64,000 bases of DNA from Comamonadaceae bacterium (GTDB lineage Bacteria; Pseudomonadota; Gammaproteobacteria; Burkholderiales; Burkholderiaceae_C), in assembly GCA_027485235.1 (NCBI GenBank), contig JAIXRJ010000037.1, forward strand, positions 1 to 64,000, in the 5' to 3' direction. A model generated the notes under the pieces. The model ran no database searches and had not been told where the DNA came from. It was given only the letters and a program-made list of their open reading frames with translations. A program made the translations under genes and the position numbers. The first letter of the stretch is position 1; the number at the start of each line of letters is the position of its first letter. This document shows, in pieces, positions 1 through 64,000 of this stretch.

Positions 1-137
1 GCACGCAAACCGGCCCCACGCACATCTTCAACCTGGGCCACGGCATCAGCCAATACACCCCGCCCGAGCATGTGACGGCGCTGGTCGAGGCGGTGCACAG
101 CCATTCACGCCAACTGCGAACACCGCGACAAGCTTGA
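1..137 (+). CDS. hemE: Uroporphyrinogen decarboxylase, C-terminal end (partial)
   Basis: The last 44 codons of a gene that begins before the window. The translated end contains the motif NLGHGI followed by TPPEHV and a final helix, which is the characteristic C-terminus of HemE. HemE decarboxylates uroporphyrinogen III to coproporphyrinogen III in heme and chlorophyll synthesis. Only the tail is visible, so the catalytic N-terminal residues cannot be checked. It ends with TGA and converges on the HiPIP gene. Confidence 0.85.
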
Positions 138-179
138 GTGGGGGAATGTCCGAGACTTTCCTTTCAGGGCCTCCACATG

Positions 180-201
180 AAAAAACCGCCCGAAGGCGGT
201 T
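180..201 (-). terminator. Rho-independent terminator of the HiPIP gene
   Basis: Read on the minus strand this is a CCGCC stem, a TTCG tetraloop, a GGCGG stem and then a run of T. It lies about 40 bases beyond the HiPIP stop codon and points away from that gene. Stem, tetraloop and T-run are all visible directly. Confidence 0.85.
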
Positions 202-240
202 GGGCTGTCAAGCAGGCTGTCGCCAGCTGAGCAGGGGGTA

Positions 241-567
241 TCAGGCCTTTTTGGCCCAAGCAGAGCACCAGGCTTTAGCCGACACTTGCTTGCCGGCAAA
301 CAGCGGGCACCCGCCCGCCGCAGCACCGGCCTTGGCTTGGTACAAAGCGCAGTTGGCGCAGTTGGAGCCGGCTACGAACTTGGGGAATTTGGCTTTGTCC
401 ACCTTGGTGGCGTCGGCTTTGTAAGACAGGCTCGCAGCTTGTGGGTCTTTTTCATCGACCATGGCTTGGGCAGACGCTTGGCTGGCGGCCATCACAGCAG
501 TGGCCGCTGTGGCAACTTGCATCATGAAAACGCGGCGGGTCGAAGTAAGGGAAGTGAAACGGGACAT
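241..567 (-). CDS. hip: High-potential iron-sulfur protein (HiPIP)
   Basis: A 108-residue periplasmic electron carrier. The N-terminus has a twin-arginine signal (R11-R12 followed by a hydrophobic stretch ending in an Ala-rich cleavage region near residue 33). The mature part has the four 4Fe-4S cysteines C70, C73, C87 and C101 in the HiPIP order CxxC...GGCPLF...WC. In many phototrophic betaproteobacteria HiPIP reduces the tetraheme cytochrome of the reaction centre, which fits PufC in this window. A good ribosome site (AGGAG) precedes the ATG. It is a single-gene unit with its own terminator. Confidence 0.93.
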   Translation of the reverse strand: MSRFTSLTSTRRVFMMQVATAATAVMAASQASAQAMVDEKDPQAASLSYKADATKVDKAKFPKFVAGSNCANCALYQAKAGAAAGGCPLFAGKQVSAKAWCSAWAKKA

Positions 568-881
568 GAATGACTCCTAAAAAAATCGGTAAGCAGATTG
601 ATTGTGCGCCAGATTAGCAAGCCTGTCATGAGGGAGGTGATACCTGAGCAATTCGCACAGGAAAGTCCATGCTTTCACTTGGCCCTAGAAAAGGACGCAA
701 TCTGTGGCATCCATCATTTCAACGTTTACCGCTTTGACAAAGCTTCTGATACTTCATCCATCAAAGGCCAAAGCTGTTTTGAGGCCGATTCTGAACCTTA
801 GGTTTAGGGTAATTCACAATGGTCACACGTCCTAAATAATGTCCAATCGAAACATCTTGCAAAGTTCATGATCCAAATGCC
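568..881. other. Intergenic region between HiPIP and ccmA
   Basis: 314 bases between two divergent genes, so it must hold both promoters. No PpsR-type palindrome was found. A TTG-initiated reading frame at 598-801 has no ribosome site and resembles no family known to me. A TTTAGGGTAATTCACA stretch near 804 resembles TAGGG-containing stretches elsewhere in the cluster, but only loosely. Confidence 0.5.
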
Positions 882-1496
882 ATGTTGTCTGTGAAAGGTC
901 TTTCTTGTAACCGCGGTGAACGTCGCCTTTTCTCAGGCGTTGGTTTTCAATTAAGAGCTGGAACTTGTTTGCATCTGCAAGGGGACAACGGGGTCGGCAA
1001 AACCAGTTTGCTCCGACAAGTCAGTGGTTTATCGCCGGTGTCTGAGGGAGAGATTTCTTGGTGCGGCCAGCCCATTGCAGACAATGAGTCCTTTTATGCT
1101 GAGCGCATCTATGTGGGACATGACCTGGCCATGAAAGAGGATCTGTCGGCCTTGGAAAATCTCCAAATGGATGCAGAGATTGGCGGTCAAACGGTCAGCC
1201 CAGAAACGGTGCTGGGTGCTTTGAAAAGCTTGGGGCTGAAAGGACGTGAACATTTGCCATTCCGGGTTTTGTCGCAGGGTCAAAAACGCCGCGCCGCATT
1301 GGCAAAGTTGATGACCCGCCGGGCCACTTTGTGGATCCTGGATGAGCCGGTCTCGGCGCTTGATGTGCCAGCCCAAGCAGCTGTCGCCAAAATACTGGCA
1401 GCACATTTGGACCAGGGCGGCATGGTGTTGTTGACCAGCCATCAAGCCCTTCCCGTCCCCAGCACTTCGCTTGCGTCTTACAGGTTAAAAGGATGA
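882..1496 (+). CDS. ccmA: Heme exporter ATP-binding protein CcmA
   Basis: A 204-residue ABC ATPase of the CcmAB(CD) complex, which uses ATP to release holo-CcmE during cytochrome c maturation. Walker A is GDNGVGKTS at residues 34-42, the signature is LSQGQKRR and Walker B ends in ILDEP. The length is normal for CcmA. It is the first gene of a complete nine-gene ccm operon, and its stop overlaps the ccmB start in ATGA. System I maturation is needed for multiheme cytochromes such as PufC encoded in this window. Confidence 0.95.
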   Translation: MLSVKGLSCNRGERRLFSGVGFQLRAGTCLHLQGDNGVGKTSLLRQVSGLSPVSEGEISWCGQPIADNESFYAERIYVGHDLAMKEDLSALENLQMDAEIGGQTVSPETVLGALKSLGLKGREHLPFRVLSQGQKRRAALAKLMTRRATLWILDEPVSALDVPAQAAVAKILAAHLDQGGMVLLTSHQALPVPSTSLASYRLKG

Positions 1497-2158
1497 ACCC
1501 CTACGCGGCGGTGGTGCGCCGAGACTTGATGCTTGCCTTGCGCCGCAAAAATGAAGTCATGACGGCCGTCATTTTCTTTGCCGTAGTGGCTTCTTTGTTT
1601 CCTTTGGGCATCGGCCCAGAAATGAGTACTTTGCGTATCATTGCGCCTGGTGTCCTGTGGGTAGGCGCCTTGCTGGCCAGCATGCTGTCCTTGGGTCGCT
1701 TGTTTTCGGGCGACCACCAAGACGGAACGTTGGAACAAATGCTGCTGTCCTCAGCGTCGTTACCGGGTTTGGTGAGTGCGAAAATCCTGGCCCACTGGCT
1801 GCTCTCGGGCTTGCCTTTGGTCCTGTTATCACCGCTGCTGGCTTTGCAATTTGACTTGGGCACCGAAGCCATTGAAGTCCTCATGCTCAGTTTGTTGTTG
1901 GGCACCCCATTGTTGTCCTTGATCGGCGCTGTGGGCGCGGCGTTGACACTGGGTGTCCGGGGGGCCGACGTTTTGCTGTCGCTTTTGGTGCTGCCTTTGT
2001 ACATGCCTGCACTGGTTTTTGGCACGGGCGCGGTGCAGGCGCAAACCTCAGGCTTGGGAGCCGCTGCCCACCTGTCCATTTTGGCAGCGATGCTGCTCGT
2101 TGCAATCGTCCTCAGCCCTTGGGCATGCGCTGCGGCTTTGCGCATTGCACTTGAATAA
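1493..2158 (+). CDS. ccmB: Heme exporter membrane protein CcmB
   Basis: A 221-residue protein with about six hydrophobic segments, the membrane partner of CcmA. The start overlaps the ccmA stop by four bases, indicating translational coupling. Length and position in the ccmABCD order match the family. It has no catalytic motif of its own, so identification rests on the hydrophobic pattern, the family-like N-terminus and the context. Confidence 0.93.
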   Translation: MNPYAAVVRRDLMLALRRKNEVMTAVIFFAVVASLFPLGIGPEMSTLRIIAPGVLWVGALLASMLSLGRLFSGDHQDGTLEQMLLSSASLPGLVSAKILAHWLLSGLPLVLLSPLLALQFDLGTEAIEVLMLSLLLGTPLLSLIGAVGAALTLGVRGADVLLSLLVLPLYMPALVFGTGAVQAQTSGLGAAAHLSILAAMLLVAIVLSPWACAAALRIALE

Positions 2159-2165
2159 ATACCCG

Positions 2166-2927
2166 ATGCGTATGTCTCAGCATTCCAACCTTTTGTTTCG
2201 TTTCGCGGCACCTCAGGCTTTTTACGGTTTGGCGTCTCGGCTTTGGCCGTGGGTCGCTGTCATGGCGGCCCTTCTGGGTTGCTGGGGTCTTTGGATGGGG
2301 CTGTTTGTTGCGCCCATCGACTACAAACAAGGACAGGCATACAGAATCATTTTTGTGCATGTACCTGCGTCCTGGATGTCGATGTTGATTTACCTCGCCA
2401 TGGCATTTTGGGCTTTGTTGGGTTTGGTCTTCAACACCCGCCTGTCTGGCATGATGAACCGCGCGTTGGCACCCACGGGCGCGATGTTTGCATTCTTGTC
2501 GATGTGGACAGGTGCACTTTGGGGCAAACCCATGTGGGGAACATGGTGGGTTTGGGACGCCAGGTTGACTTCAGAGTTGATTTTGTTCTTCTTGTATTTG
2601 GGTTTCATGGGCCTGACCGCATCGATCGATGACCCTCGACGCGCAGACAAAGCGGGCGGCTTGCTGGCCTTGGTGGGGGCGATCAACGTCCCGATCATTT
2701 ACTTTTCGGTACGTTGGTGGAACACCTTGCACCAAGGCTCTTCGATTTCTGTGTCACAAGGCGCGAGCATGGAGCAAACCATGCTTTGGGCCATGCTGCT
2801 CATGGTCTTTGCATTTTGGTTGTATTCGATCGCCATCGCTTTGTACCGCGTCCGCACGATCATCCTCGATCGTGAAAAACATGCGCATTGGGTCGCGCTC
2901 GAACTGCGCTCTGGAGCATCCACATGA
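2166..2927 (+). CDS. ccmC: Heme-handling membrane protein CcmC
   Basis: A 253-residue membrane protein that attaches heme to CcmE. The tryptophan-rich WWD motif (GTWWVWDARLTSELIL) lies between membrane helices, as expected for the heme-handling family. The frame is open further upstream inside ccmB, but the upstream part reads as low-complexity shadow, so the ATG at 2166 just after the ccmB stop was chosen (a second ATG at 2172 is also possible). Confidence 0.95.
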   Translation: MRMSQHSNLLFRFAAPQAFYGLASRLWPWVAVMAALLGCWGLWMGLFVAPIDYKQGQAYRIIFVHVPASWMSMLIYLAMAFWALLGLVFNTRLSGMMNRALAPTGAMFAFLSMWTGALWGKPMWGTWWVWDARLTSELILFFLYLGFMGLTASIDDPRRADKAGGLLALVGAINVPIIYFSVRWWNTLHQGSSISVSQGASMEQTMLWAMLLMVFAFWLYSIAIALYRVRTIILDREKHAHWVALELRSGAST

Positions 2928-3115
2928 TTTGGAACAGCGCCCGTGAATTTTGGGCCATGGGCGGATATGGCCTTTACGTTTGGGGCAGCTTTGGCGTGAC
3001 CGCCTTGGTGATGGTGATCGAAGTCATCCAGGCCCAGCATCATCACAAGCAGACACGCCATAGTTTGAAAGAACAAAACGCAGCGCAAGATACAGCAGAG
3101 GATTGGCCAACATGA
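2924..3115 (+). CDS. ccmD: Heme exporter protein CcmD
   Basis: A 63-residue protein with one membrane helix ([20 protein letters not shown]) and a charged tail, typical of CcmD, which helps release CcmE from CcmABC. It overlaps the ccmC stop by four bases and shares an ATGA overlap with ccmE. Confidence 0.9.
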
Positions 3116-3558
3116 AAGCACGAAGTAAACGGTTTCTTCTGATCATGGGGGGATTGCTGCTGTTGTCAGCAGCAGCCGTGCTGGTTTTGAATGCCTTCAA
3201 CAGCAATTTGGTTTTCTTTTTCACGCCCACGCAGGTGGACGGCGGTGAAGCACCAAAGGGCAAAGCATTCCGTGTGGGCGGCATGGTCAAAGAGGGCAGC
3301 CTGTTGCGTGATTCTGAAAAAGGCCGCTTCTTGGTGACAGACACCCAGAAAGATGTTGTGGTGCTTTACAAAGGCATGTTGCCTGACCTGTTCAAAGAGG
3401 GGCGCGGCGTCGTTGCGCAAGGTCGGTTGAATGCACAGGGTGAATTTGTTGCCAGTGAAGTGCTGGCCAAACACGACGAAAACTACATGCCACCCGAAGC
3501 GAAACATGCCATGGACCAGGCGGCTGCACGCCGAGCCGCCGAAACAACCAAACAATGA
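3112..3558 (+). CDS. ccmE: Heme chaperone CcmE
   Basis: A 148-residue periplasmic heme chaperone with an N-terminal membrane anchor (residues 8-28) and a beta-barrel domain. The heme-binding histidine H121 sits in the HDENY motif, with the conserved Tyr at 125 and MPPE after it. A TTG nine bases upstream is in frame, but the ATG overlapping the ccmD stop is preferred because it gives the usual Met-Lys-Arg-rich start. Confidence 0.95.
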
Positions 3559-3588
3559 ACCGCGTCGATTGATTTGAAAGAACTCTGA

Positions 3589-5547
3589 ATGATTCCCGAA
3601 CTTGGGCACTATGCCCTGATATTGGCTTTTTGGATCGCTTTGGGCCAGGGGATTCTGCCTCTGGCGGGTGCAGCGACCGCCCGTCTGGCTTGGCAGTCTT
3701 TGGCCAAGCCCTTTGCCACTTTGCAATTTGTTTTGTTGCTGCTGTCTTTTCTGGCCTTGACATGGTCCTTTGTGCAGAACGATTTTTCGGTGCTTTACGT
3801 CAGTCAGCACTCCAACACACTGCTTCCCACGGTTTACCGAATTTCTGCAGTCTGGGGCGGGCATGAGGGCTCCTTGCTTTTATGGGTTTTCCTGCTCGCT
3901 GTGTGGGGCGTTTCGGTGGCTGCCTTTTCTCAGACCTTGCCACTGGCCATGTCCGCCAGAGTGCTGGGTGTTTTGGGTTTGATTTCCACTGGTTTTTTGT
4001 TGTTCATCTTGACCACCTCCAACCCCTTTGACCGCTTGCTGCCTGCCGCAGCGGAAGGCCGTGATCTGAACCCTTTGCTGCAGGACATTGGATTGATCAT
4101 CCACCCCCCCATGCTGTACATGGGGTATGTGGGCTTTTCTGTGGCCTTTGCCTTTGCCATCGCCGCTTTGTTGTCTGGGCGTTTGGATGCAGCCTGGGCC
4201 AGGTGGTCGCGTCCTTGGACTTTGGTGGCATGGATCTTCCTGACTTTTGGCATCGCTTTGGGTTCTTGGTGGGCTTACCGCGAGTTGGGTTGGGGGGGCT
4301 GGTGGTTCTGGGACCCCGTTGAAAACGCCTCTCTCATGCCTTGGCTGATCGGTACCGCCTTGATCCATGCCTTGATGGTGACCGAAAAGCGCGGCGGATT
4401 TAAAGCTTGGACAGTCTTGTTGGCCATTGCTGCTTTTTCCTTGACTTTGCTCGGCACATTCTTGGTTCGCTCGGGTGTTTTGACTTCGGTCCACGCTTTC
4501 GCCTCTGACCCCAGCCGCGGCGTGTTCATTTTGATTTTCCTGGCTGTGGTGGTGGGCAGTTCACTCACCTTGTTCGCTTGGCGTGCGCCCAAGGTCAGCA
4601 TGGGCGGTCACATCGGCTTGATTTCCCGTGAGTCTTTTTTGTTGTCCAACAGTGTTTTGTTGGTTGTGGCCACCGCCGCAGTGCTGTTGGGCACCATTTA
4701 TCCTTTGGTCATTGATGCCTTGAACATGGGCAAACTGTCCGTTGGGGCGCCTTATTTCAACGCTGTTTTTGTGCCTTTGCTCGCGCCTTTGCTTTTCTTG
4801 ATGGTCCCCGGCGTCGCGGCTTCTTGGAAGGAAGCCCAATTGAGCCAGCTGGCCTATCGTTTGAGATGGGTGGCTTTGGGGGCCTTGCTGCTGGCTTGCG
4901 CTGTGCCCGCGTACATGCAAATGCGTGATCAGGGCGAGTGGCTGTGGAGCACGTCCCTTGGCTTGCTCTTGTCCGCATGGATCGCCCTGGGCTCTTTGCA
5001 ACACATCGTGTTGCGCCTGCGCCAATCTGGACGCCCCTCCTTGTCCTATTGGGGGATGCAAGTGGCGCACATGGGCATGGCCGTCCTCGTTTTGGGCATC
5101 ACCATGGTCAAGGGCTATGAGCTCGAGCGCGATGTTCGCATTGGCATAGGCGAGACGGTCACGCTCAGAGATTTCAGCTTTGAGCTCAAACGTGTCGAGC
5201 AAGTGGATGGGGTCAATTACAAAGCCTCGCGTGCCACGCTGGATGTGAAAAAGGACCAGCGGGCCGTGGCCCAACTGCAGCCAGAAAAAAGGAATTATTT
5301 TTCGACCACCATGCCCATGACAGAAGCGGCCGTGGACTTGGGTTGGTTCCGAGACCTCTACGTGTCTCTGGGTGACCCCGTGGAGCCGCACCCTCAAACC
5401 AAAGCGCCACGGTGGAATTTGCGCGTGTATGACAAGCCTTTCATTTCTTGGATATGGGCCGGTGCCTTGTTGATGGTTTTGGGTGGTTTGTTGGCTGCAC
5501 TGGACAAGCGCTACCGTCGTCCAACTGCACGTGACACCCATGCTTGA
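3589..5547 (+). CDS. ccmF: Heme lyase CcmF
   Basis: A 652-residue polytopic membrane protein, the core of the CcmFH heme ligation complex. The WWD heme-handling motif is clear (GWGGWWFWDPVENAS), and the protein has about 15 hydrophobic segments with a periplasmic domain near the C-terminus. Length is normal for CcmF. It lies 30 bases after ccmE and 9 bases before ccmG. Confidence 0.96.
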   Translation: MIPELGHYALILAFWIALGQGILPLAGAATARLAWQSLAKPFATLQFVLLLLSFLALTWSFVQNDFSVLYVSQHSNTLLPTVYRISAVWGGHEGSLLLWVFLLAVWGVSVAAFSQTLPLAMSARVLGVLGLISTGFLLFILTTSNPFDRLLPAAAEGRDLNPLLQDIGLIIHPPMLYMGYVGFSVAFAFAIAALLSGRLDAAWARWSRPWTLVAWIFLTFGIALGSWWAYRELGWGGWWFWDPVENASLMPWLIGTALIHALMVTEKRGGFKAWTVLLAIAAFSLTLLGTFLVRSGVLTSVHAFASDPSRGVFILIFLAVVVGSSLTLFAWRAPKVSMGGHIGLISRESFLLSNSVLLVVATAAVLLGTIYPLVIDALNMGKLSVGAPYFNAVFVPLLAPLLFLMVPGVAASWKEAQLSQLAYRLRWVALGALLLACAVPAYMQMRDQGEWLWSTSLGLLLSAWIALGSLQHIVLRLRQSGRPSLSYWGMQVAHMGMAVLVLGITMVKGYELERDVRIGIGETVTLRDFSFELKRVEQVDGVNYKASRATLDVKKDQRAVAQLQPEKRNYFSTTMPMTEAAVDLGWFRDLYVSLGDPVEPHPQTKAPRWNLRVYDKPFISWIWAGALLMVLGGLLAALDKRYRRPTARDTHA

Positions 5548-5556
5548 GGCTTCGGC

Positions 5557-6147
5557 ATGAAAAAGCTTTTTTTGATTCCGCTGGTGTTGTTCTTGGGACT
5601 GGTTGTATTTTTGGCGGTGGGCTTGCAGCGCGACCCCAAAGAAATTCCTTCGCCTCTGGTCGGCAAACCAGCGCCTGCATTCAAACTCTTCACGTTGGCT
5701 GAAAACGATCAAACCTTTGAGCCCAAAGACATGCTGGGAAAGGTGTGGTTGCTCAACGTGTGGGCCACTTGGTGTGTGGCCTGCAAAGTGGAGCACCCCC
5801 TTTTGGTTGAATTTTCCAAAATGCAAAATTTGCCCATTGTGGGCTTGAGCTACAAAGAAATTCAACCACAAGATGAACCCCTCGGTGTCAAGATGAGCCC
5901 CGAGGCAAAACTGCTCTTGGCCAGACAGCGGAGTGAGAAGTTTTTGCGCTTGCATGGGAACCCTTATGTCCTGACTGCTCTTGATATAGATGGCCGGGTG
6001 GGTATTGATTACGGGGTGTATGGCGTACCCGAGACTTATGTGATCGATCAACAAGGGGTGATTCGTTACAAACTTGTGGGCGCCATCTCCCCCGATATTT
6101 TGTTGAAGAAGATCTTGCCGCTGGTCACTGCGCTGAAGAAAACATGA
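5557..6147 (+). CDS. ccmG: Thiol:disulfide oxidoreductase CcmG (DsbE)
   Basis: A 196-residue membrane-anchored thioredoxin-like protein that keeps apocytochrome cysteines reduced for heme attachment. The N-terminal anchor covers residues 4-24. The active site is WCVAC with C73 and C76. The cis-proline region GVYGVPETYVID is present near residues 145-156. Confidence 0.95.
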   Translation: MKKLFLIPLVLFLGLVVFLAVGLQRDPKEIPSPLVGKPAPAFKLFTLAENDQTFEPKDMLGKVWLLNVWATWCVACKVEHPLLVEFSKMQNLPIVGLSYKEIQPQDEPLGVKMSPEAKLLLARQRSEKFLRLHGNPYVLTALDIDGRVGIDYGVYGVPETYVIDQQGVIRYKLVGAISPDILLKKILPLVTALKKT

Positions 6148-6154
6148 GTTCCCA

Positions 6155-6658
6155 ATGAATCGATTTTTAGATTATTTCTGTCGGCCATCCTGGACCATGG
6201 TCTTCATCGTGGCCTTGAACGGGCCACTCTTGGCTGGCGCCTCGATGGCGACGGAGGCTCAACCCACTGCCCAAGACCCCGTGGTCGAAGCCCGGTTGGT
6301 GAACATTTCAGGAGATTTGCGCTGTTTGGTCTGTCAAAACGAATCACTCGCCTCGTCTCATGCCAAATTGGCCGACGACTTGCGCGAAGAAGTGCGCAGC
6401 TTGATCAAGCAAAATCAATCGGATGACGAAATCAAAGCGTTCTTGACCGCAAGGTATGGCGATTTTGTGTTGTACCGCCCCACGGTCAAACCCATGACAT
6501 GGGCATTGTGGTTTGGCCCCTTCGCTTTGTTGTTGGTGGCCTTGACAGCCATGCTGGTTTATTTGCGGCAACGACAACGTCATCAAACTGCGGCAGCATG
6601 GACTGAAGAAGAATTGAAAAAAGCCGAGCGGCTTTTGAAAGACGGAGAGTCTGCGTGA
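6155..6658 (+). CDS. ccmH: Cytochrome c biogenesis protein CcmH (CcmL type)
   Basis: A 167-residue protein with a signal-like N-terminus, the LRCLVCQN motif (C57 and C60) that handles apocytochrome thiols, and one membrane helix near residues 108-130. It is the short form: the TPR part is a separate gene (ccmI) that follows with a GTGA overlap. Confidence 0.95.
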   Translation: MNRFLDYFCRPSWTMVFIVALNGPLLAGASMATEAQPTAQDPVVEARLVNISGDLRCLVCQNESLASSHAKLADDLREEVRSLIKQNQSDDEIKAFLTARYGDFVLYRPTVKPMTWALWFGPFALLLVALTAMLVYLRQRQRHQTAAAWTEEELKKAERLLKDGESA

Positions 6659-7893
6659 ATTCCAATTTTGTATTTATCCTGACTGCCTTTGCGCTGACCG
6701 CGCTGGTGGTGGCGGTGGTGGTGTGGAGTTTGCTACGCAAGCAACAGACGCAGACGCAAAGTCAAGACAAGGCCAACGCCAAGATCTACCAACGGCAGTT
6801 GTGGGAGCTTGAAAAAGAGCACACACAAGGGGTGGTCTCATCGGCATCGTTTGAGCGGTCTCGTGCCGAGTTGCTGGGTCGGATGCTGGAAGATTCCGCG
6901 CTCACCGAAGCCAATTCAGACAAAAAGCCAGAGCGTGCTTGGGTCAGCGCCATGGTCATGGTGGTTTTGCTGCCGGTGGCCGCCATGGCCACTTACATGT
7001 GGTTGGGTCAACCGCAAGGCCTTGATCGGCAAATGGTGGCCAGTGAGCCGTCTGACAACTATGCCAATCTGGATGGCATGGCGGCCAGTTTGGCGCAAAA
7101 ACTGGAAACCAACCCCGGCAATTCAGAGCAGTGGATCATGCTGGGTCGCACCTACCGTGCTTTGAGTCAGTTTGAGAAAGCCCTTTCCGCCTACCAAAAA
7201 GCATTGGAACTGGGGCAGAGCGATGACATCGCTTTGGAGCGTGCAGAAGTTTTGGCATTGCTGCGGGGTGGCGATTTCAGTGGCGAGCCTTGGGCTGTGA
7301 TTCGGCAGGTACTGGCCAAGAATGCCCGCCATTTCAACGGCTTGGTATTGGCCGGCAGCGCATCTTATGCGCAAGAGGACTACGCCAAAGCCATTCAATA
7401 CTGGCAACAGGCACGCAGCCAGTTGGATGACAATGCCCAGGCCGTAAAGGGCTTGGATGATGCCATGAGCAAGGCGCGTGAAAAGGCAGGCGAGGCGGCG
7501 CTGGCCACCAAAGGCCCTTCTTCACTGCCATCGAGCGCCCAAACCTCTGGCGCCATGCTGAGTGGTCGGGTATCGATCGACCCGGGAGTCAAAGCACAGC
7601 TGGCCCCCACAGACGTGGTGTTTGTTTATGCCACGCCAACAAACGGACAGAAGATGCCTTTGGCCATTGTCCGAAAAACGGCCGACCAGCTGCCCTTTGA
7701 CTTTGTCTTGGACGACAGCACGGCCATGAACTCTTCCAACAAGCTTTCTTCTCATACCAAAGTCACATTGAAAGTGCGCATCTCCAAATCCGGAGAAGCC
7801 ATGACACGCTCAGGCGATTGGATGGGGGTGCTGGACAACGTGGCCGTGGGATCGCGCCATGTGAAGTTGGTGGTCAACCAACAAGCACCCTGA
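6655..7893 (+). CDS. ccmI: Cytochrome c biogenesis TPR protein CcmI (CycH)
   Basis: A 412-residue apocytochrome chaperone. Two N-terminal hydrophobic segments (about residues 5-24 and 98-117) surround a charged loop, and TPR-like repeats follow (ALSQFEKALSAYQKALELG). The C-terminal domain is beta-rich. The start is GTG, overlapping the ccmH stop. It is the last ccm gene. Confidence 0.92.
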   Translation: MNSNFVFILTAFALTALVVAVVVWSLLRKQQTQTQSQDKANAKIYQRQLWELEKEHTQGVVSSASFERSRAELLGRMLEDSALTEANSDKKPERAWVSAMVMVVLLPVAAMATYMWLGQPQGLDRQMVASEPSDNYANLDGMAASLAQKLETNPGNSEQWIMLGRTYRALSQFEKALSAYQKALELGQSDDIALERAEVLALLRGGDFSGEPWAVIRQVLAKNARHFNGLVLAGSASYAQEDYAKAIQYWQQARSQLDDNAQAVKGLDDAMSKAREKAGEAALATKGPSSLPSSAQTSGAMLSGRVSIDPGVKAQLAPTDVVFVYATPTNGQKMPLAIVRKTADQLPFDFVLDDSTAMNSSNKLSSHTKVTLKVRISKSGEAMTRSGDWMGVLDNVAVGSRHVKLVVNQQAP

Positions 7894-7927
7894 ATGCGTC
7901 AACACATGACAAGCTGATGCATTGTCA

Positions 7928-8245
7928 ATGCTCGATACCATTCAACAACCACACGTCATCGTCACAGGCGCTTCTTCAGGCGTAGGACTTTTCGCCACTG
8001 CGGCCCTCATCCAACTGGGATGGCCTGTGGTGATGGCTTGTCGCAATTTACAAAAAGCAAGGCGCGTGGCGCAAGTGGTGGTGGACAAGGCGTTTTCTCT
8101 ATCCGGAGTGCATTGGAGTTGGGGCAACCGACAAGTCCCAAGTGGCGAAGCCTTTGCGCAAGCACTGTCGGCGAAGGCAACTCAGATGCAACAGGGCATT
8201 CGACTTTGGGACCTCAGCAGCCCACTTGTGGGCATCGCCGATTAA
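7928..8245 (+). pseudogene. Internally deleted light-dependent protochlorophyllide reductase (LPOR) relic
   Basis: A 105-residue open frame made of the two ends of an LPOR. Residues 10-44 match the LPOR N-terminus: TGASSGVG cofactor loop, then GWPVVMACRNLQKA. From residue 46 on it matches the LPOR C-terminus: RVAQVVVD, GVHWSWGNRQ, and a final LWDLSSPLVGIAD. About 200 middle residues of a normal 320-residue LPOR are missing, including the catalytic YxxxK and the substrate region, yet the frame is intact. The junction is near 8057-8070. There is no obvious ribosome site. It lies between ccmI and bciA. A working LPOR is not possible, so I call it a pseudogene. An assembly error is the other explanation. 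Confidence 0.85.
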
Positions 8246-8265
8246 CTGGAGTCAACGGGCGGTTT

Positions 8266-9294
8266 TTAAAAAACTGCATGCTCGCCTCTGTCGGGCGCAG
8301 CTTGGCCAGTTAGCCACTTCTCATAAGCGTCAAACAAAGTTTGTTTTCCGTGCGATGGGGTGAGATCAGCGTCGTAGCGATGGGCCACTGGATCCCACAC
8401 CAGCATGGACTCGGTGGCGTAATAACAGCCGATTCGCGCCAGCTCCGCCTTGTCCGCTACAACGGGGATCAGTTTGCCCAAACCATTGAGGACGGCAATG
8501 ATGAGGTCTAAAAAGCCCACGGGCACGCTTTTGAATCGGGGCTCTTTGCCCATCAGTTGAAACAAGTACTCGCCTTGCTGACGAGGCGTGATGGCGGGGC
8601 CAGGGCCACCGATCGGCAAGATTTGGTTATGGGTATGAGGGTTGTCCAAGCAGCCTGCAATGAAATCACCCAAATCGCTGTCACTGATCGGCTTGCAAGC
8701 AGTGAGTTGGCCGTCACCAAAAATCAAAAAGGGTTTCCCTTTTTTCACCCGTTCCAGTTGGCCAGACAAGGATTTGAAGAAGGCGGTCGGGCGTACGATG
8801 GAATAGGTCAGCCCAGACTCCATCAACGCCTTTTCAAAAGCCAGCTTGGCATGCTGAAAGGCCAGCAATGGTTTTTGTACACAAATCGCCGAAAGCAATA
8901 CGAAGTGCTGGACGCCAGCAGCTTTTGCCGCATTCAGCGCATGGACATGGGCTTGATGGTCTACCCGCCAAGCATCTCGTGGGCTGCCCGTTCTGGAGGC
9001 CATGCAGGAAATCACCGCATCAAAATGTTCGCCAGCAAAACCATCTCGCGTCAAAGAATCAAGCTGGGTCGGGTCGCCATAACGAAACGTTGCGCCCGCC
9101 AAGGCCGATGTCTTCGGCTTGTCTGACACTTGCCCTTTTGCACCTTGTCGAGGACGCACAAAACAAACCACCTCATACCCACGCTGGAGCAGGGCTTTGG
9201 CCGTTGCCAAACCGATCGTACCAGTGGCACCCAGCAAGAGCACACGCCGTGAATGGTAGGCTGTCCGTTGAACATTGAAGTCATTCGCAGGCAT
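8266..9294 (-). CDS. bciA: Divinyl chlorophyllide a 8-vinyl-reductase BciA
   Basis: A 342-residue NAD(P)-binding atypical short-chain reductase. The Rossmann motif GATGTIGLATAKAL is at about residues 22-35, followed by family-typical stretches (RYGDPTQLDSL, SCMASRTGSPRDAW, VRPTAFFKSLSGQ). It reduces the C8 vinyl group of (proto)chlorophyllide in bacteriochlorophyll a synthesis, using NADPH. It converges on the LPOR relic with a 20-base gap and is followed downstream on the far side by nothing else of the pathway. The upstream neighbour is an ABC exporter 31 bases away. Confidence 0.93.
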   Translation of the reverse strand: MPANDFNVQRTAYHSRRVLLLGATGTIGLATAKALLQRGYEVVCFVRPRQGAKGQVSDKPKTSALAGATFRYGDPTQLDSLTRDGFAGEHFDAVISCMASRTGSPRDAWRVDHQAHVHALNAAKAAGVQHFVLLSAICVQKPLLAFQHAKLAFEKALMESGLTYSIVRPTAFFKSLSGQLERVKKGKPFLIFGDGQLTACKPISDSDLGDFIAGCLDNPHTHNQILPIGGPGPAITPRQQGEYLFQLMGKEPRFKSVPVGFLDLIIAVLNGLGKLIPVVADKAELARIGCYYATESMLVWDPVAHRYDADLTPSHGKQTLFDAYEKWLTGQAAPDRGEHAVF

Positions 9295-9325
9295 GGCTTT
9301 CGCTCATTTCATTTTGAATCTGACT

Positions 9326-11074
9326 CTATCCAGCAAACTGCAAAGCAGCCAAACTGGCATACAAGCCGCCACGTGCCATCAATTCCGCGTGCGTACCCAG
9401 CTCGACCAATCGCCCCTTGTCGAGCACCCAAATGCAATCCGCACGTTGCACCGTCGCCAAACGATGGGCGATCACCAAGGTGGTTCGGCCCTGCATGGCC
9501 TTCTCCAGCGCTGCCTGCACCATGCGTTCGCTGTTGGCGTCCAAGGCGCTGGTCGCTTCGTCGAGCAAGAGCAAGGGCGGATTTTTCAAAATCGCTCTGG
9601 CAATCGCAATGCGTTGGCGCTGCCCACCCGATAAACGCACCCCTCGGTCCCCCAAATAGGTGTCATAACCTTGCGGCAATTCGCTGATGAATTCTTGCGC
9701 AAAAGCAGCGTCTGCAGCGGCCATGACCTCGGCCAACGTTGCATCGGGCTTGCCATAGCGGATGTTTTCCGTCACCGTGCCAGAAAACACAACCGCCTCT
9801 TGAGGTACCACACCGATGCGCTGACGCAAGTCTTGCAAATCCATTTGCGCGATGGGCAAGCCATCCAGCAAAACATCGCCCTGCTGCGGCGCATAAAACC
9901 GCATCAACAATGAAAAAAGGGTCGACTTTCCAGCACCGCTGGGGCCCACAACCGCCACGGTTTGCCCAGCACGCACTTCGCCACTCAGGCCATCCAAGGC
10001 CTGTTGCGAGGGACGCGAGGGGTAATTGAAACTCACATCGCGCATCACCAAGCTCGACCCGTTCACAGGCCAGGATGCTTGTTGCGGATGCTGGGGCGAA
10101 CGCACATCAGAACGTGTGTGCAACAACTCCATCAATCGCTCGGTCGCACCAGCGGCGCGCAGCACATCCCCGTAAACCTCACCCAGCACCGCGAAAGCAC
10201 TGGCCAGCAAAATCACATAAACAATGGTTTGCCCCAACTCACCCGCGGTGGTCTGGCCAGAACGCACTGACAGCGTGCCCAAATACAAACCCCACAGGAG
10301 TGCAGCACTGGAGGCCAAGATGATGAAGCCCACCAAAAATGAACGTGCGCGCGTTCGGCGCAAAGCGGTGCCCAAAGCTTGGTCCGTCGAAGAGGTGAAG
10401 CGGTCGGCTTCTCGTTTTTCTGCGGTGTAACTTTGCACCACCGAAATGGCGTTGAGAACCTCAGACGCAATGGCACTTGAATCGGCTACTCGGTCTTGGC
10501 TGGCTCGAGACAGGCGCCTGACCCTGCGCCCCAAATACACGCTGGGGAAAACCACCACCACCAACAAACCGATCACTTGCAGCATCAACCAAGGGTTGGT
10601 CCACACCAACATGCCCACCGCGCCCAGACCCATCACCAAATTGCGTAAACCCATGGACAAAGAAGAGCCCACCACGGTTTGTACCAAGGTGGTGTCGCTG
10701 GTCAAGCGTGACAACACTTCACCGGATTGGGTGGTTTCAAAAAAAGTGGGGCTTTGCTTGAGCACATGGGCATAGACTTTGTTTTTCACGTCAGCCGTTA
10801 TTTTTTCGCCCAACCAACTCACCGTGTAAAAACGTCCGGCCGAAAAGAATGCCAATGCGGCAGCCACCAAAAACAATTCAAAAAACCTTTCGGCCAACAC
10901 ATCCGAGCCCGACTCGGCCACCAAGCCTTGATCGATCAACACCTTCAAAGCCAAAGGAAATGCCAAGGTGGTGGCTGCAGCCAACAATAGAAACACACTT
11001 GCAAGTACGACCTGCAAACGATAAGGGCGGATAAAAGGCAGTAATCCAGAGAGCGATCTAGAGGATGGTGTCAT
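9326..11074 (-). CDS. ABC transporter, fused permease and ATPase (MsbA-like exporter)
   Basis: A 582-residue half-transporter with six membrane segments in residues 15-300 and a C-terminal ATPase. Walker A is GPSGAGKSTLF, the signature is LSGGQRQR and Walker B ends in LLLDEATSALD. It belongs to the MsbA/BmrA-like lipid and drug exporter family, but the substrate cannot be read from sequence. It is transcribed with bciA, 31 bases upstream of it, inside the photosynthesis cluster. Confidence 0.88.
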   Translation of the reverse strand: MTPSSRSLSGLLPFIRPYRLQVVLASVFLLLAAATTLAFPLALKVLIDQGLVAESGSDVLAERFFELFLVAAALAFFSAGRFYTVSWLGEKITADVKNKVYAHVLKQSPTFFETTQSGEVLSRLTSDTTLVQTVVGSSLSMGLRNLVMGLGAVGMLVWTNPWLMLQVIGLLVVVVFPSVYLGRRVRRLSRASQDRVADSSAIASEVLNAISVVQSYTAEKREADRFTSSTDQALGTALRRTRARSFLVGFIILASSAALLWGLYLGTLSVRSGQTTAGELGQTIVYVILLASAFAVLGEVYGDVLRAAGATERLMELLHTRSDVRSPQHPQQASWPVNGSSLVMRDVSFNYPSRPSQQALDGLSGEVRAGQTVAVVGPSGAGKSTLFSLLMRFYAPQQGDVLLDGLPIAQMDLQDLRQRIGVVPQEAVVFSGTVTENIRYGKPDATLAEVMAAADAAFAQEFISELPQGYDTYLGDRGVRLSGGQRQRIAIARAILKNPPLLLLDEATSALDANSERMVQAALEKAMQGRTTLVIAHRLATVQRADCIWVLDKGRLVELGTHAELMARGGLYASLAALQFAG

Positions 11075-11175
11075 CGATACAGTTTAACTCTGCATTGCGT
11101 TAAAACTCGGCCCATGCAGGCGTGCCATCCGCAGGATCTTCCAAGAACCTACCCGGCCTGTTGTTCTCTGCGAAT

Positions 11176-11661
11176 TTAAGAAAATGGGCCATTGAGTTCA
11201 ATCGTTGCAGCATTCAAGAAACCCGCCGTGGTCACCCACAACAGATACGGCAACAACATCACACTTGACCATTTGGACAAGCGCCACAAGCCCATCATGA
11301 GCAAGACGATAGATCCCCATAGGAAATACAACTCTGTCATGGCCCAATCAGGCCTCTGCTGATTGAAATACAACCAACTCCACAGAATGTTCAGCAGCCC
11401 ATTGAGTGCAAACATTGCAGCAATGCACAGCTTCTGAGCAGCGTTTTTAGAAACTTGCCATGCACCCCAACCACTGAATGCACACAAAGTGAAAATGGTC
11501 GACCAGATGATGCCAAAGGCTGCATCTGGAGGTTTCCATGAAGGCTGTTTCAGCGCTTGATACCAAGGTCCCAAATCTGTGAAAGAAGCGCCGATGGACA
11601 GCACCAACAAACTACAAGTAAATGCAATCGCTGATCCAATCAGACGATTGGGAACGCTCAC
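11176..11661 (-). CDS. tspO: TspO/MBR family tryptophan-rich sensory protein
   Basis: A 161-residue five-helix membrane protein with the family pattern PWYQALKQPSWKPPDAAFGIIWS and a central LNILWSWLYF segment. TspO (CrtK in older papers) binds porphyrins and modulates photosynthesis gene expression and tetrapyrrole export in Rhodobacter. The start is GTG, overlapping the bchP stop in GTGA, so it is translationally coupled to bchP. It is the last gene of the bchG operon. Confidence 0.93.
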   Translation of the reverse strand: MSVPNRLIGSAIAFTCSLLVLSIGASFTDLGPWYQALKQPSWKPPDAAFGIIWSTIFTLCAFSGWGAWQVSKNAAQKLCIAAMFALNGLLNILWSWLYFNQQRPDWAMTELYFLWGSIVLLMMGLWRLSKWSSVMLLPYLLWVTTAGFLNAATIELNGPFS

Positions 11662-12869
11662 GTTTTCACCATGCCAAAGAGGTGTGCCAAATCTTTGAAG
11701 AATATGCGCACGTGCGCCATCGGTTTTTTCCTCGTCAGCACTTTGTTCATGTAGGACTCAAACGTGAGTTGCTGCACATCCTTGTCTTCGCAAATGGTGA
11801 CAAATTTTTCACGCCTCTTGTCGCTCTGGTACCAAAAAAATTGCATGATGCCCAGCACCCAAAACACGGTGCCGTGCTGCCGCATGAATGTTTTGCGAGC
11901 TGTCTTCAGGCAAGAGGCCTGGCCCGTTTTCAAGGCTTGTTCAACGGCATCGGCCGCCATCCGACCGCACGCCATCGCGTAATAAATGCCTTCGCCTGAG
12001 GCTGGTGCAACAACGCCCGCTGCGTCACCTGCCAAAACCACATCTTTGCCATTGTCCCAATGGGGCAATGGCTTCATGGGTATGGGTGCACCCTCTCGGC
12101 GCAAGGTTTCAGCGTTGTGCAGGCCGGCAGTTTCGCGCAGCCTGGCCACGGCGCTGCGCAAAGAAAACCCTTTGTCTGCGCTGCCCGTGCCAATGCTCAT
12201 TGTGTCGCCGTGAGGAAAGACCCAGCCATAAAAATCGGGAGATAACGCACCGCGGTAGTAGACATCGCAACGGTCAGCATCGTAGTCCGCTTGTTGCTTG
12301 GGTGCCCTGACGATCTCGTGATAAGCAAACACATACTTGGTGCGTTCTGCCCCTTTGATGGTTTGGCGAGCCACCTCAGACTTGGCTCCATCTGCTCCGA
12401 CCACAAATCGTGCTCGAATGCTTTTGACTTCGGCTTGAGGTGAATGTCCATTGGCCGGGGACGGCGATTGCAAGGCGATGTGAATGCGAGCTACCCCATC
12501 GTCATCGCGGGTCAGTTTTTCAAATGTGCCCCGCATGCGCTGTGCCCCATGCGATCGCGCTCTTTCCCGCAGCCATTCATCAAACTCATCGCGGTTCACC
12601 ATCCCGACAAACCCATTCTCGATGGGAATATCAACTTTGTTGTCCTTGGGTGAAATCATTCTTGCGCAACGCGCTTTGGCCACCAACAAATGGTCCGGTA
12701 TTTCAAAATCTTTGATCAATCGCGGCGGTATCGCCCCGCCGCATGGCTTGGTTCGACCTTGACGGTCCAGCAAGAGAACATTCCAACCGCGGCCAGCGAG
12801 GTCATCCGCAGCCGTGGCCCCAGAAGGTCCACCACCAATCACGACCACATCATAGGTTTCAGTACTCAT
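11658..12869 (-). CDS. bchP: Geranylgeranyl diphosphate/bacteriochlorophyll reductase BchP
   Basis: A 403-residue FAD-dependent reductase that hydrogenates the geranylgeranyl tail of bacteriochlorophyll to phytyl. The N-terminal dinucleotide motif is GGGPSGATAADDLA, followed by the conserved PCGGAIPPR. The second FAD motif, LAGDAAGVVAPASGEGIYYAM, is at about residues 270-290. It overlaps the upstream bch2 gene by 11 bases and tspO by four. Confidence 0.96.
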   Translation of the reverse strand: MSTETYDVVVIGGGPSGATAADDLAGRGWNVLLLDRQGRTKPCGGAIPPRLIKDFEIPDHLLVAKARCARMISPKDNKVDIPIENGFVGMVNRDEFDEWLRERARSHGAQRMRGTFEKLTRDDDGVARIHIALQSPSPANGHSPQAEVKSIRARFVVGADGAKSEVARQTIKGAERTKYVFAYHEIVRAPKQQADYDADRCDVYYRGALSPDFYGWVFPHGDTMSIGTGSADKGFSLRSAVARLRETAGLHNAETLRREGAPIPMKPLPHWDNGKDVVLAGDAAGVVAPASGEGIYYAMACGRMAADAVEQALKTGQASCLKTARKTFMRQHGTVFWVLGIMQFFWYQSDKRREKFVTICEDKDVQQLTFESYMNKVLTRKKPMAHVRIFFKDLAHLFGMVKT

Positions 12870-14262
12870 GGCTTAATTCCTTTTTAGGACCAACGACAAA
12901 GGGGTTATGGCTTTGTGCTGCTTTTTTGCGGTCGTATCGACCCACCCAAATGGCACACGCTGCCGCCAAAACAAACATGACAGTTTCAAAACCAAACACA
13001 CAGGCATAAGCAGTGCCTTGTTCTGCCAGAACATAGTGGGCCAAGTCGCTGGCTGCAGTGCCAAGCAAACCGCCCAGGCCAAAAGCGATGGCTTGGGACG
13101 CACCCCACAAGCCCATGCGGGTGCCGGCATGCTGCTCACCGCCCGCAGTCGCTAAGCGCATCATGGTGGCAATGGCTGCTATCGAAAAACTGCCATTGGC
13201 GATACCCAGCAACATCACATTGGGCTTCAAGGGCCAGGGTGGACCATAGGCAGCGGCCAAACACAAGCCCAACATCGCCAAGCCGGAGACCCAGCAACCA
13301 CCCACCATCCAGCTTTGAATAGATCCCAAACGACCCGCCACACGGCCACTTCCAGCAAATGCCACAGCCAACATGCCGCACAAAACACCACTGTGGTGCA
13401 AGCCAGACAATTGCGTGGTTTCTCCTGGTGTGAGACCAAACAAAGCGCCTGCAAAGGGTTCCAGGATGAGGTCTTGAGAGCTGTAGGCCAGCATGGAAAG
13501 GAAAACAAACACCGTGAAGGCCTTGGCCTGCGGCTCAGACCAAACCATGTGCAATGTTTTCTTGAACCCTGGTTTTTTTTCTTGCTGAGCCTGAAGGGGC
13601 GCCGCAGCCATTTCAAGCGAATGGGGTAAACCGGTTGCCGCTGATTGCGCACAGCCGGCCTGCCCTTCTAAATTCCACAGACACAGGCACGAGATCAGGA
13701 CCACCAGCAAGCTGAGTACGCCACTGATTTCCAACAATCGCGCTGGCGAGTAGGGGTCCAGTAACTTGCCCACCGTGATGGCTGTCACGGCAAATCCCAC
13801 GATCATCGTCATCCACACGACGGTAGCAGCCGGGGCGCGCTGCGTCTCTGCCACACGCTTGGACATGAGGACCAACAAAGAAGTGCCGCAAGCACTCACG
13901 CCAAATCCAATCAACATGAACGCGAAAATAGACAAAGCAATGCCTTGCACCAACTCCTCAGCCATCCAAACTGTAGCAAGGCTGGCCAAAAATCCACCCA
14001 GCGCCAAAACCGACATGCCGCCCACCATCCAAGGTGTGCAACGTCTGCCTTGGTCAGCACCAAAGCCCATGCGGGGTCGCACCATTTGCACGAGGTAATG
14101 AAAACCAACCAAAAAACCCGGCAGCATGGCAGGAAGGGCCAACTCCACCACCATGATGCGGTTGAGCGTCGAAGTGGTCAGCACCACGATCGCGCCCATG
14201 CAAGCCTGGACCAGACCTAGGCGTGCAATGTGCAACCAACCAAACATGGGCAATGCGTTCAT
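12859..14262 (-). CDS. BCH2/PucC-family major facilitator protein (Orf428-like)
   Basis: A 467-residue 12-helix transporter of the bacteriochlorophyll delivery (PucC/LhaA/Orf428) branch of the MFS. The N-terminal region TLNRIMVVELALPAMLPG is the hallmark of the group, and LhaA in this window carries the same block. In Rhodobacter the homologous ORF428 lies between bchG and bchP, the same order as here. The start chosen is the ATG at 14262, which overlaps the bchG stop in ATGA; the frame is open further upstream inside bchG but reads as shadow. Confidence 0.9.
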   Translation of the reverse strand: MNALPMFGWLHIARLGLVQACMGAIVVLTTSTLNRIMVVELALPAMLPGFLVGFHYLVQMVRPRMGFGADQGRRCTPWMVGGMSVLALGGFLASLATVWMAEELVQGIALSIFAFMLIGFGVSACGTSLLVLMSKRVAETQRAPAATVVWMTMIVGFAVTAITVGKLLDPYSPARLLEISGVLSLLVVLISCLCLWNLEGQAGCAQSAATGLPHSLEMAAAPLQAQQEKKPGFKKTLHMVWSEPQAKAFTVFVFLSMLAYSSQDLILEPFAGALFGLTPGETTQLSGLHHSGVLCGMLAVAFAGSGRVAGRLGSIQSWMVGGCWVSGLAMLGLCLAAAYGPPWPLKPNVMLLGIANGSFSIAAIATMMRLATAGGEQHAGTRMGLWGASQAIAFGLGGLLGTAASDLAHYVLAEQGTAYACVFGFETVMFVLAAACAIWVGRYDRKKAAQSHNPFVVGPKKELSHEY

Positions 14263-15146
14263 AAAGTCGCCACCTCCATCCCCCTCAAAGCCCAAGCACT
14301 CACCATCATGCCGCTCACAAACAAGGGCACGCCAAAAGCGCTGACACTCAACGCCTTTGCAACAGGACTTCGGACAAAGCGGATCATCAAAGGCAGTTGG
14401 CAAAGACTCAACACCAACACAGCCAAGGCAGAAATGGGGGAACCCCATACCCAAAGCAAGCTGGCCACAGCCCATTGCCCCACCAACATGAATGTGCATG
14501 CGTAGCAAGCGGCTCGGGTCACGCCCAGTTGCACGGGCAGTGAGCGCACACCCATGCGCGCATCGCCCTGCACAGCTTTGAAATCGTTCAAAGTCATGAT
14601 GCCGTGGGCTCCAAAGCTGTAAAGCAAAGCCAACACAATCGTCTTTTCAGTGGGCATCTCCCCCCCCAGCATCACGGCAGCCCCTGTCACCCAAGCCAAG
14701 CCTTCGTAACTCAGACCACAAGCGGCGTTGCCCCACCAACCATTGTTTTTCAAACGAATCGGCGGCATGCTGTAAGCCCAAGACAACAACAAACCCAAGC
14801 CGGTTGCCGCAAACCCCCAAATTCCGAGCGGCCAAGCCCAAAGCAGGGACAGCAAGGTCCACAACACAGCGATGTGAAAGCCCCAAAGGCCCGGCATTCT
14901 TCCCGAGGGTATGGGGCGATTGGGCTCATTGATGGCATCGACGTGTCGATCAAACCAATCGTTCACGGCTTGACTGCTGGCACACACCAGTGGACCTGCC
15001 AGCAAAATGCCCCAAACAATCAAAAACCAGTTGTCTGCAAGCGGCTTGCCTGAGGACACGACACCACACGCAAACGCCCACATCGGTGGAAACCATGTAA
15101 CGGGCTTTAAAAGCTCAGCAACTGTAGAAAAGGCGGGGCGTTCCAT
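14259..15146 (-). CDS. bchG: Bacteriochlorophyll synthase BchG
   Basis: A 295-residue UbiA-family prenyltransferase that esterifies bacteriochlorophyllide a with geranylgeranyl diphosphate. The first Asp-rich motif, NDWFDRHVDAINEPNRPIPSG, and the second, NDFKAVQGDARMGVRSLPV, are both present, with about nine membrane segments. It is first in the operon bchG-bch2-bchP-tspO, and a PpsR-type palindrome lies about 30 bases before its start. Confidence 0.95.
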   Translation of the reverse strand: MERPAFSTVAELLKPVTWFPPMWAFACGVVSSGKPLADNWFLIVWGILLAGPLVCASSQAVNDWFDRHVDAINEPNRPIPSGRMPGLWGFHIAVLWTLLSLLWAWPLGIWGFAATGLGLLLSWAYSMPPIRLKNNGWWGNAACGLSYEGLAWVTGAAVMLGGEMPTEKTIVLALLYSFGAHGIMTLNDFKAVQGDARMGVRSLPVQLGVTRAACYACTFMLVGQWAVASLLWVWGSPISALAVLVLSLCQLPLMIRFVRSPVAKALSVSAFGVPLFVSGMMVSAWALRGMEVATL

Positions 15147-15174
15147 GTGTCAATTTTTTCATCAAGCACCGCAG

Positions 15175-15192
15175 TGTCAACTGGGGTTTACA
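15175..15192 (-). promoter_or_regulatory. PpsR/CrtJ-type palindrome upstream of bchG
   Basis: TGTCAACTGGGGTTTACA, an exact TGT-N12-ACA, the consensus of the PpsR/CrtJ repressor. It is 28 bases upstream of the bchG start. A half-matching TGT-N12-CAA lies nine bases nearer the gene (15148-15165), giving the tandem layout known for CrtJ sites. Binding is inferred. Confidence 0.65.
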
Positions 15193-15208
15193 CCTTTGAC
15201 CGATGTTG

Positions 15209-16462
15209 CTAGGCCTTTAAAAACATGTGCCGAATGGCCTCACGGGTCGTTTCAAGGTGCGCATTTTCAACATGGTGAAGTTCTCGCAAAGGCCCGTTCA
15301 GCATTTTTTTCATCACGCCCATGGACAGAGATTCCAAAACTACACTTAAATCGTCGCCCTTTTCAAGAAGTTTTCGGGCTTTGTGCAATTCGGCTTGCCG
15401 CCAAGCTTCTGCTTGCTCATTCAATTCGCGTATCAAAGGCACATGCCTTCTGTGCTCAAGCCAAGACATGAATTTATGAACGCCTTCATCAATGATGACC
15501 TCTGCATCCACAACGGCGGCCTGCCGATGAGACTGACCACTTTGGATGATCTCGTTCAGGTCATCCACGGTGTACAGATACACATCGTTCAACTTTTTCA
15601 CTTCCGGCTCAATGTCTCTGGGTACCGCAAGATCGACCATGAAAATGGGTCGATTTTTCCTGACGCGAAGCGCACTTTGAACGGCCCCCAAGCCAATCAA
15701 GGGCAAGGTGCTGGCCGTACAACTGATCACCACATCAAATTCATGTAACTTTTTAGGAAGATCCGCCAGTGCAATGCACCTTGCGCCGTGCAAGGACGCC
15801 AAGGCCTCAGCTCTCTGAGCAGAACGGTTGGCAATGGTGATGGAGCGCGGTGACTTGGCAGCGAAGTGCGCCATGCACAGTTCAATCATTTCCCCAGCAC
15901 CGACAAACAATACATGGGTGTCCTTGATATTTTCTGAAATACCAGATGCCAACCGAACGCAAGCTGCTGCCATGCTGATGGAATGCGCACCGATTTCAGT
16001 CAATGTTCGAACTTCTTTGGCCACAGCAAAGGAACGCTGAAAGAGCTGATTGAGTGTGGTGCCCATCGCCCCCGTATCTGAGGCCAACTTCACCGCATCT
16101 TTGAGTTGTCCCAATATTTGGGACTCACCCAAAACCATGGAATCAAGGCCGCTGGCCACCCTGAAGGCATGACGAGCCGATGCGTCACCTTCCAATCGGT
16201 AGGTGTGAGAAGCCAAAACATCAATCTGGGTTTTGCCTGTTTCTGCCAGCCAAGCCAGTGTTTGAGGCAAGTGGCTCTCATCGCCTGCGCAATAAATTTC
16301 AGTTCGGTTGCAAGTCGACAAAATGGTGACTTCTTTGTGCGTTGCAAATTTTTGACGCAAACCCTGTAAGGAATGCTCTAATTTTTCTGAAGCGAACGCA
16401 AACCGTTCCCGCAAATCAATCGGTGCGGTGCGGTGATTGAGTCCCAAAGTCCAAACAGCCAT
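15209..16462 (-). CDS. hemA: Glutamyl-tRNA reductase
   Basis: A 417-residue enzyme that makes glutamate-1-semialdehyde from Glu-tRNA, the first step of tetrapyrrole synthesis. The start LGLNHRTAPIDLRE and the catalytic cysteine C51 in LSTCNRTE are present, as is the NADPH-binding stretch VLFVGAGEMIELCMAHF. It starts immediately after the dxs stop, so the two are one transcript. Placing it inside the photosynthesis cluster ties precursor supply to pigment synthesis. Whether the genome has a second copy cannot be seen here. Confidence 0.94.
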   Translation of the reverse strand: MAVWTLGLNHRTAPIDLRERFAFASEKLEHSLQGLRQKFATHKEVTILSTCNRTEIYCAGDESHLPQTLAWLAETGKTQIDVLASHTYRLEGDASARHAFRVASGLDSMVLGESQILGQLKDAVKLASDTGAMGTTLNQLFQRSFAVAKEVRTLTEIGAHSISMAAACVRLASGISENIKDTHVLFVGAGEMIELCMAHFAAKSPRSITIANRSAQRAEALASLHGARCIALADLPKKLHEFDVVISCTASTLPLIGLGAVQSALRVRKNRPIFMVDLAVPRDIEPEVKKLNDVYLYTVDDLNEIIQSGQSHRQAAVVDAEVIIDEGVHKFMSWLEHRRHVPLIRELNEQAEAWRQAELHKARKLLEKGDDLSVVLESLSMGVMKKMLNGPLRELHHVENAHLETTREAIRHMFLKA

Positions 16463-18349
16463 TCAAACAACCCTTCTTAAATTGGGCGAGGACTGAGCCA
16501 CCGGCCAGCGCGCTTCAATGCATTTTTGGATGCCAACTTCTGTCAACCCATACTGCTGCATCAACAGGCTTGGGTCGCCATGCTCGGTGAACTCGTCTTC
16601 AAACCCCATGACCAGCACTTGCTTAGAGATTTGCATCTCTTGCAATGCCTCAAGCACCGCAGAGCCTGCACCGCCCGTTCGTGTTCCGTCTTCCAGCGTG
16701 ACCAGCCGATCATGCGTTTGGGCTATCTCACGCAGCATTTGCAAATCAAGGGGCTTGGCCCAGCGCATGTTCACAACCGTTGCATTCAACGATGGCGCCA
16801 CTTTGAGCGCTTCATGGAGCAAGGGGCCAAAACACAAAATGGCAAGACCTTCACCCTGGCGAACCAGCTGCGCTTTTCCGAAAGGCAATGGCTTTAGATC
16901 TTGTTGCAACGGGGCCCCAACGCCCGCGCCCCTGGGGTAACGGACAGTGACAGCATGGTCCTGCGCGTAAGCCGTACTCAGCAACTGGCGACACTCGTTT
17001 TCGTCTGCAGGACAGGCGATGCTCATGTTTGGAATACATCGGGTAAAAGCAATGTCAAACATACCGGCATGCGTCGGCCCGTCTGCCCCCACCAAGCCGG
17101 CTCGGTCGAGTGCAAACACCACTGGCAAATTTTGCAATGCCACGTCGTGGATCAGTTGGTCGTATGCGCGTTGTAAAAATGTCGAGTAAATGGCGACCAC
17201 CGGTTTGAAACCCTCGCACGCCAAACCCGCGGCAAAGGTCACGGCGTGCTGTTCAGCAATACCCACGTCGTGGTACCGATTGGGGAAACGCTGGCTGAAT
17301 TCCACCATGCCCGACCCCTCTCGCATGGCTGGCGTGATGCCCACCAAGCGCGGATCTTTGGCAGCCGTATCGCAAAGCCATTGACCAAAGACCTGGGTAA
17401 AAGTAGTTTTTGTGCTGGCACTGGGCACCACACCCACCGAGGGATTGAATTTTCCCGGACCGTGGTAGGTCACCGGATCGATTTCGGCCTTTTCATACCC
17501 CTGACCTTTTCGGGTGACCACATGCAAAAACTGCGGCCCCTTGGCCTTGGATAATTTTTCAAGTGCCTCCACCAAGCCGTTCACATCATGACCATCAATC
17601 GGCCCCACATAGGTAAACCCGAGTTTTTCAAAGATGGTGTTCGACTGAATCAGGGTCTGCGTTTGTTTTTCTATATGCCTGGCCAAAGCAAAGAGCGGCG
17701 GGGCATTGCGCAGCATCTGCCCCCCCAATTTTTTGGCCTCCGCATAAAACCGCCCCGACATCAACTCTGCCAAATATTGGTTCAAAGCACCCACGGGTGG
17801 GCTGATCGACATGTCGTTGTCATTCAAGATGACCAGCAAATCGCAGTTGCTCGTGCCTGCATTGTTCAAAGCTTCATAAGCCATGCCAGCGGTCAATGCG
17901 CCGTCCCCAATGATGGCAACCGCTTTACGTTGACTGCCCGAAAGCTGCGCAGCGGCGGCCATACCCAAAGCGGCCGAAATGCTGGTCGACGAATGTGCGG
18001 TGCCAAAAGCGTCATAGACACTTTCTTCGCGCCGCGGAAAACCGCTCAGCCCGCCCTGCTGTCGCATCGTGCCCATGCGGGCGTTTCGTCCCGTCAATAT
18101 TTTGTGCGAATAGGTTTGGTGGCCAACATCCCAAATGATCCGATCTTCCGGTGTGTTGAAGACATAGTGCAACGCAATGGTCAATTCAACGGTTCCCAGG
18201 TTGGAGCTGAAGTGCCCACCCGTTTGTGAAACTGTCTCGATCAAACGCGCTCGCAACTCTGTGGCCAGTCCTTTCAGACTTTCACGCGAAAGCTTTCTCA
18301 AATGAGATGGCGATTGAATTTGTTCGAGTAAAGCTTCCATGATGGACAT
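16463..18349 (-). CDS. dxs: 1-deoxy-D-xylulose-5-phosphate synthase
   Basis: A 628-residue thiamine-diphosphate enzyme, the first step of the MEP isoprenoid pathway. The ThDP motif [18 protein letters not shown] and the transketolase stretch [18 protein letters not shown] are present. The ATG at 18349 was chosen; an in-frame TTG at 18367 and an ATG at 18340 are alternatives. It provides precursors for carotenoids and the bacteriochlorophyll tail. A near-consensus PpsR palindrome lies 46 bases upstream, so it is probably a photosynthesis-dedicated copy. Confidence 0.94.
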
Positions 18350-18394
18350 GTTGAAAGGTTTGACCAAGCCTGAATTTAACGGGATTCAAAAAAA

Positions 18395-18412
18395 CGTCAA
18401 GTTAAATTGACA
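18395..18412 (-). promoter_or_regulatory. PpsR/CrtJ-type palindrome upstream of dxs
   Basis: On the minus strand this reads TGTCAATTTAACTTGACG, a TGT-N12-ACA with one mismatch in the last triplet. It is 46 bases before the dxs ATG. A second half-site, TTGACA, in the register CGA-N12-ACA follows at 18420-18437 after a seven-base spacer. Confidence 0.55.
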
Positions 18413-18602
18413 CATTGAGCGATTTTTTTGGTTGACAACCCTAATACATCCGTGTTTTCCCCTAGATGAAATGCTTCGACAAGGGCATGTTTACTTTGAA
18501 AGATTGCTTTTTATCACCCCATTTGACCCATTCGCCCCTTGCCATGCGAATGTGTGCGCACGTTTTGAGGGGCGGATCCAACTTGGTCAAAAATTCCAAA
18601 AG

Positions 18603-18620
18603 TGTAAATTCAACTTGACA
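18603..18620 (+). promoter_or_regulatory. PpsR/CrtJ-type palindrome upstream of bchI
   Basis: TGTAAATTCAACTTGACA, an exact TGT-N12-ACA, 61 bases before the bchI start. The site before bchC at 55487-55504 has the same 18-base sequence on its minus strand except for the last base. Confidence 0.65.
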
Positions 18621-18681
18621 GTTTTTAAAGATTTTTGGATGATGAGCACCTGTCAAATCACTGGGTTAAAAGAAATCACTC

Positions 18682-19722
18682 ATGGCTATTACGTTTCCTT
18701 TTGCAGCGATCGTCGGTCAAGATGAAATGACGCTGGCCATCCAAGTCGTTGCCATTGACCCCACCGTGGGCGGCGTGTTGGTCTTGGGTGACAGGGGCAC
18801 TGGCAAATCCACCGCGGTCAGGGCTTTGGCTGATTTGCTCCCCCCCATCCAAGTGGTCAAGGGATGCCCTTACAAATGTGAGCCCACCAAACCCGCTCAA
18901 GCCTGCCCGGTGTGCCAGCCTGGAAAGAGCTTGAAAGCACCACCAACTCGAAAGTGGGTCACCGAAAGTCGGCCTGTCAGTGTGGTGGACTTGCCGTTGG
19001 GGGCCACAGAAGACCGCATTGTGGGTGCGCTGGATTTGGAAAAGGCCCTTTCCCAAGGCATCAAAGAGTTTTCACCTGGCTTGTTGGCCCAAGCGCATCG
19101 CGGATTTTTGTACATCGATGAAGTGAACTTGCTGGATGACCATTTGGTCGACCTGCTGATCGACGTGGCCGCCTCTGGAGAAAACTTGGTCGAAAGAGAG
19201 GGGCTGAGCATTCGACATCCGGCACGCTTTGTTTTGGTGGGCAGCGGTAACCCTGAGGAAGGGGAGCTTCGCCCTCAACTGCTCGATCGTTTTGGCTTGT
19301 CGGTACAGGTCAAAACACCCCAAGATGTGGCATTGCGTGTGGAAGTCATCAAGCGACGCGATGCCTTCGACAAAGACCCCGCCGCCTACAAAGCCCAATG
19401 GCGAAGCGAAAGTGACAAGCTCCAAAAGCGCATCGTCAAAGCCCGCAAATTGCTGGAATCCGTCGTGGTCGACGACGACATGCTCACCCTGTGCGCCAGG
19501 CTGTGCCAACAGCTTGGCACGGATGGCTTGCGCGCAGAATTGACCCTTTTGAGAGCCACGCGTGCCTTGGCGGCGATGCAAGGCAAAAAGATGGTCACCT
19601 CCGAACACCTCAAGACCATTGCCCCCCTGGCCTTGCGCCATCGCTTGCGTCGCAACCCGCTGGACGATACCGACTCCGGTGAACGCGTCAACAGATGCCT
19701 CCAAGACATACTGGCCGCTTGA
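18682..19722 (+). CDS. bchI: Magnesium chelatase ATPase subunit BchI
   Basis: A 346-residue AAA+ ATPase that, with BchD, drives Mg insertion into protoporphyrin IX by BchH. The N-terminus FPFAAIVGQDEM and Walker A GDRGTGKST (residues 36-44) are clear, and Walker B is FLYIDEVNLLDDH. The arginine-rich sensor block VLVGSGNPEEGELRPQLLDRFGL is typical. It is followed by bchD in the same operon. Only a weak ribosome site (AAAGAA) precedes it. Confidence 0.97.
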   Translation: MAITFPFAAIVGQDEMTLAIQVVAIDPTVGGVLVLGDRGTGKSTAVRALADLLPPIQVVKGCPYKCEPTKPAQACPVCQPGKSLKAPPTRKWVTESRPVSVVDLPLGATEDRIVGALDLEKALSQGIKEFSPGLLAQAHRGFLYIDEVNLLDDHLVDLLIDVAASGENLVEREGLSIRHPARFVLVGSGNPEEGELRPQLLDRFGLSVQVKTPQDVALRVEVIKRRDAFDKDPAAYKAQWRSESDKLQKRIVKARKLLESVVVDDDMLTLCARLCQQLGTDGLRAELTLLRATRALAAMQGKKMVTSEHLKTIAPLALRHRLRRNPLDDTDSGERVNRCLQDILAA

Positions 19723-19731
19723 GGCGTGTGC

Positions 19732-21645
19732 ATGGCAGATGACCTGAAAGGACTGGAAACGTGGAACGATGCCTTGACATCGTTGCAACTGTTGCAAATT
19801 GACCCTCACGGTCTGGGTGGTATTTGGTTGCGTGCACCCTTTGGACCTGTGCGTGAACAATGGTTGCAGCACCTGTCACATACTGGTTTGAACACCGTCA
19901 AATTACCCGGCAACATTGATGCAGAGCGCTTGCTGGGTGGCATTGATTTGTCGCGCACCCTTCAAACTGGCCATTTGCACATGCAATCGGGTTTGCTGCA
20001 ACGTGCAGACCAAGGCTTGGTCTGCATCAGCATGGCGGAACGCTTTCCAGCGGCCATGCTTGCGCCTTTGACACAGGCCATGGACACCCAGTCATTGCCA
20101 CCTTTGGTAAACGCCTCAAATTCAGAAAATGGAGTGACCACCCAATTCAGCGTGGTGGCTCTGGATGAATCCCTGCAAGACGACCCGCCCATCGGCAAAT
20201 CACTTCAAGAGCGGCTGGGCTTGTGGCTTGACCTGCAAGATTTGGCCCCTTCAGACATCACCGGGGTTGCCATCGACATGATCACCCCCCAGAACGGCCA
20301 AGAATCCGTCAGCATCCAAATTGCAGAAGATGCCCTGTCCCGGATGAAACAGGCACTTCACCAGACTGAATGGACCGACCAGCAAGTGTTGGCCGTTTGC
20401 GTCACGGCGCAAGGTTTGGGCATTGATTCCTTGCGCATTCCGACCTTGGCATTGCGTGTGGCCAGCTGCCACGCCGCATTGAATTTGCGAAGCCAACTGG
20501 CTGACGAAGATTTGGCCTTTGCGGCGCGGCGCGTGTTGGCACCCCGTGCCACCCAATTGCCCGCCCCCCCTGAAAATGCTTCAGAAACGGAACCTGAAAA
20601 CAGGCCCAAGCCGGATTCCGAGCCCGAACAGTCGAAAGACAACAACAGCACGGCCAACCCTCCAGAGCCACCAGAAGCAAAAACAGAGGTCGAAGAGGCT
20701 TCGTCCAAGGACGAATCGGAAAAAGATCCCAACGCGCAAGAAGAGGAATCGCCCAGCACGCCTTCCCCTGAGAACTTGCAAGAGATGCTGGTTGCGGCGG
20801 CAATGGCCAGTTTGCCGCCCAAGGTGTTGGATGGCTTGTTGACCCACCCTGGCCGCAAGCAAGGCAACACCTCGGGCAAAAGTGGACAGTACCGATCGGG
20901 CATGCAACGCGGGAGACCTTTACCCCCAAGACCGGGGCGACCTGGCGGGCATGCGCGCTTGCACATCTTGGCCACCTTGCGCGCCGCAGCGCCTAAACAA
21001 CGCTTGAGGACTGGTACGCCACTGGGGCGAGTCGCTATTCGGTCCGAGGACTTCCATGTCCACCGCTACCAGCAACACAGCTCAAGCTGCCTCATCTTGG
21101 CGATCGATGCCTCAGGCTCTGCCGCTCTGCAACGTTTGGCCGAAGCCAAGGGAGCGGTAGAGCTTTTGCTGCAACAGTCTTACGCACGAAGAGACAGTGT
21201 GTGCATTGTGGCCTTCAAGGGTGCGCAAGCGCAACTCCTGCTTCCCATGACCCGTTCATTGGTGCGTGCAAAGCGCGCCATGACAGGCCTGCCCGGCGGC
21301 GGCGGAACCCCTTTGGCACTGGCCTTGAAAATGGCATGTGAACAAGCGATCCAGCTTCAGCGCCAAGGGGTGACACCCCTCTTGGTGGTGCTCAGTGATG
21401 GTCGAGCCAACGTGAACCTGCAAGGCTTGGGAGGCCGTACACAAGCCCAGGCAGATGCCTTGCAATGGGCGGCCCAATGGCGACAAACTGGACACCGCGC
21501 CTTGTGGATTGACACTTCACGCCAGCCTGACGCCCAAGTGCAAAACTTGGCGCACACCATGGGCGGCAGTTATCTGCCAATGCCGCAAGTTCAAGCGCAA
21601 GGCATGGCCGCTGCCATGGAGAACATGCGGCGACTTGCCGCTTGA
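19732..21645 (+). CDS. bchD: Magnesium chelatase subunit BchD
   Basis: A 637-residue protein with an N-terminal degenerate AAA+ domain, a central acidic and proline-rich linker (about residues 270-350) and a C-terminal von Willebrand A domain with the MIDAS start DASGSA. The Arg-rich entry to the VWA domain (GRPLPPRPGRPGGHARL) is typical. BchD forms the ATPase motor with BchI. The ATG at 19732 was chosen; a GTG six bases earlier is possible. It converges on an SDR gene with an 11-base gap and no visible terminator. Confidence 0.95.
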   Translation: MADDLKGLETWNDALTSLQLLQIDPHGLGGIWLRAPFGPVREQWLQHLSHTGLNTVKLPGNIDAERLLGGIDLSRTLQTGHLHMQSGLLQRADQGLVCISMAERFPAAMLAPLTQAMDTQSLPPLVNASNSENGVTTQFSVVALDESLQDDPPIGKSLQERLGLWLDLQDLAPSDITGVAIDMITPQNGQESVSIQIAEDALSRMKQALHQTEWTDQQVLAVCVTAQGLGIDSLRIPTLALRVASCHAALNLRSQLADEDLAFAARRVLAPRATQLPAPPENASETEPENRPKPDSEPEQSKDNNSTANPPEPPEAKTEVEEASSKDESEKDPNAQEEESPSTPSPENLQEMLVAAAMASLPPKVLDGLLTHPGRKQGNTSGKSGQYRSGMQRGRPLPPRPGRPGGHARLHILATLRAAAPKQRLRTGTPLGRVAIRSEDFHVHRYQQHSSSCLILAIDASGSAALQRLAEAKGAVELLLQQSYARRDSVCIVAFKGAQAQLLLPMTRSLVRAKRAMTGLPGGGGTPLALALKMACEQAIQLQRQGVTPLLVVLSDGRANVNLQGLGGRTQAQADALQWAAQWRQTGHRALWIDTSRQPDAQVQNLAHTMGGSYLPMPQVQAQGMAAAMENMRRLAA

Positions 21646-21656
21646 CCCGTTAAAGA

Positions 21657-22601
21657 TCACTGAACAACGCCATCCTTGTTTTGTCGCGCGCGAGCCAATG
21701 TCCTTTCGCGCTCTCTGGGGCCAAAGCTGGATGCCAAGGCGCCTTCAGATGCCAAGCCCTCCAGGTAAAACTTCTCAATTTCAGGCGCAGCTTTGATCAG
21801 TTCACGCTCAGCGAAAGGCAAATGGAGCAATGCCCGCAGGCCAAACAAAATTCGCAACCAACTGGGGACAAACACTCGCCGCTGGCGTTTTGAAATAGCC
21901 CGAACAATGACGCTTGCCGTTTCTTGAGCAGACGTTTCTTTGTTCAAAAATGGCGGCATGGTGGCTCGTAAGCGTCTAAAACCCGGATGCAGTGCCCCTT
22001 CTTCAACAAGAGGGGTACGCACCCAACCTGCGTACATCACGCCGACACCAACCCCATGTGACTGCAGTTCAAGGTGCAACACATTGCCCATGGCTTCCAC
22101 AGCAGCCTTGCTGGCCGCATAAGCAGACATGGCAGGTGGGTGCGCAAAGGATGACACCGACGCATTGATCAACACATAACCTTGCTGACGCATCAGGGCA
22201 GGCAAAGCGGATCGCACCGTGTTGAAGACACCGAATATGTTCACCTCCACACAGCGTTGCCATGCTTGTGGGTCCACACAAGCCACAGGCCCGAAAGCAG
22301 CCACTCCCGCATTCGCAAACACCACATCGATCCGACGGTGAACTGACAAGGTTTGGGCCATCACGTCCAGCATCGCGTTGAGATCTGTCACATCGGCCAC
22401 AAAATACAAAGTGTCTTGGCCGCATTGCTGCGCCATATGGGCCAAGGGCTGTTCATCGCAATCCACCAAAACAGGGACTCCTCCCTTGCTCAACACTTCG
22501 ATGGCAGTCGCAGCGCCAATGCCAGAAGCGGCGCCCGTGATCACCACCACCAAGCCCTTGACCGACAGTGTGTTGGATTTGCCCGTGTTTTCCCGCATCA
22601 T
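21657..22601 (-). CDS. Short-chain dehydrogenase/reductase of unknown substrate
   Basis: A 314-residue classical SDR. The cofactor loop TGAASGIGAATA is at about residues 21-32, NAGVAAFG follows, and the catalytic pair is in YAASKAAVEAMG. Family membership is firm, but the substrate is not identifiable. Start at 22601 (two adjacent ATGs). It is the last gene of the long bchF-to-crtB transcript, behind a DUF2269-like gene. It might act on a retinoid, carotenoid or lipid, but that is a guess from position. Confidence 0.85.
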   Translation of the reverse strand: MMRENTGKSNTLSVKGLVVVITGAASGIGAATAIEVLSKGGVPVLVDCDEQPLAHMAQQCGQDTLYFVADVTDLNAMLDVMAQTLSVHRRIDVVFANAGVAAFGPVACVDPQAWQRCVEVNIFGVFNTVRSALPALMRQQGYVLINASVSSFAHPPAMSAYAASKAAVEAMGNVLHLELQSHGVGVGVMYAGWVRTPLVEEGALHPGFRRLRATMPPFLNKETSAQETASVIVRAISKRQRRVFVPSWLRILFGLRALLHLPFAERELIKAAPEIEKFYLEGLASEGALASSFGPRERERTLARARQNKDGVVQ

Positions 22602-22614
22602 CAAGGTGCCAGAC

Positions 22615-23067
22615 TTACAAGTTCTTGGTGACCATGAAATACACAATCGGCAAGGGGAGCACAGTGGCAACAGCCCCCGAAATTTGCCAGATGCGCGACA
22701 GCCGCCAATATTCTGCGCACACCGTGTCGGTCTTTTTGAGCAAAGCACGCTGCTTGAGCTGAATAGGCACCAAAACAAACAACCAAATCAAACCAGAAAA
22801 ACTCAGCAAAAAGTAGGACCATTGAATCCATGGGTGACCTTCAGCGCCTCCATAGTTTTCAGCCAAACCATGGCCTGTCCAAACAACCCCTACAGATCCC
22901 AGCAATGTGAAAAGTCCATCGGTGATCAGCACCATGCGATTGCTGAATTGAATGATGGCATGGTTACGCGTACGCTCTGCCAACAAAGCCCATATGCCGC
23001 TCACGATCACATTGCCTAAAAATAAACAGGCACAGACCAAATGCACGACTTTTAAATTAAGCTCCAT
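22615..23067 (-). CDS. DUF2269-like integral membrane protein
   Basis: A 150-residue protein with four predicted membrane helices (about residues 7-28, 45-65, 82-103 and 128-146). The pattern HLVCACLFLGNVIVSGIW at the N-terminus resembles the DUF2269 family of small membrane proteins, whose function is unknown. Its start overlaps the stop of the upstream small gene, and it sits 13 bases before the SDR. Such genes are not part of the standard photosynthesis set. Confidence 0.75.
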   Translation of the reverse strand: MELNLKVVHLVCACLFLGNVIVSGIWALLAERTRNHAIIQFSNRMVLITDGLFTLLGSVGVVWTGHGLAENYGGAEGHPWIQWSYFLLSFSGLIWLFVLVPIQLKQRALLKKTDTVCAEYWRLSRIWQISGAVATVLPLPIVYFMVTKNL

Positions 23068-23246
23068 CAGCGTCTCTCCTCACCAAGAATTTTTTGAGAC
23101 TCGGAGTCGGCATTTGCGGATTGGGCTTGCTCTGCTTCGCGTTGCTTGCGCGTGATTTCTCGTGAACGACGAAGATCACGAAACTGCCAGACCACAAAGC
23201 CAAGGCCAGCCAGCATCAAAACCACCACTTCGATAATTTTCAGCAT
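23067..23246 (-). CDS. Small single-helix membrane protein of unknown function
   Basis: A 59-residue protein with one membrane helix at residues 3-21 and a strongly charged, Arg- and Glu-rich tail. The ATG at 23246 was chosen; an in-frame TTG one codon upstream also exists. It follows crtB by nine bases and overlaps the DUF2269-like gene start, so it is co-translated. I do not recognise a family. Confidence 0.65.
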   Translation of the reverse strand: MLKIIEVVVLMLAGLGFVVWQFRDLRRSREITRKQREAEQAQSANADSESQKILGEERR

Positions 23247-23255
23247 CAACTGAGA

Positions 23256-24335
23256 TCAACGGCTGATTTTTTCGCGTTGATCCAAACGGCCGAACAAATC
23301 CACCATCCATTCCACGCGCTCTTCGAAACTGCGGGCAGGCAAGGTCCAAGGCTTTTGGGTGGCCAATGGATGACGCTCGCTGCTCACGATGTCCACCAAA
23401 TAATGAATGGCCGGTACGGGACTCAAATGGACATCGGGCAGCGCGGGTGCCTTGACTGCCACGGCAGTCGCTTTGGCAATCAAGGTCAGTTTGCGCGCTG
23501 TGGAAACCACCGTGCGGTGGTTCACTGAATTGAGCCCTTCACGGTCCAGTTGTTTACCGATTTCGGCATAGACCAAACGAGCGGCCTGTATGGCCGGACG
23601 GCAATCCCAGGGCAATTCAGCCAAGCCAAACTCACCGCGACGGTACAGTGCGTCTGCACGCAACAACAAGCGCTGCGTGAAACCCGCAATGCGCGAATCA
23701 AAAACAGGGTTGACCAACCAAGCGTCCGCATCCATGCCAATTTCTCGGAACCATGCTCGGGGAATGTACAAGCGCCCCATGCGGGCATCGTCGCCAATGT
23801 CTCTGGCAATGTTGGTCAGTTGCATGGCCACACCCAACTCGCTGGCGCGTGCAATGGCCGTGTCGGTGCTTGCCCCCATGATGATGGACATCATGGCGCC
23901 GACGGTGCCAGCAACTCTCGCGCCATAGGCTTCTACATCGGCCAAGGTTTCGTAATGGCGGCCTTGAGAGTCCCACAAGAATCCGTCCAACAAGGCCTCC
24001 AGCAAGCCACTGGGGATACCATAACGATGAACCACGACAGTCAAAGCACGGTCAGCGTCTTCGGCACCAGGACGTCCTGCATAGATCGCCGTTAAGCGTG
24101 ACTTCAAATCGGCCATCGCCAAGACCGGATCATCGCCTTCGTCAATGGCGTCGTCGGCCAAACGGCAAAACGCATAAAGCGCAATGGCGGGTGGCCGCAA
24201 ACGGGCCGGCAACAACCTGGATGCTGCAAAAAAAGATTTAGAACCCCCGCGCATCAGTTCCGTACAGGCCTCTAGGTCATAAGGCAAAGACACCGGCGAC
24301 ATTTTCGAGCTCGGATCAGACGAAAGATTTGACAT
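23256..24335 (-). CDS. crtB: 15-cis-phytoene synthase
   Basis: A 359-residue squalene/phytoene synthase that joins two geranylgeranyl diphosphates. The first Asp-rich motif is YAFCRLADDAIDEGDD, and the second is LTNIARDIGDDARMGRLYIP. The ATG at 24335 was chosen because AGGTGG lies at the right distance; it overlaps the crtI end by 20 bases. A second ATG at 24302 would also keep the family region. Confidence 0.95.
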   Translation of the reverse strand: MSNLSSDPSSKMSPVSLPYDLEACTELMRGGSKSFFAASRLLPARLRPPAIALYAFCRLADDAIDEGDDPVLAMADLKSRLTAIYAGRPGAEDADRALTVVVHRYGIPSGLLEALLDGFLWDSQGRHYETLADVEAYGARVAGTVGAMMSIIMGASTDTAIARASELGVAMQLTNIARDIGDDARMGRLYIPRAWFREIGMDADAWLVNPVFDSRIAGFTQRLLLRADALYRRGEFGLAELPWDCRPAIQAARLVYAEIGKQLDREGLNSVNHRTVVSTARKLTLIAKATAVAVKAPALPDVHLSPVPAIHYLVDIVSSERHPLATQKPWTLPARSFEERVEWMVDLFGRLDQREKISR

Positions 24336-25899
24336 CGGGAACCACCTGTTCAAGCATTTTTGCGGACATCAAGACACTGGGCACACCTGCGCCAGGCTGG
24401 CTGCTGGCACCCACCATGAATAAACCTTCTACGTCTTGGCATCTGTTGTGCGGCCTGAACCACGCGCTTTGAACCAAGATGGGCTCCAGGCCAAAACCTG
24501 CACCTTTGTAAGACCACAAGCGGTCTTGAAAATCTTGCGGCGTGGTCACTTTGGACGACACCACATGCTGCTTCAGATCCGGCAACACACTGTCTTGCAG
24601 CGCAGTGGCAATGGCATCACGGTACTGCTCGGTAATGGCAGGCCAATCGGTCTCGCTGCTCAAGTTGGGCACCACCGAGAGCACATAAAAACTGTCACAA
24701 CCCTCTGGCGCGAGGGACGGGTCGGTGGCGGTGGGGCGGTACAAATACAAACTGAAATCTTTGGACAGCTTGTGATTTTTGAAAATATCTTGCAACAGAC
24801 CTTTGTAGCGTGGGCCCAAGACCATCATGTGGTGCGGCACATCGTGGTACTGGCGGTCGGTGCCAAAGTACCAAACAAACAAACCCGACGAATACTTGCC
24901 TTTGGCAATGCGTTTATCGGTCCAATGCTTGCGGTGCTGAGGCTCGATGAGGTGACGGTAAGTCCATGAGGCATCGCCATTGCTGACCACAATGTCGGCG
25001 GGCAAGTATTCGCCATTGGCCAATTCAACCCCTTGGGCACGGCCGCGCTCGACACGGATGCGTGTGACAGGCGCGTTGTAACGAATGGGCACTTGGCGTT
25101 CATCCAGCAGCTTCACCAGCTCTTTCACAATGGCACCGGTGCCGCCCATGGCAGAGTGCACGCCCCAACGGCGCTCCAAGGAATGGATGAGGGAATAAAC
25201 GCAAGTCACGGAATAAGGATTGCCACCAATGAGCAAAGGGTGAAAGCTCATGACGATGCGCAATTTGGGGTGTTTGATGTGCTGAGCCACCAAGCTGTAG
25301 ATCGATCGCCAAGCTTGCATGCGGGCCAAATTGGGCATGGCCTTGATGACGTCGCCAACGGTTTCAAAGGGCACCATGCCCAACTCCACAAATCCCAACT
25401 GGAAGCACTTCTCGGAGGCCACCATCAGGTTTTTAAAACCCTGCACATCCTCAGGGCTGAACTTGGCAATTTGCTGGAGCATCTGCTCGTCGTTGTTGCT
25501 GTAATCAAAGTGCGTGCCATCGTCAAACCGTATGCGGTAAAAAGGCGCCATCAAGCGCAGATCGACGTGGTCTTTCATCTCTCGGCCACACAAGGTGAAC
25601 AACTCGGCGATGAGGTGCGGCAAGGTGATGATGGTGGGACCCGCGTCAAAAGTAAAACCATCTTGTTTGTGCACATAGGCGCGGCCACCCGGCGCATCGA
25701 GTTTTTCCAACATTTGAACGCGGTAACCTTTGACGCTCAAACGGATAGCGGCAGCCAAACCACCAAAACCAGTGCCAATCACGATGGCCGTTGGTGCATG
25801 GTCTCCCAACTCAGGCCCTGAGCCAGTGGGATGATTTTGCAGACCACCACCACCCCCTGAGCCCGCATCAGAATGGATGGATTTGTAGAAATTTGTCAT
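24316..25899 (-). CDS. crtI: Phytoene desaturase CrtI
   Basis: A 527-residue FAD-dependent desaturase. The dinucleotide motif IGTGFGGLAAAIRLSVKGY is near residues 39-57, and the C-terminal signature GASSQPGAGVPSVLMSAKM is present. In this pathway it makes neurosporene (three steps) or lycopene (four steps); sequence alone does not tell which. An Asn/Gly-rich leader of about 35 residues precedes the FAD motif. It overlaps crtB by 20 bases and follows puhE by 19. Confidence 0.95.
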   Translation of the reverse strand: MTNFYKSIHSDAGSGGGGGLQNHPTGSGPELGDHAPTAIVIGTGFGGLAAAIRLSVKGYRVQMLEKLDAPGGRAYVHKQDGFTFDAGPTIITLPHLIAELFTLCGREMKDHVDLRLMAPFYRIRFDDGTHFDYSNNDEQMLQQIAKFSPEDVQGFKNLMVASEKCFQLGFVELGMVPFETVGDVIKAMPNLARMQAWRSIYSLVAQHIKHPKLRIVMSFHPLLIGGNPYSVTCVYSLIHSLERRWGVHSAMGGTGAIVKELVKLLDERQVPIRYNAPVTRIRVERGRAQGVELANGEYLPADIVVSNGDASWTYRHLIEPQHRKHWTDKRIAKGKYSSGLFVWYFGTDRQYHDVPHHMMVLGPRYKGLLQDIFKNHKLSKDFSLYLYRPTATDPSLAPEGCDSFYVLSVVPNLSSETDWPAITEQYRDAIATALQDSVLPDLKQHVVSSKVTTPQDFQDRLWSYKGAGFGLEPILVQSAWFRPHNRCQDVEGLFMVGASSQPGAGVPSVLMSAKMLEQVVPDVKSFV

Positions 25900-25918
25900 G
25901 TAAGTCCAAGTGGGCAGG

Positions 25919-26722
25919 CTAAACCGGCGGCACACGCGCAGCGTAGGACGCAGGGGTTTCTGTGTACTGCTTGCGAATGGCCCATTTCCACAATGCCGTG
26001 GTGTCCAGTGGCAGCACGAGCATCAAGTGCTCGAGAATGGCCAACGCCAACATGGTGCCCACCAAGACCGAACCCACCACTTGCGCAGGTGTGGTCATGG
26101 GCTGATTTGCAAAGTCAATCACCCACCACAAACAGGCACTGGCTGACAGCACAGCGAAGGGGAAAAATGCGTTCATGCGGCGGCGCTTGAAAAAACTTTC
26201 CAAATACGCCAAATGCACGGGCAAGAATTCTTCACTCAGATTGCGCACACCCAAAAACAAGTTCAACTTGGCACTGGTGCGCATGACCCACAAAACCAAA
26301 TAAGTGGCGGTTCCTACTTGGTTGGGCGCATCCCAGGTGATCAGCACAATGGCCAAGCCCACCATGAGAATCGCCAATTCATGCCAAACCACCGCATTGA
26401 AGGAGGCTGCAAAACGCGGCCAACCTGTTGTGCTTTTCAAGATGGCTGTTTTTTGCGGGCCTGTGATCCAACCCGTGAGAAAACTCAGCTCATTCCAACC
26501 CCAAGCCAGCAAGGCGCATGTGAAAGCGCAATAAGCGCCCGTGACGCCGGTTTGCTGAGCTGTGTGGGACAAACCCACCAAGGCCCCAATGCCTAACGCA
26601 GAAGAGATGACCAAACTCAAGGTGACCGCCGTGCGCGACATGCGATTCAAAAGAATCACGATGCCCGTGCTGAACCACCAGATAAAAATCGCAAATCCCA
26701 AGGCCATCAAAGTGTCGGTCAT
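25919..26722 (-). CDS. puhE: Photosynthetic complex assembly protein PuhE (DUF3623)
   Basis: A 267-residue protein with about seven membrane helices. The stretch WHELAILMVGLAI followed by RTSAKLNLFLGVRNLSEEFLP is the family core. PuhE affects reaction centre assembly and bacteriochlorophyll levels in Rhodobacter. It lies directly downstream of acsF, its usual place. Confidence 0.93.
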   Translation of the reverse strand: MTDTLMALGFAIFIWWFSTGIVILLNRMSRTAVTLSLVISSALGIGALVGLSHTAQQTGVTGAYCAFTCALLAWGWNELSFLTGWITGPQKTAILKSTTGWPRFAASFNAVVWHELAILMVGLAIVLITWDAPNQVGTATYLVLWVMRTSAKLNLFLGVRNLSEEFLPVHLAYLESFFKRRRMNAFFPFAVLSASACLWWVIDFANQPMTTPAQVVGSVLVGTMLALAILEHLMLVLPLDTTALWKWAIRKQYTETPASYAARVPPV

Positions 26723-26745
26723 CCTTGGCTTTCAGTGTCTGTTCA

Positions 26746-27822
26746 TTACCAAGCAGGCACCATGCGAACATCTGAGGGCAGCGCATGGTGTTTAACTGGT
26801 AAAAAGTACAAGCGAAGGAAAGTGAGGCCACCCGAAATGGCCCAACGTGCACGCTGGAGATTGCCCACCAAACCACCCTTGGCTTTGGCCGCATCCATTT
26901 GGGTTTGAACATGGAACAACTGGGACAAGCAATCCCTAAAGACTGGGTTGTCGATGTCCAAACTCACAGGGAATACTTGCTTGGTGATTTCGTTGGTGAT
27001 GCGGAACACTTCGTAGTCGTAAGTGGACGACTCCAGACCCATCTCTTGGTGCAGCATGGGGCGGCTGTGGTCGCGAACGAACATCGTGGCATAGACGGCC
27101 ACCAAGAAAAACCGAATCCAATACACGTTGCCGCCCCGCAGCAAATGCGGGTTGGCACGCATGATCAATGCAAAGGATTCGCCATGGCGGAACTCATCGT
27201 TACACCAGCGCTCAAACCACCTGAAAATGGGGTGGAAGCGCTTGTCTGGATTTTTTTCCAACTGGCGATAGATGGTGATGTAACGGGCGTAGCCAATTTT
27301 CTCGGACAAGTAAGTGGCGTAAAAAATGTATTTGGGCTTGAAGTAGGTATAGGCCTTGGTGCGTTTTAAATCACCCAAGTCGATACCGAGTCCAAAGTCC
27401 TTCAAAGACTGGTTGATGAAACTGGCGTGGCGCGATTCATCGCGCGCCATATAACGCATCAATTGTTTGATATCGGGATTTTCAACGTTTCTGAAAATTT
27501 CGTTGTACAAAATACAACCCGAAAACTCGGAGGTGAGCGAAGAGATCAGAAAGTCTAAAAACTCCTGACGCATTTCAGGACTGACTTGCGAAAACCTTTC
27601 GGCGACTTCCCTGGCAAATTCATCATCGCGCTGGAAGTGATCGTGGTTGTTGTCACCCTCGTATTCCGCCATCATTTTGTCCCATTCAGCGCGCATGGGG
27701 GACATGTCCAGCTTGTCCATGGCCGCAAAGTCTGTGGTGTAAAAGCGAGGGCTGAGCATCGAGCTTTCTACTGCTTTTTGGGATGCTTTTTCGGCGCTGT
27801 CAATCGTTGAGGTGGCTTGCAT
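26746..27822 (-). CDS. acsF: Aerobic Mg-protoporphyrin IX monomethyl ester cyclase AcsF
   Basis: A 358-residue di-iron enzyme that forms ring E using oxygen. The two ExxH-type iron-binding blocks are visible: [15 protein letters not shown] and [14 protein letters not shown], with a first Glu in [11 protein letters not shown]. No bchE (anaerobic cyclase) occurs in the window, so pigment synthesis here appears oxygen-dependent. It sits between puhC and puhE. Confidence 0.96.
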
Positions 27823-27862
27823 AAACGTGATTCCTGATTTTAAAAAACTACTGCGCTGCTGC

Positions 27863-28333
27863 TTATTCAGCTTGCATGCCTAAAAACCTTGAAAACTCTG
27901 CCACATTGCTGGGCCCGAAGGACTCCAAGTCAATCCTATAGCCCGTGCTGGGATCCACCAAAGTGACGCGGCCATCCACGCGGGCTATCACATCAAAGGG
28001 CAATTCAGAACCAATGCCCCTTGAATACCTTTCGCGGGTCAAGGCGCGCAAGGTGCCTCGCACAAAACCTTGCTCGCCCTGCAGTACCGTCAAGGTTTTA
28101 CCCGTCACACCATCCACCACTCGGACTCCACCATCTTTTTGGTCTTGGAAAACGAGCGAACGCTGTACCGTCGACGCTGCCATCCGTTGGTCAGGGCCAT
28201 TACCTGTGATTCGAATCAGGCCGACAGAGATAAGAGAGAACGCAATGATGCCCGCAGCGCAATACAAAACCCAATGAGGAAAGTGATCTGTGGAGGCTTT
28301 GTGTGTCATTGCCGGTGAATGCATTTGGTTCAT
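27863..28333 (-). CDS. puhC: Photosynthetic complex assembly protein PuhC
   Basis: A 156-residue protein with one N-terminal membrane helix (about residues 22-45) and a periplasmic domain ending in [12 protein letters not shown], the typical PuhC C-terminus. PuhC helps organise the RC-LH1 core. Its ATG overlaps the puhB stop. Confidence 0.9.
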
Positions 28334-29001
28334 GACATACCCACTTGCAAGTCATTGGATTTGGGTTTGCTGGTTTCAACTGGATAAGTGGTGTTGGTAA
28401 CCATTCCCGTATTTTGAGACCACGCCTCTCTCAACTTGACCGACACCTCTTGAACACGGGGAATGGCGCGAAGGGTTGGTTCGGGCTTTTCAATTTTCCA
28501 AGGCCTCACGCTGGGCCACAAATGAATCCATGCAATGCGGTCTGAACCTTTCAATGACAAAGTGATGTCACCAAAGCCATCCTGCAACATGCGAACGTCG
28601 GCCGCTGCGACTTGCTTTAATGGCAAATTGAACGACACGGTAAACACAATGCCCAAGCGCATGACCATGCGCTTGTTGGTCAGCGTGTAAACCGTTGTGC
28701 GTGAAGTCATGTAAGCCAACATCCACACGGAACCCAGACCGATGAGCGCCAGTGGTGCAATCCATTTGATTGACAGCAAAACCGCCATGACACCGGCTCC
28801 TTCTTCTAACGAAGGCCAAGCGCACGCAACAACCAGCACAGCAAAATAGACAAGCAGTTTTTTGATGTGAAAGGCCGAAGATGCCAGCGCCCCGACGCCG
28901 GGAGAGCCTTGCCAAACAATGAACTCACCAGAAGGTAACCTCTCAGGCAAACCGAACTGGGGTTCAAATTCGTATTCATGGCCAAGGTTTTCAATGGGCA
29001 T
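28330..29001 (-). CDS. puhB: Reaction centre assembly protein PuhB
   Basis: A 223-residue membrane protein with the family start EYEFEPQFGLPERLPSGE and three hydrophobic segments, then a PH-like domain. PuhB dimerises and assists reaction centre assembly. It lies in the standard puhABC order, 53 bases after puhA. Confidence 0.93.
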   Translation of the reverse strand: MPIENLGHEYEFEPQFGLPERLPSGEFIVWQGSPGVGALASSAFHIKKLLVYFAVLVVACAWPSLEEGAGVMAVLLSIKWIAPLALIGLGSVWMLAYMTSRTTVYTLTNKRMVMRLGIVFTVSFNLPLKQVAAADVRMLQDGFGDITLSLKGSDRIAWIHLWPSVRPWKIEKPEPTLRAIPRVQEVSVKLREAWSQNTGMVTNTTYPVETSKPKSNDLQVGMS

Positions 29002-29054
29002 TTTTGATTCCTCTTCAGCTATTCACTCAACACACATTAATAGACTGGGAACCC

Positions 29055-29816
29055 TTAAATCAGAGGCTCACTGCGTTTGGAATCGGCATAAAAAGTTCCG
29101 CCACCGTAGAAAGCACTGATTTTTTCTTCTTCCAATTTTGTGACCTGGTCTGGATTTCTCAGGGCAGGCACATCAGCGAAATGACGAGCATAGACAGCAT
29201 GCACCTCTACTTGATTTCTGCGAATCAGGGAAAACGTGATGGGCAACAAAACTGTTCGGCCACCGTCGATTTCGACTTCCAAATAACGGAACATCATTTC
29301 AGCGGAATCAATCCAAATGTCTTTGACCGTGCCGCCCTGTTTGCCGTCACCAGCCATGACCGGCAGTCCGCGTGGGTCAACATCCTGCGATGCGACCGTG
29401 TAATCGCTGGCGATTCGCAAGGGTTGAATCAGTGGCACGCCATGGGATGTCCGTTCAGGGACGTCTTCCCGCATGGTGTATGCGCCTGGGCCGACGGCCG
29501 CTGTCATGGCGTTGCCTTGAGGCTCGATGGGGGCACCTGAACTTCGATTGGTTGCCACGGCGTTGTAGGCAGGTTCTTTGCGTGTCAGGTCAGGCACTGT
29601 GACGCTTTTGCCACCTTCGAGCAAGAAAGTTTTGGGTTGCGGAATGGGGAAGCCTTTGCCCACTGCGCGTCCTCCAGTACTGGTCTCCAAGGGGTACCCC
29701 TCGCGGTGGCCTTCCGCAACCAAATACCAAATCAGGCCGGCGAAAAATATCCAAAATACGTAAAGCAGTATTTGGGCCAGGTCGACGTAGCCAGTGATGT
29801 TTCCAACTGTTTGCAT
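29055..29816 (-). CDS. puhA: Photosynthetic reaction centre H subunit
   Basis: A 253-residue protein with the H-subunit N-terminus (GNITGYVDLAQILLYVFWIFF, one membrane helix) and cytoplasmic PRC-barrel domain (DVDPRGLPVMAGDG, VKDIWIDSAEMMFRYLEVE). The ATG at 29816 has a strong AGGAG ribosome site; an upstream in-frame start at 29837 would put that site inside the gene. It follows lhaA by 21 bases. Confidence 0.97.
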   Translation of the reverse strand: MQTVGNITGYVDLAQILLYVFWIFFAGLIWYLVAEGHREGYPLETSTGGRAVGKGFPIPQPKTFLLEGGKSVTVPDLTRKEPAYNAVATNRSSGAPIEPQGNAMTAAVGPGAYTMREDVPERTSHGVPLIQPLRIASDYTVASQDVDPRGLPVMAGDGKQGGTVKDIWIDSAEMMFRYLEVEIDGGRTVLLPITFSLIRRNQVEVHAVYARHFADVPALRNPDQVTKLEEEKISAFYGGGTFYADSKRSEPLI

Positions 29817-29837
29817 GATGACTTCTCCTTTGAACAA

Positions 29838-31274
29838 CTAAATGCGTGACTCGGTCAAGCCGAGGGTTGAGGGGACAACGGGTGAAAAAGAGGCGCTGCG
29901 TTTGACCAAGGGCCCCACAGCGATCAGGGTGAGGAACAACAAAAGCATTTCAACGTGGTAAACCATGCTGTAGGCCACTGACGGGTCCGTCAAACCTTCA
30001 CCCAGTAAACCCTGCGAAGTGAGTGTGTTCACGACATCTCGCAAAGCGCCTCCAAAAAACATGGACAAGCCAGCCGCAGCCGCTTGCACTGCACCCCAGG
30101 CACCCAAGGCGAGTCCCACATAGGCCACCTCTAGGCGCATGGCGGTGAACAACGTGCCCACGGCAAACAAGCCGCCGCCAAATCCGATACCCAATGCGCC
30201 AAACCGGAACAACCAGCCCGCATCAAGTGGCGCTGAAAAAATCACGGCTGCAAAAGCTGGTAAGCCTGCTAATGCACCATAAGCAGCCAGCCGCATCGGA
30301 TCGACGCCTCTGGCCAATTGACGCCCTGCCGCATAAAAACCCAACAAACCGCCTGCTGACAACATGGCCGACAAAGCACTGGTAGCACCCACACTCAATT
30401 TCAATATTTCACCGCCATAGGGCTCGAGCACAATGTCTTGCATGTTGAATGCCATGGTGCCCAGTGCCGTGGCCCACAAAAACCGTTTGGCGTCGGGTAT
30501 GGCGATGAATTCAGCCCACACCGCTTTGAAGGGACGGCGAATTTCTGTTTTCATGGCCTTCACACGCTCAGGATTGCGCGGCTCTTGTTTCCACAGCGCG
30601 ATGCCATTGAGCAGCAAGACCACCAGCGCCGTGCCTTGCACCACTTGAACCAAGATTTCAGGTGTGAAAGTGGCGAGCAAAAAGCTGTACACCAAACTGC
30701 CAAAGACTGCGCCCACCAAAAGCATGGTGTACATCAGGGCCACCACACGAGGCCGCGTCTCTTCACTGGCTTGGTCGGTCGCCAAAGCCAGACCGGCAGT
30801 TTGCGATGTTTGCAAACCTGCTCCCACCATCAAGAAAGCCATGGCAGCAGCACCTTGGCCTACCCAGCCAGGCACGGAAACTTGCCCCCCACCCGACAGG
30901 ACCAGCAATGCAAATGGCATGACTGCAAGTCCCAAAAATTGAATCAAGGTGCCGCCCCACATATAGGGAACGCGACGCCAGCCAAACGCGGAGATATGGA
31001 CATCGGACCTGTAGCCCGTGACCGCCCTGAATGGCGCTACCAACAAGGGCAAGGCCAGCATGAGCGACACCAACCAGGCGGGGACGAACAATTCGACAAT
31101 CATCACCCGATTCAGGGTGCCGATCATCAAGGCCGTTGTGATGCCCATCGTGAACTTGAACAAGGACAAACGCAACAAGCGCGCCAATGGCAATCCGGGA
31201 CTGGCCACGGCTGCGAAGGGCAGCCAGCTCGCTGGCATTTGCTTGGCAAACTTGGAGAACGTTTTGGCTCTCAT
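29838..31274 (-). CDS. lhaA: LH1 assembly protein LhaA (PucC-like MFS)
   Basis: A 478-residue 12-helix protein of the bacteriochlorophyll delivery family, needed for LH1 assembly. The conserved TLNRVMIVELFVPAWLVS and APFRAVTGYRSD blocks are present. The ATG at 31274 was chosen because it overlaps the bchM stop in ATGA. It is a paralog of the Bch2 protein at 12859-14262. Confidence 0.94.
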   Translation of the reverse strand: MRAKTFSKFAKQMPASWLPFAAVASPGLPLARLLRLSLFKFTMGITTALMIGTLNRVMIVELFVPAWLVSLMLALPLLVAPFRAVTGYRSDVHISAFGWRRVPYMWGGTLIQFLGLAVMPFALLVLSGGGQVSVPGWVGQGAAAMAFLMVGAGLQTSQTAGLALATDQASEETRPRVVALMYTMLLVGAVFGSLVYSFLLATFTPEILVQVVQGTALVVLLLNGIALWKQEPRNPERVKAMKTEIRRPFKAVWAEFIAIPDAKRFLWATALGTMAFNMQDIVLEPYGGEILKLSVGATSALSAMLSAGGLLGFYAAGRQLARGVDPMRLAAYGALAGLPAFAAVIFSAPLDAGWLFRFGALGIGFGGGLFAVGTLFTAMRLEVAYVGLALGAWGAVQAAAAGLSMFFGGALRDVVNTLTSQGLLGEGLTDPSVAYSMVYHVEMLLLFLTLIAVGPLVKRSASFSPVVPSTLGLTESRI

Positions 31275-31969
31275 GAGCGGACCCACTCCATGGCTTTGGA
31301 TTTGTAAAAACCACTGGAGACTTTGTGTGTGCGAGCGCATTGCCAGGCGTTCAATGATTCTTGTGTCTTCATGAGTTTGGCTATGCGGGTTTCTGCCATA
31401 GGTTCAAGCCATGGCGCTCGATCACCACGAGGCAACAATCGACCGATTGAAATCATGAGTGCCAACATGGGTGTGCGAGGTGCAAAGGTGAACACAATGG
31501 ACTTGCTGGTGCGCTCAGCCAACTGAGCCAGTGCATGGACAGCATCTTCCGTGTCATAGTGAATGATGGAGTCCATGGCCACCACATGGTCAAAGTGCCC
31601 CCAACCTTTGTCGAGCATGTCGCCGCTGTGAAACTCAACCAAATGGGCGATATCCGCTGGGATTCTTTCCCGCGCCAAATCGACCAAAGTTGGAGACAAA
31701 TCAATGGCCACCACTTCAGCGCCCAAGCGTGCGGCCTCGACGGCCAAAGCACCGGTGCCACATCCCGCGTCCAGAATGCGCTTGCCCTTGAGGTCTTGAC
31801 CTAACCAAGAGACCAAAGTCGAGCGCATTTGATCGCGCCCCGCACGCACCGTGGCGCGAATGCGGCCTACCGGTGCATCGGAGGTCAATTTGGCCCAAGC
31901 GGCCACTGCCGTTCGATCGAAATAATTTTCGATTTGACCTCGTCGTTGCTCGTAAGTGATGTCGCTCAT
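31271..31969 (-). CDS. bchM: Mg-protoporphyrin IX methyltransferase BchM
   Basis: A 232-residue SAM-dependent methyltransferase. The SAM motif LDAGCGTGALAVEAA lies near residues 66-80, with the family-typical N-terminus RRGQIENYFDRTAVAAWAKL. It methylates the C13 propionate of Mg-protoporphyrin, the step before AcsF. Confidence 0.96.
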   Translation of the reverse strand: MSDITYEQRRGQIENYFDRTAVAAWAKLTSDAPVGRIRATVRAGRDQMRSTLVSWLGQDLKGKRILDAGCGTGALAVEAARLGAEVVAIDLSPTLVDLARERIPADIAHLVEFHSGDMLDKGWGHFDHVVAMDSIIHYDTEDAVHALAQLAERTSKSIVFTFAPRTPMLALMISIGRLLPRGDRAPWLEPMAETRIAKLMKTQESLNAWQCARTHKVSSGFYKSKAMEWVRS

Positions 31970-31980
31970 GATTCAAAACC

Positions 31981-36683
<4,703 letters not shown>

Positions 36684-38248
36684 ACAGTGTCTCCGTTGTG
36701 ATGACCGAGACGCCGCGTTCCAGCGCGTAGCGTTCGGTATTTCGTCGGGCCTTGCCTCGAACGAAAAATGGAATCTTTTTCAATTCTTTCTCTGCGCCTG
36801 CATCCCAAACCGATGCGGTGATGCCCACTGAAGTGTTGGATGAGGTCTGCTCTGCATGCGTCGACGGCGCCGCATTTGCCGTGTCTTGCTGACTACGTGC
36901 ATGCACACCACCACCCAAGTGAGAGGGCGCGGCGTTCTCATGGAACTCGGCATCGCCTCTGAACATGCCAATCAAATGCTCCTCAAGACCCATCATGAGC
37001 GGATGAACCCAACTGTCAAACAAGACGTTGGCCCCTTCAAACCCCATTTGAGGTGAGTACCTTGCGGGAAAATCCTGTACGTGGACGGGTGCCGAAATGA
37101 CGGCACATGGCACCCCCAAACGCTTGGCGATGTGGCGTTCCATTTGCGTGCCGAGGACCAGTTCAGGGTTCAACTCGGCAATGCGGGCTTCTATTTCCAG
37201 ATAGTCATCACTGATCAAAGCCTCAACACCATAAAGAGCAGCGGCTTCCCTGACCTCGCGCGCGAACTCTCGACTGTAGGTGCCGATTCCAACCACCGTG
37301 AAGCCCATTTCTTGGGCTGCGACACGCGCTGCCGCCACGGCGTGCGTGGCATCGCCGAATACGAACACCCGCTTGCCTGTCAAATAAGTGGAATCCACCG
37401 ATCGGGTGTACCAAGCGGCGCGAGATGTGACACTCTGAAGCGCTGCGTCTGGATCCAACCCCGCCAATTGCGCCACTTCGCGTACAAAATCACAGGTGGC
37501 GGAATGACCGATAGGGATGGTTTTGGTGAAGGGCTGTGCAAAGTTTCGCTTCAACCACTGGGCACTCAAGCTGGCAATTTCGGGGTAAAGCACCACGTTG
37601 AAATCCGCCTCCGCCAAGCGAGCCATGTCACTGGGCGTTGCAGTGAGGGGCGCGACCACATTGATGTCAATGCCGATATGGCTCAGTAATTGTCGAATTT
37701 CAGCCAAATCATCGCGGTGCCTGAAACCCAAGGCGGTCGGTCCCAAGATGTTGCAACGAGGTTTGCTGTCGTCAGACTTCACAGCCGTGTCTTTTGGCAA
37801 TGCCAGATTCCGAACCAATTGGTAAAACGTCTCTGATGCACCCCAGTTTTCTTTTCGCTGGTACGAAGGCAACTCCAAGGCAACAACAGGGATAGGCAAG
37901 TTGAGCGCTTTGCACAAACCACCTGGATCGTCCTGTATGAGTTCAGCGGTGCAAGAAGACCCTACCAACATGGCTTTGGGCGAAAAACGCTCAAAGGCTT
38001 CACGTGCAGCTGTCTTGAACAGCTCGGCGGTATCTCTGCCCAAATCACGCGCTTGAAAAGTGGTGTAAGTCACCGGTGGGCGCTTTTGCAAGCGCTCGAT
38101 CATGGTGAACAACAAATCGGCGTAGGTATCGCCTTGAGGTGCGTGCAAAACATAGTGCACGTCCTCCATGGCCGTGGCCACTCGCATGGCCCCCACATGA
38201 GGTGGTCCTTCGTATGTCCAGAGTGTGAGTTGCATGACGTTGACCCCT

Positions 38249-40072
<1,824 letters not shown>

Positions 40073-40092
40073 TTAAAGCTTAAAAAAAATAG

Positions 40093-40110
40093 TGTCAATA
40101 AAAACTGACA
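40093..40110. promoter_or_regulatory. PpsR/CrtJ-type palindrome, bchF/aerR region, box 1
   Basis: TGTCAATAAAAACTGACA, an exact TGT-N12-ACA, 55 bases before the bchF start and about 75 before the divergent regulator gene. Box 2 follows after a seven-base spacer, close to the eight-base spacing reported for cooperative CrtJ binding. Confidence 0.7.
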
Positions 40111-40117
40111 ATATACA

Positions 40118-40135
40118 TGTTATCTAGGGATTACA
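40118..40135. promoter_or_regulatory. PpsR/CrtJ-type palindrome, bchF/aerR region, box 2
   Basis: TGTTATCTAGGGATTACA, an exact TGT-N12-ACA. Its central CTAGGG also appears at the same place in a half-matching box before bchC (55513-55530). It may repress both bchF and the divergent regulator gene. Confidence 0.65.
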
Positions 40136-40186
40136 CTTAGGGCAGATCCAAGCAACTTGCACGAAACTAGGGTCGTCAATTCAAAG

Positions 40187-41035
40187 ATGGATTCAGCCAT
40201 GACTCGTTTAAATTTTGAAAAATCCAAGACCCCTAAAGAACAAGATTGGGCTTTGGAATCTCAAGAGACGAAGCGGAAGTTCGAGTTCAGCACGAGCCCT
40301 CGGTTGGTGGGAGGGACAACATTTGTCAAGCATGCCGCTCTTGATCAAGCCCAAGTGAAACTGCTTGCGGATGCAGCCGTCCAGAGCATGGACGAAACCC
40401 GCAGAATATTGACCCATTGGCGCCGACAAGGCCAAAGCCTGGCCGACATTTACCTCTATGGCATTGCTCAGTCCACCCGACTCATTGGCGAACTCTGGTC
40501 GTCCGATGATCTGGACTTTGCCAATGGCAACATCGCGTATGCGCATCTGCACCTGGCCATGATCGAGCTCAGCGCTGAATTCATGTCCGAAGGCAAGGCT
40601 GAGGCCAATGGTTTCAGTCTGCTTTTGATGACTGAACCGGGCTCTCAGCATGGGATGGGCGTTTTCATGTTGGGTGAGTTTTTCCGCCGATCAGGCTGGC
40701 GTGTCACGCTCGCATCCCCCCTAGACATCGCGGATTTCAAGCGATGGTTCTTGTCCGATTGGTTTGATGCCCTTGTCTTGTCCATTTCCACAGACCGCCA
40801 AATCGATCAGATCGCGAATTCCATGTCTGACCTGAAGAAGGCCACCGTCAATCCGAATTTGAAAGTCTTTGTTGGCGGCCCCATGGCGTCCATCTCACCT
40901 GACAGATTGAACTGGCCTGAAACTGTCACCTTGAATTCGGACGCCGTACAAACCGTTGAAATGGTCTCGCAAGCCGTGGAGACTGCGTCTACCCCTTCTA
41001 AAAAATGCAGCTCGCCCGCATGGATCCCCTCTTGA
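40187..41035 (+). CDS. aerR: AerR/PpaA-like cobalamin-binding regulator
   Basis: A 282-residue protein with an N-terminal helical region and a C-terminal B12-binding domain (about residues 145-260). The cobalamin loop contains GSQHGMG, keeping the HxxG of the family, and GGPMAS closes the fold. AerR/PpaA proteins bind B12 in the light and modulate PpsR/CrtJ. It lies directly upstream of ppsR. ATG 40187 was chosen; ATG 40199 and a TTG at 40157 are alternatives, and none has a strong ribosome site. Confidence 0.88.
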   Translation: MDSAMTRLNFEKSKTPKEQDWALESQETKRKFEFSTSPRLVGGTTFVKHAALDQAQVKLLADAAVQSMDETRRILTHWRRQGQSLADIYLYGIAQSTRLIGELWSSDDLDFANGNIAYAHLHLAMIELSAEFMSEGKAEANGFSLLLMTEPGSQHGMGVFMLGEFFRRSGWRVTLASPLDIADFKRWFLSDWFDALVLSISTDRQIDQIANSMSDLKKATVNPNLKVFVGGPMASISPDRLNWPETVTLNSDAVQTVEMVSQAVETASTPSKKCSSPAWIPS

Positions 41036-41079
41036 TTTTCAGGAAATAAACCATCCACCACATAGTTGACGGTAGAATC

Positions 41080-41097
41080 TGTCAACCTAAATTGCCA
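41080..41097 (+). promoter_or_regulatory. Degenerate PpsR-type palindrome upstream of ppsR
   Basis: TGTCAACCTAAATTGCCA, a TGT-N12-ACA with one changed base in the last triplet, 29 bases before the ppsR start. It partly overlaps a TTGAC-N10-GTCAA inverted repeat (41067-41085). It could allow autoregulation. Confidence 0.4.
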
Positions 41098-41126
41098 CCA
41101 ATCAACATGATCAGCAAATCACTCAA

Positions 41127-42524
41127 ATGAACTTTAGCGACCTTGAAGCCACTACTTTTTACAAGCTTCTTGGCGTTGTTTCGGATGTGAGTTTGGTGAT
41201 CAGTGCCAAGGGCATCATTGAGGATGTGTCAACGGGACAAGACACCATGGCCACTCTGGGTTGCCAAAGCTGGCTTGGCAAGCGGTGGATCGATACGGTC
41301 ACGTCAGAGAGCAAGAAAAAAATCGAGGATTTGCTGGTCGTCCAAGCCGAATCTCAAAGCTTGCTTTGGCGTCACGTGAACCATCCCATTCCCTCGGGGG
41401 GCGAAGCGGCCATTCAGTACATCACGGTTGCGCTCAAAGGCCATAAATTTCTGGCCATCGGCCGCAACCTTGAGCGCCTGGCTGAGTTGCAACGCCGATT
41501 GGTAGAAACTCAACAGTCCATGGAGCGTGATTTTTTGCGCCTCAGGCACATCGAAGCACGATACCGCGTTTTGTTTGAATCATCGCCTGAAGCGGTTTTG
41601 ATGCTGGACGCCCATTCTTACCGCTTGATTGAAGCCAATGCAGGTGCCCAACTGTTGTTCAAAGACGCGGGCAAGCGGTTGGTGGGGCGTGATTTCCGTG
41701 AATGCTTGGAACCCAGCAGCCAGGGCGAGGTTCAGTCTTTGCTCAGAACGGCGCTTGCAACAGGACGGGTTGAAATGTGTTCGGCCACCTTATCAGGTGC
41801 CCCGTGGCCCATGACCTTGTCGGCCACCGTGTTCAGGCAAGAGAGTGGCGCGCAATTTTTGGTGCGTTTGACGCAGCGCGAGCTGCCTGCGGCCTCTCAA
41901 ATCCAAAATGACACTTCCATGGTTTTGACTGAACTCATGGAACATTTCCCTGACGGCTGGTTGTTGACAGACACTTCGGGCACGGTCAAAAGTGTGAATG
42001 AAGAAGGCATGGCGCTTTTAGGCTTGACCGCGTCGTCTCAGGTGCTCGGTCAACCATTGGAGCGTTGGCTGGTCCGGGGTGCAGTGGACTGGGGGGTGAT
42101 CAACAACTCATTGAAACAACAAAAGCCCCTGAGGAACTTTGCCACTGAAGTGCGAACCCTTTCAGGCATGACCCTGCCTGTTGAGATCTCGGGGGTTTAT
42201 TTGGCAAAACCAGAGCCGCTTTTTGTGATGTTCGTGAGAGATTTGAATCGACGCTCACCCTCTTCCGCACCCCCCTCACAGGCCTTGCCCAACCCGTTTG
42301 CTGAACTGTCTCAATTGGTGGGCCGCCGCCCGATCAAAGACATCGTTGGCGATACCGTGGACACGATTGAGCGCATGTGCATCGAATCAGCACTCGAGTT
42401 GACACACAACAACCGGGCCTCGGCGGCTGAAATGCTCGGACTTTCTCGCCAAAGTCTCTACGTCAAACTCAGAAAATTCGGCATCTTGTCTGAAAACGAT
42501 ATGGACGTCGACACCAGCGTTTGA
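41127..42524 (+). CDS. ppsR: Photosynthesis gene repressor PpsR/CrtJ
   Basis: A 465-residue transcription factor with an N-terminal domain, two PAS domains (about residues 140-250 and 265-370) and a C-terminal Fis-type helix-turn-helix (SAAEMLGLSRQSLYVKLRKFGI). The redox-sensitive cysteine next to the HTH is present as C418 in ERMCIESAL. It represses bch, crt and related genes under oxygen by binding TGT-N12-ACA, and that motif is abundant in this window. Confidence 0.95.
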   Translation: MNFSDLEATTFYKLLGVVSDVSLVISAKGIIEDVSTGQDTMATLGCQSWLGKRWIDTVTSESKKKIEDLLVVQAESQSLLWRHVNHPIPSGGEAAIQYITVALKGHKFLAIGRNLERLAELQRRLVETQQSMERDFLRLRHIEARYRVLFESSPEAVLMLDAHSYRLIEANAGAQLLFKDAGKRLVGRDFRECLEPSSQGEVQSLLRTALATGRVEMCSATLSGAPWPMTLSATVFRQESGAQFLVRLTQRELPAASQIQNDTSMVLTELMEHFPDGWLLTDTSGTVKSVNEEGMALLGLTASSQVLGQPLERWLVRGAVDWGVINNSLKQQKPLRNFATEVRTLSGMTLPVEISGVYLAKPEPLFVMFVRDLNRRSPSSAPPSQALPNPFAELSQLVGRRPIKDIVGDTVDTIERMCIESALELTHNNRASAAEMLGLSRQSLYVKLRKFGILSENDMDVDTSV

Positions 42525-42727
42525 GCTCATTTGCCCCAAAGATGGGTGGCAACCCTTAGTTCTGGCACAGTTTGCGCAGATGACTAAGGGTAATTGATAG
42601 TGGTGGGTCTTCTGAAAGTTCATCAGAATGCACCTCAGTTGCGGATCGGCAAGCTATTTTGCTGGACAAGTGTCACCCCGATCATCCTTCTCTATGTAGG
42701 CACGCTGACTTTCCTTTAGGAATCTGC
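42525..42727. other. Intergenic region between ppsR and the second B12-binding regulator
   Basis: 203 bases with a perfect 9-base inverted repeat, ACCCTTAGT at 42552-42560 and ACTAAGGGT at 42583-42591, separated by 22 bases. No T-run follows, so it is not an obvious terminator and may be a regulator site. A good ribosome site (TTTAGGA) precedes the next gene. Confidence 0.5.
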
Positions 42728-43546
42728 ATGACCAAATCCAGTAGCCTGCACAAATTGCGTGTTGAGGGATCGGCGAACGATGAGTGCAAGGAATACCTTG
42801 AGGACGTGATTGGGCAGCAGCTCATACCCAGGCTTTTGAATTCGCAAAACTACGGCGAACTGCTCAACTCACCTGAGGTTTCAGGCGCCAGTGCACAGGA
42901 TTTACCTGAATTCGGTGATTTCACCGATGCCTGTCGTCAAGGCAATTCTTTGCGTGTGAATGGCATTGTGGACACCCTGATCGCACAGGGTTTCACGCAA
43001 GAGAGAATTTTCCTGAACTTGATCACCCCAGCGGCCAGACACTTGGGGGCACTTTGGGACAAAGACCTGTGCAGCTTCACGGATGTGACGTGTGGCTTAG
43101 CGATCATGCACCATGTGATTTACCGCTTGGGCTATGAGTTCCGGGATGGGCCGCACGTCCAGGGTGAGAAAACCAGTGTGATGATGTGCTGCGCCCCCGG
43201 CTCCATGCACTTTTTGGGCGCTTCTATAGTGGGGGACTTGTTCAGAAGAGAAGGCGCCAGCGTGGTGATTGAGGTGTCATCCACCGAACAAGAACTGGTG
43301 CGCGCAGTGGCCAACGAATGGTTTGATGTCATTGGCATTTCTGTCGCCATCGAATCACAATTGCTGGAATTGAAATCGCTCGTTCAGGCACTTAAAAAGA
43401 ACTCGGGTAACCCCAATGTCAAAGTACTTTTGGGCGGGCCTATTTTCATGTTGGTGAATGCCAGCAAGGACATGTTTGGCGCTGACTTGATTGCCCAAAA
43501 TGCGCCGGAAGCTGTGGCCTTGCTGAAAAGTTTTGCAGCCAATTAA
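42728..43546 (+). CDS. Second B12-binding regulator, PpaA/AerR-like
   Basis: A 272-residue protein with a helical domain (about residues 65-150, with NLITPAARHLGALWDKD typical of the B12-binding cap) and a C-terminal cobalamin-binding domain (GSMHFLG, keeping HxxG; GGPIFM near the end). The ATG at 42728 has an AGGA site seven bases upstream. It is a paralog of the regulator before ppsR, but its cap domain is better conserved. It likely senses light or B12 and acts on PpsR. It converges on crtC. Confidence 0.85.
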   Translation: MTKSSSLHKLRVEGSANDECKEYLEDVIGQQLIPRLLNSQNYGELLNSPEVSGASAQDLPEFGDFTDACRQGNSLRVNGIVDTLIAQGFTQERIFLNLITPAARHLGALWDKDLCSFTDVTCGLAIMHHVIYRLGYEFRDGPHVQGEKTSVMMCCAPGSMHFLGASIVGDLFRREGASVVIEVSSTEQELVRAVANEWFDVIGISVAIESQLLELKSLVQALKKNSGNPNVKVLLGGPIFMLVNASKDMFGADLIAQNAPEAVALLKSFAAN

Positions 43547-43561
43547 GCTGTCCGGTGACCA

Positions 43562-44497
43562 TCAAGCCCGGCGTGGCATTTTCCAAGGCAACATCCATCG
43601 AACTGGCCATGAAATCAGCCTTGGAATACTCAAGCTTTCATGCACTGCAGTGAGGTCTTCCCCCAAGAGACGTGTTTTGAGCAATGAACGCGCATAAAAC
43701 GGTGTGTCTTCCAAAGTTCTCACAATCTTTGGTGGCACACCAGGCTCGCTGCACATGGCCCGCTGAATACGCCAAGCCGAAGCAGGCAATGGATGACGCT
43801 CAGGCGCCTCAAAGGGTGTGTGACTCCCGTTGGGGCAGAACCTTTGAGACACCACGCGGTTGGGGCCTTTTTGGGGCCGCACGTCATACACCACACTGGT
43901 GTCGCCATTGGCCATTTCAGCTCGGGCCCAGTCCCAATCCCAAAACCCTTTTTCAACCGGCTCATCGCCTTCATTCGAGTCGAGGTAAGCATGGCCACGC
44001 CAACTCAGTTTTGGATTTTCCATTTCAACTTGAACGCGCGAGCAAGGTGCAATAGGACCCCATCGGTGCAGACCTTCATGGTCCAAAGCCGTGACAAAAC
44101 TGCAGAGCCCCTCGGGCCGAACCGTCACGCGGCCGCGCACCCGCTTGGGCCAAGGCACATTGAACTCGTTGATATCGATGGTCAACTCTTGGCCATTCCA
44201 ATGCAAACTGCTTGGCCCAATTTGGTAGTGCTGAGCGTTGCGGTGAATGTGCTGACGGCCCCGCTCGGTCATGGTCCAGTGTTTGCCGCCTTTGCCGTAC
44301 AAAGCGACATTCAAGGCACAGTAATTTTCCGGGTCCGCCACGCCGCCTTGAAGCCTGCGCGCCAATGCGTAATAAGGCGAAAAAACACTCCCCACAAAAG
44401 CGATGATGGACAAACCATGTTCGCCATCGTCACTCAACGCATCGACATACCACCAGAGATAACCACCCGGTGGGACTTCTTGGTCAAACCGAGGTCC
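43562..44497 (-). CDS. crtC: Carotenoid 1,2-hydratase CrtC (start unresolved)
   Basis: Hydroxyneurosporene synthase, which adds water to the psi end of neurosporene or lycopene. The family core begins with GGPRFDQEVPPGGYLWWYVDALSDDG and SVFSPYYALARR and runs to the stop, about 311 residues. The conserved N-terminus lies inside the end of crtD in another frame. In this frame there is no ATG, GTG or TTG close to it: the nearest upstream are TTG at 44635 and ATG at 44782, and the TTG at 44437 would cut off the conserved block. The coordinates given therefore cover the homologous span, not a proven start. Confidence 0.85.
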   Translation of the reverse strand, partial: GPRFDQEVPPGGYLWWYVDALSDDGEHGLSIIAFVGSVFSPYYALARRLQGGVADPENYCALNVALYGKGGKHWTMTERGRQHIHRNAQHYQIGPSSLHWNGQELTIDINEFNVPWPKRVRGRVTVRPEGLCSFVTALDHEGLHRWGPIAPCSRVQVEMENPKLSWRGHAYLDSNEGDEPVEKGFWDWDWARAEMANGDTSVVYDVRPQKGPNRVVSQRFCPNGSHTPFEAPERHPLPASAWRIQRAMCSEPGVPPKIVRTLEDTPFYARSLLKTRLLGEDLTAVHESLSIPRLISWPVRWMLPWKMPRRA

Positions 44498-45987
44498 TCC
44501 ATCAGCGTCGCGGCCGCCAATCGCCCCGACATGGCGGCCATTGGCACGCCCGGACCCGGATGAACGCTCCCCCCCGCCGTGTACAGGCCCGGCACTTTGC
44601 TGCGCGCAGAGGGACGACGAAAGGCCGACATCCAACCGTGGGTCGCTTGGCCATAAAGAGCGCCCCCACTGCCCGGAAAGAGATGGGCGAAGTCCTGTGG
44701 CAAGGTCCGAACCACTTGCTGAGGCGAGACGTCGATCTCCAAGCCACAGCGGCGCATCAGCGCCAAACTGCTCGATTCGCATGCTTGTATCTCCGATGGA
44801 TTGAATGAATGGGTGTCGCCATCAGCGGGCGCGTTGACAAGGGAAAAAATTCTTTCCAACTCGCCCTTTGCCAATCCGTTGTCGTTGCGATCTTGAGCAC
44901 AAACGTAGACCGTCCCCTGCGCAGGCAACTGGCGTTTGTGAAAAATATCCTCAAACTCAGCACGGTAATCTTGGTTGAAAAACACGTTGTGCCGCACCAG
45001 CGGAAAACCGCTGGTTTTCGCGTGCATCGACAAGGTCATCGCAGAAAGAGAACGCTGATCAGGTTTCACGGCCTTGAAGCGAGGGCTGATGGTTTGACCC
45101 AACAGGCCGCTGGCCAATGCAGCGACATCGCCGTTGAAAATCACATGGTCAGCGTCCAAGTATTCACCTGTGGACAGTTCGACACCACTTACCCTGCCCT
45201 GCTGGGTGTGGATCTTGGTACAAGACACGCCGTAATGGGCCTTGACACCATGCTTTTCGCCTAATTTGGCGAGAGCGGATGCGACTTGAAACATTCCGCC
45301 CTTGACGGACCATACGCCATCCAATTCGACCTGCGCCACCAGCATGAGCGTAGCGGGTGCTGACCAAGGTGATGAGCCGCAATAAGTGGCGTAGCGGCCA
45401 AACAACTGTTGCAGACGAGGGTCGTGAAAATGTCGACCCAGGCTGCGCCACAAAGTGGCAAATGGACCCAAGCCACTCAAAGTGGCCATGCCACTGGGGC
45501 CCAAGTCGCTCACCATGCTCAAGAGATTCGGTCGCTCACTGCGTATGTAGGGTTTTTCCAGCGTGTCATACAAGCGTCGCGTTTGCTGACAAAAGCCGAG
45601 GAAACGCTTGGCCTCTTGAGGACTGCTGAATTGTGCAATCGCCTCTGCGGTGCGCGCCGTGTCTGAATACAAATCGAGTCTTTGTGGACTGCCATCCCAG
45701 GCATGTCGGGCCAGAACATCAAGGGTCTCCAATTGCAAAATACCCTCCAGTGAGGTGCCCATATTTTCAAGCATTTGGTCCAACACCCACCGCATGGTGA
45801 AGACGGTAGGACCGCTGTCCACGCCCACACCATTGACTTGCACCTGTCTGATTTTTCCACCCGGTTGTTGGGCGCTCTCTAGCAGGGTGACATCGAGTCC
45901 GCGGTGCGCCAACACCAAGGCGCTGACCAAGCCCCCAATACCCGCGCCCACCACCACCACTCGGGGTGTCCGCTTGGATTTATGCAT
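44434..45987 (-). CDS. crtD: Hydroxyneurosporene (methoxyneurosporene) desaturase CrtD
   Basis: A 517-residue FAD-dependent desaturase related to CrtI. The N-terminal dinucleotide motif VVVGAGIGGLVSALVLAHRG begins about ten residues in, and the C-terminal signature TAGGSVHPGPGVPMAAMSGRLAA is present. It introduces the 3,4 double bond. The ATG at 45987 overlaps the crtA end by eight bases; the end extends over crtC by about 60 bases. Confidence 0.94.
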   Translation of the reverse strand: MHKSKRTPRVVVVGAGIGGLVSALVLAHRGLDVTLLESAQQPGGKIRQVQVNGVGVDSGPTVFTMRWVLDQMLENMGTSLEGILQLETLDVLARHAWDGSPQRLDLYSDTARTAEAIAQFSSPQEAKRFLGFCQQTRRLYDTLEKPYIRSERPNLLSMVSDLGPSGMATLSGLGPFATLWRSLGRHFHDPRLQQLFGRYATYCGSSPWSAPATLMLVAQVELDGVWSVKGGMFQVASALAKLGEKHGVKAHYGVSCTKIHTQQGRVSGVELSTGEYLDADHVIFNGDVAALASGLLGQTISPRFKAVKPDQRSLSAMTLSMHAKTSGFPLVRHNVFFNQDYRAEFEDIFHKRQLPAQGTVYVCAQDRNDNGLAKGELERIFSLVNAPADGDTHSFNPSEIQACESSSLALMRRCGLEIDVSPQQVVRTLPQDFAHLFPGSGGALYGQATHGWMSAFRRPSARSKVPGLYTAGGSVHPGPGVPMAAMSGRLAAATLMEDLGLTKKSHRVVISGGMSMR

Positions 45988-46690
45988 AGTGTTTGCCCTG
46001 CCATTGCCCATGAACCTTGATTGGCACAAAGCGCGCAAACATCGACTCGGAAAAATAGCCGTGCTGTTGCGCCGCATGAATGGCCTTGAGGTGCGAACCC
46101 GTTCGCGCGTAGGCGTTCATTTCGGCCAAGCCGTTCCATATGCTGAAGGTGGCTTGGCGGAAGAACGGGGCCTCACCCAAACCAACAGCCAACTGACAAC
46201 CCTCAGCCACCTCCAGTGATGTTTGTGAAGGGGGCGCATGGCGCCAAAATGCATGGGCTTTGCTGAACTTGATGGAAGCCCTGGTCAGCGCTGCGACAGG
46301 ACCTTGTGTCGGCGGCTCGGTATCGGCTTGAAAATTCACGCCATCCCAACTGCCACGGCAAGAGAATGTTTTCAACGTGGCCCAACAAAACTCTTGCGAT
46401 CGCTCTTGATAAGCATGAACAAGGGGCGAATGATCAAGAAAATCTTGCGCGGTCTGAAAAGACTCAAACAAGGCAAAAACGCCTTGTCGTGAGGGGCTGG
46501 GCCGCAAACCAAAGCCGCCCTCAAAGCCGCTTCCCAATACTTTTGAAAACATCAAGCCAGGAATAGCTTCTAAGGCGGCAGGTCCCCGCACAATCCGCGA
46601 CCAACCCCACAGCCTAGATGCCTGGGCAATGTCTGCCAACAAGACAACGGCCGTTTGGTCCTTAACACCTGCTTGCTCTTCAATGCGCAT
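45980..46690 (-). CDS. crtA: Spheroidene monooxygenase CrtA
   Basis: A 236-residue protein with family motifs RGPAALEAIPGLMFSKVLGSG, FSIWNGLAEMNAYAR and a C-terminal ESMFARFVPIKVHG. It adds the C2 keto group under oxygen, giving spheroidenone. The ATG at 46690 was chosen because the longer frame, from GTG at 46723, begins inside the terminator-like hairpin. It follows pufC by 63 bases, too little for much more than the hairpin. Confidence 0.93.
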   Translation of the reverse strand: MRIEEQAGVKDQTAVVLLADIAQASRLWGWSRIVRGPAALEAIPGLMFSKVLGSGFEGGFGLRPSPSRQGVFALFESFQTAQDFLDHSPLVHAYQERSQEFCWATLKTFSCRGSWDGVNFQADTEPPTQGPVAALTRASIKFSKAHAFWRHAPPSQTSLEVAEGCQLAVGLGEAPFFRQATFSIWNGLAEMNAYARTGSHLKAIHAAQQHGYFSESMFARFVPIKVHGQWQGKHYA

Positions 46691-46704
46691 GTCTGAATTC
46701 CCAA

Positions 46705-46745
46705 TAAAAAAGGCCTGACCCACAAGGGGTGCAGGCCTTGTGGGT
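46705..46745 (-). terminator. Two competing hairpins between pufC and crtA
   Basis: On the minus strand, stem A is ACCCACAAGG (46745-46736) with CCTTGTGGGT (46727-46718). Stem B is AAGGCCTG (46739-46732) with CAGGCCTT (46717-46710), directly followed by a T-run. The two stems share bases and cannot form together. Stem B looks like a Rho-independent terminator that would limit read-through from puf into crtADC, and stem A could be an alternative fold. Confidence 0.7.
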
Positions 46746-46753
46746 TTCAGAGT

Positions 46754-47773
46754 TTAAGGCTTGGCCAAAACTTGGAGCTCAGGATAGTCTTTGGCCATCT
46801 GCGCGCCATAAAGTGGCTTGAAGGCACCTTGGTGGCAAGTGGTGCAGTTGACTTTGGCCACATCGCCTTTGGGACCCAAGCGATGCGCAGGGAAGGTATC
46901 GGTTAAGGGTGTCAAGTACTCGTTGTTCAACTCGCGTGCCATCCGAATACCGTACCAAGAAGTCACGCGTTGGGGCCTGGATTCCTCCCAAGATTGGAAG
47001 TTGCGTGTGTTGTGGCAATAAGTACAGTTCACACCCAAGGACTCAGACATGTGCAGCATCAAGGAGTAGGTGTACTCCGTTTGCTTGGTCGACGAACGGT
47101 TGGCATTCGACCCCACACCTGCCATGGCTTCATTGCCATTGACTCGAATAGGTGCAGCATCCTTCAGATAAGGTGTGAAAGGATCAAACGGAAGTGACGA
47201 CAATCCAGCCGCTTTGGTCGCGATGTTTTGGCCTGCCAAATCGCCCAACAAACTGTTCGCATACTTGCGGTCCTTTGGCTCCGTCCAAACTTGGGTGGGG
47301 ACGTTGTTGCCGCGGTGACAGGTGTAACAAGTCACACCCGTCTCGGCCACGTGGGCCTTCCAGTCCTGATTGACTTTTTGGGTCATTTCAATCATGCGTC
47401 TGGCCACCACCTTGGTGTACAGGCTGTCATCGGCAAAGTTTTGCACGTTGTGGCAGTAAGCGCAGCCCTGATCGGGAGCGACCCACTGCGTGATGGCCGC
47501 CATTTGGCGGTTGAATTGCGCCACACTCAAATCTCCCAGAACCTTGACGTTCTGATAAACCTGACTGGCTTTTGGACCATCCGCCGACGCAGCTTCTGCC
47601 GCGACGGGCGCTTGGTTCAAAGCGGCTTCCTTGGCCAGAATTCTGGGATTGTAGATTTGCTCCATGCCGGTGCCACGGAAGCCCGTTTGGACCGTTTCAA
47701 TCGGGGGCCGTTCACAGCCCGACAGCAGCACGGCTGCACCCAGGCAAATCGCTAATTTAGACAAAAAATTCAT
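46754..47773 (-). CDS. pufC: Reaction centre tetraheme cytochrome c subunit PufC
   Basis: A 339-residue periplasmic lipoprotein. The lipobox LLSGC ends at C20. Four heme sites are visible: CAYCH, CYTCH, CTYCH and CTTCH, with upstream axial Met regions. It re-reduces the special pair and accepts electrons from HiPIP or soluble cytochromes. The ATG at 47773 overlaps the pufM stop in ATGA; the longer open frame is a shadow of pufM. Confidence 0.97.
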
Positions 47774-48744
47774 GGCTTGACTCCCATCAATGCAGGATCG
47801 AGGACGGCTGGGCTGACCAAGGGATACGCGGGAACCACATGGTGCTTGACCGACCACAGGTACCAGTTGTCCACCACAGGGCCGGTCAACAAGATACCCA
47901 CGCCGCCGACCAAAGGACAGAGCACGGCAAACCACCAAGCCCAACGGTGGATGGACTCCATCGTGGCATTGAAACCCATGGTCCAGCGCCAGAACAAGCC
48001 AGCACGTTCAGAAGCGGTTCCGCGGTCCACGATTTGCTCGATCTCGCGCTCCCCGCCATACCGAGTCACCGCCAAAATGGTGGCGCCGTGCATGGCAAAC
48101 AGCAAAACTGAGCCATACAAGAAGACGATCGACAGAGCGTGGAATGGGTTGTAAAACAAATTGCCGTGACGCAGGGACAAGGCAGATGTCCAATCCAAGT
48201 GAGGGAATATGCCAAAGGGTACCGACTCGGACCAACTGCCCATCATGATCGGGCGAAAGAAACCACACACCAGAAACAACCAAATGGCTGCCGCATAAGC
48301 CCAAGCCACATGCGTTCCCAGGCCCAATTGACGAGCGCGCCGATAAGTTCGAGCCCACCACAGCAACATAGAAACGGTGAGCATAAAGCCCGTAATGAGC
48401 CACCAACCACCTTGTTGCAACGGAGGAATACTCAAACCGTAAGCAGGTGCAGGTGGTTCCAGTGCCAGCCAAAACAACTGACGGATAAACTGGACAGGGT
48501 TCCAGTCCACAGAGGCCAACATGTTGAAACCAATGATGTTGAAAGCCGCCATGCCGAAAATCAAGGACGCCACACCCAAGACACCCAAATAAACAGGGCC
48601 AATTTGAGCATTACCAAGTCGCCCAAACAAGTGAACCAAAAAGGGTTTACCGATTCGCTTGAAGTCTCCGCGTGGTAATTCAACGCCGTCGTGCAAAGGC
48701 CCTACAGGCTGCACGGATGTGAAAAGATTTTGATACTGAGCCAT
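47770..48744 (-). CDS. pufM: Photosynthetic reaction centre M subunit
   Basis: A 324-residue five-helix membrane protein that binds bacteriochlorophylls, quinone QA and iron with PufL. The N-terminus [13 protein letters not shown] and the block [21 protein letters not shown] are typical. A good AGAGGAAT ribosome site precedes it. It is coupled to pufC by a four-base overlap. Confidence 0.97.
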
Positions 48745-48763
48745 TTCAATTCCTCTCTATGAA

Positions 48764-49591
48764 TCAAGTGCGCCAGATGGGCATGTTCAGCCACCAGCTC
48801 CACCATTCAGGCCAAGCGCCTGTCCAAAAGGGTCCGCTGACCACAATACAGACGATGCCAAACCAAACACCCGCAAGTGCCAAGAACAAACCCAACCGGT
48901 GAATGCCCAAGGTGCCCACCGAGTAACCAATCAGGTCTCTGAAAAACGTGTCTTCATGTTCTGGCGACTTGACAGCCTGGCCTCTTCCAGGGTTGGTGGC
49001 TGAGAGGACCAAGCCACCGTGCATGGACAGCGCGAGCACGGTTGTAAAGAAAAAAGTGACGGCAATCATGTGCCATGGGTTGTAGTGAAAATGCAAGTAC
49101 TGGTAAGCGGTGTTGCTCACCCAGTCCAAGTGGCTGTAAATGCCATAAGGGAAGGCATGCCCCCAAGCCCCCATGAGCACAGGACGCACCACTTGCAAAC
49201 TGAAATACGCCAAGATGGCCATGCTGAAGGCGACAGGCACATGCAGGCCCATGCCCAATTTGCGGCAAATCTCAACTTCGCGCAGGGCCCAAGAGACAAA
49301 TGAGCCCAAGGCACACACCGTGATGAGTTGCCACAAGCCACCTTCCATCATGGGCGCGAAACGCAAACCATAGGAGAGGTCTGGTGGGGCAATGTTGATT
49401 TGCCAAACGTTCCAAGTGGGCCCCATGGCTGCGCCCCACAAAATCAACAGGGTGCCGGAAAGCACAAAAAACAGGGTTGTGATTCCAAAGAATCCAACGT
49501 AAAAAGGACCGACCCAAAAATCAAACAGGTCGCCCCCAAAAAGGGTACCGCCGCGCACACGGTATTTGCGTTCAAAACTTAACATGGACAT
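48764..49591 (-). CDS. pufL: Photosynthetic reaction centre L subunit
   Basis: A 275-residue five-helix protein with the classic N-terminus [33 protein letters not shown]. It binds the special pair, QB and iron with PufM. The ATG at 49591 has a GGAGG ribosome site; another ATG two codons later is possible. It lies downstream of a strong intercistronic hairpin after pufA. Confidence 0.97.
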
Positions 49592-49653
49592 GGTTGCATC
49601 CTCCGACCGAGTGACTGTTTGTGAGGTCTGGGCTTCAAGTTAACAAATCAAAT

Positions 49654-49691
49654 AACAGACGTACGGTTCAAATGAGCCAAGTACGTCTGTT
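49654..49691 (-). other. Intercistronic hairpin between pufA and pufL
   Basis: An 11-base perfect inverted repeat, AACAGACGTAC (49654-49664) and GTACGTCTGTT (49681-49691), with an inner partial stem. It sits in the 120-base pufA-pufL gap. In Rhodobacter capsulatus, hairpins at this place protect pufBA mRNA from decay and raise LH1 over reaction centre; the same role is inferred here. Confidence 0.8.
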
Positions 49692-49711
49692 TGAATAAAG
49701 ACCAAGGGTCC

Positions 49712-49906
49712 TTACTTTTGCGGCAAAGCCGCGTTCTGAGGCTGAACTTTCGCCGCCATCTTGACGGTATCGGGATGCCAGTTGTTGATGCTGTAACGAT
49801 CGCCACTGATTTGAATCAGGTGAATCGTTGTGGAGACAAAAGCGATCAGCAGGCCTACACCTGCAACCGCCAGTCGGGGATCTATCAAACGCCAAATGCG
49901 CCACAT
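49712..49906 (-). CDS. pufA: Light-harvesting 1 alpha polypeptide
   Basis: A 64-residue single-helix antenna protein. The start MWRIWRLIDPRL is diagnostic, and H29 in TTIHL is the bacteriochlorophyll ligand. The ATG at 49906 has an AAGGA ribosome site. The C-terminal extension after the helix is Asn-, Gln- and Ala-rich and about 25 residues long. It follows an extra small membrane protein gene by 14 bases. Confidence 0.95.
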   Translation of the reverse strand: MWRIWRLIDPRLAVAGVGLLIAFVSTTIHLIQISGDRYSINNWHPDTVKMAAKVQPQNAALPQK

Positions 49907-49920
49907 AGTAATTTCCTTTA

Positions 49921-50145
49921 TCAAATAACTTGAGAAATAACGGTATGCACAGAAGCACTCACACCTTCATACATGGTCATGGATTTTTCCGCTCCAGGAA
50001 GCCAAATGCGCCAATCAATAAAGAACATTTGACCAATCAAAGCGATCACAATGAACAGCGTGAAGAGCAAAACAAAAATCATCCAATAACCTTTGTAATG
50101 GTCAATCGGATCATTGCTTGTTTTGACATTGTTAGGGTTCGTCAT
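49921..50145 (-). CDS. Unrecognised single-helix protein between pufB and pufA (orf74)
   Basis: A 74-residue protein with a polar N-terminus (residues 1-20, H16), one membrane helix (about residues 21-43) and a C-terminal tail that begins DWRIWLPGAEKS and looks amphipathic. It has a very strong AAGGAGG ribosome site five bases before the ATG and lies in the middle of the puf transcript. It lacks the alpha or beta LH1 hallmarks: no DPR start, no ligand His inside the helix and no WRPW end. The layout recalls PufX (one helix, LP just after it, helical tail), but that gene lies elsewhere in Rhodobacter and I see no clear homology. It could be an RC-LH1 accessory subunit or a diverged antenna polypeptide. 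Confidence 0.85.
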   Translation of the reverse strand: MTNPNNVKTSNDPIDHYKGYWMIFVLLFTLFIVIALIGQMFFIDWRIWLPGAEKSMTMYEGVSASVHTVISQVI

Positions 50146-50169
50146 ACATACCTCCTTGATTTGGTTCTC

Positions 50170-50313
50170 TTAGAACCAGGGACGCCAGATCCACACCAAG
50201 CTGTGGGCGAAGAAAGCTCCTGCGGCCCACAACAGGTAACCCTGTATGAAGTACGTATGGAACTCTTGGGCTTCTTCGTCTGTCAGCCCTGAAGGGTTAG
50301 CTGCATCAGTCAT
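50170..50313 (-). CDS. pufB: Light-harvesting 1 beta polypeptide
   Basis: A 47-residue antenna protein. The motif [12 protein letters not shown] (H19), the helix with ligand H37 in FFAHSLVW, and the end WRPWF are all typical of LH1 beta. It is the first puf gene after bchZ and is followed by the extra orf74 and then pufA. Confidence 0.95.
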
Positions 50314-50349
50314 AGTTCATGCCTCTTTCTAAATGCCTTTCGGCAACTC

Positions 50350-50423
50350 CCTGAACCCTTGCGGATTCAGGACGGACTGTTGTGGCTTTGACACCGCAAC
50401 AGGTGGACCCTCGGCCAGGCCGA
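50350..50423 (-). other. Structured pufB leader with two hairpins
   Basis: In the 147-base gap between bchZ and pufB the minus-strand RNA can form CCTGAATCC-GCAA-GGGTTCAGG (50371-50350), a stem with a GNRA tetraloop and one G-U pair. It can also form a short TCGGCC-T-GGCCGA hairpin (50423-50411). No T-run follows either. They may stabilise processed pufBA messages, or separate bchXYZ from puf expression. Confidence 0.5.
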
Positions 50424-50460
50424 AGGATTGAACGGATCGGCGAATTCAAGTTCACATCTT

Positions 50461-51927
50461 TCATGCATGTGCTCCTTCATTCGCTTTTCCGAACAATTCT
50501 GTGAATCTCTTTGCTTCGACATGAGAGCGGCCGGTTTCCCGTGCATCTCGCTCTGCTTGATCTCGCATTCGCTTCGCTGCTGAAATTCGAACCAATACAG
50601 GTTGCTGCTCCAGCAAAGCGTCCAGTCTGTCTTGCGCCTCGGGCTCCCAAGGCACGGTGGTGTTGGGCGCGGAGCGACCTAAGGTGCCCTCGATCTTGTC
50701 CATCTCTGTGCCCAAAGGCAGGATGTGGAAAAGCGCATCGAACAGGCCATTGCAAAACTCTTGAATGATGTAGGTGGCACCGGCATAGCCCATGAACGGC
50801 GTACCGGTGTGACGGCGAATGATGGGCAAGGGAAAACTGGCCGGTATGAAACTGGTTTTCATCATGCCGCCGCCACCGCACTCGGCCAAATAAATGCGCT
50901 CGTTGTAGCTGCCGTACAAAATGAGCGGTGTTTTTTCAGTGACCAGTTTCCGTACCTCGGCGTTGTCTGTTTTGGCCCCGGCAATGCGCGAGATGGCAAA
51001 GTTGCAAGGCAGACCCATTTCGTCTTCCAAGAAATGGCGAATGCCGCGCGTGTAGGTTTCGTTGGCCACCACGCCAAAGTTGGCCGTGCCAAAAAAGTCT
51101 TGTGTCACAGACCGCCACAAATCCCAGATGGGTTTGATGGTGCTGTGCTTTTCTCTTTCGATGAAAGGCTCTGGATCCAAACCAAGCAATTCACCCAGAG
51201 TGCGCAGGAATTTGGTGGTGCTGTGCAAGCCAATGGGCGCTTGCAAATAAGGACGCTCCAAGGCCTCACACAACATGCGGCCGAATTCGCGGTACATGCA
51301 TATGTTCACATCGGCTTCCACCAAGCGCGAGACATCGGCCAAGTGTGAGCCCAATGGGAAAACCATGTTGACGTCGGCGCCAATGCCTTGCACCAAACGG
51401 CGAATTTCAGCCAAATCGCTGGGACAGTTGAAGGTGCCGTAGCTGGGCCCAATGATGTTCACGCGAGGACGCTCACCCTCCTTGCGCTCGCGTTTGGGGA
51501 CATGCTTGATGCCGTACTGTTGCCACAGCCAGTACATGGCGCGGTTCGCGCACTGCCATTGGTCTTCGTCGATGGTGCGCGGCAAGAAGCGTTGCAGATT
51601 GGTGCCCTCGGGTGTGACGCCACCGCCAATCATTTCTGCAATCGAACCCGTCACCACCACAGAGGGCAGATCGGGGTTGAGTGTGGCGTGCGCACGGCGC
51701 ATGGCACCTTCGGTGCCCTCGCGGCCCAATTGTTCTTCGGCCAATCCCGTCACCACAATCGGCAGTTCATGGGGCGGCAGTGCATCGGTGTAATGCAGCA
51801 CCGACGTGACGGGCAGATTCTCGCAGCCCACGGGGCCGTCAATGACAACTTGCAAGCCTTTGATGGCGGTGAAGACATACACCGCTCCCCAATAGCCCCC
51901 TGCGCGATCGTGGTCAAGAACCAGCAT
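50461..51927 (-). CDS. bchZ: Chlorophyllide a reductase subunit BchZ
   Basis: A 488-residue nitrogenase-like subunit of chlorophyllide a reductase (COR). The start [16 protein letters not shown], the stretch [22 protein letters not shown] and the C-terminal [20 protein letters not shown] are family features. Its start overlaps the bchY stop (TGATG). Confidence 0.96.
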
Positions 51928-53492
51928 CAGATCATGGCCTCCGCTTTGCGCTTCTTGGCTTGCTTTTCAGTCTGCCGGCGTGTTTCGGCTTCAAACTCAG
52001 GGCGGTTTTGTGGCACGCCATGAGAGGCCTCCCAAACACCTGCGGCATGGCCGGTACCGGTGTCACCAAAAAAGGCTTTCATCTCATCAAAACGCGACTT
52101 GTTGGCAATCGCGCCGTTGATGACTTGCGCCAGAGAACCCGCACCTGCGGGACCCATCAAGGGGCGTGCAGAAATGAGGTTGGTGAAATACAAGCTGGGA
52201 ATGCTCAGTTCTTTGGCCGCCTGCACCACCGGTGTGGTGCCAATCGCCAAATCGGGCTGCCATTCGTGTATGGCGGCCAAGTCTTGTTCCAGCGATGCAC
52301 GGTATTGCACATGCACACCACGCGATTGCAGCCATTCACAATCTGATGCGCTCCAAGGCGTTTTGGGACAGGCTGTTCCGACATAACGCAGATCAGCCCC
52401 GCTCTCCACCAGCAAACGCGCCACCAACAACTCAGAGCCCTCATAGCCGCTGAGCGTGATGCGTCCTTTGATAGGTGACTTGGCCAAGGCACCTTTGATG
52501 GCGCCCAGCATGGTGTTCTTCACCATGTCGATGTTGGCCTGTGACACATTGGCTGCGTTGCCGATGGCTTGCAACCAGGCTTCTGTGCCGTCATGACCGA
52601 CCGGGGCTGAGCCCACAATGGGGCGACCCGCTGCTTCAAATTCGCGGATGCTGGCGGTGTAGAACGGATGGATGGCGGCAACGGCGGCGCAATCGAGGGC
52701 CGCATAGAGTTCGCGCCATTCGCGTGTGGGCACCACGGGGCCGGCGGCAAGGCCCATGGGTTCGAGCATGCGCCCAATGATCATGGGGTCTGCAGGGAAC
52801 ATTTCACCAACCATGGTGATGGTGGGCTTGTCCGATCGGCCTGTACGCGGCGCTTGAACGGGGCCTGTCAAAATTTCTTCGCGTGCATATTTCAGCATGG
52901 CACCGGCCAAAACATCTTTGGCCTCAGCGTGTGTGGGCACGCCAAACCCTGGCACATCCACGCCAATGATGCGAACGCCATTGATCTCTTTGGGCAGCAA
53001 CTGCAGTGGCACGCCACTGGCGGTGGGCACACACAAATTGATGATCACAATGGCGTCGTACTTTTCGGGGTCGGCTTGGTCGTAAACAGACTCACGGATG
53101 TCTTCAAACAACTTGCCGGTCACCAAGGACTCTGAGTTGAAAGGCACGTAGCCGACACTGCGCCGAGCGCCGTAAAAATGCGATGTGAATGTCAGGCCAT
53201 ACACGCAGCAGGCAGAACCCGACAAAATGGTGGCGGTGCGGCGCATGCGAAGGCCTACGCGCAGAGAGCCAAATGCAGGACACATGCTTTGCGGCTGATC
53301 GTGTGGCCCCGCCTTGGGGTCCACCGGATAGTCCTTGGCATATTGCGCCAGCACTTCAGACTTGCCCGAGGCTTTGGCTGCCGCCAGCATCTTTTCACCG
53401 CCCGAGTGGCAACCCATGCCATCACCCTCAATGGCAGTGCTCATGCCTGCAGGCGCTTGCGAGGCTGGGACGATGGGGATCGTTTTGCTCAT
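51927..53492 (-). CDS. bchY: Chlorophyllide a reductase subunit BchY
   Basis: A 521-residue COR subunit. The cluster-binding cysteine regions [22 protein letters not shown] and [11 protein letters not shown] are visible. The ATG at 53492 lies four bases after the bchX stop; the longer open frame upstream is a shadow of bchX. With BchX and BchZ it reduces ring B to the bacteriochlorin. Confidence 0.96.
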
Positions 53493-53496
53493 GGTG

Positions 53497-54507
53497 TCAA
53501 ACTTCGTCGTACACAACTTCGAGCGTGGGCTTGCTGGTGTCGGTCTTGCCGCACATGTCAAATTGGGTGGCTGGCTCCAGCACCACATCACGACCCACAG
53601 CGGAAGCGGCAAACAAGCCCAACAACTGGTCTTGTGTCATCGGGTTCGGTCGGATCGGCACCGATGTGGCCACGTTGGCGGCCAATTCGGCAAACATCGG
53701 GCCCCACACGGATTCGGGACGGCCAATGATTTCGTAGCTGGCGCTCTTTCTGCGGATGTCTTCATTGGCAGGAATGGTGGACAACACCGGAATACCCACC
53801 TTTTCGGCAAAGTTGGCCGCCTCACCCGTGCCGTCGTCACGGTTGATCACCATGCCGGCCACACCCACATTGCCGCCGAGTTTGCGGAAATACTCCACGG
53901 CAGAGCACACGTTGTTGGCGACATACAGGGACTGCAAATCGTTGCTGGCCACCACAATCACTTTTTGGCACATGTCGCGTGCAATGGGCAAACCAAAGCC
54001 GCCGCAAACCACGTCCCCCAAGAAGTCGAGCAGCACATAGTCAAAGCCCCACTCGTGAAAGCCCAGTTTCTCTAACAACTCAAAGCCGTGGATGATGCCG
54101 CGACCACCGCAGCCACGACCGACCTCGGGTCCCCCCAATTCCATGGCGTAAACGCCATCGCGCTTGAAGCAAACATCGCCAATGGCCACGGCTTCACCCG
54201 CCAATTTTTTCTTGGACGATGTTTCAATGATGGTGGGGCAAGCACGGCCACCAAACAACAAACTGGTGGTGTCACTTTTCGGGTCACAGCCGATCAACAA
54301 AACCTTTTTGCCTTGTTGCGCCATCATGTAACTCAGGTTGGCCAAGGTGAAGCTTTTGCCAATACCACCCTTGCCATAAATGGCAATGATTTGTGTCTCT
54401 TTGGTGGGCGCCTCCGTACTGACGGAATCTGCGGGTAAGGCGGCCTCTTGACGCAAGCGATCCACAAATTGGATGGCTTGCTCGTTGGATGTTGTTTGTG
54501 TTTTCAT
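53497..54507 (-). CDS. bchX: Chlorophyllide a reductase iron protein BchX
   Basis: A 336-residue nitrogenase-like iron protein. The P-loop GKGGIGKS is at residues 45-52, and the 4Fe-4S cysteines sit in GRGCGGRG and DVVCGGFG. The ATG at 54507 overlaps the bchC stop in ATGA. It is the electron donor to BchYZ. Confidence 0.97.
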   Translation of the reverse strand: MKTQTTSNEQAIQFVDRLRQEAALPADSVSTEAPTKETQIIAIYGKGGIGKSFTLANLSYMMAQQGKKVLLIGCDPKSDTTSLLFGGRACPTIIETSSKKKLAGEAVAIGDVCFKRDGVYAMELGGPEVGRGCGGRGIIHGFELLEKLGFHEWGFDYVLLDFLGDVVCGGFGLPIARDMCQKVIVVASNDLQSLYVANNVCSAVEYFRKLGGNVGVAGMVINRDDGTGEAANFAEKVGIPVLSTIPANEDIRRKSASYEIIGRPESVWGPMFAELAANVATSVPIRPNPMTQDQLLGLFAASAVGRDVVLEPATQFDMCGKTDTSKPTLEVVYDEV

Positions 54508-55457
54508 GCGTGAGCGCTCCAGTCCAAAACCATCTTGAGACAAGAAACATCACCAAACGCCGTCTCGTAGGCTGCGTTGGCTGATTGAAAGGCTTGAACA
54601 TGCGTGACCAAGCCGTGTAGCGAAAGTTGCCCGTTGTTCACAAGTTGGTTCACCGCCAACAGATCACTTCTCTTCCACTCGGCGGCCACCCGAATACGGG
54701 CCTCGCGCTGGAAGGCTGACGTGTAGGAAAACTGAAGTCCGTTCTTGTAATAACCGGTCAACACCACTTCGCCGCCAGGCCGAATTCGTTCGATCAATTG
54801 GTCCAAATGACCCGTATTGCCACTCACGTCGTAAATGGCTTGGTAGTCTTTGCGTGGGTCATCTTCTGGGCGAATGACGGGATAGCCTTGCGCACCCTTG
54901 GCAATTTCCGCTTGTGTTTCCCAAACGGTGGGAGGGGGATATCCTGCGGCGACGGTGAGTCGTGCCAACAATCGCCCCATCACGCCGTGACCGACGATCA
55001 AGTCGGGCGGGGTAAAGGGTTCATGGGTGCCGCCTCCAGAGACCGCGTGATAAGCGGTAGCGGCCAGCGCCAATAAAACGCCCTCAACACCAAGATCATC
55101 CGAGACGGGCAAGACCAGCTGATCTGACACCACCAAGCGTGATGCAGCCCCCCCGTACATGCTTTTGAAACCAGAGAAGCAATTGGCGCCAGGCACAAAG
55201 ACCCTTTCGCCTTCTTTGATCTTTGCGCCCTTGTGCGATTTGACAACCCGTCCAAATGTCTCAAACCCGGGGATAAGCGGGTAAGCAACGGCAGGAAAGG
55301 CCGACATGCCGGGGTCCCACAAGACACTTTCAGCTGCGGTACTGATGCCACTGTACTCAACGGCCACTTCCAATTGACCCGCTTGCAGCTTAGGCAACTC
55401 GAGCGCCTGCAAGGACAGCTGTTTGGGCTTATCAAAAACAACAGCAATTGATTTCAT
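54504..55457 (-). CDS. bchC: Bacteriochlorophyllide a dehydrogenase BchC (copy 1)
   Basis: A 317-residue medium-chain dehydrogenase that oxidises the 3-hydroxyethyl group to acetyl. It lies in the classic crtF-bchC-X-Y-Z order. Family blocks include AYPLIPGFETFGRVV, GVLLALAATAYHAV and DLIVGHGVMGRLLARL. Compared with copy 2 (59125-60075), the motif SGISTGTERLLW is changed to SGISTAAESVLW, so this classic-position copy is the more divergent one there. It has its own PpsR palindrome 29 bases upstream. Confidence 0.92.
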   Translation of the reverse strand: MKSIAVVFDKPKQLSLQALELPKLQAGQLEVAVEYSGISTAAESVLWDPGMSAFPAVAYPLIPGFETFGRVVKSHKGAKIKEGERVFVPGANCFSGFKSMYGGAASRLVVSDQLVLPVSDDLGVEGVLLALAATAYHAVSGGGTHEPFTPPDLIVGHGVMGRLLARLTVAAGYPPPTVWETQAEIAKGAQGYPVIRPEDDPRKDYQAIYDVSGNTGHLDQLIERIRPGGEVVLTGYYKNGLQFSYTSAFQREARIRVAAEWKRSDLLAVNQLVNNGQLSLHGLVTHVQAFQSANAAYETAFGDVSCLKMVLDWSAHA

Positions 55458-55486
55458 GTTTGTATTTTTTACCTTACACAGCAAAA

Positions 55487-55504
55487 CGTCAAGTTGAATT
55501 TACA
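55487..55504 (-). promoter_or_regulatory. PpsR/CrtJ-type palindrome upstream of bchC copy 1
   Basis: On the minus strand this is TGTAAATTCAACTTGACG, a TGT-N12-ACA with one mismatch, almost identical to the bchI box. A half-matching AAA-N12-ACA box (55513-55530) follows after exactly eight bases. The whole control region is only 61 bases, between crtF and bchC. Confidence 0.6.
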
Positions 55505-55518
55505 TTATCGCGAAAAAC

Positions 55519-56706
55519 CTAGGGTAAACACTTGTTTTTTCGTCCCAAAATAATTTGCGCATGGATAGGCATGTTGTTGGCAAGCTTCTCGATCACGACA
55601 AAACCCGCCTTGCTCATCATCTGCATCAACTCTTCAGGCGTTCTGAGGCGGCCAGCCCCCATGGCGAGCAAATAAAAATGGAAATAGGCGTCTGTTTGAT
55701 GTGGCCCGTAGCCACTTTGGGATTGGGTTTGCGCCATCGGCTCGGCCAAGAGCAAGGTCCCGCCCAAGGGGAGTGCATCGTGTATTTTCTGCAACAACTG
55801 CTGAACCACCTCGTCAGGATGGTCGTGGGCCACACGAACCAAAGTGACCAAATCCGCACCCCTGGGCAAGGCATCTTGCAAGAAGTTACCGGGGCACAAA
55901 GTCAATCGATCCACCAGTCCTTTGCTCTGAAAATTGGCCTTGGCCAACTCGAGCACTGGCGGCAAATCAAATAATTGGAGTTTCAGATGTGGGGCATGCA
56001 GAGCCAGTTCACTGGCAAATCGACCCTTGCCTGCGCCAACATCCAGTACACAACTGTGTTGTTCGAAATAGTAGGAACCCAAAATTTCTTGAACGACAAA
56101 CTCTTGCGAGGAAGCCATCAAATCGGAGTAGCGACTGAACTTGTCTTGAGCCGCTCTTTCTGCCGCTTGCGCATCATGCGCATAGGGCCAATACTCGGCC
56201 ATGCTGCCGAGCCATGCATTGTTTAAAAACCCAAGGGGATCTTGCATGTCGCGGTACAACAAATGGTTGTGCTCGACCATGGCCCCAATGCCAGGATGCA
56301 TGGCCAAGGGCACACCCAGAGCACCCAAGCCAAATCGCTGATGACTTCGGCGCTCCAGCAATCCCAAAGAAACAGCCGACAACAACAAACGCTGCAAGGC
56401 TTGTTCGGACAGCTTTGTTTGAAGTGCAATTTGCTGAAGATCCAGCGGCCTTTGGTAGAGCATTTTGAACAGGTCCAGGCGAACACAAGCCAAGAGCACT
56501 TGGGAATAAACAAAACCCGACATCAAGTCGAAAATTTGTTGTGTTCGGCGCTTGATGATCCATCGCGTCAAGGGATTGCTCAAAGACCACTGGTACAACT
56601 TGGGGCTCGCGTAAAGCCGTTCCAGCCATTGCAGCAAGCGGTCCTGCCAAGTGTTCACTTCCATCAGCCCATTGGGCAGGCCTGGGAGATTCATGGATTT
56701 GTTCAT
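55519..56706 (-). CDS. crtF: Hydroxyneurosporene O-methyltransferase CrtF
   Basis: A 395-residue SAM-dependent methyltransferase with an N-terminal dimerisation domain and a C-terminal catalytic domain. The SAM motif is VLDVGAGKGRFASELA, and RVAHDHPDE and HFYLLAMGAGRLRT are typical of CrtF. It methylates the C1 hydroxyl in the spheroidene pathway. Its ATG overlaps the crtE stop. Confidence 0.94.
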   Translation of the reverse strand: MNKSMNLPGLPNGLMEVNTWQDRLLQWLERLYASPKLYQWSLSNPLTRWIIKRRTQQIFDLMSGFVYSQVLLACVRLDLFKMLYQRPLDLQQIALQTKLSEQALQRLLLSAVSLGLLERRSHQRFGLGALGVPLAMHPGIGAMVEHNHLLYRDMQDPLGFLNNAWLGSMAEYWPYAHDAQAAERAAQDKFSRYSDLMASSQEFVVQEILGSYYFEQHSCVLDVGAGKGRFASELALHAPHLKLQLFDLPPVLELAKANFQSKGLVDRLTLCPGNFLQDALPRGADLVTLVRVAHDHPDEVVQQLLQKIHDALPLGGTLLLAEPMAQTQSQSGYGPHQTDAYFHFYLLAMGAGRLRTPEELMQMMSKAGFVVIEKLANNMPIHAQIILGRKNKCLP

Positions 56707-57650
56707 GGCGAAGTCTGCCCTTGTTGAATGTTCTTGTTCAGCCGCGCACGGGGCACTGATGGGTTCGCACTGACAGCTCTTTTTCGATAGTCTTCACACA
56801 TCGATTTGGGCACCAAACGTTGAGACTCCAACAAGACCAATTGCTTGAGCATGTCCTTGCAGGCGCAATCTGGAATGGCATTTCCGGCTTGCGCAATGAG
56901 GGCGTCAAAGTGCTGAATGGCCCCCTCCAAACCCAGGGCCTGGGCCGAACTGGGTCGTTCGTTCAGCTTGTCTTGTCCAACAGGTTTGCCCAACATTTCA
57001 ATGTCACCGAGCACATCGCGGATGTCATCTGCCACCTGGTAAGCCTCACCCAAGAAAGCACCCAGTGAGGCCCAAGGCGCTGGTGAGTGGCCGCTTGCGA
57101 TGGCACCTGCAGAGGTGGCCGATACAAACAAGGCACCTGTTTTGGACCGCTGGTAGTGAGCCAAGTCTGCAGACGTTTCACACTCCCATGCTTGGCCCGC
57201 CACAATGCCATTGGGCAAGCCCACACCGCGCGACAAGTTGTCCATCAGTGCGATCAACCGTTCAGGATGATGCCGGCCGGCGTTGATCAAAACTTGGTAG
57301 GCCATGACAATCAATCCATCACCCGCCAACAAGGCCAAAGGCTCGCTGAAGGCTTTATGGACAGTGGGTATGCCTCTTCGGAGGTCGGCATTGTCAAAGG
57401 CGGGCATGTCGTCATGCACCAATGACGCACAGTGCATCAATTCCAAGGCCACCGCAGCGGCATTGGTCAGCTCGGGCGCGTCATCGCCACACGCCGTGGC
57501 GACCGCCAGACAAAGCTGCGGGCGAATCCTGGCGCCGCCCGAAAAAACCGCGTAGTGCATCCCGGCTTGCAACATGGGCGGTGCGCCCGAACCTGCTGCC
57601 ACGGCAAAGTGTGATTTCAGCGCCTCTTCGGCCCGACTCGATAAACCCAT
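56703..57650 (-). CDS. crtE: Geranylgeranyl diphosphate synthase CrtE
   Basis: A 315-residue prenyltransferase. The first Asp-rich motif DDMPAFD is at residues 80-86, and the second is AYQVADDIRDVLGD. It makes the C20 precursor for carotenoids and the bacteriochlorophyll tail. It is first in the crtE-to-crtC superoperon, with two PpsR-type boxes 50-95 bases upstream. Confidence 0.95.
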   Translation of the reverse strand: MGLSSRAEEALKSHFAVAAGSGAPPMLQAGMHYAVFSGGARIRPQLCLAVATACGDDAPELTNAAAVALELMHCASLVHDDMPAFDNADLRRGIPTVHKAFSEPLALLAGDGLIVMAYQVLINAGRHHPERLIALMDNLSRGVGLPNGIVAGQAWECETSADLAHYQRSKTGALFVSATSAGAIASGHSPAPWASLGAFLGEAYQVADDIRDVLGDIEMLGKPVGQDKLNERPSSAQALGLEGAIQHFDALIAQAGNAIPDCACKDMLKQLVLLESQRLVPKSMCEDYRKRAVSANPSVPRARLNKNIQQGQTSP

Positions 57651-57700
57651 ACACCCCCCCTTGTGAAGGAATCTGCCACCACCCTGTGGACAGATTTGAG

Positions 57701-57718
57701 TGTCAATATATCATTACA
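57701..57718 (-). promoter_or_regulatory. PpsR/CrtJ-type palindrome upstream of crtE, box 1
   Basis: TGTCAATATATCATTACA, an exact TGT-N12-ACA, 50 bases before the crtE start. A second box follows after exactly eight bases, the spacing reported for cooperative CrtJ binding. Confidence 0.7.
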
Positions 57719-57726
57719 TTTAAAAA

Positions 57727-57744
57727 AGTAAATGCAGATTGACA
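57727..57744 (-). promoter_or_regulatory. PpsR/CrtJ-type palindrome upstream of crtE, box 2
   Basis: AGTAAATGCAGATTGACA, one base away from TGT-N12-ACA, placed eight bases from box 1. Confidence 0.55.
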
Positions 57745-58027
57745 TTCCGCCCTATCCTGACCCTCTGAACGTTGGGAAGGCCTTGCGACAGAATCGCCTG
57801 CGGAGAACTTGGGTGACTATGAATTGGAGCGAACTTTTTGACGCCCATCCAATTCTTGTCAATTTTTTGGTAAACATTCAATGATTTTTGATGCCCTGGC
57901 CTGGCATCTCAAAAACGCAGGGATCTTGTCACGCTGTTTGGCTCAAGTGATGGCCATGGTCCACGTCACACGCGACAACTTGTCTGTTTTGCCTGAGGGG
58001 TGAGAGGCGTGTAGGCCTCCGCCCACG

Positions 58028-58978
58028 TTATTTTGAGCCTTGAAGGGTTGTAATTAAAAACTCAGTCACATGCACCAAACCCACTTCAGCTTGCTCTTCT
58101 TGTATCAAGTGGCCTAAGTTGGGCAAAAGCACAGTCTTCGACGTCGGCAAAACATCTGCGTAGCTTTTTGCATTGCTGCTGGGGATCAGTTGGTCTTGCT
58201 CACCCCAAATGAGCAAGGTTGGCGCCGTTATTTTTTTCAAGCGCGGCACCGGATCGGTGTAAATGGTTTGATTTCCCCGATCGAGTATGGCGGCCCGCAC
58301 GCCTGGCGCCCTGAGCATGTCGTAGTAACGGTCTAGCAGATTGTCAGTCAGCGCGTTGGCGTTGAAAAAAGCAGGCTCTATGGATTTGCGAACCAAGACC
58401 TTGGGCAAACAAAATTTCATCAAGCCCATGACCGGGGGCATCGCATACGGCTTGCTGCCAATGTCTTTGGCCTCTGGAAAGCCATCAGGGGCCATCAGGA
58501 CCAAGGCCTTCACGCGGTCTGGCTCTGCAGATGCAAGACTCCAAGCCATTTTTCCACCCATGGAATGCCCAATGATTGAAAAATCGGACAAGCCCAATTT
58601 GTTGACAAAATTCGTCAATGTGATCAAGTCGTTTTTTTCTGAGTAATCGTGCACAGGACTTGGGCCTGTCAGACCAAACCCAGGCAAATCCAGCCGGATG
58701 ACACGGAAATTTTGCTCCAGCTTGCTCGACCACACATCCCAAGTTTGCAGACTTGAGCCAAACCCGTGCAGCAGAAGCACAACCGGCCCCTCTCGAGGGC
58801 CAGTATCTGTGTAATGGATGTTCAGTCCGTCGACTTCCAAAACTTGTTGGTAAGAAGCACCGTAACGCAGTTTGAGCTCGGACAGACTCATGTCTGGCGC
58901 CCACAAACCGTAAAGTACACCAACAGATAAAACAGCACTCGCCAACAAAAAAACACCCCGGTTTAAGAATTTGTACAT
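58028..58978 (-). CDS. Alpha/beta hydrolase with N-terminal membrane anchor
   Basis: A 316-residue serine hydrolase-fold protein. An N-terminal hydrophobic segment (about residues 8-26) is followed by LRYGASYQQVLEVDGLNIHY, the oxyanion region LLLHGFGSS, the nucleophile elbow GHSMGG, an acid in WGEQDQLIP and a final His in NLGHLIQEE. It differs from BchO, which lacks such an anchor and has HGTGAS, so I do not use that name. It is divergent from the second bchC and may share its PpsR box. The substrate is unknown. Confidence 0.85.
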   Translation of the reverse strand: MYKFLNRGVFLLASAVLSVGVLYGLWAPDMSLSELKLRYGASYQQVLEVDGLNIHYTDTGPREGPVVLLLHGFGSSLQTWDVWSSKLEQNFRVIRLDLPGFGLTGPSPVHDYSEKNDLITLTNFVNKLGLSDFSIIGHSMGGKMAWSLASAEPDRVKALVLMAPDGFPEAKDIGSKPYAMPPVMGLMKFCLPKVLVRKSIEPAFFNANALTDNLLDRYYDMLRAPGVRAAILDRGNQTIYTDPVPRLKKITAPTLLIWGEQDQLIPSSNAKSYADVLPTSKTVLLPNLGHLIQEEQAEVGLVHVTEFLITTLQGSK

Positions 58979-59075
58979 GCGATGACGGGTTTGCCAACTT
59001 CAATTTCAAACCCATTATGCAACCAGGCACTTTTGATAAAACACCTCCGTCCCCTTGGCTGTTCTTTGCCTTGAG

Positions 59076-59093
59076 TGTCCGTTAACTTTGACA
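59076..59093 (+). promoter_or_regulatory. PpsR/CrtJ-type palindrome upstream of bchC copy 2
   Basis: TGTCCGTTAACTTTGACA, an exact TGT-N12-ACA, 31 bases before the second bchC and 97 before the divergent hydrolase. It links this locus to the PpsR regulon. Confidence 0.65.
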
Positions 59094-59124
59094 CCGCCCT
59101 TCAATTCAAGTCAGAATCGCCCGC

Positions 59125-60075
59125 ATGAAAGCCAAAGCCATTGTTTTTGAAGCCCCCCAATCCTTGCAAGTTCGTGAACTGGAACTCGCACCCATGGGCC
59201 CCCATGATTTGGAGGTGGCTGTTTCTTTCAGTGGCATCAGCACAGGGACCGAACGCTTGTTGTGGGAAGGCACCATGCCACCCTTTCCTGGCTTGTCGTA
59301 CCCCTTGGTTCCAGGTTATGAAACCGTTGGCACCGTCGCTCAACTGGGCTCAGAAGTTAGTGGTTTACAGTTCGGCGATCAGGTTTTTTTGCCCGGCTCG
59401 TATGCCTTCCAAGGGGTGCAAAACCTGTTTGGGGGTTCAGGCTCTCGCTTGGTCGTGCCGCATGACCGTGCTGTGAAGCTGGACCCCTCTCTGGGTGACA
59501 AAGGCGTTCTTTTGGCTTTGGCAGCCACGGCACACCATGTTTTCACCGTGGGCCGTGAAATCACCAACTTGGCCTATCCGGACTTGATCATTGGTCACGG
59601 GATCATGGGCAGATTGCTGGCACGGATGGTGGTTGCGGCTGGTCACCCGCCGCCTGTGGTTTGGGAAACACAAGCTGTCAGACAGATGGGCGCCTTGGGG
59701 TATGCGGTCATACACCCGGATCAAGACACGCGCAAAGATTACCGTTGCATCTGCGATGTCAGTGGTGATGCCAGTATTTTGAACCGTGTCATCGCCAAAA
59801 TGGCCCCCGGTGGTGAAGTGGTTTTGGCGGGTTTTTACAAACAAGACCTGTCTTTTGCCTACGCCCCGGCCTTCATGCGTGAAGCCAGCATCCGTGTCGC
59901 AGCCCAGTGGAAAAAACACGATCTGGATGCCGCAGTGGCCATGTTCCATGATGGCAGTTTGCCGCTCGACGGGCTCATCACCCACACTGAAAAAGCAGCA
60001 CAGGCGCAGCACGCCTACGAAGTCGCTTTTGGTGATCCGGAATGCCTGAAGATGGTGATCGATTGGCGCGACTGA
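59125..60075 (+). CDS. bchC: Bacteriochlorophyllide a dehydrogenase BchC (copy 2)
   Basis: A 316-residue paralog of the dehydrogenase at 54504-55457, similar over the full length and identical at roughly half of positions by eye. It keeps the usual SGISTGTERLLWEGTMPPFPG, PLVPGYETVG, LLALAATAHH and LIIGHGIMGRLLARM blocks, so it looks functional. It is a single gene with its own PpsR box, at the right edge of the cluster and outside the bchCXYZ operon. It converges on an S4-domain gene. Confidence 0.92.
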   Translation: MKAKAIVFEAPQSLQVRELELAPMGPHDLEVAVSFSGISTGTERLLWEGTMPPFPGLSYPLVPGYETVGTVAQLGSEVSGLQFGDQVFLPGSYAFQGVQNLFGGSGSRLVVPHDRAVKLDPSLGDKGVLLALAATAHHVFTVGREITNLAYPDLIIGHGIMGRLLARMVVAAGHPPPVVWETQAVRQMGALGYAVIHPDQDTRKDYRCICDVSGDASILNRVIAKMAPGGEVVLAGFYKQDLSFAYAPAFMREASIRVAAQWKKHDLDAAVAMFHDGSLPLDGLITHTEKAAQAQHAYEVAFGDPECLKMVIDWRD

Positions 60076-60200
60076 GGTCTCCTCTTTCTCACCCATCCCG
60101 AAGCAGCCATTTGATTTTTGCCTGATGAACCATTGGCTTTCACCGGAGGGGCTGATTCAGTGGGCCTGATGAGAACCCTCGGCGCATCACCACTTTCAAT

Positions 60201-60605
60201 TCACCCATCGGCTTTTGCACTCCAGCGGTCATCCCAGTTTTTTTGAATCTGCCGGCGGTCGCGTTTGGTGGGGCGACCCTGCGCGATGCTCAGCGCTGGC
60301 TCGCGGGCCAATCGGTGCTGCTCGGCGGCTTTTTGGCGGGCCTCCATGCTTTCTGGGGTTTCTTCGTACAGCAGTTGCGCCACCGGTGCCGGGCCACGTA
60401 CACCGCTCACACCCAAGACCCGCACTGTGCGCTCCACCGCACCCTGGCGCAATCGCACCGTGTCACCCGCCTTGACTTCGCGCGAGGCCTTGGCGTCCTG
60501 GCCATTGACCTGCACGCGGTTCTTGCCGATTTCTTCGCTGGCAATGCTGCGGGTCTTGAAAAACCGTGCGGCCCAAAGCCATTTGTCGATGCGCAAGGAG
60601 TTCAT
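60201..60605 (-). CDS. hslR: S4-domain RNA-binding heat-shock protein (Hsp15-like)
   Basis: A 134-residue protein with an N-terminal S4 domain (LRIDKWLWAARFFKTRSIASEEI, then VNGQDAKASREVKAGD) and a basic C-terminal tail (GRPTKRDRRQIQKNWDDRW). Hsp15 binds stalled 50S subunits carrying nascent chains. The ATG at 60605 was chosen, as the family starts just before LRIDKWLW. It marks the return to housekeeping genes. Confidence 0.92.
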   Translation of the reverse strand: MNSLRIDKWLWAARFFKTRSIASEEIGKNRVQVNGQDAKASREVKAGDTVRLRQGAVERTVRVLGVSGVRGPAPVAQLLYEETPESMEARQKAAEQHRLAREPALSIAQGRPTKRDRRQIQKNWDDRWSAKADG

Positions 60606-60625
60606 CGTGCGGTGTTCGCGAGATG

Positions 60626-61576
60626 TCAGATCAACTGACCTTGTGGGCTCAAGCCATCGCGCACATGCGGGTAGCACAGCTTGAGCCGTAGCTCTTGCTT
60701 CATGCGTGTGTTGTCGAGCCTTCTGGACTCGCGCATGAAACTCAGCAACATCAAGGGCAAGGCGACGTTGGCATCGTTGCGCGAAATGCGGGGCGGCTTG
60801 GGCAAGCCATAGAGGCTGGCAGCCAAGTCAAAGTAGTCGCCCATTTTCAGATCGGTGTCGTCCGTGACATTGACCACTCGCTGCGGTTTGCCGCGCCACA
60901 ACGCAGCCGCACAAGCCCGCGCCAGGTCGTTGGCATGGATGTGGTTGGTGTAAACGTCTTCTTTGGCCACCAGCACGGGCGTGCCCTTGAGCAAACGCTC
61001 ACGGGGGGTGCCGCCCTCTCGATCGGCCGCGTAAATGCCGGGGATGCGCAGCACACTCACCCGCACACCGCTGCGCCCCAAAAACCGCATCAGACTCTCT
61101 GCATCCACACGGCGTTGGGCACGCGGTGTATGGGGGTTCACGCTGCGGGTTTCGTCGACACGCTGCCCCCCGCAGTCGCCATAAACGCCCGTGGTCGAAC
61201 CGTACACCAGCGCCTGCGGGGGCGTGCGCAAACGCAAAGCGCGCACCAGCACCAAACTGCGCGGATCACGCTCGGACGCGCCCGCACGGTCGGTCGGCGG
61301 TGGTGCCAGGTGAATCACCCGGTGGGCGATGCCCGCCAAGCGTTGAATGCTCGCGGGATCGTCCAGATCACCTTGCAAAGGCGTGATGCCGCAAGCGCGC
61401 AGCAAACGCACGCGATCAGGCGAAGACGTCAAGGCCATCAAGCGCACGCGATGGCTTTGCGGCGCCCCCAGCTGGCCCGCCGTGCGCAGCCCCACATCGC
61501 CACAGCCCACGATCAAAACGCGCTGGCGGCGAAAGCGGGCAGGCAGCGCGCCCAAGGGGGTTTGGTTTGAAGGCAA
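60626..61576 (-). CDS. NAD(P)-dependent epimerase/dehydratase family protein (YeeZ-like)
   Basis: A 316-residue extended SDR-like protein. The Rossmann motif VLIVGCGDVGLRTA is near residues 20-33, and YGSTTGVYGDCGG follows. The usual YxxxK pair is not obvious. The start is TTG at 61576; no ATG is available before the Rossmann motif. It is divergent from the flavin reductase gene, and the substrate is unknown. Confidence 0.8.
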   Translation of the reverse strand: MPSNQTPLGALPARFRRQRVLIVGCGDVGLRTAGQLGAPQSHRVRLMALTSSPDRVRLLRACGITPLQGDLDDPASIQRLAGIAHRVIHLAPPPTDRAGASERDPRSLVLVRALRLRTPPQALVYGSTTGVYGDCGGQRVDETRSVNPHTPRAQRRVDAESLMRFLGRSGVRVSVLRIPGIYAADREGGTPRERLLKGTPVLVAKEDVYTNHIHANDLARACAAALWRGKPQRVVNVTDDTDLKMGDYFDLAASLYGLPKPPRISRNDANVALPLMLLSFMRESRRLDNTRMKQELRLKLCYPHVRDGLSPQGQLI

Positions 61577-61623
61577 AATCAGGGATTCCGGGTCGTTTGC
61601 AACCCATCAAGGATACCCAAAAG

Positions 61624-62664
61624 ATGAGCTTTCAGATTTCCGTGCAGCCCAGTGGCCGCAGCTTCACCGCCGACACCCACGAAACCCTGCTGGCCGCCGG
61701 CATTCGCCAAGGCATCGGCCTGCCCTATGGCTGCAAGGACGGCGCCTGTGGTTCGTGCAAGTGCAAAAAGATATCGGGCACGGTGGTGCATGCCCCGCAC
61801 CAAGACAAAGCCCTGTCAGCGGATGAAGAGGCCCAAGGCCTGGTGCTGACCTGTTGCGCCACCGCCCAAAGCGATGTGGTGCTCGAATCGAAACAAGTGA
61901 CCGCTGAAGGGGGCTTGCCCGTCAAGAAGATGCCGGTGCGTGTGGTGAGCCTGGAGAAAAAATCGCACGATGTGATCGTACTGAAACTCCAGTTGCCCGC
62001 CAACGATGTGATGAAGTTCCACGCCGGTCAGTACATCGAATTTTTGCTGCGCGATGGTTCGCGCCGCAGCTACAGCATGGCCAATGCGCCCCACACCTTG
62101 GAGGTGGCACCGCCCACGGTGGAACTGCACATCCGCCACATGCCCGGCGGCAAATTCACCGACCCGGTGTTCAGCACCATGAAAGAAAAAGACATCCTGC
62201 GTGCCGAAGGCCCGTACGGCAGTTTTTATTTGCGCGAAGACAGCAACAAGCCCATGGTGCTGCTGGCTTCGGGCACCGGTTTTGCCCCCATCAAGGCGCT
62301 GATTGAGCACATGCAGCACCGCGGCATCACCCGCCCCGCCACGCTGTACTGGGGCGGTCGCCGTCCGGCCGACCTGTACATGGCCGATTGGGTGGAGGCG
62401 CGTTTGGCCGAGATGCCCAACCTGAAATATGCACCCGTGATCTCGAACGCCGAGGCCGAAGACCACTGGACAGGCCGCACCGGCTTTGTGCACCAGGCCG
62501 TGTTGCAAGACTTCCCCGATTTGTCGGGCCATCAGGTCTATGCCTGCGGTGCACCCATCGTGGTGGACTCGGCCAAGCGTGACTATGTGGCGCAAGGCGG
62601 CTTGCCCGAAGAAGAGTTCTATGCTGACTCATTCACCTCCGAAGCGGACAAGGCCAAGGCCTGA
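61624..62664 (+). CDS. 2Fe-2S ferredoxin/FAD/NAD(P)H reductase (CDP-6-deoxy-delta-3,4-glucoseen reductase-like)
   Basis: A 346-residue electron-transfer protein. The N-terminal plant-type ferredoxin domain has CKDGACGSCKCKK and a later Cys in LTCCATAQ. An FAD domain (RSYSMANAP) and an NAD domain (LLASGTGFAPIKALIEHM) follow. In Burkholderiales such proteins are often annotated as AscD-like, but they serve various oxygenases or reductases; the partner is unknown. It is followed 22 bases later by a TTT binding protein. Confidence 0.88.
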   Translation: MSFQISVQPSGRSFTADTHETLLAAGIRQGIGLPYGCKDGACGSCKCKKISGTVVHAPHQDKALSADEEAQGLVLTCCATAQSDVVLESKQVTAEGGLPVKKMPVRVVSLEKKSHDVIVLKLQLPANDVMKFHAGQYIEFLLRDGSRRSYSMANAPHTLEVAPPTVELHIRHMPGGKFTDPVFSTMKEKDILRAEGPYGSFYLREDSNKPMVLLASGTGFAPIKALIEHMQHRGITRPATLYWGGRRPADLYMADWVEARLAEMPNLKYAPVISNAEAEDHWTGRTGFVHQAVLQDFPDLSGHQVYACGAPIVVDSAKRDYVAQGGLPEEEFYADSFTSEADKAKA

Positions 62665-62686
62665 AAACTTCTTTCTGGAGCCCCTG

Positions 62687-63652
62687 ATGAATGTGATCAA
62701 CCGCCGCCAGTTTGCCGCCGCTTCACTCGCCCTCAGCGCCCCTGCATGGGCGCAAGGCAAGCCGATCCGCATCATCGTGCCCTATGCCGCCGGTGGCCCC
62801 ATAGACGTCACGGCGCGGGCCTTGGCCGAGCGCTTGAAAGACAGCCTGGGCACCGTCATCATTGAAAACCGACCCGGCGCGGGTGGCAATCTGGGTGCTG
62901 ACTTGGTGGCCAAGGCCGCGCCCGATGGCTTGACGATCGGCATCGCGGCCACCGCCACCCACGCCATCAACCCCTGGCTGTTTGCCAAGATGCCTTACGA
63001 CGCCAGCCGCGACTTTGCGCCCATCACACAAATGCTGCGCGTGCCCAATGTGTTGGTGATGAACGCCGAAACCGCCCAGCGCCTGAAGATCAACACCCTG
63101 GCCGATTTGGTGGCCTACGCCAAAGCCAACCCCGCCAAGTTGAACTTTGGCTCCGGTGGCAACGGCAGTGCAGGTCACTTGGCGGGCGAGATGTTCAAGC
63201 GGGCCGCTGGCATTTTTGCGGTGCACATTCCCTACAACGGTGGCAACCCCGCGCAACTGGCTTTGTTGTCGGGTCAGGTCGACTTCAACTTTGACAACCT
63301 GGCCACGGCTGCCTCGAACATCAAGGCAGGCCGCCTCAAGGCGCTGGCCGTGACCACGGCCCAGCGCAGCAACGCCCTGCCCGATCTTCCGAGCATGAGC
63401 GAGACGCTGAAAGACTTTTCGATCGACACTTGGTGGGGTCTGGTGGCGCCTGCGGCCACACCCCGCGACGTGGTGGACCGTTTGAACAAGGCTTTTGTGG
63501 CCGCGCTGCAGGCTCCTGAGACCCAAACACGCTTTGCACAACTGATGGCCGAACCGGTGGGCAACACGCCCGAGCAGTTTGGGGCTTTCATGAAGACGGA
63601 ACTGGCGCGCTATGAAAGCGTGGTCAAGGCCAGCGGCGCACGGGTGGACTGA
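62687..63652 (+). CDS. Tripartite tricarboxylate transporter substrate-binding protein (Bug family)
   Basis: A 321-residue periplasmic binding protein with a short signal (NRRQFAAASLALSAPAWAQ, cleavage after AWA) and the Bug hallmark IRIIVPYAAGGPIDVTARALAE. The mid-domain GSGGNGSAGHLAGEMFK is typical. Bug proteins are strongly expanded in Burkholderiales. The ligand is not predictable. A bidirectional terminator follows. Confidence 0.92.
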   Translation: MNVINRRQFAAASLALSAPAWAQGKPIRIIVPYAAGGPIDVTARALAERLKDSLGTVIIENRPGAGGNLGADLVAKAAPDGLTIGIAATATHAINPWLFAKMPYDASRDFAPITQMLRVPNVLVMNAETAQRLKINTLADLVAYAKANPAKLNFGSGGNGSAGHLAGEMFKRAAGIFAVHIPYNGGNPAQLALLSGQVDFNFDNLATAASNIKAGRLKALAVTTAQRSNALPDLPSMSETLKDFSIDTWWGLVAPAATPRDVVDRLNKAFVAALQAPETQTRFAQLMAEPVGNTPEQFGAFMKTELARYESVVKASGARVD

Positions 63653-63671
63653 AAACGATCCGACGCTGAAT

Positions 63672-63701
63672 GCAAAAAGCCCGGCATGCCGGGCTTTTTG
63701 C
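63672..63701. terminator. Bidirectional Rho-independent terminator
   Basis: AAAAAGCCCGGC-AT-GCCGGGCTTTTT: a perfect GC-rich seven-base stem flanked by A- and T-runs, between the convergent Bug-family gene and livF. It works on either strand. Confidence 0.9.
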
Positions 63702-63716
63702 TGTGCGGGTGATGAC

Positions 63717-64000
<284 letters not shown>

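Follow-up and report, generated by a model that had tools for sequence, protein, structure and literature searches.

The puf operon of the Comamonadaceae bacterium studied here, a freshwater phototroph, contains, between pufB and pufA, a gene for a 74-residue protein which, as judged from its sequence, shares descent with LH1 beta and is a co-linear, ungapped relative of the long-tailed LH1 beta polypeptides. The protein has lost the histidine that ligates bacteriochlorophyll (BChl), and in the genomes of the order it goes together with a pufB product that lacks the tail. LH1 beta thus seems to have been divided between two proteins, a tailless beta that binds pigment and a tail-bearing partner without pigment, here called beta-prime. 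Coordinates below refer to the window, i.e. the whole stretch of 64,000 nucleotides of contig JAIXRJ010000037.1 that was analysed.

A selected gene inside the puf operon

The puf operon of the window runs on the minus strand in the order pufB (50170..50313), candidate (49921..50145), pufA (49712..49906), pufL (48764..49591; PF00124, E 8.4e-96) and pufM (47770..48744; an ORF with a PF00124 match in the genome search). The candidate gene, which encodes beta-prime of the ORF2/ORF74 family, is an ATG-initiated ORF of 74 codons separated from pufB by 24 bp and from pufA by 14 bp, with homologues in the same slot elsewhere; in 97 operons chosen for the order pufB-candidate-pufA-pufL the flanking gaps measure 17-45 nt on the pufB side and 10-22 nt on the pufA side. 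The initial annotation, made from the DNA letters of the window, had described a 74-codon gene in this place with a near-perfect ribosome site, and on both counts it was right: the sequence AAGGAGG (50151..50157, minus strand), 5 nt 5' of the candidate ATG, has a duplex energy of -12.7 kcal/mol, the strongest of the three antenna genes (pufB -5.8, pufA -5.6 kcal/mol). Its placing of the gene in the pufB-pufA part of the puf transcript also holds, a conserved and selected single-helix gene being found there. On the 3' side of pufA, a stem-loop (49648..49694, minus strand) forms in the pufA-pufL spacer, whose fold as a whole amounts to -29.8 kcal/mol, and may stabilise the pufB-candidate-pufA mRNA; with such a strong structure at this site, the beta-prime mRNA should match those of alpha and beta in abundance. 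In Roseateles, PMC10037100 describes pufA, pufB and ORF74 as co-transcribed in the major 1-kb puf transcript, and reports that in a sigma-factor mutant the TPM remaining were 0.71% for pufA, 1.09% for pufB and 2.34% for ORF74.

The window pufB encodes a tailless LH1 beta with its His present (NF040862 70.3 bits, cut-off 61; PF00556 39.8 bits, cut-off 23), and pufA an LH1 alpha that stays below both thresholds (NF040861 27 bits, cut-off 35; PF00556 19.9 bits, cut-off 23). These two are the only PF00556 matches in the window's genome, pufA being below cut-off, so that no LH2 was detected in this assembly of 95.85% completeness. The window pufA is of an unusual type, HLIQISGDRYSINNWHPDT as compared with HLILLSTNKFNWLDG in many other loci, which falls below the NCBIfam cut-off and, among the loci listed, accompanies its own kind of pufB and a separate candidate subtype (VISQ/VISH, not FMSH). 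The gap between bchZ and pufB is taken up by a 52-codon ORF (50306-50464, minus strand) that runs into the end of bchZ on one side and into the start of pufB on the other, and ORFs resembling it were seen in 12 of the 37 sequences scanned, the window included. Its position is that of pufQ in Rhodobacter, and PMC12817894 possibly refers to this gene with its 'ORF1' in Rubrivivax.

The candidate gene is real and under purifying selection. Among 1087 non-independent pairs, limited to dS 0.15-1.2, the median dN/dS was 0.27 and every pair kept stayed below 1 (range 0.01-0.83). Constraint is strongest over residues 45-74 (0.145), followed by residues 16-44 (0.216) and the N-terminus (0.585). For the window candidate itself, dN/dS was 0.13 and 0.31 against its close relatives L002 and L028 (the latter pair with 14 changes) and up to 0.78 in distant pairs. 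Besides this selection, 119 distinct homologous sequences speak against a chance ORF. They were collected by a fixed pattern, with at least 70 aa and no EAxEFH motif; this pattern demands W45, P50 and E53 and limits the choice at positions 46, 48, 49, 51 and 52, so that conservation at these positions exists by construction, and the finding that 106 of the 119 are 74 aa long is biased towards 74 because start codons were picked to lie about 44 residues ahead of the Trp. Candidates outside the pattern do occur, with W45 replaced by Leu in genome G357 (L215), R46 by Gln in G084 (L168) and E53 by Ala in three genomes of genus g38 (L133, L135, L136).

Kinship with the LH1 beta polypeptide

Taken as a single sequence, the window protein matched no Pfam or NCBIfam family and did not reach the cut-off of PF00556 for LH1 beta, which explains the impression of the initial annotation that LH1 alpha and beta hallmarks were missing; among 13 relatives PF00556 was matched in three, with a best E of merely 0.32. 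The PDB sequence search with the candidate alone nevertheless retrieved LH1 beta chains with a long C-terminus (8z81_B, E 6.5e-6), and the family profile matched the LH1 beta chains 8z81_B and 7xxf_B with E 3.2e-14 and 2.8e-12, respectively. The PDB matches listed are antenna chains named beta or alpha/beta, the sole exception being a xylanase at E 0.57; no close PDB chain was found for the candidate, its best match being a distant beta. The match at E 3.2e-14 contradicts the earlier view of a protein unrelated to the LH families and is the kind of profile match that the initial annotation itself had named as refuting its proposal, though the protein does not fit the definition of a beta by pigment binding. 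As for the other small subunits with which a comparison had been proposed, the PufX profile (PF11511) gave no match for the candidate and none over cut-off in the window's genome, and chains named gamma, U or W are absent from the PDB matches listed, both for the single sequence and for the family profile.

Alignment of profiles with hhalign led to the same relationship. Against 17 long LH1 betas the candidate family reached 99.4% with a score of 105 over 66 ungapped columns (maximum of 60 block-permuted nulls 25; reversed 12), a value inflated because the long-beta set came from candidate-profile matches. The PDB search and the comparison with the neighbouring short betas (95%, score 39; null maximum 22) are free of this selection bias. 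The C-terminal tail, residues 54-74 (49924..49986, minus strand), is by this measure homologous to the long LH1 beta tail: a tail-only profile scored 50 against the tails of five Burkholderiales long betas (maximum of 100 nulls 13.5) and, more weakly, 29 against long-beta tails outside the order (null maximum 11.7). Relative to the Trp, the helix face prevailing in the candidates consists of Phe at -21 (82%), -17 (97%) and -14 (74%) and Ala at -10 (86%). The claim that beta hallmarks are lacking is therefore not confirmed: EAxEFH and both His are indeed missing, but the Phe/Ala helix face, the W-R-x-W and the LPG tail of long betas are present and were found by profile searches.

In a tree of 67 rows the 26 candidates formed one clade (92/37) adjoining the Burkholderiales long betas, the two together being supported at 90/91; a grouping of the candidates with short beta was not rejected (p-AU 0.21), and the placement is unsettled since it draws on 64 columns only, with modest support. 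The simplest account would be the duplication of a long beta followed by a division of labour between the copies.

The AF2 model of the candidate has helices at residues 13-48 and 58-73 but is weak (pLDDT 66, pTM 0.35), and a Foldseek search with it against the PDB gave no match; the single membrane helix and helical C-terminal tail of the initial annotation are thus both predicted, with modest confidence. The tail is moderately amphipathic (moment 0.30 against 0.17 +/- 0.09 for shuffled sequences), and the net charges resemble those of a long beta, which fits, if weakly, a beta-like orientation in the membrane.

Loss of the pigment ligand

Both His of LH1 beta are gone from the window candidate, where Gln39 (codon 50029..50031, minus strand), located by ungapped alignment with pufB, stands at the place of the BChl-ligating His. 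Within 122 distinct tailed proteins this place is held by Q in 88, K in 13, S in 9, T in 5, N in 3, H in 2, and L and G in one each; the BChl His is accordingly absent in 120 of the 122 (117 of 119 in an earlier pattern-based count), and the genes just upstream carry it in 80 of 80 distinct sequences. These figures come from a recheck in which pufB was recognised with no requirement for His and with at most 4 residues after WRPW; of 148 sources, 146 showed the pair with the upstream gene, the exceptions being L035 and L106. At L106, which comes from a Pseudomonadota MAG, the candidate precedes pufA, and the pufB patterns matched nothing just upstream of it. Two Curvibacter MAG candidates (L047, L048) have His at the ligand place, either retained or regained.

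Neither the window protein nor any of the 27 homologues from the first search has the EAxEFH motif; the pattern-collected sets excluded EAxEFH proteins, and their counts are no test of its loss. The joint loss of EAxEFH and His argues against the candidate simply filling a beta place.

Distribution and the reciprocal tail pattern

A homologue of the candidate was present in 27 of the 60 genomes of the first search, the window's own included. Relatives are encoded at 245 genome-contig places, and the best 80 of these belong, by their titles, to beta-proteobacterial or Burkholderiales taxa in all cases but L096 and L106; Rubrivivax gelatinosus and R. benzoatilyticus (loci L099, L100) are among these 80. 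The closest named relative is that of Limnohabitans sp. 15K (89% identical), which makes Limnohabitans the probable source of the window and Burkholderiales its order. A plasmid search gave one distant unannotated match only, on a Methylobacterium plasmid.

We further surveyed 399 genomes of the order, evenly drawn from a larger group, of which 48 have reaction-centre genes. The candidate was found in 38 of these 48 as against 1 of the 351 others, which bears out the expected conservation in related puf operons; in that one other genome, G309, it is present on a contig that ends before the reaction-centre genes. Being conserved, selected and tied to reaction-centre genes, the gene is likely to have an LH1-related role. 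To this extent the proposal of a candidate new RC-LH1 subunit is partly supported, but the ORF had been described before and does have kin among the antenna proteins.

The 38 genomes share one arrangement, a His-less gene beside a tailless pufB. Five others (G064, G201, G215, G288 and G318, from three families) have no candidate and a single pufB with both His and tail, three of genus g68 (G104, G224, G255) have a tailless pufB with neither candidate nor beta tail, and in the remaining two (G182, G335) the operon is cut by contig ends. A tail on pufB and the presence of the candidate are hence mutually exclusive (Fisher p 4e-5, 46 genomes, relatedness ignored). Genus g38 holds both states, and short pufB there resembles long pufB minus its tail. 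An initial equation of every strong profile match with the candidate proved wrong in 5 of 44 genomes, where the match is the sole pufB, with His and tail.

The three g68 genomes all have a different His-less gene upstream of pufB; for genus g68, single-helix genes in this position were noted at loci L204 (645-878), L205 and L227. Outside the order, 21 loci were scanned, 18 of them with pufB by pattern, and 11 of these 18 have a single-helix gene upstream of pufB (e.g. L203 1414-1701, L180, L196 1148-1375). The upstream genes are mostly His-less, and most end in a KAAA..PFAFM-like tail. Their profile (6 rows, one from g68) reached 94% against long LH1 beta, and their tail matches those of the Burkholderiales long betas; they are possibly a second, older pigment-free beta relative. 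In L179 (1456-1704; G457, same class) an 82-aa tailed protein is encoded upstream of a long pufB, with AH kept at the ligand place and EAxEFH absent.

Proposed role and alternative explanations

We regard it as reasonably probable that beta-prime is a duplicated LH1 beta devoid of its BChl ligand, which would pack on LH1, bring no pigment and contribute the tail in trans, its amounts probably being similar to those of alpha and beta. It would insert like beta, with its N-terminus in the cytoplasm and its tail in the periplasm, and its beta-like surface, free of pigment, would pack on LH1 alpha or on the outside of the ring; the amphipathic tail, which other species have within beta, would thereby be provided by a separate polypeptide. 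Amounts close to those of alpha and beta are expected because the gene lies inside the pufB-pufA mRNA segment and has a strong ribosome site, and from this mRNA position several copies would be predicted, unlike PufX with its one copy per reaction centre.

A wider generalisation is possible, if somewhat short of probable: in most phototrophs of the order, LH1 beta would be split into a pigment-binding beta and a pigment-free beta-prime, many copies of which would sit within the ring or around it, and the RC-LH1 complexes of these phototrophs, that of the old model Rubrivivax gelatinosus included, would contain a third antenna polypeptide that sets ring closure or the passage of quinones and that we found in none of the solved structures.

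The tail might act only before or during assembly, beta-prime binding alpha or nascent LH1 in biogenesis and being absent from the mature ring. PMC7806223 reports that in Rps. palustris the mature beta ends at Ala53, its last residues being cleaved off, so a beta tail could act mainly in assembly, and the loss of EAxEFH and of both His from the candidate points in the same direction. Nonetheless, the cleavage is documented in one species only, as far as PMC7806223 goes, and the tail, the most constrained part of the candidate, fits a lasting role equally well; we therefore consider a role confined to assembly unlikely, without being far-fetched. Beta-prime could instead take a beta place once per reaction centre and, lacking pigment, leave a gap for quinone exchange, as PufX and protein-W do by other means. 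A beta-like scaffold with no pigment ligand and a genome with no PufX above cut-off would suit such an interruption of the ring, which we nonetheless judge quite improbable, because gene position and ribosome site predict many copies rather than one, and because pufX, according to PMC9640540, lies after pufM.

A homologue of PufQ, steering porphyrin flux to bacteriochlorophyll, would likewise be a single-helix product of the puf operon. The hhalign comparison with 8 true PufQ (62%, score 26.6) just exceeds the null maximum of 21.8 from 40 permutations, the candidate shows kinship with the His-less gene that elsewhere lies in front of pufB (95.8%, 6 rows), and one member of these upstream genes matches PF05398 weakly, below cut-off (E 0.021). 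However, the candidate has no PF05398 match, nor does any protein of the window's genome exceed that cut-off, its slot differs, the ITPxIF end of PufQ is absent and its tail matches that of long beta and not that of the upstream genes, so that a PufQ function is very improbable. The related idea of a PufQ-type gene moved from upstream of pufB was dropped, the candidate tail scoring 10.9 against the upstream genes' tail, within the null, with true PufQ marginally similar. A new LH1 subunit unrelated to antenna proteins, as originally proposed, would suit a window protein with no Pfam or NCBIfam match but is hardly credible in view of the clear LH1 beta profile match. A non-functional leftover of pufB duplication, for which the faster evolution of the candidate relative to pufB and pufA could speak (0.27 against 0.11 for both), is virtually untenable given the open frame, the strong ribosome site, dN/dS below 1 in 1087 of 1087 pairs and the occurrence in many families.

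Comparison with known systems

The gene was not, as the initial annotation had it, unrecognised, since ORFs already in print correspond to it, namely ORF2 in Rubrivivax gelatinosus and ORF74 in Roseateles depolymerans. Although Rubrivivax gelatinosus had its puf operon sequenced as early as 1994 (Nagashima 1994, as cited in PMC12817894), the citing paper of 2025 still lists ORF2, an ORF under selection, with no known function. There ORF2 shares 10.1-14.5% identity with PufA2 (alpha), lacks the alpha His and is rejected as the source of the Gemmatimonas pufA2, which agrees with our assignment to beta. In the open-access literature, partly seen in excerpt, we found no report that links ORF2 or ORF74 to LH1 beta or gives them a function. 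What is new here, as far as we have seen, is the descent from beta, together with the lost pigment ligand, the reciprocal occurrence of the tail and the wide spread of the gene within the order. A beta relative that traded pigment binding for the tail would give a testable idea of the place of ORF2, and its beta identity can guide the inspection of betaproteobacterial RC-LH1 by cryo-EM and mass spectrometry. The split would also constitute a natural experiment on the purpose of the LH1 beta tail, which one-gene systems cannot separate from pigment binding.

Among known proteins, the long-tailed LH1 betas (8z81_B, 7xxf_B and the single pufB of the five genomes without candidate) resemble the candidate in their co-linear helix, W-R-x-W and LPG-type tail; the single pufB of those five genomes also stands directly before pufA, but keeps the EAxEFH motif and the BChl His that the candidate has lost. 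ORF2 occupies the same slot directly before pufA, and the Rubrivivax loci L099 and L100 encode clear homologues; in the parts of PMC12817894 at hand it is compared with alpha and not related to beta. ORF74 of Roseateles depolymerans (PMC10037100) was matched by name and place, not by sequence: the number in its name gives a length of 74, and its locus tag places it between pufB and pufA. The gamma-like polypeptide of Rhodopila globiformis is likewise an extra helix with no pigment ligand near beta and occurs in many copies, 11 per ring, but it has 22 residues, its gene is far from pufLMC (PMC9640540) and it shows no sequence match to the candidate. PufX, protein-W and protein-U are extra small RC-LH1 subunits, none of them among the PDB matches of the candidate; protein-W has three helices (PMC7806223), and the PufX gene follows pufM (PMC9640540) whereas the candidate sits between pufB and pufA. 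Finally, PufQ, as described in PMC5725709, is a small single-helix puf product whose gene lies upstream of pufB and whose C-terminus differs from that of the candidate.
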